From assembly GCA_027000645.1 (NCBI GenBank), contig JALTNO010000339.1, positions 1 to 39,061 on the forward strand: a DNA stretch of 39,061 nt, read 5' to 3'. A model generated the notes under the pieces. It saw only the letters and a program-made list of their open reading frames with translations. It was not told the origin of the DNA and did not search any database. A program made the position numbers and the translations under genes. The DNA comes from Paracoccaceae bacterium (GTDB taxonomy: Bacteria > Pseudomonadota > Alphaproteobacteria > Rhodobacterales > Rhodobacteraceae). This document shows, piece by piece, positions 1-39,061 of this stretch; the stretch's first letter is position 1, and each line of letters starts with the position of its first letter.

Positions 1-128
1 CGCCCGCGCCTATGCCGCATCCTCCGATCTGGAGGCCATGGTGGACGCGGTGGACCGGGCACTCCAGCGCATCGGCCACCGCGTCCACCATGGCCTCCAG
101 ATCGGAGGATGCGGCATAGGCGCGGGCG
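1..128. repeat. Perfect 53-bp inverted repeat at the window edge
   Basis: Bases 1-53 are the exact reverse complement of bases 76-128, leaving a 22-base spacer (54-75). The right arm is the natural continuation of the minus-strand sulfotransferase gene; the left arm repeats the same coding sequence in the opposite orientation. A long perfect palindrome at the very first base of a sequence, folding back on a coding region, is the usual look of a fold-back chimera at a contig end. A real inverted duplication or hairpin end cannot be excluded. Confidence 0.9.
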
Positions 129-604
129 TAGTCATCCCATTCCATGGTCATGGACGAGGCCTTCACATGGTGCCAGTAGGCGCTTTGCAGCCAGGCCTCG
201 GGCGCGCGGGTGGAATAGAAGAAGACGATCTCGACACCGGGAAAGCGGCGCGCGGCGATGGCGGCCATTCTGGCGGCCAGAACCGGGGCGGCGGAGAAGT
301 CGGCCAGCTTGCCCCGCCCCGGCAGGTGACCCGAAAGCTCTTCCGCCGACAGGCACAGCACCCGCCCGCGCGGCGGGCGCAGCCCGTCGAGGAAGGCCTT
401 GAAGCGGGCCGAGAACTTGAACAGCGATACCGGGTCGCGCCAGGTGGAATAGCCCCGCGCCGCGGACACGATCATGCGCATCTGCCCGCGCAGCACGCTT
501 TGCATCCACGGGCGCAGGGTCGGGCGGTTCGCCTTCAGCACATGCTGGATGGTCGAGGTGCCGGTCTTGTGAAAGCCGGGATGAATCACGATCCGGCGCG
601 GCAT
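76..604 (-). CDS. Sulfotransferase-like protein, C-terminus lost in edge palindrome
   Basis: The ATG at 604-602 opens a frame starting MPRRIVIHPGFHKTGTST. FHKTGTST is the 5'-phosphosulfate-binding loop of PAPS-dependent sulfotransferases and related P-loop enzymes. A later segment, FFYSTRAPEAWLQSAYWHH, resembles the second nucleotide-contact region (R followed by S about eight residues on). Roughly 177 residues are trustworthy before the frame enters the palindrome; full-length family members usually have 220-300, so the protein is cut by the window or by an assembly fold-back. It begins 25 bp after the rimM stop on the same strand, so it may be read from the ffh-rpsP-rimM transcript. The acceptor substrate cannot be told. 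In many bacteria trmD follows rimM, but it is not seen here. Confidence 0.75.
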
Positions 605-629
605 CGGGCCTGCCCCCCGTCGCGCGCCA

Positions 630-1148
630 TCAAAGCAGCCCTTCGGGCGGATCGGCGACGATGCGCCCGGCGGCGAGATCCACCGTCGGCACCGTGGCCC
701 GGGTGAACGGCAGCAGCACGGTCTTCGACTGCCCCTCAAGCCGGATCTCGAGCAGATCGCCCGCCCCGTGGTTGAGCACCGCCTTGACCCGGCCCAGAAG
801 CGCGCCCCCGGTGTCGCGGACCTCGAGCCCGATCAGGTCGGCATGATAATATTCGTCGTCGGGCAGCTCGGGCAGCCGGTGGCGCGGGGCGTAAAGGCGG
901 GTGCCGCGCAGCGCGTCGGCCTGTTCCTTCGTTGCAACCCCGCCCAGCCGCGCGGCAAACCCGCCCTTGATCGGGCGCGTCAGGCGGATCGTGAACTGCT
1001 TTGCGCCGTCGGCGGTGGTCAGCGGCGCATAGGTTTCGATGTCTTCGGGGCGGGCGCAGAAGCTTTTCAGCCGCACCTCGCCGCGCACGCCGAAGGCGCC
1101 GGCGATGGCGCCAAGGCAGATCAGGTCGTCGGGTTCCGTATCGGTCAT
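630..1148 (-). CDS. rimM: Ribosome maturation factor RimM
   Basis: RimM binds ribosomal protein S19 and helps mature the 3' (head) domain of 16S rRNA during 30S assembly in the cytoplasm. The 172-residue protein has the family's two parts: an N-terminal beta-barrel with the hallmark [20 protein letters not shown] at about residues 10-29, and a C-terminal PRC-barrel that starts near [14 protein letters not shown] and ends [17 protein letters not shown]. Length is typical. It lies 6 bp after bluB and downstream of rpsP, the classical rpsP-rimM order interrupted by one gene. Co-transcription from the ffh side is likely. Identification is secure. Confidence 0.96.
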
Positions 1149-1154
1149 CGCGAT

Positions 1155-1820
1155 TCAGCGGGACTCCACTGGCAGGGCCGGGCGCCGCCTTTCCCAGCCG
1201 GCGGTTTCCAGTTCCGGCACCCGTGATAGCGCCTCGGGCCAGCCGATGCAAAAATATCCCACCAGCCGCCAGCTTTCGGGCACCGCGAGGTCGCGGGCCA
1301 GCCGGTCGGGGTCCAGTACCGACACCCAGCCCAGGCCCAGCCCCTCGGCCCTGAGCGCCAGCCAGAACAGCGTGATCGCGGCCACCACCGAATAGCGGCG
1401 CGTCTCGGGCATGGAGGCCGCACCCAGCCCGTGGCCCTTGGCCGTCGCGTCGTCGCAGAAGACGGCCAGCTGCACCGGCGCCTCCTCCATCCCCGACAGC
1501 TTGAGCGAGGCGTAAAGCCGCGCGCGATCGCCGGAATAGCCCGCCAGGGCGGTGGCGTTGGCCGCGCGGAAATTGGCAAGCGCCGCGGCGCGGGCAGCTT
1601 CGCTTTCCACCCTGAGGAGGCGCCAGGGTTCGCTCAGCCCCACCGAGGGCGCCAGCCGGAACGATTCGAGGCAGCGCGTCAGCACTGCCTCGTCCACCGG
1701 GTCGGGGCGGAACCGGCGCACGTCGCGCCGGAGCCGCATCAGCTGGTAAAGCCGGTCGCGGAACGCATCCGAAAACTCGGGGGAAGAACCGGGGGAAGAT
1801 CCGGGCGTCCGCGCCGTCAT
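1155..1820 (-). CDS. bluB: 5,6-dimethylbenzimidazole synthase BluB
   Basis: BluB is a nitroreductase-fold flavoenzyme that destroys reduced FMN with O2 to make 5,6-dimethylbenzimidazole, the lower ligand of vitamin B12. The 221-residue product carries the family core RRDVRRFRPDPV (residues 31-42), APSVGLSEPWR (57-67) and GLGLGWVSVLDPDRL (160-174). Asp33 and Ser167 fall where the conserved Asp32 and Ser167 of Sinorhizobium meliloti BluB are expected; this alignment is from memory, not computed. The N-terminal TPGSSPGSSPE stretch looks like a short disordered extension. The gene sits 4 bp after the rpsP stop and 6 bp before the rimM start, so it appears co-transcribed with ribosome genes; no other cobalamin gene is nearby. 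A different nitroreductase is less likely given the motifs. Confidence 0.92.
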   Translation of the reverse strand: MTARTPGSSPGSSPEFSDAFRDRLYQLMRLRRDVRRFRPDPVDEAVLTRCLESFRLAPSVGLSEPWRLLRVESEAARAAALANFRAANATALAGYSGDRARLYASLKLSGMEEAPVQLAVFCDDATAKGHGLGAASMPETRRYSVVAAITLFWLALRAEGLGLGWVSVLDPDRLARDLAVPESWRLVGYFCIGWPEALSRVPELETAGWERRRPALPVESR

Positions 1821-1824
1821 CGGG

Positions 1825-2187
1825 TCACTCCGAAGCGGCCTCTTCGGCTTCGGCGGCCTTGGAGGCCTTCTCCTCGGCGCGTTCCTGCGCCTTCTTGCCG
1901 GGCACGGCCTTTTTCGGGTTGTTGCGCTCGGCCTTTTCGCGCAGGCCGGCGGCTTCGAGGAAGCGGGCCACCCGGTCGGTGGGCTTGGCCCCGCGGTCGA
2001 GCCAGAACTGGACGCGTTCCACGTTCATCTTCACGCGCTCTTCGCTGTCCTTGGGCAGCAGCGGGTTGTAGGTGCCCAGCTTCTCGATGAAGCGGCCGTC
2101 GCGGGGCATTCGGCTGTCGGCCGCGACGATGCGGTAGAACGGGCGTTTCTTGCTGCCGCCACGGGCAAGACGGATTTTCATGGCCAT
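1825..2187 (-). CDS. rpsP: 30S ribosomal protein S16
   Basis: S16 is a primary-binding protein of the 30S subunit body and is needed for its assembly. The start [26 protein letters not shown] is diagnostic, and [13 protein letters not shown] follows. The 120 residues are longer than the bacterial minimum (about 80) because of a Lys/Glu/Ala-rich tail from about residue 90, common in alphaproteobacteria. An AGGAGA ribosome-binding site precedes the ATG by about nine bases. It follows the chorismate mutase gene by 48 bp and runs closely into bluB and rimM. Confidence 0.98.
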
Positions 2188-2235
2188 TTTCTGTTTCTCC
2201 TTTGAATGGCAGGTCAGGACGGGCGGGGCCCGCCT

Positions 2236-2535
2236 TCAGCTCTGGTGTCTCTGGTGGTGCCGGATGACTTCGGCGATGATGAAGTTGAGGAACTTGCGGG
2301 CAAATTCCGGGTCGAGGTCGGCCTTGCGGGCCAGGTCTTCAAGCCGCGCGATCTGTTGCGCCTCGCGCGCCGGATCGGACGGGGGAAGGTCGTGTTCGGC
2401 CTTGAGCCGGCCCACCGCCTGGGTGTGCTTGAACCGCTCGGCCAGGGTATAGACCAGGATCGCGTCCAGCCGGTCGATGGACTCGCGGTGCTCCTTCAGC
2501 AGTTCGGCCGCGCGGGTGATGTGGTCGTCAGTCAA
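2236..2535 (-). CDS. Chorismate mutase (AroQ type)
   Basis: This 99-residue helical protein converts chorismate to prephenate, the branch point to phenylalanine and tyrosine. The core ESIDRLDAILVYTLAERFKHTQAVGRLKAEHDLPPSDPAREAQQIARLEDLARKADLDPEFARKFL contains the AroQ layout: Arg/Asp near the start of helix 1, Lys in GRLKAEH, and the DPAREAQ turn. It is the size of monofunctional AroQ enzymes or of the mutase domain of PheA. The start chosen is TTG at 2535-2533 (MTDDHITRAAELL), which overlaps the end of the upstream acetyltransferase gene; no in-frame ATG lies nearby. It sits between the acetyltransferases and rpsP. Confidence 0.9.
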   Translation of the reverse strand: MTDDHITRAAELLKEHRESIDRLDAILVYTLAERFKHTQAVGRLKAEHDLPPSDPAREAQQIARLEDLARKADLDPEFARKFLNFIIAEVIRHHQRHQS

Positions 2536-3130
2536 GAGCCCAGCCTTTCGGTTTGAACATCGGGTCGGCGTAGTGGCCGATTTCCATCTCGATCCCATGT
2601 GCCAGCTGGGTGCCGTCCAGTTCTTCCGGCGAGGGGTGACGATAGACCACGTCATGCCCGTCCACCGTGGGGGCGGCCGGATCCTTCCTTGCGCCCAGGC
2701 GTTCGGCAAGGCGGATGGAGTCGAGGTTCTTCGGATCGATGTAGCTGACGGCGGTTTTCCAGCCCAGCTGGCGGTAGAAGTAGTTGCGCGCGGCATGCGT
2801 GGCTTCGAGCGCGATGCCGCGCCCGGCCACTTCGGGCCAGATCACCCAGGCGATTTCCGCCTCGGGCCACATGGCGGGTTTCCAGCCCCCCGCCATGCCG
2901 TAGGTTTCGTCGGTATCGCGGTCGTGGATCATCCACATGCCGAAGCCCCGGATCCGCCAGTGGCCGATTTCGGCGGCATAGAGCATCCAGCTTTCGTAGG
3001 GATTGAGCGGCCCGCCCATGAACCGGGCGCGGTAGCTGGTGAAGGTGGACTTGAAATTCGGGTAGTCCTCGGGCTCGGGGCCGCGAAGGATCAGCCGGGT
3101 GGTTTCGATGACGGGAATGTTCTTGGGCAT
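2528..3130 (-). CDS. GNAT-family N-acetyltransferase (RimJ/RimL type), copy 1
   Basis: The 200-residue protein begins MPKNIPVIETTRLILRGPEPEDYPNF, the ETxRLxLR opening of the RimJ/RimL branch (Acetyltransf_3) of GNAT enzymes, which move an acetyl group from acetyl-CoA to an amine, often a protein N-terminus. The acetyl-CoA-binding region is the VIWPEVAGRGIALEATHAARNYFYRQLGW segment at about residues 97-125. It is a clear paralogue of the gene just upstream: both share the MGGPLNP/VGGPLTP stretch and the GHWRIRGFG/GHWALKGFG stretch. Its ATG overlaps the upstream stop by one base (TGATG), suggesting coupled translation. The substrate is not predictable; the ribosomal-gene context makes a ribosomal-protein target conceivable but unproven. 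Confidence 0.88.
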   Translation of the reverse strand: MPKNIPVIETTRLILRGPEPEDYPNFKSTFTSYRARFMGGPLNPYESWMLYAAEIGHWRIRGFGMWMIHDRDTDETYGMAGGWKPAMWPEAEIAWVIWPEVAGRGIALEATHAARNYFYRQLGWKTAVSYIDPKNLDSIRLAERLGARKDPAAPTVDGHDVVYRHPSPEELDGTQLAHGIEMEIGHYADPMFKPKGWALD

Positions 3131-3675
3131 CAGGCATAGGCCTCCACGCCGCCATCGGCCAGCTCGGAGGGGCCCGGGTGGCGCCAGACATGCATGAACC
3201 CGTGGCGCTCATGGGTAAAATCCCCGTCCGGGCGCGCGCCCAGGCGGGCAGCCAGCGCGGCGGATCTGTCGTTGCCCGGCTTGACCAGGCTGATCGCCGT
3301 TTGCCAGCCCAGCACGTCATAGGCATAGGCGCGTGCGTGCAGGGCGGCTTCGGTAGCATAGCCGCGGCCTTCGAAGCCGTTGAAGATGTCCCACCCGATT
3401 TCCGGCTCGGGCCAGCCTTCGGGATCAAAGAGGCCGATCAGACCCACGGCTTCGCCGGTGTCGCGGGCCTCGGCGATCCAGCGGCCGAATCCCTTGAGCG
3501 CCCAGTGGCCGATCTCCATCGCCAGCATCCGCCAGCTGCCTTCGGGGGTGAGCGGGCCGCCGACGAATTTCGCGCGCTCCGAGGCGTAGAATTCCGCGAA
3601 AGGCGGGAAATCCTCGGCCCGGGGCGCGCGCAGGATCAGGCGCGGGGTTTCAAGCGTCGGGATGGCGAAGGTCAC
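3130..3675 (-). CDS. GNAT-family N-acetyltransferase (RimJ/RimL type), copy 2
   Basis: A second RimJ/RimL-like acetyltransferase, paralogous to its downstream neighbour. The chosen start is GTG at 3675-3673 (MTFAIPTLETPRLILRAPRAEDF), preceded by GGGAG eight bases upstream; an in-frame ATG at 3711 would add 12 residues without homology to copy 1. The acetyl-CoA site is the IFNGFEGRGYATEAALHARAYAYDVLGW segment. The product has 181 residues, usual for the family. It lies 114 bp after the ffh stop and ends in a one-base overlap with copy 1, so the two probably form a translational pair. The two copies differ in substrate-side residues, so they need not act on the same target. Confidence 0.88.
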   Translation of the reverse strand: MTFAIPTLETPRLILRAPRAEDFPPFAEFYASERAKFVGGPLTPEGSWRMLAMEIGHWALKGFGRWIAEARDTGEAVGLIGLFDPEGWPEPEIGWDIFNGFEGRGYATEAALHARAYAYDVLGWQTAISLVKPGNDRSAALAARLGARPDGDFTHERHGFMHVWRHPGPSELADGGVEAYA

Positions 3676-3789
3676 TGGACAATCTCCCACCGGGGCGTGA
3701 ATTGCGCCCACCCTCGGGTCGCGCGCGAACCTTCGTTGCGCTTCGAACCGGCTCGAGACGGGTTATGCGGCCATCCCTGTCCCATCAGT

Positions 3790-5289
3790 TCACTTCTTCT
3801 TTCCCAGCCCCGACAGCCCCGGCGGCAGTGCCATGCCGCCGCCCAGGCCCGGCAGGCCGCCGCGCCCGCCCATCTGGCGGGCCGCCGCCTCAAGCGCCTT
3901 CGGGTCCATGCCCGCGGCCAGCTCCTCGGGGCCGGCGCCCTTGCCGAACATGCCCTTCATGGCCTGTTTCAGCATCTTGCCCTTGCCCATGCGGCCCATC
4001 TTCTTCATCACGTCCGCCATCTGCCGCTGCATCTTCAGCAGCTTGTTGAGTTCGGACACCTCCAGCCCGGCGCCGGCGGCAATGCGCTTTTTCCGGCTGG
4101 CCTGAAGGATCTGCGGATTGGCGCGCTCCTTCTTCGTCATCGACTGGATGAGCGCGATCTGGCGGCGGATCATCCGATCGTCGATCCCGGCCTGCTGGAC
4201 CTGTTTGGCCATCTTGCCCATGCCGGGCAGCATGCCCATCATGCCCTCCATGCCGCCCATCTTCAGCATCTGTTCGAGCTGCAGCTTCAGGTCGTTCATG
4301 TTGAACCGGCCCTTGGCCATGCGGCGCATCATCTTCTCGGCCTGCTCGGCCTCGATGGTTTCCTGCGCCTTCTCGACCAGCGCCACGATGTCGCCCATGC
4401 CGAGGATGCGGCCGGCGATGCGCTCGGGCTCGAATGTCTCAAGGGCGTCCATCTTCTCGCCCACGCCGACAAAGCGGATCGGCTTGCCGGTGACCGCCCG
4501 CATGGACAGCGCCGCGCCGCCGCGCCCGTCGCCGTCCATCCGGGTCAGCACCACGCCGGTAATGCCGATCTTGGCGTCGAATTCCTCGGCCACCTCGACC
4601 GCCACCTGCCCGGTCAGGCCATCGACCACCAGCAGCGTTTCGCGCGGCTCGACGACGTTGCGGACGTCCTCGACCTCCTGCATCAGGGTTTCGTCGATAT
4701 GCAGCCGCCCGGCGGTGTCGAGGATATAGACGTCATAGCCGGCCAGCGCGGCCTGCTGCTTCGCGCGGCGGGCGATGTCCACCGGCTTCTGCCCCGGCAC
4801 GATGGGCAGGGTATCGACGCCGATCTGCCGGCCCAGGATGGCAAGCTGCTCCATCGCCGCCGGGCGGTAGACGTCGAGCGAGGCCATCAGCACCCGCTTG
4901 CCCTCCTTCTCGGTCAGGCGCCTGGCGATCTTGGCGGTGGTGGTGGTCTTGCCGCCGCCCTGGAGACCCACCATCAGGATCGGGGCGGGCGGGTTGTCGA
5001 TCTTGAGCTTGCCAGGGTCGCCTTCGCCGCGCAGCACGTCCACCAGCGCGTCATGGACGATCTTGACCACCTGCTGGCCCGGCGTGACCGATTTCGTCAC
5101 CGCCTGGCCGGTGGCCTGCTCCTGTACCTTCTTCACGAAGTCGCGGGCCACAGGCAGCGACACGTCGGCTTCGAGCAGCGCGACGCGGACCTCGCGCAGG
5201 GCGGTTTTCACGTCGTCTTCGGACAGCGCGCCCTGCCGGGTCAGGCGATCGAAGACGCCCGAGAGGCGTTCGGACAGATTTTCAAACAT
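3790..5289 (-). CDS. ffh: Signal recognition particle protein Ffh (SRP54)
   Basis: Ffh, with 4.5S RNA, binds signal sequences of nascent membrane proteins and, as a GTPase, hands ribosomes to FtsY at the membrane. The 499 residues show an N domain (MFENLSERLSGVFDRLTRQG), a G domain with P-loop GLQGGGKTTTTAK (about 108-120), DTAGRLHIDE, TRMDGDGRGGA and GVGEKMDALETFEPERIAGRILGMGD, then a Met-rich M domain (MLKMGGMEGMMGMLPGMGKM) with the ASRKKRIAAGAG RNA-binding helix. The ATG at 5289 has a strong AAGGAGG site eight bases upstream; a longer frame from 5385 lacks homology. It heads the translation operon. The 4.5S RNA gene is not in the window. Confidence 0.97.
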   Translation of the reverse strand: MFENLSERLSGVFDRLTRQGALSEDDVKTALREVRVALLEADVSLPVARDFVKKVQEQATGQAVTKSVTPGQQVVKIVHDALVDVLRGEGDPGKLKIDNPPAPILMVGLQGGGKTTTTAKIARRLTEKEGKRVLMASLDVYRPAAMEQLAILGRQIGVDTLPIVPGQKPVDIARRAKQQAALAGYDVYILDTAGRLHIDETLMQEVEDVRNVVEPRETLLVVDGLTGQVAVEVAEEFDAKIGITGVVLTRMDGDGRGGAALSMRAVTGKPIRFVGVGEKMDALETFEPERIAGRILGMGDIVALVEKAQETIEAEQAEKMMRRMAKGRFNMNDLKLQLEQMLKMGGMEGMMGMLPGMGKMAKQVQQAGIDDRMIRRQIALIQSMTKKERANPQILQASRKKRIAAGAGLEVSELNKLLKMQRQMADVMKKMGRMGKGKMLKQAMKGMFGKGAGPEELAAGMDPKALEAAARQMGGRGGLPGLGGGMALPPGLSGLGKKK

Positions 5290-5597
5290 GTCTTCGGCCT
5301 CCTTCGCCGGTTTCCATGTGCCGCCCCTCGGCCAAGAGACGACGGTGCGCTCCACAATCACCCCATGGGCACATCCAAACGACACGCGCCCCCATGGGCG
5401 CGACGCGCTGATGGGGGGCGATCCCTGGACGGGCCGGGGACCGGAAGGTGTGACGCTTCCGGGTATCGGCGCCGCAGTTAGAGGGTTTGCCCGCGCGAGT
5501 CAAGCCGGGCGGCGGCGCGCAAGCGCGCCATTGCATGTTCAGGCAAGACCGGCAAGAAATGAACGCAGAGTGGGTTGGCGCACGGGGCGCGGGTCGG
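5290..5597. promoter_or_regulatory. ffh leader and ffh-LysR intergenic region
   Basis: This 308-bp gap between divergent genes holds the predicted ffh promoter (5475-5503, minus) and about 180 bases of leader RNA. Within the leader are a hairpin at 5385-5402 (CGCGCCC arms, CCAT loop) and a weaker one near 5450-5470 (CGGAAG/CTTCCG). No open frame in either direction resembles a known protein. A plus-strand promoter for the LysR gene must also lie here but was not identified. Confidence 0.5.
5475..5503 (-). promoter_or_regulatory. Predicted sigma-70 promoter of ffh
   Basis: On the minus strand TTGACT (5503-5498) is followed after exactly 17 bases by TAACTG (5480-5475), a good match to housekeeping -35 and -10 boxes. 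Transcription would begin near 5468. The -35 box runs into a GACTC site, a CcrM methylation target. Confidence 0.6.
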
Positions 5598-6482
5598 ATG
5601 GCGATGGAAAACTGGGACGAGGTGCGCACCGCCTATCAGGTGGCGCGCATGGGCACGGTCAGCGGCGCCGCCCAGGTCCTTGGCGTGCACCACGCCACCG
5701 TGATCCGGCACATCGACGCGCTGGAGGCACGGCTGGGGGTCAAGCTGTTCCAGCGTCACGCGCGGGGATATACGCCGACCGAGGCCGGGATGGACCTGCT
5801 GCGCGTGGCGCAGGCGACCGAGGACCAGTTCAACCAGCTGGCCGGCCGGCTCAAGGGGCAGGGGGAAAGCGTCTCGGGCGAGCTGGTGGTCACTTCGCTG
5901 GACGCGCTGGCGCCGCTGATCGTGCCGGTACTGACCGCGTTTCAGGCCGCCCATCCGGGGCTGATCCTGCGCTATCTCACCGGGGCGCGCCTGTTCCGCC
6001 TGGAATATGGCGAGGCGCATGTGGCGATCCGCGCCGGCAACCCGCCGGAGCAGCCCGACAACGTGGTGCAGAAGTTCCTCACCCAGCGCATGGGGCTGTA
6101 TGCCAGCGCCGATTATGTGGCCCGTCACGGAAAGCCACGCGCTGCGCCGGATTTCGCGCGGCATTGCTTCATCGGGGCTGACGACGCCGGCAGCCGCGCC
6201 CCCTACAATCGCTGGCTGCGCGAAAACGTGCCGGAAGAGGCGATCACCTTCCGCTGCTCTGACGGCTTTTCCATGCGCGAGGCGGTGCTGGCCGGGGCGG
6301 GCATCGGCTTCATGCCCCGGTGGGAGGCCACCCGCCATCCCGACCTGGTCGAGATCGTCGAGCCTCGCCCCGAATGGTCCGGCAAGCTGTGGCTGGTGAC
6401 CCATGTGGACCTGCACCGGTCGAACAAGGTGCAGTCCTTTCTTTCCTTCCTGAAGAAGAAGGCGCGGGAGTGGCCGGTATGA
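5598..6482 (+). CDS. LysR-family transcriptional regulator
   Basis: The protein has an N-terminal winged helix (WDEVRTAYQVARMGTVSGAAQVLGVHHATVIRHIDALEARLGVKLFQRHARGYTPTEAG, about residues 4-62) followed by a LysR substrate-binding domain. LysR proteins act as tetramers that sense a small ligand and control usually divergent or neighbouring genes. The start is uncertain: ATG at 5598 and 5604 (MAMENWDEV) both fit, and a frame opens further upstream at 5560. From 5598 the product has 294 residues, a usual length. The permease gene 67 bp downstream on the same strand is a plausible co-transcribed partner or target. The ligand cannot be inferred. Confidence 0.9.
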   Translation: MAMENWDEVRTAYQVARMGTVSGAAQVLGVHHATVIRHIDALEARLGVKLFQRHARGYTPTEAGMDLLRVAQATEDQFNQLAGRLKGQGESVSGELVVTSLDALAPLIVPVLTAFQAAHPGLILRYLTGARLFRLEYGEAHVAIRAGNPPEQPDNVVQKFLTQRMGLYASADYVARHGKPRAAPDFARHCFIGADDAGSRAPYNRWLRENVPEEAITFRCSDGFSMREAVLAGAGIGFMPRWEATRHPDLVEIVEPRPEWSGKLWLVTHVDLHRSNKVQSFLSFLKKKAREWPV

Positions 6483-6549
6483 GCGCGGCGGCGCAGCCGG
6501 CCGGCGCTTCCGCCGCCGGTGCTTTCGCCACTGCCGCGCCGGAGGCGGC

Positions 6550-7461
6550 ATGAGCGAACAGGCCCGCGGGCATCTGGCGATGCTGACCTTTTCCGCGCTG
6601 GTGGCGGGGTCGTTTTCGCTGGGCTCGATGATTGCCAACGACATTGCTCCGGCGGCGCTGAATGCGCTGCGCTTCTGGATTTCGGCGGCGGTGATCGGAG
6701 GCATCGCCCTGGCCACCACCGGCCTGCCGCGCCGGCATTTCCGGGCGCCGTGGCGGTTTCTGCTGCTTGGGGGCACCTTCGCCGCCTATTTCGTGCTGAT
6801 GTTCGAGGGGCTCAAGACCGCGCCGCCGGTCAGCGCGGCGGCGGTGTTCACGCTGACCCCCATCATGGCGGCGGGCTTCGGCTGGCTGCTGCTGCGCCAG
6901 ATCACCACCGCGCGGATCGCCGCCGCGCTGGCGGTCGGCGCGGTCGGGGCGCTGTGGGTGATCTTCCGTGCCGATCTGGACGCAATGCTGGCGTTGCGCA
7001 TTGGCAGGGGAGAGATGATCTATTTCTGGGGCTGCGTGGCGCATGCGCTCTATACGCCGATGGTGCGGCGCCTCAACCGGGGCGAGCCCGTCATTGCCTT
7101 TTCCTTCGGCATGATGGTGGCCGGGGGGGGCGTGCTGACGATCTATGGCTGGAGCGACATTCTGGCGACCGACTGGGCGGCGCTGCCGGCGCGGGTCTGG
7201 ATCGGGCTGATCTACGTGTCGATCTTCGCCAGTGCGATGACCTTCGTGCTGTTGCAGTTCGCCACCCTGCGCCTGCCTTCGTCCAAGGTCATGGCCTATA
7301 CCTATCTCACCCCCAGCTGGGTGATATTGTGGGAAATCGCGCTGGGCAACGGCGCGCCGCGCGGGCTGACGCTGGTGGGCGTGGCGCTGACGGTCGCGGC
7401 GCTGGTCATGCTGCTGGAGAATGACGGCCCGCGCTTCGGCGCCGGGCGGAGGGCGGCCTGA
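6550..7461 (+). CDS. EamA/DMT-superfamily permease
   Basis: The 303-residue protein is almost wholly hydrophobic, with about ten membrane helices arranged as two EamA repeats: the first from about LAMLTFSALVAGSFSLGSM to ALWVIFRADL, the second from EMIYFWGCVAHALYTPMVRRL to ALVMLLEN. The family exports or exchanges small metabolites such as amino acids, purines or drugs across the inner membrane. GGAGG lies just before the ATG. It follows the LysR gene and converges with the ArsR gene, with six bases between their stops. A run of eight G (about 7123-7130) lies inside the gene and the frame continues through it. The substrate is unknown. Confidence 0.88.
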   Translation: MSEQARGHLAMLTFSALVAGSFSLGSMIANDIAPAALNALRFWISAAVIGGIALATTGLPRRHFRAPWRFLLLGGTFAAYFVLMFEGLKTAPPVSAAAVFTLTPIMAAGFGWLLLRQITTARIAAALAVGAVGALWVIFRADLDAMLALRIGRGEMIYFWGCVAHALYTPMVRRLNRGEPVIAFSFGMMVAGGGVLTIYGWSDILATDWAALPARVWIGLIYVSIFASAMTFVLLQFATLRLPSSKVMAYTYLTPSWVILWEIALGNGAPRGLTLVGVALTVAALVMLLENDGPRFGAGRRAA

Positions 7462-7467
7462 GGCGGT

Positions 7468-7836
7468 TCAGCCGGCGCCGTCCTCGCGGTCCGCGGTGTC
7501 AGCCGGGTCGGGGGCCGGGCCGAACTCGAATTCGAGGAAGCGTTCGAAGGCATCGAGGTTGACCGGCTCGAACTGGCCGAAGCCCTGCATCCAGACGCTG
7601 GCGGCGCGCAGCGCGTCGGGCTCGAGCTTGCACCATTTCACCCGGCCGCGCTTTTCCTGGCTGATCAGCCCCGCCCGGGTCAGAATCGCAAGATGCTTGG
7701 AAATCGCCGCCAGCGACATCTCGAACGGTTCGGCCACATCCGTCACCGCCATGTCATCTTCCAGAAGCATGGTCAGGATGGCCCGGCGGGTCGGGTCGGC
7801 AAGGGCCGAAAACACGGCGTCGAGATCATCGCTCAT
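7468..7836 (-). CDS. ArsR-family transcriptional repressor
   Basis: This 122-residue protein starts MSDDLDAVFSALADPTRRAILTMLLEDDMAVTDVAEPFEMSLAAISKHLAILTRAGLISQ, a textbook ArsR winged helix with the recognition helix at about residues 42-58. No Cys pair of the metal-sensing ArsR type (CVC near helix 3) is visible, so a metal ligand is unlikely; the C-terminal part resembles the branch often found beside SRPBCC-domain genes, but no such gene is adjacent here. A promoter and an inverted-repeat operator lie immediately upstream, and the predicted transcription start coincides with the ATG, so the mRNA may lack a leader. Autorepression is likely. Confidence 0.92.
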   Translation of the reverse strand: MSDDLDAVFSALADPTRRAILTMLLEDDMAVTDVAEPFEMSLAAISKHLAILTRAGLISQEKRGRVKWCKLEPDALRAASVWMQGFGQFEPVNLDAFERFLEFEFGPAPDPADTADREDGAG

Positions 7837-7842
7837 GCCGAG

Positions 7843-7883
7843 GCCATAGGCCGGGCCGGGAAAATCGTCAACCGGATGGTTGA
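7843..7883 (-). promoter_or_regulatory. arsR-type gene promoter with overlapping inverted-repeat operator
   Basis: On the minus strand TTGACG (7871-7866) and TATGGC (7848-7843) are 17 bases apart, which places the start at about 7836-7837, on the A of the ATG. A perfect inverted repeat TCAACC-GGAT-GGTTGA (7868-7883) overlaps the -35 box. This is the expected position for autorepression by the downstream ArsR protein. Confidence 0.55.
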
Positions 7884-8008
7884 ATATGCAAACCCGCCCG
7901 GTTTTGCGCTAACGGCGGCTGCGGCGGAATCGCCCCGCCTGCGGAACGTGGAAATAAACTCAACGATTTCCGTTGGTTACCCGGAATCCGCGGTGCGTAT
8001 CGAGAGCG

Positions 8009-8037
8009 TTGACTCCACGGCGCGGGCACCCTAATCC
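8009..8037 (+). promoter_or_regulatory. Predicted promoter of the F0 operon
   Basis: TTGACT (8009-8014), a 17-base spacer and TAATCC (8032-8037) form a strong housekeeping-type promoter. Transcription would start near 8044, giving about 23 bases of leader before the GTG at 8067. Three GANTC sites lie in the preceding intergenic DNA (7927, 7984, 8011); the last overlaps the -35 box. Confidence 0.65.
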
Positions 8038-8066
8038 AAGCGCAACCAAGCGTGGGGTTTGCGCGT

Positions 8067-8411
8067 GTGACCGAAGACCTGTCCGAGGACGAGCGAAAGC
8101 GCCGGCTGGAACAGCTGGAGCAGCGCATCGCAGCGGCGCGGCAGGAACTGGAACCGAAGCCCCGCGTGGACAAGACCGCCGATCAGGCGCAGCTGGCCTG
8201 GCGGATGGTGATCGAGCTTGTAACCGGTCTGCTGATCGGTTTCGGCATGGGGTACGGGCTGGACAGCCTGTTCGGGACGATGCCCGTTTTCCTCGTGCTG
8301 TTCACATTGCTGGGGCTTGCCGCGGGCATTCGCACGATGATGCGAAGCGCGCAGGAGGCCCAGACGACACAGGCGGCCGAGAGGGCCGCGGGCGAAGACG
8401 AGAGGGACTGA
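8067..8411 (+). CDS. atpI: ATP synthase accessory protein AtpI
   Basis: AtpI is a small membrane protein at the head of F0 operons, thought to help assemble the c-ring or carry Mg2+. The 114-residue product has a charged, helical N-terminus ([25 protein letters not shown]) and then two membrane helices: [28 protein letters not shown] and [20 protein letters not shown], the AtpI/AtpR pattern. The start is taken as GTG at 8067, with GGGG about nine bases upstream. An in-frame GTG at 8052 would leave almost no leader after the predicted promoter. It ends two bases before the atpB start. Confidence 0.9.
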
Positions 8412-8413
8412 AC

Positions 8414-9184
8414 GTGGCAAGCGACGCGCAGGCGGTTGAACAGATGGCGGAGGAAGGCGGCCTCGTCTTCCATCCGATGGAGCAGTTCGAGATCAAGCCG
8501 CTTTTCGGCGGGACCGAGATTGCCTGGTACACGCCCACCAATGCCACCCTGTGGATGGGGGTCGCGATCCTTGCGATCATCGGACTTCTGATCCTGGGCA
8601 CCTCGAAGCGGTCCATCATTCCGTCGCGCCTGCAATCGGTGGCGGAGCTGGCCTATGGCTTCATCTACAAGATGGTCGAGGACATCTGCGGCAAGGAGGG
8701 GGTGAAGTATTTCCCCTATGTCATGACGCTGTTCATGTTCATCGTCACCGCGAACTTCCTCGGGCTGCTGCCGCTGGCCTTCACCACCACCAGCCACATA
8801 GCGGTCACGGCGGTGATGGCGATGCTGGTCTTCCTCTCGGTCACCGTGCTGGGCTTCGTGCTGCACGGGGCAAGCTTTCTCGGCCTGTTCTGGATCAGCT
8901 CAGCGCCGCTGGCGCTGCGCCCGATCCTGGCGCTGATCGAGGTGATCTCGTATTTCGTGCGGCCGATCAGCCACTCCATCCGACTTGCCGGCAACATGAT
9001 GGCCGGTCACGCGGTGATCAAGGTGTTCGCGGCTTTCGCGGCGATCGAGCTTCTGTCCCCGGTGCCGATCCTCGCGATCACGGCGATCTATGCGCTCGAG
9101 GTGCTGGTGGCCTTCATCCAGGCCTATGTCTTCACCATTCTGACTTGCGTGTACCTCAAGGACGCGCTGCACCCGAATCACTGA
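8414..9184 (+). CDS. atpB: F0 ATP synthase subunit a
   Basis: Subunit a forms the two proton half-channels against the c-ring in the inner membrane. The 256-residue protein has five to six hydrophobic helices and the signature [19 protein letters not shown]; Arg190 is the invariant arginine that separates the half-channels. The C-terminal helix, [28 protein letters not shown], carries the conserved Glu and Gln. The GTG at 8414 ([16 protein letters not shown]) is preceded by GAGAGG. Longer in-frame extensions overlap atpI and are not supported. Confidence 0.97.
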
Positions 9185-9232
9185 CAACGAACCAAACCCA
9201 ATCACACCAATTCCACTGTAAGGAGAGAAACC
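9185..9232 (+). promoter_or_regulatory. AC-rich leader and strong ribosome-binding site of atpE
   Basis: The 48 bases between atpB and atpE are unusually rich in A and C and contain no obvious hairpin. They end in AAGGAGAG about seven bases before the ATG. An open, unstructured leader with a strong Shine-Dalgarno sequence fits the need to make subunit c in excess of the other F0 subunits. Confidence 0.55.
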
Positions 9233-9490
9233 ATGGAAGGTGAAATCGCGATCACTGGCGCCGAGCTGATGAAGATGGGCGCCTATATCGGGGCCGGTCT
9301 GGCCAGCGCCGGCATGGGCGGCGCCGCCGTCGGTATCGGTCACGTGGTCGGCAACTACCTGTCGGGTGCCCTGCGCAACCCGTCCGCCGCCGCCGGTCAG
9401 ACCGCGACCATGTTCATCGGTATCGCATTCTCGGAAGCGCTGGGCATCTTCTCGTTCCTGGTGGCGCTTCTGCTGATGTTCGCCGTCTGA
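9233..9490 (+). CDS. atpE: F0 ATP synthase subunit c
   Basis: Subunit c forms the rotating ring that carries protons. The 85-residue protein is a two-helix hairpin: helix 1 from about [26 protein letters not shown], the polar loop RNP (48-50), and helix 2 [29 protein letters not shown] with Glu68 as the proton carrier. No extra sodium-binding residues stand out, so proton use is likely. It is a few residues longer at the N-terminus than the roughly 78-residue proteins recalled from related phototrophs ([10 protein letters not shown]). The downstream hairpin may stabilise its mRNA. Confidence 0.98.
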
Positions 9491-9516
9491 TCCCCTTCGG
9501 AACCTTCATCCTTACG

Positions 9517-9548
9517 GTCGGGCGGCGCGTTGTGGCGCGCTGCCCGAT
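9517..9548 (+). promoter_or_regulatory. Large intercistronic hairpin between atpE and the b' gene
   Basis: TCGGGCGGCGCG (9518-9529) pairs with 9536-9547 through 12 base pairs, including one G-U, closing a six-base loop (TTGTGG). No T-run follows, so it is not a classical terminator. It lies in the 85-bp gap after atpE. An RNA-stabilising or partial-termination role that raises atpE mRNA over downstream genes is inferred. Confidence 0.6.
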
Positions 9549-9575
9549 GTAGGTCAAGTTCCCGAGGAGAACGAC

Positions 9576-10121
9576 ATGGCAACCGATATCCAAGAGGCCG
9601 GGAAGGCCGTCGCCGAAGTCGGCGAAGCCGCTGAAAAGGCGGGCATGCCGCAGCTGGACTTTTCGACCTTTCCGAACCAGATCTTCTGGCTCGTGGTCAC
9701 GCTGGTCGTGATCTACCTGATCCTGTCGCGCGTGGCCCTGCCGCGGATCGGCGCCATCCTTGCCGAGCGGCAGGGAACCATCACCAACGATCTGGCGGCG
9801 GCCGAGGAACTCAAGGCCAAGGCGGTCGAGGCCGAGAAGGCCTACGAAAAGGCGCTGGCCGATGCCCGGGCCGAGGCCCAGCGCATCGCTGCGCAAACCC
9901 GCGCCGAGATCCAGGCCGAGCTGAACGAGGCGATCGCAAGGGCCGATGCCGAGATCGCGGCCAAGGCGGCCGAGTCGGAAAAGGCCATCGCCGAAATTCG
10001 CGCCAGCGCGCTGGAGAGCATCGAGGCCGTGGCCACCGAAACGGCGGCGGAAATCGTCTCTGTGCTGGGCGGTAAGCCGGACGGCATCGCCAAGGCCGTG
10101 GCCGAGCGGATGAAAGGATGA
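9576..10121 (+). CDS. atpX: F0 ATP synthase subunit b'
   Basis: Phototrophic and alphaproteobacterial ATP synthases have two different b-type stalk proteins instead of a b homodimer; this one is b'. The 181-residue product has an Ala/Glu-rich N-terminus, one membrane helix ([24 protein letters not shown], about residues 37-60) and then a long charged coiled coil up to the C-terminus. A GAGGAGAA site precedes the ATG. Its last four bases overlap the b gene (ATGA), giving coupled 1:1 translation, as expected for a b/b' heterodimer. The gene is also called atpF2 or atpG in some annotations. Confidence 0.93.
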
Positions 10122-10687
10122 GAGACATGCGCAACCTTTTCGCCCTTGTCCTGACATTCGGCGCAGCCGGGCCGGCCCTTGCGGCGGAGGAGGCGTTCTT
10201 CTCGCTCAAGAATACCGAGTTCGTGGTGCTGATCGCGTTCCTCGTGTTCGTGGGTATCCTTGTCTACTTCAAGGTGCCGCGGATGCTGGGCGACGCCCTC
10301 GACAAGCGCTCCGAGACGATCCGCAGCGAACTGGAAGAGGCCCGCGCGCTGCGTGACGAGGCTCAGGCGATCCTGGCATCCTACGAGAAGAAGCAGCGCG
10401 AGGTGCAGGAGCAGGCCGACCGGATCGTGACGGCCGCCCGCGAGGATGCCCAGACCGTGGCCGAACAGGCCCGCGCCGATCTGGAGAAGTCCATCGCCCG
10501 CCGCCTGGCCGCTGCCGAGGAGCAGATCGCGTCGGCTCAGGCCGCCGCGGTGAAGGACGTGCGCGACCGGGCGATCGCCATCGCGGTCGCGGCCGCCGGC
10601 GACGTGATTGCCAGGCAGATGACGGCGGCCCGCGCCAACAAGCTGATCGACGAAGCCATCAAGGAAGTCGAGGCCAAGCTGCACTGA
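10118..10687 (+). CDS. atpF: F0 ATP synthase subunit b
   Basis: The second stalk subunit, 189 residues. The N-terminus [26 protein letters not shown] looks like a cleavable leader or an extra helix, followed by the anchoring helix [25 protein letters not shown] and a long Ala/Glu/Arg coiled coil. The stalk links subunit a to F1 through delta. The first ATG (10118) overlaps b'; a second ATG at 10127 is possible. It is the last gene of the F0 operon; F1 genes are expected elsewhere on the chromosome, as in other Rhodobacterales. Confidence 0.95.
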
Positions 10688-10713
10688 CGGATCGGGACCT
10701 TCGCGAACCGACG

Positions 10714-10740
10714 AACCCCGGCCCGCGCGGCCGGGGTTTT
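10714..10740 (+). terminator. Rho-independent terminator of the F0 operon
   Basis: AACCCCGGCC (10714-10723) pairs with GGCCGGGGTT (10729-10738) around a five-base loop, followed by TTTT and soon after by ATTTTTG. It lies 27 bp after the atpF stop and is a convincing terminator. Confidence 0.9.
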
Positions 10741-10799
10741 CATTTTTGCGCCCGGTGCCGTGGGCACGGCGGATCAGGGCGTCGCGTCCGATCGCATCC

Positions 10800-10848
10800 G
10801 CCCCGCCCGGGGCGCGCTTGCGGCCGGTTGAACCCTGTGCTTCAGGGT
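10800..10848 (-). terminator. Hairpins downstream of the FCD regulator gene
   Basis: In the 149-bp gap downstream of the regulator, two stems stand out: GCCCC-GCCC-GGGGC (10800-10813) and ACCCTG-TGCTT-CAGGGT (10832-10848). The second begins about 40 bp after the minus-strand stop. Neither has a T-run, so termination is only a possibility. The rest of 10746-10889 shows nothing else recognisable. Confidence 0.35.
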
Positions 10849-10889
10849 CGGGAGCCGTTCCCCTTGCAGCGGGCCCGTGGAGATAGCGG

Positions 10890-11657
10890 TCAGCGGCTTT
10901 TCTCGCGTTCGTATCTTTGTCGCGCGACTTCTTCGTTCTGCATCGCCTTGCGATGGTCGGACAGGGACTGTTCGACGAAACTCAGATGCGCGACCACCGC
11001 TTCGCGGGCGCCTGCGGGGTCGCGCGCCTGAAGTGCGTCGTTGATCCTTCGGTGCTGATCCAGAAGCTCGCTTCGCGTGGTTCGCTGCTTGAACATCATC
11101 GCGCGGTTATAGAACACCCCTTCGCGCAGAAGTTCATACATCGACCGCATCATGTGCAGCATGATGACGTTGTGGCTGGCCTCGATGATGGCAAGGTGGA
11201 AATCGGCATCCAGCCGCGCCTCGTCCGCCGGGTTGCGCTTGGCATGTGCGGCTTCCATCTTGCGATAGACGGTGTCGATGACCTTCAGGTCCGTGTCCGA
11301 GGCCAGCCGCGCGGCGCGTTCGGCGGCCAGCCCCTCCATGTCGCGGCGAAAGGCGATATAGTCGAAGACGGCCTCGTCATGGGTTGCGAAAAGCCGGATC
11401 AGTGCCGGCGAAAACGCGCTGCCCAGAACGTCGGCCACGTAGATCCCCGCCCCCGGCCGCGCGGCGAGAAGCCCGCGTTCCTGCAAGTCGGCCACCGCGT
11501 CCCGAAGTGACGGGCGCGAGACGCCCAGCCGCTCGGACAGTTCGCGTTCGGCGGGCAGGCGCTCTCCAGGGCGCAGGACACCGCGCAGGATCAACAGTTC
11601 GATCTGGCGCACCACCGAGGTGGAAAGCTTTTCCGGCTGGACCTTCCTGAATGGCAT
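10890..11657 (-). CDS. GntR/FadR (FCD) family transcriptional regulator
   Basis: The 255-residue protein has a GntR winged helix (KLSTSVVRQIELLILRGVLRPGERLPAERELSERLGVSRPSLRDAVADLQERGLL, about residues 10-64) and then an all-helical FCD domain, in which DADFHLAIIEASHN and DQHRRINDAL hold the metal/ligand-binding Asp and His residues. This layout is that of PdhR, LldR and GlcC, which sense pyruvate, lactate or glycolate; which ligand applies is unclear. The ATG at 11657 has GGAG about nine bases upstream. No target operon is adjacent. Its upstream DNA holds a candidate small RNA read in the same direction, whose terminator would separate or attenuate the two. Confidence 0.92.
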   Translation of the reverse strand: MPFRKVQPEKLSTSVVRQIELLILRGVLRPGERLPAERELSERLGVSRPSLRDAVADLQERGLLAARPGAGIYVADVLGSAFSPALIRLFATHDEAVFDYIAFRRDMEGLAAERAARLASDTDLKVIDTVYRKMEAAHAKRNPADEARLDADFHLAIIEASHNVIMLHMMRSMYELLREGVFYNRAMMFKQRTTRSELLDQHRRINDALQARDPAGAREAVVAHLSFVEQSLSDHRKAMQNEEVARQRYEREKSR

Positions 11658-11720
11658 CTGTGGACTCCGCTGATTGGTCGGAACATATGACCACGCTCCG
11701 GCAGCCTCAACGGATCGTGG

Positions 11721-11751
11721 AAAAAAAGCGGCCCCGGGAGGGCGGGGCCGC
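11721..11751 (-). terminator. Strong rho-independent terminator of the candidate small RNA
   Basis: On the minus strand GCGGCCCCG (11751-11743) pairs with CGGGGCCGC (11736-11728) in nine uninterrupted pairs around a CCCTCC loop, followed by seven T (11727-11721). No protein gene ends just upstream, so it must end a non-coding transcript or attenuate the regulator gene. Confidence 0.85.
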
Positions 11752-11850
11752 AAGATGGAAGCCACGAGGGATTCCGCAATCCGGGCGACGCGCGCAGAGG
11801 GATAGGCGTTCGCCCCGCTGGATGCGGCCGGACGGGAGGGCCCGGCTCGG
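11721..11850 (-). ncRNA. Candidate small RNA with CCCUCC anti-SD loops
   Basis: A promoter just upstream and a textbook terminator at the end define a minus-strand transcript of about 130 bases that codes for nothing recognisable. Its 5' end can form GCCGG/CCGGC (11846-11842 with 11831-11827) with CCCTCCC exposed in the loop; a middle stem GGATT/AATCC follows; the 3' terminator stem has the loop CCCTCC. Two C/U-rich loops complementary to Shine-Dalgarno sequences are a hallmark of several alphaproteobacterial trans-acting RNAs. The alternative is an attenuated leader of the regulator gene that starts 64 bases further on. Confidence 0.5.
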
Positions 11851-11855
11851 GGTCT

Positions 11856-11884
11856 ATTAATATTCGAAAATCAGAATACGTCAA
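11856..11884 (-). promoter_or_regulatory. Predicted promoter of the candidate small RNA
   Basis: On the minus strand TTGACG (11884-11879) is followed after 16-17 bases by TATTAA/ATTAAT (11862-11856), an AT-rich -10 region that stands out in this GC-rich DNA. The start is predicted near 11850. Confidence 0.6.
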
Positions 11885-11934
11885 GCCCGATTCCGGTAAA
11901 CTGATTGTTAACCCGATGATCCCATGATCCGGGC

Positions 11935-12264
11935 ATGAGATTGCGTTTCGCATGGCTTGCGGCTTTGTCGGTGTTGATGCTGACCGCCTGCAATACACCG
12001 GACCGGCCTTTCCGCGGCCTGACTCCGACGCGGGTCGAGGTGGACGGCAGCGTCTTCGACATCCGTGTGCGGGGCGAGTTTGCCGAGGCCATCCGCGTCA
12101 ACCCGCAATATGCGCCCCGGTTCGAACCGATTCGCTCCCGCGCGGCGGTTGCATTTGCGCAGGTCAGCGGTTGTCGCGTGGTGGGGGTTCTTGGTGACCA
12201 GTCGCAGATGACCGCCAATCTCGATTGCAGCGATGGATCGAAGAGGAAATTGCCTCCTCCCTGA
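11935..12264 (+). CDS. Small predicted lipoprotein
   Basis: The 109-residue product starts MRLRFAWLAALSVLMLTAC, a short positively charged start, a hydrophobic stretch and an LTAC lipobox with the lipidated Cys at position 19. The mature part has about 90 residues, with two further Cys near 80 and 97 that could form a disulfide. It is likely anchored in the inner or outer membrane, facing the periplasm. No family was recognised; similar short lipoproteins are common in Rhodobacteraceae. It lies upstream of smc but is separated by 168 bp containing a promoter. No clear Shine-Dalgarno sequence precedes the ATG. Confidence 0.75.
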   Translation: MRLRFAWLAALSVLMLTACNTPDRPFRGLTPTRVEVDGSVFDIRVRGEFAEAIRVNPQYAPRFEPIRSRAAVAFAQVSGCRVVGVLGDQSQMTANLDCSDGSKRKLPPP

Positions 12265-12327
12265 CCGGGCCGGTGGGGGCGATGTGAAGCCATGCCCCGC
12301 GGAACCGGGCTGGCTGACGCAATATAT

Positions 12328-12336
12328 TGTGGATAA
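12328..12336 (-). promoter_or_regulatory. Perfect DnaA box upstream of smc
   Basis: TGTGGATAA on the plus strand is the exact complement of the consensus DnaA box TTATCCACA. It lies about 95 bp before the smc start codon and 36 bp before the predicted -35 box. Confidence 0.5.
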
Positions 12337-12371
12337 GCATGGCAGAGGTGCCATATACGCCTGCAGACATG

Positions 12372-12407
12372 TTGACTTGGCATGGTTCAAGTCGGAACAT
12401 TCCGACT
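12372..12407 (+). promoter_or_regulatory. smc promoter region with 18-bp inverted repeat
   Basis: TTGACT (12372-12377) is a good -35 box; the matching -10 (AACATT, 12396-12401) is weak. A perfect inverted repeat AGTCGGAA-CA-TTCCGACT (12390-12407) covers the -10 and likely start site, where a bound protein would block transcription. GANTC sites lie at 12404-12408 and 12414-12418, ten bases apart. A smaller inverted repeat ATGGCA/TGCCAT lies at 12339-12354. Confidence 0.45.
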
Positions 12408-12432
12408 CTAGGGGAATCGGGGCGGGCCTGTC

Positions 12433-15400
12433 TTGCGCTTTACCAGACTCAAACTCAACGGCTTCAAGAGCTTCGTCGATCCGACCGATCTGCTGATCGC
12501 CGACGGGCTGACCGGAATCGTCGGGCCCAACGGTTGCGGCAAGTCCAACCTGCTTGAGGCCCTGCGCTGGGTGATGGGGGAAAACCGCCCCACGGCAATG
12601 CGCGGCGGCGGGATGGAGGACGTGATCTTTGCCGGTGCCGCCACCCGGCCCGCGCGCAACTTTGCCGAGGTCAGCCTGCTGATCGACAACAGCGAACGGC
12701 TGGCTCCGGCAGGGTTCAATGATTCGGACATGCTGGAAATCGTCCGGCGGATCACCCGCGACGTGGGCAGCGCCTACAAGGTCAACGGCAAGGATGTGCG
12801 CGCCCGCGACGTGCAGATGCTGTTTGCCGATGCATCCACCGGTGCGCATTCGCCGGCGCTGGTCCGGCAGGGGCAGATCGCGGAACTCATCAACGCCAAG
12901 CCGCGCGCGCGCCGCCGGGTCCTGGAAGAGGCGGCGGGGATCTCGGGACTTTACCAGCGCCGGCACGAGGCCGAACTGAAGCTGAAGGCGACCGAGGCCA
13001 ACCTCCTGCGCGTCGAGGACGTGATCGAACGGCTTGCCCAGCAGCTGGCGCAACTGGCGCGCCAGGCCCGGCAGGCGGCGCGCTATCGCCAGATCGGCGA
13101 GGATCTGCGCCGGGCCGAGGGGATGCTTCTCTATCGCCGGTGGAAAGAGGCCGACGAGGCCCGCGCCGCTGCCGAAGAGGCGTTGCGGGAACGCGCGGTC
13201 GCGGCCGCGCGCGCCGAAACCGCCGCCCGCCGTGCCGGGAAGCTGCGCGCCGAACGCGAAGAGGCGCTGGCGCCGCTGCGCGAGGAAGAGGCAATCGCGG
13301 CGGCCGTTCTGCAACGGCTGCAGGTGCAGCGCGACACCCTGACCGACCAGGAGGCCCGCGCCCGCCAGACTATCGAGGCCCTGCAGGCCCGGATCGAACA
13401 GCTTGGCCGCGACATCGCGCGCGAACAGGGCCTCAGCCGCGACGCCGGCGACACCATCGAGCGGCTGGAATGGGAGGCGCGCGAACTGGCCCGCGCGGGT
13501 GAGGGTCACGACGAAAGGCTGGCCGAGGCCGCCGATCTGGCCCGGCAGGCGGCAGAGGTTCTCAAGGCGCGCGAGGCCCGGCTTTCCGAGGTGACCGAGG
13601 ACGTGGCGCGTCTTGCCGCGCGTCACCAGTCGGTGCAGCGTCTGGTGGCCGACGGTCGCAAGACGCTGGCGCGGTCGGAGGCCGAAGAGGCCCGCGCCCG
13701 CGAGGCCATGGCCGAGGCGAAACGGGCGCTGATCCGCGCGGGCGAGGCCTTCGAGACCGCAAGGCGGGCCGAATCGGATGCAATTGCGGCGGCCGAGGCG
13801 GCCGAGGCGAAGCTGGCCGAAGCCGATGCCGCCCGAACCGACGCCCAGGCGCGCGAGGCCGAGGCCCGCGCCCAGAGGTCCGAGGCCGAGGGCGAGGCCG
13901 GGGCTCTGCGTGCCGAAGTGGCGGCTCTGGCCCGGCTGGTGGCGCGCGAGGCCGCCGAGGGCGGGCAGGTGCTGGATCTTCTTCGGGTCGAGCCGGGCTA
14001 TGAAAAGGCGCTGGGGGCGGCGCTGGCCGATGACCTGCGCGCGCCGCTGGTGGACGCCGAGGGGCCGTCGGGCTGGCTTGCTCTGCCGGGATATGACGCG
14101 GATCAGCCGCTGCCCGAAGGCGTGGTGCCGCTGGCCCGTTACGTGTCAGGGCCCGAGGCACTGGGTCGGCGGGTCGCGCAGATCGGGGTCGTCGATTCCG
14201 ATGCGGCGGCGCGGTTGCAGCCGTTGTTGCGCCCCGGTCAGCGGCTGGTTTCCACCGAGGGTGACTTGTGGCGCTGGGACGGGTTTCGCGCCTGGGCCGA
14301 GGATGCGCCCAGCGCCGCGGCGCTGCGGCTGGAACAGCTCAACCGCCTGGAAGCGCTCAAGCAGGATCTGACCCGGGCCGAGGCGCGGGCCGAGGGCGCG
14401 CGGGCCGCGCATGAGCTGCTCAGCCGTCGTCTGGCCGAGGTGACCGAGGCTGACAAGGCCGCCCGCGAGGCCCGCCGCGATGCCGACCGGCGCCTGGCCG
14501 AGGCTGCGCGCGCACTCAGCCGGGCCGAGGCCGAGCGAAACCTCGCGCAGGGCAGGCTCGAGACGCTGTCTCTGGCGGTTGAACGTCACCGCGAGGACGC
14601 GATGGAGGCCCGCCTGCGGCTGCGCGAGGCCGAGGCTGCATTGGCCGATCTGGGTGATCTGGAGGCGGCGCGGGCCGAGGTCGAGGACATCCGCCAGACG
14701 GTCGAGGCGGCGCGGATCACCATGCTGACCCGGCGTTCGGCGCATGACGAACTGCGCCGCGAGGGCGAGGCCCGCACGCGTCGCGCGCAGGAGGTGGCGA
14801 AAGAGATCAGCGGCTGGCGGCATCGGCTTGACACCGCCGGAAAGCGCATTGCGGAACTGGTCGAGCGCAAGATCGCCCATGAGGAGGAGTTGCGCGAGGC
14901 CAGCGCGGCGCCGGCCGAGATCGCGGCCCGGCGCGACGAGTTGTCGAAGGCCATATCCGAGGCCGAGGCGCGCCGGGCCCGCGCGGCGGATGCTCTGGCC
15001 GCGGCCGAGGCGGCATTGCGCGAGGCGGTCGGCCATGAGCGCGAGGCCGAGCGGCAGGCCTCGGAGGCGCGCGAGGCGCGCGCGCGGGCCGAGGCGCGCG
15101 TTGACGCAGCGCGCGAGGCGGTTCTGCATGCGGCCGAGCGTATCGCCGACGGCCAGCAGGTGACGCCGGAGCAGTTGCTCGATCTGCTGGAGGTGGACCC
15201 TGCGGTGATCCCGCCGGCTGAGGCGCTGGAGGTGGAGGTTAACCGCTACAAGCGGCAGCGCGACGCGTTGGGCGCGGTGAACCTGCGCGCCGAGGAGGAC
15301 GCCCGCGAGGTGCAGGTGGAACATGACGAACTGGTGCGCGAGAAGGCCGATCTCGAGGGGGCGGTGCGCACGCTGCGTTCCGGCATCGCCAGCCTCAACC

Positions 15401-15888
15401 GCGAGGGGCGCGAGCGGCTGCTGACCGCGTTCGAGCAGGTCAACGGCAATTTCGCGATGCTGTTCCGGCATCTCTTCGGCGGCGGCGAGGCGAACCTGGT
15501 CATGGTAGAAAGCGAGGATCCGCTGGAGGCGGGGCTGGAGATCATGTGCCAGCCGCCGGGCAAGAAGCTGAGCACGCTGTCGTTGTTGTCGGGGGGGGAG
15601 CAGACCCTGACGGCGCTGGCGCTGATTTTCGCGGTGTTTCTGGCCAATCCGGCGCCGATCTGTGTGCTGGACGAAGTGGATGCGCCGCTGGACGATGCCA
15701 ATGTGGGGCGGTTCTGCGACATGCTGGACGAGATGTGCCGGCGCACCGAGACGCGGTTTCTGGTCATCACGCACCATGCCGTGACCATGAGCCGGATGGA
15801 TCGGCTGTTCGGCGTGACCATGGCCGAGCAGGGGGTGTCGCAGCTGGTATCGGTGGATCTGAAGAAGGCCGAGGCGCTGGTGGCGTAG
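12433..15888 (+). CDS. smc: Chromosome segregation protein SMC
   Basis: SMC is the core ATPase of the bacterial condensin, which entraps and organises DNA and helps origins separate. The 1151 residues show the family's order: N-terminal ATPase half with Walker A GPNGCGKSN (31-39), a coiled coil to about residue 510, a hinge (about 515-640, from LLRVEPGYEKALGAAL), the returning coiled coil, then the C-terminal half with signature LSGGEQ (1052-1057) and Walker B ICVLDEVDAPLDD. The start is TTG at 12433 (MRFTRLKLNGFKSFVD), because homologues begin at this point; no strong ribosome-binding site is seen. Eight consecutive G encode part of the signature motif. The kleisin partners ScpA and ScpB are not nearby. 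Confidence 0.97.
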   Translation: MRFTRLKLNGFKSFVDPTDLLIADGLTGIVGPNGCGKSNLLEALRWVMGENRPTAMRGGGMEDVIFAGAATRPARNFAEVSLLIDNSERLAPAGFNDSDMLEIVRRITRDVGSAYKVNGKDVRARDVQMLFADASTGAHSPALVRQGQIAELINAKPRARRRVLEEAAGISGLYQRRHEAELKLKATEANLLRVEDVIERLAQQLAQLARQARQAARYRQIGEDLRRAEGMLLYRRWKEADEARAAAEEALRERAVAAARAETAARRAGKLRAEREEALAPLREEEAIAAAVLQRLQVQRDTLTDQEARARQTIEALQARIEQLGRDIAREQGLSRDAGDTIERLEWEARELARAGEGHDERLAEAADLARQAAEVLKAREARLSEVTEDVARLAARHQSVQRLVADGRKTLARSEAEEARAREAMAEAKRALIRAGEAFETARRAESDAIAAAEAAEAKLAEADAARTDAQAREAEARAQRSEAEGEAGALRAEVAALARLVAREAAEGGQVLDLLRVEPGYEKALGAALADDLRAPLVDAEGPSGWLALPGYDADQPLPEGVVPLARYVSGPEALGRRVAQIGVVDSDAAARLQPLLRPGQRLVSTEGDLWRWDGFRAWAEDAPSAAALRLEQLNRLEALKQDLTRAEARAEGARAAHELLSRRLAEVTEADKAAREARRDADRRLAEAARALSRAEAERNLAQGRLETLSLAVERHREDAMEARLRLREAEAALADLGDLEAARAEVEDIRQTVEAARITMLTRRSAHDELRREGEARTRRAQEVAKEISGWRHRLDTAGKRIAELVERKIAHEEELREASAAPAEIAARRDELSKAISEAEARRARAADALAAAEAALREAVGHEREAERQASEAREARARAEARVDAAREAVLHAAERIADGQQVTPEQLLDLLEVDPAVIPPAEALEVEVNRYKRQRDALGAVNLRAEEDAREVQVEHDELVREKADLEGAVRTLRSGIASLNREGRERLLTAFEQVNGNFAMLFRHLFGGGEANLVMVESEDPLEAGLEIMCQPPGKKLSTLSLLSGGEQTLTALALIFAVFLANPAPICVLDEVDAPLDDANVGRFCDMLDEMCRRTETRFLVITHHAVTMSRMDRLFGVTMAEQGVSQLVSVDLKKAEALVA

Positions 15889-15902
15889 AGGCAGGCCGGG
15901 GC

Positions 15903-15940
15903 AGGGGGCTGTCTGCCCCCTCCTGGCCCGTGCCGGGCCA
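15903..15940. terminator. Tandem hairpins between smc and the dehydrogenase gene
   Basis: AGGGGGC-TGTCT-GCCCCCT (15903-15921) is followed directly by TGGCCCG-TGC-CGGGCCA (15924-15940). Both are perfect stems; neither has a T-run. They lie 15 bp after the smc stop, between convergent genes, so they may end transcription from either side. Nothing else is seen up to 16011. Confidence 0.5.
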
Positions 15941-16011
15941 ATTCACCCCCGAGAGCATCTGGTGCGAGAGGAAGATGCGGTGGCCGGTTTGCCTCGTTCT
16001 CGGCCGGCCGA

Positions 16012-17703
16012 TCAGCCCAGCAGGCGGCGGGCGATCACCTGGGCCTGGATTTCGGCCGCGCCCTCGAAGATGTTGAGGATGCGGGCGTCGCACAGGATCC
16101 GCGAGATCTTGTATTCCAGCGCGAAGCCGTTGCCGCCATGGATCTGCAGCCCGTTGTCGGCCGCGGCCCAGGCCACGCGGGCCCCCAGGAGTTTGGCCAT
16201 GCCGGCTTCGAGGTCGCAGCGGTGGCCGTGATCCTTTTCCCAGGCGCTGAAATAGGTGAGCTGCCGGGCGATCATGATTTCGACGGCCATCATCGCCAGC
16301 TTGTCAGAGACCCGCGGGAATGCGATCAGGGGCTTGCCGAACTGCTTGCGCTCCTGCGCGTATTGCAGGGCAAGGTCGAGCGCACACTGGGCTACGCCGA
16401 TGGCCCGGGCGGCGGTCTGGATGCGGGCCGATTCGAAGGTGCGCATGAGCTGCTTGAAGCCCTGGCCTTCGGTGCCTCCGAGGAGGTTGCCGCCTTCGAC
16501 GCGGAAGTTGTCGAAGCTCAGTTCGTATTCCTTCATGCCCCGGTAGCCCAGCACCTGAATTTCCGTGCCGGTCATGCCCTGGGAGGGGAACGGGTCGTCA
16601 TCGGTGCCGGGGGCCTTTTCGGCGAGGAACATGCTCAGCCCGCGGTGATCGGTGGTGGCGGGATCGGTGCGGGCGAGCAGGGTCATCACATGGGCACGCG
16701 CGGCGTGGGTGATCCAGGTCTTGTTGCCGGTAATGCGCCAGTCGCCCTGTTCGTCACGGATTGCCCGGGTGCGCAGCGCGCCGAGGTCGGATCCGGTATT
16801 GGGTTCGGTGAAGACGGCCGTGGGCAGGATTTCCCCGCTGGCGATCTTCGGCAGCCAGCGGGCCTTCTGTTCCTCGGTTCCGCCGCACAGGATCAGCTCG
16901 GCGGCGATCTCCGACCGGGTGCCGAGGCTGCCCACGCCGATATAGCCCCGCGAAAGTTCCTCCGACACGACCACCATCGATGCCTTGGACAGACCCAGCC
17001 CGCCATATTCCTCGGGGATGGTGAGGCCGAAGACACCGAGCTCGGCCAGTTCCGAGATGATCTCCATCGGGATCAGTTCGTCCTTGAGGTGCCATTCATG
17101 GGCCACCGGTTCGATGCGTTCGACCGCGAAGCGGCGGAACTGTTCGCGGATCATCTCCAGCTCGTCATCCAGCCCGGTGGCGCCGAAGGTGGTGTTGCCG
17201 GTCTGCTCCTGCATCAACGCGACGAGGCGGGTGCGTGCGGCCTGGCTGTTGGCGCCGTGGATCAGGGTCCGGACCGGTTCGCCGGACAGGGGCGCCATGT
17301 CGTCCCGGGAAAGGCCGAGATCGGCACGGCGGATGATTTCGCCCTGGCTCATGGGGATGCCGCCGGCAATCTGGGCAAGGTATTCCCCGAAGGCGATCTG
17401 GTGGATCAGCTGTTCGATTTCGCCGAACCGGCCCTGTTCGGTCAGCCGGTCGGCCCAGCCTTGCATCTGGTGCAGGCTTTGCGCGTAGGTGGCCAGCCAT
17501 GCCAGGCCGTGGGCGGCGGGCTGGTGGGCCTCGATCAGCGGCCCCGCGACCTTGCCATCGGCGGTGACCAGGTCGCGCAGCCTGTCGGTTGCAGCCCCGA
17601 GCACCGCGTCAACAGCGGGCAGAGCGGCCCGGGTCAGGGTGAGCAGGTCGGGCAGAATTGCTGTCTGGGTGGTCATCAGTCGATCCGGTCCGTCATGCGC
17701 CAT
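16012..17703 (-). CDS. mcd: Acyl-CoA dehydrogenase, probable (2S)-methylsuccinyl-CoA dehydrogenase
   Basis: This FAD enzyme most likely oxidises (2S)-methylsuccinyl-CoA to mesaconyl-CoA in the ethylmalonyl-CoA pathway, which replaces the glyoxylate cycle in many Rhodobacteraceae. The 563 residues are far more than a standard 380-residue acyl-CoA dehydrogenase: about 165 extra N-terminal residues precede the core, which begins near LDDELEMIREQFRRFAVERIEPVAHEW. The core has the FAD/substrate segment FTEPNTGSDLGALRTRA and the C-terminal IHGGNGFALEYKISRILCDARILNIFEGAAEIQ, in which Glu547 is the usual catalytic base. That extension and length match Mcd as I know it; a different long-form dehydrogenase is possible. 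The ATG at 17703 has AAAGGA eight bases upstream; an ATG at 17676 is an alternative. No other pathway gene is adjacent. Confidence 0.8.
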   Translation of the reverse strand: MAHDGPDRLMTTQTAILPDLLTLTRAALPAVDAVLGAATDRLRDLVTADGKVAGPLIEAHQPAAHGLAWLATYAQSLHQMQGWADRLTEQGRFGEIEQLIHQIAFGEYLAQIAGGIPMSQGEIIRRADLGLSRDDMAPLSGEPVRTLIHGANSQAARTRLVALMQEQTGNTTFGATGLDDELEMIREQFRRFAVERIEPVAHEWHLKDELIPMEIISELAELGVFGLTIPEEYGGLGLSKASMVVVSEELSRGYIGVGSLGTRSEIAAELILCGGTEEQKARWLPKIASGEILPTAVFTEPNTGSDLGALRTRAIRDEQGDWRITGNKTWITHAARAHVMTLLARTDPATTDHRGLSMFLAEKAPGTDDDPFPSQGMTGTEIQVLGYRGMKEYELSFDNFRVEGGNLLGGTEGQGFKQLMRTFESARIQTAARAIGVAQCALDLALQYAQERKQFGKPLIAFPRVSDKLAMMAVEIMIARQLTYFSAWEKDHGHRCDLEAGMAKLLGARVAWAAADNGLQIHGGNGFALEYKISRILCDARILNIFEGAAEIQAQVIARRLLG

Positions 17704-17847
17704 GAATCACGTCCTTTGTTGGGTCGCCTGGTGGTAATCATTTTGCAGGTGCAGCGCAACAAAAATACCTTGCCGGTATGCCCGGAGTTCTAATGTTGCG
17801 CGTGGAATTTTGCATCGCGGCGAGATGCAGGAATGGTATGAGGAGAC
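17704..17847. promoter_or_regulatory. Divergent region between mcd and the TauE-type permease
   Basis: This 144-bp gap must hold promoters for both divergent genes. Two short stems are visible: ATACC-TTGCC-GGTAT (17765-17779) and TGCATC-GCGGCGA-GATGCA (17811-17829). A GAATC methylation site sits just before the mcd start (17704-17708). No promoter box on either strand is clear enough to call. Confidence 0.35.
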
Positions 17848-18615
17848 ATGGATGCGATTTTCCCCTTCCTTTCGCTGACCGGGCTTGTCGTTGCCAGCCT
17901 TGCGGCGGTTGCGGCGGGGGTGGTCAAGGGCGCGGTGGGCTTCGGGATGCCGATGCTGTTGATTTCGGTTCTCAGCGCCTTCCTGCCGCCGGACATCGCG
18001 CTTGCGGGGCTGATCCTGCCGACGGTGGTGACGAATGGCGCGCAGGCCTTCGGCCACGGGGCCCGTGCCGCGCTGGCCTCGGTCCGGCGGTTTCGCGTGT
18101 TTCTGCTTACCGGCCTGGTGTTTCTTGCCATCAGCGCGCAGATGGTCAACTGGATTCCCGCGGCAACGCTTCTGGTGCTGATCTCGCTGCCGGTGACCGG
18201 ATTCGCGGCGATGCAGCTTGCGGGGGTGACATTCACGCTTGCCCGGCAATCGGCCCCCATCGAGGTTGCGGCCGGCGCGCTCGCCGGGTTCGTCGGGGGG
18301 CTGAGCGGCGTCTGGGGGCCGCCGACGGTGGCCTATCTCACGGCGCTGAACACGCAGAAGGCCGAACAGCTCAGGGTGCAGGGCGTGATCTATGGCCTCG
18401 GGGCGATTTCCCTCGCGGTGGCGCATCTGGGCTCGGGCGTGCTGCGGGCCGAGACCCTGCCCTTTTCGGCGTTGCTGATTGTTCCGGCGCTGGCCGGGCA
18501 ATGGGTCGGCCGGGCGATCCATGATCGTATCGATCAGGAGACCTTTCGCAGGGCGACGCTGGTGGTGCTGCTTCTGGCCGGGCTGAACCTGTTGCGGCGC
18601 GGTCTTCTGGGCTGA
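17848..18615 (+). CDS. TauE/SafE-family membrane transporter
   Basis: A 255-residue inner-membrane protein with about eight hydrophobic helices. It shows the two family repeats: GVVKGAVGFGMPMLLI near residues 24-39 and GALAGFVGGLSGVWGPPTVAYL near 142-163. TauE/SafE proteins move sulfite, sulfoacetate and other organic anions, usually outward. GAGGAG lies six bases before the ATG. It is divergent from mcd and converges with the membrane-protein gene at 18634. The substrate cannot be told from context. Confidence 0.88.
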   Translation: MDAIFPFLSLTGLVVASLAAVAAGVVKGAVGFGMPMLLISVLSAFLPPDIALAGLILPTVVTNGAQAFGHGARAALASVRRFRVFLLTGLVFLAISAQMVNWIPAATLLVLISLPVTGFAAMQLAGVTFTLARQSAPIEVAAGALAGFVGGLSGVWGPPTVAYLTALNTQKAEQLRVQGVIYGLGAISLAVAHLGSGVLRAETLPFSALLIVPALAGQWVGRAIHDRIDQETFRRATLVVLLLAGLNLLRRGLLG

Positions 18616-18633
18616 CCGCTGCGGTCCTCTCCG

Positions 18634-19203
18634 TCAGGCGGTCCCGTGGTGGCGCATGAAGCGGAAGAAGAACATCAGGAACATCATCAGGAAGAACAGG
18701 CCAAAGAAATCGCCGATCAGGTAGGCCACGAAATCGACGGGCCGCGTGCCAAATGCCAGGTTCGTCAGGGCGGCGATGATGACCGAGATGACGATCCCCG
18801 CCGCCATGATGCAGGGCCAGCAGGGCGGGGTGTCCCGCCCCGGCGAGAGGTCCCAGCCAAGAGTGGCCAGCAGGCGGAAGGTGGCGGGCGCAGTGGCCAC
18901 CGCGATGGCGATGGCAATGAGGCGGCTGGGCAGAAACACGTCGGCGCCGCCCACGAACCAGAACACGGCGAACACGCCGGGCAGCAGCGCGACGATTGCC
19001 CGCCACCCCAGCAGCCAGCCGGCAAGCACGCGCACGCCGTGCGGCAGGAAAAGCAGGCTCGCATGACCGGCGAGGGCGGGGAAGAATACGTCCTGGACCG
19101 GCCCGATGATCTTGAACGTCACGAAAGAGGCCGCGACGTAGGCCACCGAAGCAACGAACATCTCGACAATCAGGGAAGATGGCGAAGCTTCAGTCCGACT
19201 CAA
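18634..19203 (-). CDS. Multi-pass membrane protein of unknown function
   Basis: The 189-residue product has about five hydrophobic helices, including IVEMFVASVAYVAASFVTFKIIG, LLFLPHGVRVLAGWLLGWRAIVALLPGVFAVFWF, IMAAGIVISVIIAALTNLAFG and FLMMFLMFFFRF. The FLPHGVRVLAGWLLG turn recalls MASE1-like sensory membrane domains, but no signalling domain follows. The start is taken as TTG at 19203 (MSRTEASPSS), with GAGGG about six bases upstream; a later ATG at 19161 would drop 14 residues. It follows the winged-helix gene by nine bases and is surely in its operon, so a regulator-sensor relationship is possible but unproven. Confidence 0.72.
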   Translation of the reverse strand: MSRTEASPSSLIVEMFVASVAYVAASFVTFKIIGPVQDVFFPALAGHASLLFLPHGVRVLAGWLLGWRAIVALLPGVFAVFWFVGGADVFLPSRLIAIAIAVATAPATFRLLATLGWDLSPGRDTPPCWPCIMAAGIVISVIIAALTNLAFGTRPVDFVAYLIGDFFGLFFLMMFLMFFFRFMRHHGTA

Positions 19204-19212
19204 ACCTTGCCC

Positions 19213-19509
19213 TCAGCCGTTCGGTTTTCGATTGATCTCGTACAAACCGCGGCTGCGGCCCTGAGAAGGGGCAAGGTAACCCTTTTCGACGAGAGATTTC
19301 AGTGCCCGGAAAAAGGTCGGCCGGGAAACCTCTGCGACCAGCGCATGTTCCATCAGGCCGGTGGTGCGGATCTGCTTTTCGGTTTTCGCTATGTCGCTCG
19401 CGGCATAGTAGATGTCGCGCTCCGTGTGGGACAGTTCCTGCAGGCCCAGGGACCGCTCCATCCCCAACAGAAGCTTGCGCAGTTCTGTCAGCTTGGAAAT
19501 CTCAGGCAT
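19213..19509 (-). CDS. Small winged-helix DNA-binding protein
   Basis: From the ATG at 19509 the product has 98 residues: MPEISKLTELRKLLLGMERSLGLQELSHTERDIYYAASDIA, then a winged helix in which VSRPTFFRALKSLVEKGYLAPSQGRSRGLYEIN holds the recognition helix and wing. It resembles the MarR-like DNA-binding fold without a ligand domain. The frame stays open to 19593 with extra ATGs (19536), but the region upstream of 19509 looks like leader DNA, with GGGAG about 11 bases before the ATG. It is the first gene of a pair with the membrane protein. An imperfect palindrome upstream could be its own operator. The regulon is unknown. Confidence 0.75.
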   Translation of the reverse strand: MPEISKLTELRKLLLGMERSLGLQELSHTERDIYYAASDIAKTEKQIRTTGLMEHALVAEVSRPTFFRALKSLVEKGYLAPSQGRSRGLYEINRKPNG

Positions 19510-19587
19510 GTTCCGTTTGCTCCCGTGAGTGTCCATCCCGGGTGCATGGTAACCACGGGACACGGTTTCCTCAATAGCTGCGCGGCG

Positions 19588-19622
19588 TCTCATGTTGACA
19601 CGAGAATCCGTTTCGCTAATCT
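19588..19622 (+). promoter_or_regulatory. Plus-strand promoter overlapped by an imperfect palindrome
   Basis: TTGACA (19595-19600), a perfect -35 box, is followed after 16 bases by TAATCT (19617-19622). An 18-bp imperfect palindrome (19588-19605, 14 of 18 positions symmetrical, TCTC...GAGA ends) covers the -35. It lies about 80-95 bp upstream of the winged-helix gene, pointing away from it, and may be that protein's operator. Confidence 0.45.
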
Positions 19623-19627
19623 GGCTC

Positions 19628-19704
19628 TACCGGCTGCGAGTGAGTGTGAGTGGTGGCTGCCGGTATTTTTGTCTGGCTTGTCTGCGGCGCCTTCGGGCGC
19701 CGCA
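19628..19704 (+). ncRNA. Possible short RNA ending in one of two hairpins
   Basis: Transcription from the promoter at 19595-19622 would start near 19629. TACCGGC (19628-19634) pairs with GCCGGTA (19659-19665), followed by TTTTT: a possible early terminator, though the 24-base loop is long. A second, very stable stem TGCGGCGCC-TTCG-GGCGCCGCA (19683-19704) with a UUCG tetraloop follows. The product would be 40-80 bases and non-coding. It is based on pattern alone. Confidence 0.3.
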
Positions 19705-19774
19705 ATTTCGTCGCGCTTTTCCCCTTATGTTCAACATTGTCCAGTAAATACTTCGTGAAGACGCGCAGGGCAAT

Positions 19775-19802
19775 GAAAACATGGAACAATCGGCATGTTT
19801 TC
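19775..19802. repeat. 9-bp inverted repeat, operator-like
   Basis: GAAAACATG (19775-19783) and CATGTTTTC (19794-19802) are perfect inverted arms around ten bases, with arm centres 19 bp apart. The AT-rich, spaced arms look more like a dimeric protein site than a terminator. Which protein might bind is unknown. Confidence 0.4.
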
Positions 19803-19873
19803 GACAACATGAACGGTGCGCGGGCGGCTTCGGGGGCTCTGACGGGCGTGCGTCATCGTTGCCGGCACGGTTG

Positions 19874-19904
19874 CGCGGCGCCCTGGATGGACCGAGGCGC
19901 CGCG
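19874..19904 (-). terminator. Probable 3' hairpin of the pckA transcript
   Basis: CGCGGCGCC (19874-19882) and GGCGCCGCG (19896-19904) are perfect nine-base arms around 13 bases, 26 bp past the pckA stop. There is no T-run, so termination may be factor-dependent. Confidence 0.5.
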
Positions 19905-19929
19905 GGGATGAAGCGGACCGGGAGCGCCG

Positions 19930-21528
<1,599 letters not shown>

Positions 21529-21870
21529 GCGCTTTCTCTCCTGTGAGCGGCGTCGCGCGTCGCGTTTGCATTCCATCGCGCCAATAGGCGATCTCCGGGA
21601 TCGTGCCGGAGTGGGGCGGTCTTAACATGCTGAAAAAAGGTATGAACAGGGCGCTTTGGCACAGTTAGCGCCACCACGGCGAAGTTTAGCGCAACCACGC
21701 GCGGCACGCCACGGGGGAGCGTGGCGAAATTCAGACATTGTCAGGAAATTTCTGCCCTCATGAGGGTGATCGGCCTGCTGATTCGCACTTAAGGATTGAT
21801 TCGGAACGCCAAAACGGCGAAGAATGGCGGAAAAAACGGGCAGACATGAGCAGTATAGGGGCGCTTTCAG
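21529..21870. promoter_or_regulatory. pckA-chvI divergent regulatory region
   Basis: This 342-bp gap controls both pckA and chvI. It holds the direct repeats at 21664-21699, a perfect 12-bp palindrome CCCTCATGAGGG (21755-21766) and two GATTC methylation sites (21780-21784 and 21798-21802) upstream of chvI. No clean -35/-10 pair was found for either gene, which suggests activator-dependent promoters. No protein-coding frame of note is present. Confidence 0.5.
21664..21699. promoter_or_regulatory. Direct repeats 21 bp apart, candidate response-regulator site
   Basis: TTAGCGCCACCACG (21665-21678) and TTAGCGCAACCACG (21686-21699) match at 13 of 14 positions and are offset by 21 bp, two turns of the helix. 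Tandem half-sites in phase are typical of OmpR-family response regulators. ChvI, encoded 170 bp away, belongs to this family, so binding by ChvI is the natural inference. Confidence 0.5.
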
Positions 21871-22572
21871 ATGTCGAAGATTGCATTGGTTGACGACGAC
21901 AGGAACATCTTGACGTCGGTTTCGATGACGCTCGAAGCCGAGGGTTTCGAGGTCGAGACCTACAATGACGGGCAGGCGGCACTGGATGCTTTCAACAAGA
22001 AGCTGCCGGACATGGCCGTTCTGGACATCAAGATGCCGCGCATGGACGGGATGGACCTGCTCCAGCGACTGCGCCAGAAAACCCAGATGCCGGTGATCTT
22101 CCTGACTTCGAAGGATGACGAGATCGACGAGGTGCTCGGCCTGCGCATGGGGGCGGACGACTATGTGAAAAAGCCGTTTTCCCAGCGCCTTCTGGTCGAG
22201 CGGATCCGCGCCTTGCTGCGCCGGCAGGAGGCGTTTGCCGGCGACGCCACCGGCACCGGTCCCGAGGCCAAGGTAATGGAACGGGGCCATCTGCGCATGG
22301 ATCCGCTGCGTCACCAGGTGACGTGGAAGGGCAAGGACGTATCCCTGACGGTCACCGAATTCCTGCTGTTGCAGGCGCTTGCCCAGCGTCCGGGCTTCGT
22401 GAAAAGCCGCGACCAGTTGATGGACGTGGCCTATGACGATCAGGTGTATGTGGACGACCGGACGATCGACAGCCATATCAAGCGGCTGCGCAAGAAACTG
22501 CGCGCGGTCGATCCCGATTTCTCGGCCATCGAAACGCTGTACGGGATCGGTTATCGTTACAACGAAGAATAG
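21871..22572 (+). CDS. chvI: Two-component response regulator ChvI
   Basis: A 233-residue OmpR-family regulator. The receiver domain starts [31 protein letters not shown]; the phosphorylated residue is Asp52 in [11 protein letters not shown], with Thr/Lys in FLTSKDDE and the YVKKPF switch. The C-terminal winged helix runs from about [15 protein letters not shown] to [33 protein letters not shown]. In alphaproteobacteria ChvI responds to acid or envelope stress through ChvG and controls exopolysaccharide, envelope and central-carbon genes. The chvG gene follows by 30 bp. Confidence 0.96.
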
Positions 22573-22602
22573 ACGGAGCGACCGGCCCGAAAGGGGCCCG
22601 AG

Positions 22603-24321
22603 GTGAGGAAAACGGTGCGGGATACGGGCATCACACATGGCCAGGCCAATGGCGACGTGGTTCTGGGCGACGACTGGGTCGTCCCGGACTATGCCGGTGG
22701 TCCCGAGCTGCAGGCGCGCCGCGCCCGCCGCGGCTTTCTCTCGTTGCGTGGATCGCCGCTGGCGCGCAAGATCATTACCTTCAACCTGGTCGGGCTGGCA
22801 ATTCTGGTCGCGGGGATCCTTTATCTCAACAATTCGCGCGATCGCATGGTGCAGCAATATGCCGTCACCCTGGTCAGCGAAGCGCGGCTGATCGCCGACG
22901 TGTTCGCGACCCGCGCGGCCATCGACGGCCCTGCGGCCACTGCTGCCGGGGATGGCGGCGACGTGGCGCGGACGCTGGACAACCTGCATCTTCGCAAGGG
23001 GGTTGAGGTCTTCGTCTTCGACCCCGAAGGCAGGCTGATCGCCCGGGCGGAAGGGGCCGATGATGTCGGGGCCCTTGTTGCCGGGGGCGCGCCGGATCAG
23101 CCGCGAACGGTCATCACCGATGCGCTCGAGGCTGTGTGGAACACGGTGTCCGGCCTGCTGTCTTCGGGCAAGGCCGAAGCGCCGCCGCCGCTTGAACAGA
23201 GGATGCAGGCGCTCGCGCAGAAGGCGCTTGGCGGAACCCGGATCGAAACCGGGGTCATGACCGAGGGCGGCTCGGTCTTTTCGGCCGCGACTCCCGTGCT
23301 GCAGAACGGCCGTCCGGTGGGCGTGGTGACCGTGGCCAGCCCCTCGGGCGAAATTGATGCCGCCGCCCGGGTCGAGCGGGAGCGCATTCTCCAGATGTTC
23401 ATCGTGGCTCTTCTGGTTTCGGTCGGGCTCAGCCTCGTTCTTGCCTCGACGATTGCCAACCCGCTTGCCGATCTTGCCGAAGCGGCCGAGCTGGGGCGCG
23501 ACCGCAATGCGCGCCGGATGACACCGGGCCGGATCCGCATCCCCGACCTGTCTGCTCGTCCGGACGAGATCGGCCGCCTCAGCCGGGCGCTGCGCGGCAT
23601 GGTGTCGGCGCTGTACAACCGCATCGACGGGAACGAACAGTTCGCGGCGGACGTGGCGCATGAGATCAAGAACCCCCTTGCCAGCCTGCAATCGGCGGTC
23701 GGTACGCTGCGGATGGTGAAGCGCGAAGACCAGCGCGAAAAGCTGCTCGACGTGATCGAGCACGACGTTCGCCGGCTCGACCGGCTGGTCAGCGACATTT
23801 CCAATGCGTCGCGGCTCGATGCGGAACTGGTCAAGGAAGAGGAGGAAACCTTCGACCTTCTCGAAATGCTGCGCAACCTCAACCAGTATCTGAGCGAGGA
23901 TGCCCGCAACAAGGGGATCGACTACATCACCGATCTTCCGCCCGATCCGATCATGATCGACGGGCTCGAGGCGCGGCTGGCGCAGGTTTTCGTCAATCTC
24001 ATCACCAACGCGATTTCCTTCTGCGAGGAAGGCGATGCCATCCGGGTCTGGGCGCGAAGGCGGCAGAACAGGGTTCTCGTGGTGGTGGAGGATACCGGGC
24101 CCGGTATCCCGGAAGAGGCGCTGTCGAAGATCTTCAAGCGGTTCTATTCCCAGCGCCCGCCCGAGCATTTCGGCAACAATTCCGGCCTGGGCCTGGCCAT
24201 TTCCAAGCAGATCGTCGAGGCCCATGGCGGCGTGATCTGGGCCGAAAACATCCGCCCGACCGAAGCCGATGTGACGTCCGAGCCGCTGGGCGCGCGTTTC
24301 GTCGTCGGCCTGCCGCTCTGA
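22603..24321 (+). CDS. chvG: Sensor histidine kinase ChvG
   Basis: The 572-residue sensor has a cytoplasmic N-terminus of about 55 residues, membrane helix 1 (IITFNLVGLAILVAGILYL), a periplasmic sensor domain of roughly 180 residues, helix 2 (ILQMFIVALLVSVGLSLVLAS), HAMP, then HisKA with the phosphorylated His353 in FAADVAHEIKNPLASLQ and a HATPase domain (NLITNAISFCEEG, VEDTGPGIPEEALSKIFKRFYS, NSGLGLAISKQIVEAHGG). The start is GTG at 22603. In related bacteria the periplasmic protein ExoR restrains ChvG; no exoR is seen here. It phosphorylates ChvI. Confidence 0.95.
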   Translation: MRKTVRDTGITHGQANGDVVLGDDWVVPDYAGGPELQARRARRGFLSLRGSPLARKIITFNLVGLAILVAGILYLNNSRDRMVQQYAVTLVSEARLIADVFATRAAIDGPAATAAGDGGDVARTLDNLHLRKGVEVFVFDPEGRLIARAEGADDVGALVAGGAPDQPRTVITDALEAVWNTVSGLLSSGKAEAPPPLEQRMQALAQKALGGTRIETGVMTEGGSVFSAATPVLQNGRPVGVVTVASPSGEIDAAARVERERILQMFIVALLVSVGLSLVLASTIANPLADLAEAAELGRDRNARRMTPGRIRIPDLSARPDEIGRLSRALRGMVSALYNRIDGNEQFAADVAHEIKNPLASLQSAVGTLRMVKREDQREKLLDVIEHDVRRLDRLVSDISNASRLDAELVKEEEETFDLLEMLRNLNQYLSEDARNKGIDYITDLPPDPIMIDGLEARLAQVFVNLITNAISFCEEGDAIRVWARRRQNRVLVVVEDTGPGIPEEALSKIFKRFYSQRPPEHFGNNSGLGLAISKQIVEAHGGVIWAENIRPTEADVTSEPLGARFVVGLPL

Positions 24322-24328
24322 CGGGGCG

Positions 24329-24766
24329 GTGGTCGGCTCCGGCGACGAGATCATCCTGCATGCGTCCTGCGTCGCTCTTTCCGGCAGGGGTCTGATCATC
24401 TCGGGGGCATCCGGCAGCGGCAAGTCGTCGCTGGCCCTGTCGCTCATGGCATACGGGGCGCAGCTGGTTTCGGATGATCGGGTTCGCATCCGCCGCCGAG
24501 GGGCGTCGCTTGTCGCCGAAGCGCCCGAACGGATCCGCGGCCTGATCGAGGCGCGCGGGCTGGGTATCCTTCGGGCCGACCCGGCCGGTTCGGCCACCGT
24601 CGCGGCGCTGGTCGATCTTGACCGGGTGGCAAGGCACCGCCTGCCCGAGCCGGAAATGGCCGAACTGCTGGGGCTGCGCGTGCCGCTGATATGCAGGATC
24701 GAATCTGCGCATTTTGCCCCGGCGCTGTTACAGTATCTCAAGGGTGGCTTGTGGCAGGACCGATGA
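24329..24766 (+). CDS. hprK: HPr kinase/phosphorylase, short alphaproteobacterial form
   Basis: HprK phosphorylates HPr on Ser46 with ATP and can reverse the reaction. This 145-residue form is only the C-terminal catalytic half of the 310-residue Firmicutes enzyme, as usual in alphaproteobacteria. It has the P-loop GASGSGKSS (26-34), [11 protein letters not shown], and a conserved [16 protein letters not shown] segment that corresponds to the phosphorylase region. The start is GTG at 24329, seven bases after the chvG stop. Its stop overlaps the rapZ start (ATGA). The likely target, HPr, is encoded three genes downstream. Confidence 0.92.
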
Positions 24767-25662
24767 CGAATCACGAGAAATCCGGGGAAGGCGCGCGGGT
24801 CGTTCTGGTCACCGGCCCCTCGGGTGCCGGCAGATCGACGGCGATCCATGTTCTTGAAGATCTCGGCCATGAGGCCATCGACAACCTGCCGCTGCGCCTG
24901 CTTCCGCGCCTTCTGGAGGGACCGCCGCCCAGGCGCCCCGTGGCGCTGGGCGTGGACACGCGAAACCGCGACTTCACCACCGAGGCGTTGCTTGACCTCA
25001 TCCGCGACCTTTCCGCGCGCCCCGATATCGACCTGTCGGTGCTCTACCTCGACTGCCAGCCCGAGGTTCTGATCCGGCGGTTTTCCGAAACCCGCCGGCG
25101 GCATCCGCTGGCGCCGTGGGAAAGCCCCGGCATCGGCATCGAACGTGAGCTGGACCTCCTCGCCCCGATCCGGGATCGTGCCGATATCCTGATCGACACC
25201 AGCGGGCTGAACGTCCACCAGTTGCGGCGGGAAATCGAACGCTGGTTCGCGCCCGAAGGCGGCCGCAACCTGGCCCTGTCGGTGCAGTCGTTTTCCTACA
25301 AGCGGGGCCTGCCGCGCGGGGTGGACATGGTGTTCGACTGCCGCTTCCTGTCCAATCCCTACTGGGTGCCCGAACTGCGCAACCTCGACGGGCGCGACCG
25401 GGCGGTTGCCGCGCACGTCGCCACCGACCCGCGACATGCCGCCTTTCTCGACCATGTGCTGGGTCTTTTGCGGTTGCTCCTGCCGGCATTCCTGGAAGAG
25501 GGGAAATCCCACCTGACCATCGCCTTCGGCTGCACCGGCGGACAGCATCGCTCGGTGGCGCTGGCCGAGGCGGTTGCGAAGGCCCTTGCAGAGGATGGTC
25601 AGCAGGTGTCAATTAGGCACCGCGAGCTGAAGGGCCGCAAACGGGATGAGAGGCCGGATTGA
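24763..25662 (+). CDS. rapZ: RNase adapter / nucleotide-binding protein RapZ
   Basis: RapZ (YvcJ/YhbJ family) binds nucleotides and, in enterobacteria, small RNAs that it delivers to RNase E to control glucosamine-6-phosphate synthesis. The 299-residue protein has an N-terminal P-loop and the conserved C-terminal RNA-binding half ([27 protein letters not shown], then [18 protein letters not shown]). The P-loop reads GPSGAGRST: Arg24 stands where the family Lys is expected. The ATG at 24763 overlaps the hprK stop by four bases. It lies in the conserved hprK-rapZ-EIIA-HPr order. An RNA target in this organism is unknown. Confidence 0.93.
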
Positions 25663-26069
25663 TCGGAATCGTGATCGTTGCGCATGGGGGGCTGGCCAGG
25701 GAGTACCTGGCCGCCATCGAGCATGTCATGGGCAAGCAGCCCGGCGTTGTGGCGATTTCGATCGAGGCCGATCACGACCGCGATGCCAAGCGCCGCGAGA
25801 TATCCGAAGCCGCCGACCGCGTCGATACCGGCGATGGTGTCGTGGTGGTAACCGATCTTTTCGGAGGCTCGCCGTCCAACCTGAGCCTGGAGGCGTGTCA
25901 GCGGCCGAATCGGCGGATATTGTACGGAGCCAACCTTCCCATGCTCATCAAGCTGGCCAAGAGCAGGCATCTGCCGGTCGGCGAGGCAGTGCGCGACGCC
26001 ATGGAGGCGGGGCGGAAATATATCAATGCACGCAACCTCAACGCCGGTCGGGCGTCGGGGGCGGACTGA
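25659..26069 (+). CDS. PTS EIIA component, mannose type
   Basis: The 136-residue protein is a phosphocarrier of the EIIA(Man) family: [25 protein letters not shown] carries the phosphorylated His9, and [18 protein letters not shown] is the second conserved segment. No IIB, IIC or IID permease subunits are near, so it serves regulation rather than sugar uptake, as in other alphaproteobacterial regulatory PTS branches. The start is TTG at 25659, overlapping the rapZ stop (TTGA). It is followed 17 bases later by the HPr gene. Confidence 0.93.
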
Positions 26070-26086
26070 CAGTCGATAGAACGCTG

Positions 26087-26356
26087 ATGGCGCAACGAAG
26101 CTTGAAGATCATCAATGAAAAGGGCCTGCACGCGCGGGCGTCGGCCAGGCTTGTCGAAGTGGTGGAGGGATTTGACGCCACGGCCGAGCTTTCACGCGAC
26201 GGCTTGTCGGCATCGGGCGACAGTATTATGGGTCTTCTGATGTTGGCTGCCTCGAAGGGAACCACGATCGAGCTCGAGACGACGGGGCCGGATGCGGATG
26301 CGCTGGCGGATGCGCTTGAGGCCCTGGTGGCGGACAAGTTCGGCGAGGAGTTCTGA
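26087..26356 (+). CDS. Phosphocarrier protein HPr
   Basis: HPr accepts phosphate from enzyme I on His15 (in GLHARASARLVEV) and is phosphorylated by HprK on Ser46 (in SGDSIMGLLMLAASKG); both sites are intact in this 89-residue protein. The Ser46 form is expected to report energy or carbon status. Starts: ATG at 26087 gives MAQRSLKIINEKG, which agrees with the family. It is the last gene of the chvI-chvG-hprK-rapZ-EIIA-HPr series; enzyme I must be encoded elsewhere. Confidence 0.95.
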   Translation: MAQRSLKIINEKGLHARASARLVEVVEGFDATAELSRDGLSASGDSIMGLLMLAASKGTTIELETTGPDADALADALEALVADKFGEEF

Positions 26357-26426
26357 TCGCCGGGAAGCACCGGCGACAGAAACGGGAAAAGCGACATTGA
26401 AAACCGCGCAGGACCGGAGTTCAGGC

Positions 26427-27296
26427 ATGGAGGGCGGCGACACCACGTCCCGACAGACCGTCGAGGTCTATGATCGCCGCACTCTGACCTATGCCAATTC
26501 CTTCGACGACCCCTGGACCGCCTTCGCGATCAAGGCGATCGAGTGGTGTACGGGCAAGATCTCGATCCTGCGCATGGTCAACCGGTTCGAGAAGAAGAAC
26601 GCTCTTTATCGCGGGCAGAAGTTCTGGCGCGGGGCGCTTGACACGATGGGGATCGACCTGCTGACCCCGCCCGACCAGATTGCCAACATCCCCGACAAGG
26701 GGCCGGTGGTGGTGGTCGCCAACCACCCCCACGGCATGGTGGACGGGATGATCCTGGCCGAGCTGATCGGCCGCGTGCGCGAGGATTACCGGATTCTCAC
26801 CCGCTCGGTCCTGACCGGCCTGGACGAGGCGGCGACCTCGTTCATGATCCCGGTGCCCTTTCCCCACGACCCCGACGCCCAGCGCAAGATGGTCGAGATG
26901 CGCGCCAGGGCGATGAAACACCTGTCGGAAGGGGGGGTGGTGGCGCTGTTCCCGTCGGGGGTGGTGATGTCCTCGGACAGCTGGTTCGGCCCGCCGATCG
27001 AGCGCGAATGGAACGTGTTCACTGCCAAGATGATCCGCCGCTCGGGCGCCCGGGTGGTGCCGATCTATTTTCCGGGGCGCAATTCGCGCGCCTACCAGAT
27101 CGCCTGCCAGATCTCGCCGGTTCTGCGGCAGGGGCTGCTGCTGCATGAAATCGTCCGATCCTGCAACCGCCCGCAGGCGCCGGTCATCGGCGCGCCGCTG
27201 ACCGAGGAACAGATGAAGCCGCTGGAAACCGACCCGCGCGGTTTCATGGCCTGGCTGCGCGAACACACCCTGTCGCTGGGCGACAAGGCGCCCTGA
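26427..27296 (+). CDS. PlsC-like lysophospholipid acyltransferase family protein
   Basis: The 289-residue protein belongs to the glycerol-phosphate/lysophospholipid acyltransferases, acting at the inner membrane on lipids. The catalytic motif is ANHPHGMVDGM: His100 and Asp106 are five residues apart, the spacing of the NHPFGxxDG branch that includes ornithine-lipid acyltransferases, rather than the classical HX4D. FPSGVVMSS is the second motif and VVPIYFPGRNSRAY the third. The ATG at 26427 has CGGAG eight bases upstream; a TTG at 26397 is an alternative. It is 70 bp after the HPr gene and may be read through from it. The exact acyl acceptor is unknown. Confidence 0.85.
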   Translation: MEGGDTTSRQTVEVYDRRTLTYANSFDDPWTAFAIKAIEWCTGKISILRMVNRFEKKNALYRGQKFWRGALDTMGIDLLTPPDQIANIPDKGPVVVVANHPHGMVDGMILAELIGRVREDYRILTRSVLTGLDEAATSFMIPVPFPHDPDAQRKMVEMRARAMKHLSEGGVVALFPSGVVMSSDSWFGPPIEREWNVFTAKMIRRSGARVVPIYFPGRNSRAYQIACQISPVLRQGLLLHEIVRSCNRPQAPVIGAPLTEEQMKPLETDPRGFMAWLREHTLSLGDKAP

Positions 27297-27318
27297 GCCG
27301 CCTCCGCCCGCGCGACCT

Positions 27319-27338
27319 GCCCGGCCAGGGGGCCGGGC
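27319..27338. terminator. Hairpin between convergent genes
   Basis: GCCCGGCC-AGGG-GGCCGGGC forms eight perfect pairs in the 51-bp gap between the acyltransferase and gshA stops. Without a T-run, it could serve either strand. Confidence 0.5.
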
Positions 27339-27347
27339 GCCCTCGGG

Positions 27348-28718
27348 TCAGTAGCTGAATTCCTCGTAGATCCGGGACAGATCTCCGCCCCATTCCCCGT
27401 GATATTTTTCCAGCAGTTCGTCGGCCGGGCTCATGCCGGTTTCCACGCTGTCCTCCAGCGCGTGCAGGAAGTGCCGTTCATCCGCCACCATGCCGCCCAG
27501 CCCCGGCCGTGCCCGCGCCTTCAGCCCGGCGCGGGAGATGTCCAGCACCTTTCCGGCCAGCTCGGTCATGGTCATGCCGCCCACCTTCGCCTGAAGCCCG
27601 TGGACCGAGGCCGCAACCCGCCATGCCTCGCGCGTTTCGGCATCCCAGTCCTTGACCAGGTCCCAGGCCGCGTCCAGCGAGGATTGTTCGTAAAGCAGCC
27701 CGGTCCAGAAGGCGGGCAGTGCGCAGATCCGCCGCCACGGGCCGCCATCGGCGCCGCGCATCTCGATGAACTGCTTGATCCGGGCCTCGGGGAAGAGGGT
27801 GGTCAGGTGGTCAGCCCAGTCCGACAGCGTCGGCACCTCGCCCGGCAGCGCAGGAAGTTCGCCGCGCAGAAAGTCGCGGAAGGACTGGCCCAGCGCATCG
27901 ATGTATTTTCCGTCGCGATAGACGAAGTACATCGGCACATCCAGGGCATACTCCACCCAGGCCTCGAACCCGAATCCTTCGTCAAAGACGAAGGGCAGCA
28001 TGCCCGTACGCGCCGGGTCGAGATCGCGCCAGATTCGCGACCGCCAGCTCTTGTGCCCGTTGGGCCTGCCCTCCCAGAAGGGCGAGTTGGCAAACAGCGC
28101 CGTCGCCACCGGCTGCAGCGCCAGCCCGACCCGCAGCTTCTGCACCATGTCGGCTTCGGAGCCGAAGTCGAGATTCACCTGCACCGTGCAGGTGCGATAC
28201 ATCATCGCCTTGCCGAGGCTGCCCACCCTGTCCATGTAGGCGGTCATCAGCTTGTAGCGGCCCTTGGGCATCACCGGCATGTCTTCGTGCCGCCATTCGG
28301 GGGCGGCGCCCAGCCCGATGAAGCCCACGCCGATCATGTCGGCGATGTTCTTCACGTCGCGCAGATGGGCGTTCAGCTCGTCACAGGTCTGGTGGATGGT
28401 CTCGAGCGGCGCGCCGGAAAGCTCAAGCTGCCCGCCCGGTTCAAGCGAGACATTGGCCCCGTCCTTTTCCAGCCCGATCAGCTTGCCGCCCTCGGTGAGC
28501 GGCGACCAGCCATGCAGGTCGCGCAGCCCCTCCAGCACCGCAAGGATCGACCTCTTGCCCTCATAGGGCAGCGGCTTGTGCGTGTCCTTGCAATAGCCGA
28601 ATTTTTCGTGCTCGGTCCCGATTCGCCACTGGTCCTTCGGCTTGCAGCCGGCGGCCAGGTATTCGGCCAGCTGTTCCTTGCGTTCAATCGGCCCGCCGCC
28701 GGACTGGGGGATGGACAT
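27348..28718 (-). CDS. gshA: Glutamate-cysteine ligase, plant-type
   Basis: This enzyme joins glutamate and cysteine with ATP, the first step of glutathione synthesis. The 456-residue protein is of the GCS2/plant class found in alphaproteobacteria: WRIGTEHEKFGY, GANVSLEPGGQLELSGAPLETIHQT, GLGAAPEWRHEDMPVMPKGRYKLM and MMYRTCTVQVNLDFGSEADM are conserved substrate- and metal-binding segments. The ATG at 28718 (MSIPQSGGGP) is preferred over a GTG at 28727 because GGAG lies about ten bases upstream. gshB is not seen. It follows the small membrane protein gene by 66 bp on the same strand. Confidence 0.95.
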   Translation of the reverse strand: MSIPQSGGGPIERKEQLAEYLAAGCKPKDQWRIGTEHEKFGYCKDTHKPLPYEGKRSILAVLEGLRDLHGWSPLTEGGKLIGLEKDGANVSLEPGGQLELSGAPLETIHQTCDELNAHLRDVKNIADMIGVGFIGLGAAPEWRHEDMPVMPKGRYKLMTAYMDRVGSLGKAMMYRTCTVQVNLDFGSEADMVQKLRVGLALQPVATALFANSPFWEGRPNGHKSWRSRIWRDLDPARTGMLPFVFDEGFGFEAWVEYALDVPMYFVYRDGKYIDALGQSFRDFLRGELPALPGEVPTLSDWADHLTTLFPEARIKQFIEMRGADGGPWRRICALPAFWTGLLYEQSSLDAAWDLVKDWDAETREAWRVAASVHGLQAKVGGMTMTELAGKVLDISRAGLKARARPGLGGMVADERHFLHALEDSVETGMSPADELLEKYHGEWGGDLSRIYEEFSY

Positions 28719-28784
28719 GGGCTGCACGCTCCGCTTCGTGTGGCTTCGTCTGGCGGCCAGTGGTGGGGCGAAACCGCGCCACTG

Positions 28785-29312
28785 TCAATGCAGCCATTGC
28801 AGCGCCGGGCGCGCGCCGTGACGTTCCCAGATCACCACCGGATGCGCAGAGCGGCCGGAGAGTTCCGCCAGCATCCGTTCGGTCCTGAACCCCGGCAGGC
28901 CGGCGAAGGCGTCGAACAGCCGCTCGGCGCCTTCGGCGTTGACCGGGATGAAAAGAGGCGGCGCGCCGGGCTGTTCCAGAATCCAGCGGGGCGGCCGCGA
29001 AGCGGGGTCGAGGGTGAGCCGCTCCAGCTCGGCCACCGACAGCATGCCGCCGGTCAGCGGCCCCATATAGGTGATCTGCCCCTCGTCAACCAGCACCAGC
29101 CCCGGCCCGCCGCCGCCCTGGCGGAACCGGGCGCGCTGGATGCCGGCGATCAGGGCAAGGGCGGCCACCGCGATCATCCCCCAGCCCAGCCAGCCCAGAA
29201 ACCCTCCGATCCCGAGGATCCACCACAGCCCCACCGCCGCAAGCCCCGCCGCCACGATCACCTCGCGCCAGCGCCACAGCGCCGCCCTGGCCTCGGGGCG
29301 GAAGAAGCTCAC
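28785..29312 (-). CDS. Small membrane protein of unknown function
   Basis: The 175-residue product starts at a GTG (29312) that overlaps the rsmE stop (GTGA), so translation is coupled. After MSFFRPEARAALWRWRE come two adjoining membrane helices (VIVAAGLAAVGLWWILGIGGFLGWLGWGMIAVAALALIAGI), and then a soluble domain of about 115 residues (GLVLVDEGQITYMGPLTGGMLSVAELERLTLDP...). No enzyme motif is seen. The same order, rsmE - this gene - gshA, is familiar from related genomes. A longer reading from 30089 would be antisense or out of frame to rsmE and is rejected. Confidence 0.8.
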   Translation of the reverse strand: MSFFRPEARAALWRWREVIVAAGLAAVGLWWILGIGGFLGWLGWGMIAVAALALIAGIQRARFRQGGGGPGLVLVDEGQITYMGPLTGGMLSVAELERLTLDPASRPPRWILEQPGAPPLFIPVNAEGAERLFDAFAGLPGFRTERMLAELSGRSAHPVVIWERHGARPALQWLH

Positions 29313-30055
29313 CGCCAGTCCCCCAGGGCCTGCTGCCACAGGGTCAGTGCCGCGACCGCCGCCGTGTCGGCGCGCAGGATCCGCGGCCCGAGGCTGACCG
29401 CATGGGCAAAGGGCAGGTTGCGCAGCCGGCTGCGCTCGCGTTCCGAAAAGCCCCCCTCCGGCCCGATCAGGATGGCCCAGGGGCCCGCTTCCGCGCCATC
29501 GTCGCGCTGGGCGGCGAGGTCGAACAGGGCCGTGCTCGGGCCCGCCATCTCCTCGTCGCAGAACATCAGGCGCCGGTCTTCGGGCCAATCGTCCAGAACC
29601 CGCGCCAGCCGCTGCAGATCGGCCACTTCGGGCACGTATGTGCCGCCGCACTGTTCCGCCGCCTCGATCGCATGGGCCTGAAGCCGGTCGCGCCGGATGC
29701 GTTCGGAGTTGGTGAAATCGGTCTGGACCGGCAGGACGCGGGCCGCACCCAGTTCGGCGGCCTTCTCGACGATGAAGTCGGTGCGGGCCTTCTTGATCGG
29801 CGCAAACAGCAGCCACAGATCCGGCGGGCGCCGCAGCGGCGCGGTCACCTCGCGCACCAGCAGCGTGCCGCCCCGTTTCCCAGCCTGCGCGACGTCGGCC
29901 AGCCATTCGCCGTCGCGGCCGTTGAACAGCAGCACCCCGTCCCCCGGCCCGAGCCGCATGACGCCGAACAGGTAATGCGCCTGATCCCGGTTCAAAGGAA
30001 CCGATTGCCCCTGACCCAGGGGGTGATCTACATACAGCCTGACCCGAGCATTCAT
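29309..30055 (-). CDS. rsmE: 16S rRNA m3U1498 methyltransferase RsmE
   Basis: RsmE methylates N3 of U1498 in 16S rRNA in assembled 30S subunits. The 248-residue protein has an N-terminal PUA-like domain (RLYVDHPLGQGQSVPLNRDQAHYLFGVMRLGPGDGVLLFNGRDGEW) and a SPOUT methyltransferase domain with LLFAPIKKARTDFIVEKAAELGA, AAEQCGGTYVPEV and the SAM-binding knot WAILIGPEGGFSERE...SLGPRILRADTAAVAAL. Length is typical. Its start lies only 12 bp from the divergent ubiA start. Confidence 0.96.
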   Translation of the reverse strand: MNARVRLYVDHPLGQGQSVPLNRDQAHYLFGVMRLGPGDGVLLFNGRDGEWLADVAQAGKRGGTLLVREVTAPLRRPPDLWLLFAPIKKARTDFIVEKAAELGAARVLPVQTDFTNSERIRRDRLQAHAIEAAEQCGGTYVPEVADLQRLARVLDDWPEDRRLMFCDEEMAGPSTALFDLAAQRDDGAEAGPWAILIGPEGGFSERERSRLRNLPFAHAVSLGPRILRADTAAVAALTLWQQALGDWR

Positions 30056-30067
30056 GGACCCCTACAT
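30056..30067. promoter_or_regulatory. 12-bp gap between divergent rsmE and ubiA
   Basis: Only 12 bases separate the two start codons, so each promoter must lie inside the opposite gene. No strong ribosome-binding site is visible before ubiA; AGGGG lies three to four bases before the rsmE ATG. Confidence 0.5.
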
Positions 30068-31030
30068 ATGCAAGGCAGCGCCCCGACACCAGACGGACAG
30101 GTTTCCGACGCGGTTTCCGGGAACTGGGTGGATCGTTTCGCCCCGGCCGCGACGCGCCCCTATCTGCGCCTCAGCCGCGCCGACCGGCCCATCGGCACCT
30201 GGCTGTTGCTGATTCCGTGCTGGTGGGGGTTGGCCCTGTCGATCCTGTGGACGCAGAGCCTGGGCTGGTTCGACGCCTGGATCGCGCTGGGCTGTGCCGC
30301 GGGGGCGTGGCTGATGCGCGGGGCGGGCTGCACCTGGAACGACATCACCGACCGCGATTTCGACGCAAGGGTGGAGCGCACCCGCTCGCGCCCGATTCCG
30401 TCGGGGCAGGTCAGCGTCCGGCAGGCGGTCGTCTGGATGGTGGTCCAGGCGCTGGTGGCGCTGGCGATCCTGCTGACCTTCAACCGCGCGGCCATCGCGC
30501 TGGGGGTGCTGTCGCTGCTGCCGGTGGCCATCTACCCCTTTGCCAAGCGCTTCACCTGGTGGCCGCAGGTCTTTCTGGGGCTGGCCTTCAACTGGGGGGC
30601 GCTGCTGGCCTGGACGGCCCATGCCGGCACGCTGAACTGGCCGGCGGTGCTGCTGTATCTTGCCGGGATTTCATGGACGCTGTTCTATGACACGATCTAT
30701 GCCCATCAGGACACCGAGGACGATGCCCTGATCGGGGTCAAGTCCACCGCGCGGCTGTTCGGAACCGATACCGCCCGCTGGCTGAAGTATTTTCTGGTGA
30801 TCACGGTGGGGCTGATGGGGCTGGCAGTCATCGCCGCGGTTCAGCCGAACGGGTCGGTTCTGGCCCTGGCGGTGGCGCTGGCCGGTCCCTGGGCGATGGG
30901 CTGGCACATGGCCTGGCAGCTGCGCGGGCTGGACATAGACGACAATGCGAAGCTTCTGCAACTGTTCCGCGCCAACCGCGACACCGGCCTGATTCCGCTC
31001 ATCTTCTTCGTGGCAGCGATGTTCGCGTGA
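30068..31030 (+). CDS. ubiA: 4-hydroxybenzoate polyprenyltransferase UbiA
   Basis: UbiA attaches the polyprenyl tail to 4-hydroxybenzoate, the first committed membrane step of ubiquinone synthesis. The 320-residue protein has about eight to nine membrane helices and both Asp-rich motifs: NDITDRDFDARVERTRSRPIPSG (from Asn91) and YAHQDTEDDALIGVKSTARLFG (from Tyr211), which bind the Mg-polyprenyl diphosphate. The start at 30068 (MQGSAPTPDGQ) leaves a soluble N-terminus of about 35 residues. It is divergent from rsmE. Confidence 0.96.
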   Translation: MQGSAPTPDGQVSDAVSGNWVDRFAPAATRPYLRLSRADRPIGTWLLLIPCWWGLALSILWTQSLGWFDAWIALGCAAGAWLMRGAGCTWNDITDRDFDARVERTRSRPIPSGQVSVRQAVVWMVVQALVALAILLTFNRAAIALGVLSLLPVAIYPFAKRFTWWPQVFLGLAFNWGALLAWTAHAGTLNWPAVLLYLAGISWTLFYDTIYAHQDTEDDALIGVKSTARLFGTDTARWLKYFLVITVGLMGLAVIAAVQPNGSVLALAVALAGPWAMGWHMAWQLRGLDIDDNAKLLQLFRANRDTGLIPLIFFVAAMFA

Positions 31031-31092
31031 TTGATCCCCCCGCGCCGGCCTAGTATGACCCTGCCAACTCACGCTCACTCGCGGCACGATCC

Positions 31093-33144
31093 ATGCGCAT
31101 TTCTTCCCTGCTCGTCGTCGGACTGGTCTTTGCTGCGGCCGCTGCACTGTCGCTGATTGCGGCCGGCTTTGCCGTCGGCGCGATCGAGGACAGGACCGAG
31201 ATTTCCCTGCGTCGGGCCTTCGACGAATCGGGGCTGGAATGGGCCGAGGTCGAGGCCGACGGGCTGCGGGTGATCCTCGCCGGCACGGCCCCCGACGAGG
31301 CCACCCGGTTCGAGGCCATACGGGTGGCCGGCCGCATCGTCGATGCGACGCGGATCATTGACGAAACCGATGTTCGCCCGGCCTCGGACCTGGCGCCGCC
31401 GCAATTTTCCGCCGAGATCCTGCGAAACGATCACGGCATCTCGGTCATCGGGCTGGTCCCGGCCGACTTCGACCGCGATGCCATGGCCCGGCGCCTGCGG
31501 CAGGCGGCCGGTTCGGCCGAGGTGGTGGATCTTCTCGAGGTGGCCGACTACCCGGTTCCCCCCGGCTGGGACGAGGCCATGGATTACGCGATCCGGGCGC
31601 TGGCCAGGCTGCCCCGGTCGAAGGTCTCCGTCCGCGCCGGGAACGTCGCCATCACCGCCATCGCCGACAGCCGCCGCCAGCGCGATGCGCTCGACCGGGG
31701 GCTGCGCGAAGAGGTGCCGGGGGGGGTGAAGCTGGCGCTCGACATCGCTGCGCCGCGCCCGGTGATCACGCCGTTCACGCTGCGCTTCATCATCGGCGAC
31801 AAGGGGGCGCGATTCGATGCCTGCTCGGCCGACAGCGAAGAGGCACGCGCACGCATCCTCTCGGCCGCCCGCGCCGCCGGGCTGGAGGGGGCGGCGCAAT
31901 GCACCATCGGCATGGGCGTGCCCACCCCCAGCTGGGCGCGCGCGGTCGAGGCGGGGATCGCCGCGCTGGCCGAACTGGGCCGGGGCGCGATCACCTATGC
32001 CGATACCGACATCACGCTGGTGGCCGCCGAGGGCGTGGACAGCGCGCTTTTCGACCGGGTCGTGGGCGAGCTGGAGGCGCAGTTGCCGAAGTCATTTGCG
32101 CTTCACCCGGTGTTGCCGAAGCCGGTGGAAAAGGCCGATGTGGACAGTATCGAGTTCATCGCCACGCTCAGCCCCGAGGGTCTGGTGCAGATGCGCGGCA
32201 AGATGGGGGACGCGCGCAGCCGCCGGATGGCGGCCAGCTATGCCAAGGCGCTGTTCGGGTCCGAAAACACCCACATGGCGGCCCGTCTGGCCGAAGGCCT
32301 GCCGGCGAACTGGTCGGTGCGGGTTCTGGCCGGTCTTGACGCCCTGTCGCAGCTTTCACGCGGTTTCGTGTCGATCACGCCCGACAATGTGGTGCTGCGC
32401 GGGGAAAGCGATCACGAAAGTGTCCGTGCGGAGATCTCGCGGATTCTCGCCGACAAGCTGGGGGCCGAGGCCGCCTTCGATCTCTCGATCACCTACCGGC
32501 CGCCGCCGCCCGAGCCCGAGATCAAGGCGCCCGATCCGGAAATCTGCCTGCAGAAACTGGTCGAGATCCAGAAGGAAAAGAAGATTTCCTTCGAGCCGGG
32601 TTCGGCCAACATCGCGGCCGAATCGCTGGACGTGATGGACGAGATCGCCGGGGTTCTCAACGATTGCGGGGAAATCCGGCTTGAGATTCAGGGCCATACG
32701 GACAGCCAGGGGCGGGCCGAGATGAATCTCAGGCTCAGCCAGCTGCGCGCGCAGACGGTTCTGGACGAACTGCGGGCAAGGCGGGTTCTGACTTCGAGCT
32801 ACCGGGCGGTGGGCTATGGCGAAACCCGCCCCATCGCCGACAACGAGACCGAAGAGGGACGAGAGGCGAACCGCCGGATCGAGTTTCATCTGATCCGCCC
32901 CGACAAGGCGCGCGACGGTGAGGGGGGTGATGACGGGGCGGCCGGCGGGTCGTCACCCGCAGGCGACGGCGCCGATGCCACGGCTGGGCCGCAGGCGGAT
33001 CAGGCGAAAGGCGCCACCGGGGACGGCGCGGGCACGCAGGCGTCTCCAATTCCCAGGGTCAGGCCGCGCCCGCGCCCGACAACGGGCGAGAGCCACCCGC
33101 CATCACCGAACGAACCGTCATCCACACCGGAGGCCAGGGAATGA
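31093..33144 (+). CDS. OmpA-family protein with three internal BON-like repeats
   Basis: The 683-residue protein has an N-terminal membrane segment or signal anchor (SLLVVGLVFAAAAALSLIAAGFAVG, residues 4-28), a long periplasmic part and a C-terminal OmpA peptidoglycan-binding domain (about 497-605: KISFEPGSANI, LEIQGHTDSQG with its Asp, and EANRRIEFHL with its Arg). Between them, one pattern returns three times at about residues 155, 277 and 403: P-x2-W, then AL-x2-L-x-R, then a short beta segment and a charged helix. Other stretches (EADGLRVILAGTAPDEATRFEAI) look like BON domains, as in mycobacterial ArfA. The last 70 residues are Gly/Pro/Asp-rich and probably disordered. It overlaps the next gene by four bases. 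Confidence 0.85.
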   Translation: MRISSLLVVGLVFAAAAALSLIAAGFAVGAIEDRTEISLRRAFDESGLEWAEVEADGLRVILAGTAPDEATRFEAIRVAGRIVDATRIIDETDVRPASDLAPPQFSAEILRNDHGISVIGLVPADFDRDAMARRLRQAAGSAEVVDLLEVADYPVPPGWDEAMDYAIRALARLPRSKVSVRAGNVAITAIADSRRQRDALDRGLREEVPGGVKLALDIAAPRPVITPFTLRFIIGDKGARFDACSADSEEARARILSAARAAGLEGAAQCTIGMGVPTPSWARAVEAGIAALAELGRGAITYADTDITLVAAEGVDSALFDRVVGELEAQLPKSFALHPVLPKPVEKADVDSIEFIATLSPEGLVQMRGKMGDARSRRMAASYAKALFGSENTHMAARLAEGLPANWSVRVLAGLDALSQLSRGFVSITPDNVVLRGESDHESVRAEISRILADKLGAEAAFDLSITYRPPPPEPEIKAPDPEICLQKLVEIQKEKKISFEPGSANIAAESLDVMDEIAGVLNDCGEIRLEIQGHTDSQGRAEMNLRLSQLRAQTVLDELRARRVLTSSYRAVGYGETRPIADNETEEGREANRRIEFHLIRPDKARDGEGGDDGAAGGSSPAGDGADATAGPQADQAKGATGDGAGTQASPIPRVRPRPRPTTGESHPPSPNEPSSTPEARE

Positions 33145-33461
33145 ACCGGACCGAGTTCATCATCACCACCGCAGTCATCCTGTTCGTCGCCTTCGCGCTG
33201 GGATGGTTTGCCAACTGGCTGGTGCATCGTTTCACCCGTGTCCGGCAAAGCGACGTGGCCGATCTGGAGCGCATGAGCCAGGAGCTGCACGAAGCGGAAG
33301 AAGCGCGCGATCAGGCCATCACCTACCTGCAGCAGCGCGAGGCCGAGCTGACCAACCAGCTGGTCCAGACCGAGGCCGAACTGCGCGCGGCGATGGACGG
33401 GCTGCGTGATGCCCGGCAGGAAGCCGAGGAACTGCGCGCGCGGCTTGAGGGCCGGGCCTGA
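33141..33461 (+). CDS. Membrane-anchored coiled-coil protein
   Basis: The 106-residue product has one N-terminal helix (FIITTAVILFVAFALGWFANWLVHRF, residues 6-31) and then an unbroken charged coiled coil to the end (DVADLERMSQELHEAEEARDQAITYLQQREAELTNQL...). Its ATG overlaps the OmpA-family gene stop (ATGA), which argues for a joint function. With the OmpA protein on the periplasmic side, it could form part of an envelope bridge, but this is inference; no family name was recognised. Confidence 0.82.
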   Translation: MNRTEFIITTAVILFVAFALGWFANWLVHRFTRVRQSDVADLERMSQELHEAEEARDQAITYLQQREAELTNQLVQTEAELRAAMDGLRDARQEAEELRARLEGRA

Positions 33462-33476
33462 CCGGGCGGCGGCGCG

Positions 33477-33917
33477 CTACCACCGGTTCAGCGCCGCTTC
33501 GTCCTCTTCCCTGGCGGCCACCCAGCCGGCGCCACGCGCGGTGATCTCCTTTTTCCAGAAGGGCGCGCGCGACTTGAGATAGTCCATGAGGTATTCGGCC
33601 GCCTCGAAGGCATCCTTGCGGTGCCGGGCGGCGGTGGCAACCATCATGATCCGTTCGCCCGGTTTCAGCCGTCCGTGGCGGTGAATCACCAGCACATCGC
33701 CCAGCCCCCACCGCGCCATGGCCTTTTCGGCAATGCCGGTGATCGCCCTTTCGGTCATGCCGGCGTAGTGTTCGATCTCCATCGCGGTCAGGGCGCCGTC
33801 AAGGTCGCGGACGATTCCCGTGAAGGTCACGACTGCGCCCATGCCGGCGCAGTTGCGGGCGAAGGCTTCGGATTCGGCGCCAAGGTCGAAGGGGTCTTCC
33901 TGAACGGCGATGCGCAT
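33477..33917 (-). CDS. moaE: Molybdopterin synthase large subunit MoaE
   Basis: MoaE with thiocarboxylated MoaD adds two sulfurs to precursor Z (cPMP) to make molybdopterin. The 146-residue protein has FTGIVRDLDG, EHYAGMTERAI, VIHRHGRLKPGERIMMVATAARHR and the catalytic YLKSRAPFWKKE with its conserved Lys residues. The ATG at 33917 (MRIAVQEDPFDLG) lies five bases after the moaD stop; longer frames upstream overlap moaD. Together with moaD it is probably expressed from the uvrC-pgsA side. Confidence 0.96.
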   Translation of the reverse strand: MRIAVQEDPFDLGAESEAFARNCAGMGAVVTFTGIVRDLDGALTAMEIEHYAGMTERAITGIAEKAMARWGLGDVLVIHRHGRLKPGERIMMVATAARHRKDAFEAAEYLMDYLKSRAPFWKKEITARGAGWVAAREEDEAALNRW

Positions 33918-33922
33918 GGGGG

Positions 33923-34171
33923 TCAGCCTCCGGTCATCGGGGGGAAGAAGGCGACCTCGCGCACGCCGGCAAGCGGGGCGTCGAAATCCCGCAATTCCTG
34001 GTCCAGCGCGACCCGCAGCGCCGACGGGTCGGCGAAGGCCGCGGCATAGCGTTCTTCGCGGGCCTTCAGTTCCTCGACCAGTTCGGCCACGGTTGCGGCC
34101 TGTGTCTCGACCTGCTCGCGCGGGATACCTATGCGTTCGCGGACCCACGCGAAATAGAGAACGTCCAGCAT
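33923..34171 (-). CDS. moaD: Molybdopterin synthase sulfur carrier MoaD
   Basis: A ubiquitin-like protein of 82 residues ending in the Gly-Gly (PPMTGG) on which sulfur is carried. MLDVLYFAWVRERIGIP is the expected first strand and helix. The ATG at 34171 overlaps the pgsA stop (TGATG) with AAGGAG eight bases upstream; a GTG one codon earlier (34174) is possible. moaE follows directly, giving a coupled synthase pair. Confidence 0.94.
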   Translation of the reverse strand: MLDVLYFAWVRERIGIPREQVETQAATVAELVEELKAREERYAAAFADPSALRVALDQELRDFDAPLAGVREVAFFPPMTGG

Positions 34172-34836
34172 CACAGCGGCTCCTTCAGATGGGGCAGGGC
34201 CTTTCGGAAATAGTCAAATCCGGTGACGATCGTCAACGCGGCCGCCAGCCAGAGCATCCACAGCCCCAGCCGGCCGGACCAGATCATGCCGGCATAATAG
34301 CCGCGCAGGCCCTGAAGGTCTTCGGCCCTGCCCTTGAGGATGTCGTTGACCATCGTCTGATCCATTTTCCAGGCGGCCTGCAGCAGGTAGTGTTCGAAGA
34401 TGCCCTGGGAAAACAGGATGGCGATGGCGACCATCTGGAGGGTGGTTTTCCATTTGGCCAGTTTCGTCACCTTCAGCGTGCCGGCGGTATCGCCGAGAAA
34501 TTCGCGCAGGCCCGACACGAACACTTCGCGAAACAGGATGAAGGTGGCGGGCAGCACCAGCCAGGGCGACATGGAGGAATAGCCCACGATCACCATCAGC
34601 GCGATGATCACCATCGCCTTGTCGGCAATCGGGTCGAGCATGGCGCCGAGTCTGGTTTCCTGGCTCCATGCACGGGCGAGATAGCCGTCGATCCAGTCGG
34701 TTGCGGCGGCGCTCAGGAACAGGATCAGTGCGAACCAGTCTGCATAGGGGCGGGTGAAGTAGAGGAACATCACCGCGACACCGGGGGCGGCGACAAGGCG
34801 CAGAACGGTCAGGAGATTGGGCAGGTTCCACTTCAT
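34171..34836 (-). CDS. pgsA: CDP-diacylglycerol-glycerol-3-phosphate 3-phosphatidyltransferase
   Basis: PgsA makes phosphatidylglycerophosphate, the precursor of phosphatidylglycerol and cardiolipin, in the inner membrane. The 221-residue protein has several membrane helices and a perfect CDP-alcohol phosphotransferase signature: Asp47, Asp50-Gly51, Ala54-Arg55, Gly64, Asp68 and Asp72 (D-x2-DG-x2-AR-x8-G-x3-D-x3-D). MKWNLPNLLTVLRLVAAP is the usual start. It is about 20-30 residues longer than short homologues because of an insertion around FEHYLLQAAWKMDQTMVND. It lies between uvrC and moaD, overlapping the latter. Confidence 0.95.
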   Translation of the reverse strand: MKWNLPNLLTVLRLVAAPGVAVMFLYFTRPYADWFALILFLSAAATDWIDGYLARAWSQETRLGAMLDPIADKAMVIIALMVIVGYSSMSPWLVLPATFILFREVFVSGLREFLGDTAGTLKVTKLAKWKTTLQMVAIAILFSQGIFEHYLLQAAWKMDQTMVNDILKGRAEDLQGLRGYYAGMIWSGRLGLWMLWLAAALTIVTGFDYFRKALPHLKEPL

Positions 34837-34880
34837 GCGTGGACCCTACAATGACCGGTCGGGACAGAAAAGCGGGCGTC

Positions 34881-34940
34881 GGCAGAATCTGCCCTGGCGG
34901 GCAGATGCCTCCGGCGGGAGTATTTCCGGCAAGATGAAGG
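34881..34940. repeat. Extragenic palindromic element, REP-like
   Basis: Between uvrC and pgsA, ATCTGCCC-TGGC-GGGCAGAT (34887-34906) forms eight perfect pairs, followed by the short stem CTCC-GGCG-GGAG (34909-34920), TATTT and AAGATGAAGG. I recall near-identical sentences, a CCTCCGGCGGG core then ATTT and AAGATGAA, scattered between genes in many Rhodobacterales genomes, but cannot check this here. It may act as a terminator or mRNA 3' end. Confidence 0.5.
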
Positions 34941-34955
34941 GGGGGCGCCGGCCGC

Positions 34956-36833
34956 TCAGCCGCGGTCGTGAAAGAAGGCATGGATGGTTTCGGCAAGGGC
35001 GTCGGAAATGCCGTCCACCGCCTTGAGGTCGGCCACTGCGGCGCGGCTGACGGCCTTGGCCGAACCGAAATGGGCCAGAAGCGCGCGTTTTCGCCCGGCA
35101 CCGATGCCCGGTATTTCGTCCAGCGGCGTTGCTCCCACGGCGCGGGCGCGTTTGGCCCGGTGGGTGCCGATGGCAAAGCGGTGGGCCTCGTCCCGCAGGC
35201 GCTGGATGAAGTAGAGCACCGGGTCATTGTGCCGCAGGGCAAAGGGCGGTCGGCCGGGGCGGTGGAACTCTTCCTTGCCGGCATTGCGGTCGATGCCCTT
35301 GGCAACGCCGATGACGGGGATGTCGGACAGTCCGAAGCCTTCCATGATCCCGGCCACCGCCGAAACCTGCCCGGCGCCGCCATCGATCAGCAGCAGGTCG
35401 GGCCATTGGTCGCCGTGGCGGTCCGGGTCTTCCTTGAGAAGCCGGGCGAAGCGGCGGGTCAGCACCTCTTTCATCATGGCGAAGTCGTCCCCCGGCGCGA
35501 GATCATCGCCCTTGATGTTGAATTTGCGGTAGCTGCTCTTGCGGAAGCCTTCGGGGCCCGCGACGATCATTGCGCCGACGGCGTTGGTGCCCTGGATGTG
35601 CGAGTTGTCGTAGACCTCGATCCTCTTCGGCGGCGTGCCCAGGTCGAACGCCTCGGCCAGCCCCCGCAGCAGCCTTGCCTGCGTGGCGTGTTCGGCCATC
35701 CGGCGGGCCAGGGATTCGCGTGCGTTGCGCAGCGCCCCGGCGACAAGCTCTGCCTTTTCGCCGCGCATGGGCACGACCAGATCGACCTTGCGCCCGGCCT
35801 TGCGGGTCAGCGCCGCGCTCATCAGGTCGGCGTTCTCGATCGCGTCGGACAGGATGATCTGCCGGGGCAGTTCCTTGTTGTCGTAGAACTGGCCGAGAAA
35901 GCCCTCCATCACCTCGGCCGGCGACATGTCGTCCGAGATGCGCGGGTAGAAGTCCTGGTTGCCCCAGTTCTGGTGCGCGCGGATGAAGAAGACCTGGACG
36001 CAGGCCTGCCCGCCCTCCATGTGCAGCGCGATCACGTCGGCCTCGTCCACGGTGCGGGGGTTGATGGATTGCGACCCCTGCACTTCGGTCAGCGCGCGGA
36101 TCCGGTCGCGCAGGGCGGCGGCGCGTTCGAATTCCAGCGCGGCCGAGGCTTCCTGCATCTGCCGGGCCAGTTCCTCCTGAATTCCGGTCGATCGCCCGCT
36201 GAGGAAGCGTTCGGCATCGCGCACGCTGTTTGCGTAGTCCCGTTCCGAGATCAGGCCCACGCAAGGCGCCGAGCAGCGCCTGATCTGGTAGAGCAGGCAG
36301 GGCCGCGTGCGCCCTTCGAAGGTGGAATCGGGGCAGTTGCGCAGCAGAAATACCTTCTGCAGCTGGTTCAGGGTACGGTTGACCGCAGCGGCGCTGGCGA
36401 AGGGGCCGAAATAGGCCCCCTTGTCGCGTCGCGCTCCGCGATGCTTGCGGATCTGGGGGAAGGGGTGATCCTTGGCAATCAGGATGTTGGGAAAGCTCTT
36501 GTCGTCGCGCAGCAGCACGTTGTAGCGCGGCTTGAGCTGCTTGATGAGGTTCTGCTCCAGCAGCAGCGCCTCGGTTTCCGTATTCGTGGTCAGAAACATC
36601 ATCGAGGCAGTGGCCGCGATCATCCGCTGGATCCGGGGCGAATGCCCGGTGGGGCGGGCATAGCTGGAAACCCGGGCCCGGAGGTTGCGGGCCTTGCCGA
36701 CATAGAGAACCCGCGCCTGCGCATCCAGCATCCGGTACACGCCGGGCGAGTTGTCCAGCGTGGCAAGATAGGCCTGGATGCAGGCATGTCCCGTGACCGG
36801 TGCCGGGGGGCTGTCATCTTTTCCCGTGGTCAT
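34956..36833 (-). CDS. uvrC: Excinuclease ABC subunit C
   Basis: UvrC makes both incisions around bulky DNA lesions in nucleotide-excision repair with UvrA and UvrB. The 625-residue protein has a GIY-YIG nuclease domain ([31 protein letters not shown], about 28-58), a Cys-rich stretch ([19 protein letters not shown]) fitting an Fe-S site, the UvrB-binding UVR helix ([23 protein letters not shown]), an RNase-H-like nuclease ([34 protein letters not shown]) and a tandem helix-hairpin-helix C-terminus ([18 protein letters not shown]). Length is typical. The upstream DNA holds a LexA-like box and a DnaA box. Confidence 0.97.
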
Positions 36834-36910
36834 GGCCGGGAGATATGATTCTCTGGCGTCGGCTGCAATCTCGGGACGTCGGAATCAAGGGAAAACAAAT
36901 CCACGACTCT

Positions 36911-36919
36911 TGTGGATAA
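36911..36919 (-). promoter_or_regulatory. Perfect DnaA box upstream of uvrC
   Basis: TGTGGATAA is the complement of TTATCCACA, about 80 bp before the uvrC start. It sits between GANTC sites and next to the LexA-like box. Confidence 0.5.
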
Positions 36920-36928
36920 CTGCGGAGA

Positions 36929-36943
36929 TAACTTCTGGCGAAC
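36929..36943 (-). promoter_or_regulatory. LexA-like box upstream of uvrC
   Basis: On the minus strand GTTC-GCCAGAA-GTTA matches the alphaproteobacterial LexA consensus GTTC-N7-GTTC at seven of eight positions, about 100 bp before the uvrC ATG. SOS control of uvrC is inferred. Confidence 0.4.
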
Positions 36944-37072
36944 GTGGAATTTTCCTTGAATCACGCCGATTTCGCCGGCTTGCACAAAAAATGGGCACTT
37001 ACTTAAGATATTGAAATCATTGGCGATCTTTTTTCACCATCCGCAAGTTGATGAAATTCAAGGAAATTTCCG

Positions 37073-37095
37073 GCCGGCGCCGGGAACGCGCCGGC
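37073..37095 (-). terminator. Hairpin at the 3' end of the SDR gene
   Basis: GCCGGCGC (37073-37080) pairs with GCGCCGGC (37088-37095) around seven bases, about 30 bp past the SDR stop. It is followed on the minus strand by GGAAATTTCC, with only a short T-run. Confidence 0.5.
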
Positions 37096-37125
37096 ACCGG
37101 TGTAAAACTTGAAGTTGGGGATCAC

Positions 37126-37929
37126 CTATTCGACCCCCGCCACATCCGGTGTCTGCCATCCGAGATGCTGCCCGGCATCCACGCAAAGCAACTGACCGGT
37201 GACCGCGGGAGCATCGAGGAAATAGCCCAGGGCTCCGGTGATGTCGGACGGGTTCACCCCCCGTCCCGAGATCGTGTTCGCCCGCTGCGCGGCGAAATGT
37301 GCCTCGCTTTGCCGATGCCCCCGAAGGGTGGGGCCCGGTCCGATGGCATTGACCCGGATCGCCGGGGCAAGTGCCTGTGCCGCCGTGCGCGTCAGCGTCC
37401 ACAGGCCGGCCTTGGCTATGGTGTAGGACATGAATTCCGGGGTCAGCTTGCGCACCCGCTGGTCGATCATGTTGACGATCAGCCCGGTGGCGCGCGGCTC
37501 TCCCGCCGCGTCGGTTTCCGCTACCAGCCCCTGGGCCGCCATCGCCTGGGTCAGGACGAAGGGCGCGCGCAGGTTGCTTTCGACATGCCGGTCCCAGGAT
37601 TCGCGCGTGGCGGTGGTGATCGAGTCGTGCTCGAAAATCGAGGCGTTGTTGACCAGACAGGTGATCGGGCCGCCCAGGGCATCCGCCGCTGTGGGCAGCA
37701 GCCGGGTGGTCTGCGATTCGTCCAGAAGATCGGCCTGCAACACGGCCGCCTGCCGGCCAAGCGTGCGGATGCCCCGGGCGGTTTCCTCGGCCCCCTCGCG
37801 CGAGGTGGCGAAATGCACGGCGACGTCAAAGCCGCGGCGGGCAAGGTAGAGCGCCATTTCCCGTCCCAGTCGCGCCCCGGCGCCGGTGACGAGTGCTCGG
37901 TTCATCGGTTCCATCGGACCTTCCGGCAT
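37126..37929 (-). CDS. Short-chain dehydrogenase, pteridine-reductase-like
   Basis: A 267-residue NAD(P)H-dependent SDR. The nucleotide motif TGAGARLG (15-22) has the TGxxxRLG form of pteridine reductases (FolM, PTR1) rather than the common TGxxxGIG. VNNAS is present; the catalytic residues read NMIDQRV (Asp156) then Y169-x3-K173, so an Asp takes the usual Ser place, again as in PTR1. It may reduce dihydropterins or dihydrofolate, with other SDR roles possible. The end LCVDAGQHLGWQTP is typical of this branch. ATGs at 37914 and 37905 are alternative starts. It follows the exchanger gene by 25 bp. Confidence 0.85.
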   Translation of the reverse strand: MPEGPMEPMNRALVTGAGARLGREMALYLARRGFDVAVHFATSREGAEETARGIRTLGRQAAVLQADLLDESQTTRLLPTAADALGGPITCLVNNASIFEHDSITTATRESWDRHVESNLRAPFVLTQAMAAQGLVAETDAAGEPRATGLIVNMIDQRVRKLTPEFMSYTIAKAGLWTLTRTAAQALAPAIRVNAIGPGPTLRGHRQSEAHFAAQRANTISGRGVNPSDITGALGYFLDAPAVTGQLLCVDAGQHLGWQTPDVAGVE

Positions 37930-37954
37930 TGTTCTTTCTCACCGGATTGATACG

Positions 37955-38902
37955 TCAAAACAGCACCGTCGCAACATAGCCGACGTAAAGCGCCGAAAAT
38001 GCCACCCCCCACAGCCGCGAGATGTCCCGGCACTGGAACACGAAGGGGATCAGCAGCAGGGAGGCGCCCAGCATCACCCACAGGTCGAAGGCGAGAAAGC
38101 CGGGATCGACGGGGATCGGTCCGAACATCGTGGCAATACCGACGATGGCGAGTAGATTGAACATGTTGGAGCCGATCACGTTGCCCAGCGCCACGTCGGT
38201 CTGCCGCCGCAACGCGGCCATGACCGAGGTGGCCAGTTCGGGCAGAGAGGTGCCGACGGCCACCAGCGTCAACCCGATCGCGGTTTCGGTCACGCCATAG
38301 GTGCGGGCGATGACCGAGGCATAGGTCACCAGCAGATGCGCCCCCAGCGGCAGGCCGATCATTCCCAGCACCAGGTAGATGCTGATCTGCCACCAGGGCA
38401 TGTCGGGATCGGCCTCTTCGATTTCCGAGACATCGACGACCGCGCAGGCGGCGCGATGGGCCATGGCGTCGCGGAACATGTCCCACAGCACCAGCGCCAG
38501 CACCGACAGAAGGATGACCCCGGTCACGGCGGTGAAGGTGCCGAACGAGGCCAGCGCGAAGAACAGGACCGAGGCGGCCAGCATCTGCAGATATGTCTTG
38601 CGGCTGTTGCACTGGCTGGTGCGGATGATGGACAGGACTGCCGGGATGCCCAGAACCAGCAGGATGTTGGCGGTATTCGACCCGACGACGTTGCCCAGCG
38701 CGATGCCCGGTGCGCCCTCCTGCACCGCCTTGATGGCCACCAGGAGCTCGGGCGCCGAGGTGCCGAAGGCAACCACCGTAAGGCTCACGATCAGCGCCGG
38801 CACGCCCAGCCGCAGGCTGAGGTTGACCGCGCCCCGCACCAGCGAATCTCCGGCCAGCAGCAGGATGGCAAGGCCCAGCCCGCACAGCAGCCACGCCATC
38901 AT
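37955..38902 (-). CDS. Na+/Ca2+ exchanger-family membrane protein (YrbG type)
   Basis: The 315-residue protein has ten to eleven membrane helices in two inverted repeats. Each repeat carries the alpha motif: AFGTSAPELLVAI with GNVVGSNTANILLVLG, and AVGTSLPELATSV with GNVIGSNMFNLLAIVG; these Ser/Glu/Asn residues bind the cation. The family exchanges Ca2+ or K+ for Na+ or H+. The ATG at 38902 (MMAWLLCGLG) has GGGAGGGG six bases upstream and overlaps the stop of the preceding gene; a frame from 38968 is not supported. Confidence 0.93.
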   Translation of the reverse strand: MMAWLLCGLGLAILLLAGDSLVRGAVNLSLRLGVPALIVSLTVVAFGTSAPELLVAIKAVQEGAPGIALGNVVGSNTANILLVLGIPAVLSIIRTSQCNSRKTYLQMLAASVLFFALASFGTFTAVTGVILLSVLALVLWDMFRDAMAHRAACAVVDVSEIEEADPDMPWWQISIYLVLGMIGLPLGAHLLVTYASVIARTYGVTETAIGLTLVAVGTSLPELATSVMAALRRQTDVALGNVIGSNMFNLLAIVGIATMFGPIPVDPGFLAFDLWVMLGASLLLIPFVFQCRDISRLWGVAFSALYVGYVATVLF

Positions 38903-39061
38903 TTGCGCCCCTCCCGGCCGCAATCGCAGGGGCTCTTGCCGATCTTGAACCGGCCGCATTTCGGGCATCTGGCCGAGGAAAGCCTGCGGCTGCCGGGAAA
39001 CCGCAGCCTGCCGAACATGGCCAGCACCGCCATGCCGATCAGGAAGAGGGTCACGATCTTG
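38899..39061 (-). CDS. Zinc-ribbon membrane protein, N-terminus outside window
   Basis: The last 163 bases encode, on the minus strand, the C-terminal 53 residues of a protein. It has a hydrophobic helix (TLFLIGMAVLAMFG), a basic stretch (RLRFPGSRR) and CPKCGRFKIGKSPCDCG, in which four Cys can bind one zinc. Its stop (TGA, 38901-38899) overlaps the exchanger start. The frame is still open at the window end, so the true start is unseen (an internal ATG exists). Function unknown. Confidence 0.7.
   Translation of the reverse strand, partial: KIVTLFLIGMAVLAMFGRLRFPGSRRLSSARCPKCGRFKIGKSPCDCGREGRK

Follow-up and report, generated by a model that had tools for sequence, protein, structure and literature searches.

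The window, i.e. the whole stretch of 39,061 nt analyzed here, is contig C339 of the source assembly G000 (3.59 Mb, 469 contigs). Between a gene encoding a GntR/FCD transcription regulator and a small lipoprotein-like gene, it carries the features of a predicted small RNA (Table 1). The FCD domain of the regulator was recognized with an E-value of 1.1e-24, and the nearest NCBIfam models, neither of which reached its cut-off, were PdhR (196 bits) and LldR (178 bits). By the closest named relatives of the regulator protein, the genome was assigned to the family Rhodobacteraceae. The lipoprotein-like gene matched no family at cut-off, and "lipoprotein" is the label it received in the initial reading of the sequence. 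SMC is located behind this gene. At the gathering threshold, the sole Rfam match in the window was the ffh RNA (RF01793) at 5381-5432 on the minus strand (55 bits, cut-off 35).

Table 1. Features around the predicted small RNA (positions in the window)
Feature	Positions	Strand	Remark
GntR/FCD transcription regulator, PdhR/LldR-like	10890..11657	minus	downstream of the small RNA, same strand
FCD gene promoter, TTGAGG-N17-TATGTT (11710-11682)	11675..11710	minus	-10 box inside operator GGTCATATGTTCCGACCA (11692-11675)
Predicted small RNA, ~128 nt	11721..11848	minus	predicted from sequence
Intrinsic terminator, 9 G-C pairs	11721..11751	minus	loop CCCUCC 11742-11737, T7 tail
Hairpin 2	11783..11815	minus	predicted fold; large loop exposing UCCCUC 11802-11797
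Hairpin 1, GCCGGGC-CCTCCC-GTCCGGC, 7 pairs	11827..11846	minus	predicted fold; loop CCUCCC 11839-11834
Sigma-70 type promoter-like site of the predicted small RNA, TTGACG-N17-ATTAAT	11856..11884	minus	-35 TTGACG 11884-11879, 17-nt spacer, -10 ATTAAT 11861-11856
Small lipoprotein-like gene	11935..12264	plus	upstream neighbour, diverges from the small RNA

The earlier note on this DNA had placed a promoter, a transcript of about 130 bases, and a nine-pair terminator with seven T between the two genes, with no protein gene inside. All of these were confirmed as sequence features, on the minus strand, the transcript being a predicted one. The promoter-like site, of sigma-70 type in appearance (by eye), was the sole match to the pattern TTGAC-N18-ATTAAT in the window, without mismatch. 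With up to one mismatch, 0.09 matches would be expected and 8 of 100 shuffles contained the pattern, which had been picked after the site was seen. A sigma-70 consensus scan of positions 11000-12500 listed no promoter; it missed the site because the scan demands an A as the second base of the -10 hexamer, which ATTAAT lacks. By eye, no FCD operator was seen at the promoter-like site of the predicted RNA. The start of the RNA was set at ~8 nt past the -10 box and is uncertain by several bases. Within the ~128 nt read, no ATG was present, and frames with GTG or TTG starts traverse the RNA and continue through its terminator. Judged by sequence, the locus has the marks of an orphan trans-acting small RNA, i.e. 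a promoter and a terminator of its own and no evident protein gene.

Four terminator-like sites were found in a scan of 1.5 kb (1.2 in shuffles), one of them a shorter version of the small-RNA terminator. The latter (GCGGCCCCG-CCCTCC-CGGGGCCGC, then T7) had the most pairs of all. It serves no evident protein gene, because the sole gene before it, viewed along the minus strand, is the lipoprotein-like one, which points the other way. The description of CCCTCCC and CCCTCC as exposed in the loops of the first and last hairpins, complementary to ribosome-binding sites (anti-Shine-Dalgarno, aSD), was borne out in part. The loops of hairpin 1 and the terminator had predicted unpaired probabilities of 0.99-1.0, but both comprise six bases, and the seventh C of each CCCTCCC sits in the stem. 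All three main loop sites reached ensemble unpaired probabilities of 0.97-1.0; for a fourth site, UCCCUC, the values were 0.3-0.66. CCCTCCC occurred five times in the window, below the chance expectation of 11.7, and two of the five copies fall within the small RNA. The fold of the window RNA was unremarkable by itself and barely better than that of shuffles, of which 11 in 200 equalled it (z = -1.64).

At E ≤ 1e-40, the FCD protein had matches in 30 of 61 genomes, the source genome included, and 80 FCD loci among the matches listed formed the comparison set of relatives. One genome, G110, was the sole other member of the genus among the family genomes compared, and conservation rests on these two sequences. 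Its FCD protein is 91% identical to that of the window and is accompanied by a similar cassette, consisting of TTGAAG-N17-ATTAAT, a body of ~134 nt, and GCGGTCCCG-CCCTCC-CGGGGCCGC-TTTT. The gene upstream of this cassette, on the same strand, differs from the neighbour in the window and encodes a semialdehyde dehydrogenase (Pfam; presumably asd). The promoter 29-mers of the two species were identical at 21 positions, a number never reached with 5000 shuffled targets (best 20) or with 5000 shuffled queries (best 18). The spacer was compared alone because any two sigma-70 promoters have hexamer bases in common; 10 of its 17 positions agreed, which was equalled by 80 of 20000 shuffled spacers. Among 394 family genomes, only the two of this genus, G000 and G110, contained the terminator 28-mer with up to three mismatches, and a reversed-pattern control gave no match.

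The body between promoter and terminator has largely diverged. By eye, hairpin 1 starts with GCCGG and ends with GTCCGGC in both species, and one of its pairs, G-U in the window RNA, is A-U in G110. The G110 RNA folds strongly (z = -4.35, none of 200 shuffles as good) and exposes UCCCUC in the second hairpin (0.84-1.0 unpaired) as well as CCCUCC in the terminator (1.0); its first hairpin has no CCUCC loop. Of the two-loop aSD design put forward in the earlier note, the terminator loop CCCUCC is kept in G110, but the CCUCCC of hairpin 1 is not, and UCCCUC in the middle loop is common to both species instead. These six bases could easily agree by chance in a C-rich RNA. Lack of conservation of the loops beside retained flanking genes, which the earlier note had named as speaking against its proposal, was seen at the family level and, by half, within the genus. 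An ATG-started frame of 172 codons opens in the G110 RNA and passes the terminator into FCD in another frame. We took it as chance, because the window has no such ATG. Beside FCD in G110 (L028, plus strand), two near-identical tandem small ORFs (675-908 and 1176-1394; MLKFINKFRKDENGAVTVDWVVLTAAVVAL...) were also noted, which appear pilin-like by eye; the first gave a Pfam match to DUF4244 below cut-off (20.3 bits).

When 149 family genomes were searched at the DNA level with the small-RNA region, 22 matched at E ≤ 0.01. The match in G110 was the one covering the terminator beside FCD. The other matches listed were 22-45 bases long (one of 64 in the source genome itself, L025) and lay mostly in the G+C-rich body. 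They were taken as chance, not each being inspected, and possibly include a diverged relative.

The lipoprotein-like gene lies directly beside FCD in eight of the other FCD loci compared (L042, L060, L064, L069, L104, L111, L116, and L124). In seven of these, the two genes are 89 to 142 nt apart, the value varying with the choice of start codon. For L042, with its uncertain start codon, the gap is at most ~180 nt, as compared to 277 nt in the window. Near these eight gaps, the best ungapped matches reached 13-17 of 28 positions for the terminator and 11-14 of 29 for the promoter. The gap in L042 holds a long inverted repeat (AAAGCGTTTCGGCATATTG ... CAATATGCCGAAACGCTTT). In G110 the cassette accompanies FCD and not the lipoprotein-like gene, which was not found in that genome, an empty search result that shows nothing by itself. 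The small-RNA gene appears to be young, because its terminator is confined to 2 of 394 genomes and the eight loci with the same neighbour have shorter gaps without it. In the simplest history suggested by the two genomes, the cassette would have arisen beside FCD in an ancestor of the genus.

Since G110 retains promoter and terminator beside the same regulator although its upstream gene differs, a stand-alone RNA gene is likely, which agrees with the separate transcription unit proposed in the earlier note. We regard a real, separate small-RNA gene, with transcription predicted from promoter and terminator, as highly probable. RNA polymerase would start at TTGACG-N17-ATTAAT on the minus strand and produce a structured RNA of ~128 nt, with termination at the U7 tract ahead of the promoter that belongs to the regulator itself. 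Such an RNA would most likely act in trans, its unpaired CCUCCC, UCCCUC, and CCCUCC loops pairing with GGAGG/GGGAG-type ribosome-binding sites and occluding these sites in its targets.

According to the earlier note, the RNA could repress many mRNAs. For possible targets, a rough gene set of 100 greedy ATG ORFs of at least 150 aa was compiled from 179 kb, 91 of which had enough upstream sequence. At positions -20 to -3, GGAGG preceded 11 of the 91 gene starts, and GGGAGG and GGAGGG two each, with none in the control stretch for any of the three. The shorter GGAG was present at 21 starts (control, 3), and the full complement GGGAGGG at none of the 91 (control, 0). A set of possible targets therefore exists among the sampled genes. 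If the gene is real, trans action through aSD loops is as likely as not or slightly more likely. The best reading as a whole, a genus-restricted orphan small RNA that would act in trans through its aSD loops, we consider to be about as likely as not.

The earlier note had itself offered an alternative, an attenuator for the regulator gene. In this case, the RNA would be an attenuated leader of FCD, the promoter being that of the regulator, with conditional read-through of the terminator. The arrangement is suggestive: small RNA and regulator share a strand, the end of the T-run is 63 nt from the FCD start codon, and GCGGGGC could pair with GCCCCGC of the 5′ arm of the terminator. A precedent exists in the same family. 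UpsM, a small RNA derived from the 5′ leader of the dcw cluster in Rhodobacteraceae, likewise consists of a promoter, an RNA, and a strong terminator before a same-strand gene, and read-through into mraZ of R. sphaeroides was estimated at one in 100 (accessible part of PMC5089854). That part of the paper reports no separate start site for mraZ. In contrast, the gene downstream of the window RNA, at a different locus, has a promoter-like site of its own.

This site argues against attenuation. The regulator promoters of G000 (TTGAGG-17-TATGTT) and G110 (TTGTGA-17-TATGTT) both lie downstream of the small-RNA terminator. In 75 of 81 loci, FCD was preceded by an operator resembling GGTCA-N7-TGACCA (GGTCATATnnTTTGACCA type; at least 8 of 11 positions), and all 11 positions were matched in 54 of the 81, a count made without a chance control. 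In 43 of the 75 loci, a TTG box was found 16-18 bases before a -10 box inside the operator (exactly 17 in 35), as compared to a control mean of 3.9; the six of 81 sites scoring below 8/11 were dropped for this count, and L117 was omitted from the survey due to its short upstream sequence. The regulator therefore probably has its own, autoregulated promoter, and the overlap of operator and -10 box makes such autoregulation probable across the family. Moreover, the antiterminator was no better than chance in either species: of 500 shuffles each, 139 equalled the window antiterminator in paired arm bases and 489 equalled or exceeded it in energy gain, the respective numbers for G110 being 417 and 203. 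The RNA contains no ATG, and no Rfam riboswitch was found at cut-off. Attenuation thus described is improbable, and less likely than a stand-alone RNA gene.

Alternatively, a real small RNA might work in another mode, i.e. by seeds in its diverged 5′ part, by protein binding (Hfq or CcaF1-like), or as a sponge, in which case the CCUCC loops would simply follow from loops being rich in C where the genome is rich in G+C. The absence of the hairpin 1 CCUCCC from G110 fits such a view, and a fully unpaired CCTCC was produced by 203 of 1000 shuffles of a 100-nt RNA body. The terminator loop points in the other direction, as its CCCUCC is kept in both species and a CCTCC loop is rarer among terminators than unpaired CCTCC is in RNA bodies. 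Such a loop was carried by one of the 14 terminators found in 179 kb of source-genome sequence and by one of seven in 108 kb of G110, in both cases the small-RNA terminator itself (the samples include the locus), and by none of 133 in 528 kb of relatives' FCD loci (80 loci among the matches listed). Conservation of this loop alone is not decisive, because the stem is kept too, and the terminator may persist merely as insulation of the regulator. We consider another mode of action to be a minor possibility.

Least probable is that no functional RNA is made and that a promoter-like stretch merely precedes a terminator insulating the regulator from read-through. A poorly conserved RNA body and the weak fold of the window RNA would be expected in this case, a terminator-like hairpin ends 55-74 nt before FCD in ~31 of 80 relatives' loci (among the matches listed), and in several of the 30 FCD loci viewed by eye (L054 and L055 were not orientable) such a hairpin follows a same-strand upstream gene; however, the window has no preceding gene on the minus strand, the upstream gene in G110 is already followed by a hairpin of its own with TTTT (by eye), and the promoter match between the species surpassed every control of both kinds.

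We thus return to the small RNA acting through aSD loops, and to its likeness to known RNAs. Hairpin loops with aSD motifs and fast-changing stems are an established alphaproteobacterial design (accessible parts of PMC10746234 and PMC3927594). According to the former, the same CCUCCUCCC recurs in three hairpins of ar14 RNAs, NfeR1 silences ntrB via these motifs by pairing at the translation initiation region, and AbcR1 and AbcR2 are said to bear aSD motifs resembling those of NfeR1. For RS0680a, an RNA of R. sphaeroides, the accessible part of the latter describes two stem-loops that both contain a motif of this type. CcsR comprises four RNAs cotranscribed with the gene of the DUF1127 protein CcaF1 (PMC10253847, accessible part). 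A search of the openly accessible literature, which was not locus-specific, gave no title that refers to an RNA from here.

The Rfam covariance search suggested in the earlier note assigned the window RNA to no family above cut-off. Ten weak matches were obtained at E ≤ 10. The best of these, ncS54 (23.6 bits, E = 0.0018, cut-off 43), lay mainly over the terminator and was rejected, as were atoC (21.4 bits, cut-off 50), suhB/mmgR (16.7, cut-off 41), and ar7 (9.7, cut-off 60). Four weak matches of the G110 RNA were rejected as well, none being common to the window RNA. Neither CcsR1 nor ar14 was among the ten matches, and none was named for AbcR, which is set apart here by name only.

Like CcsR/cuckoo (RF02791 CcsR1, Rhodobacter), the window RNA presents C-rich aSD sequence in hairpin loops. 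It differs in its motifs, as CcsR has the nine-base CCUCCUCCC (Rfam title) in place of CCUCCC, UCCCUC, and CCCUCC, and also in being single copy, with shorter loops, its own promoter, and no adjoining DUF1127 gene; in G000, DUF1127 was matched on contigs C136 and C242 and not on that of the window. A further mark of CcsR/cuckoo is an RpoHI/RpoHII promoter; the promoter-like site of the window has, by eye, a sigma-70-type look. A CcsR/cuckoo-like locus of the genus was observed separately (L179 1485-1908 on contig C242 of G000; L187 1045-1446, minus strand, on contig C35 of G110), in which a DUF1127 gene is followed by tandem CTCCTCCC / CCTCCTCCC hairpins. The CcsR1 model scored 51.5 bits in G000 (E = 1e-10) and 49.5 in G110, and these copies escape the curated Rfam threshold because their scores fall below it (65.3). 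The ar14 model gave 59.2 bits in G110, above its cut-off of 58.8, and 47.5 in G000, below it. As in the window RNA, the last hairpin of both loci is terminator-like, with a CCTCC loop and a T run at its foot; the two loci lie outside the terminator-loop samples given above. The ar14/NfeR1 RNAs of rhizobia (RF02344) resemble the window RNA in exposing aSD sequence in several hairpins, but repeat one motif identically in three of them, whereas the window RNA has three shorter, non-identical motifs.

On sequence grounds, the window RNA is thus not a member of the CcsR/cuckoo or ar14 families, although by analogy its mode of action may be like theirs. Convergent evolution of the aSD design, by which a genus-born small RNA would have gained its loops independently, including a terminator-loop seed, alongside the CcsR RNAs of its cell and perhaps with common targets, appears unlikely on present evidence. 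If the RNA is transcribed, it would represent a datable birth of a small-RNA gene, whose body has changed fast while the promoter and the terminator at its two ends were kept, and would allow a test of whether C-rich aSD loops arise repeatedly in alphaproteobacteria. The overlap in targets between the newcomer and the CcsR RNAs could be tested as well. It may plausibly be regarded as a further example of a type of bacterial regulator already known, and does not constitute a new kind.
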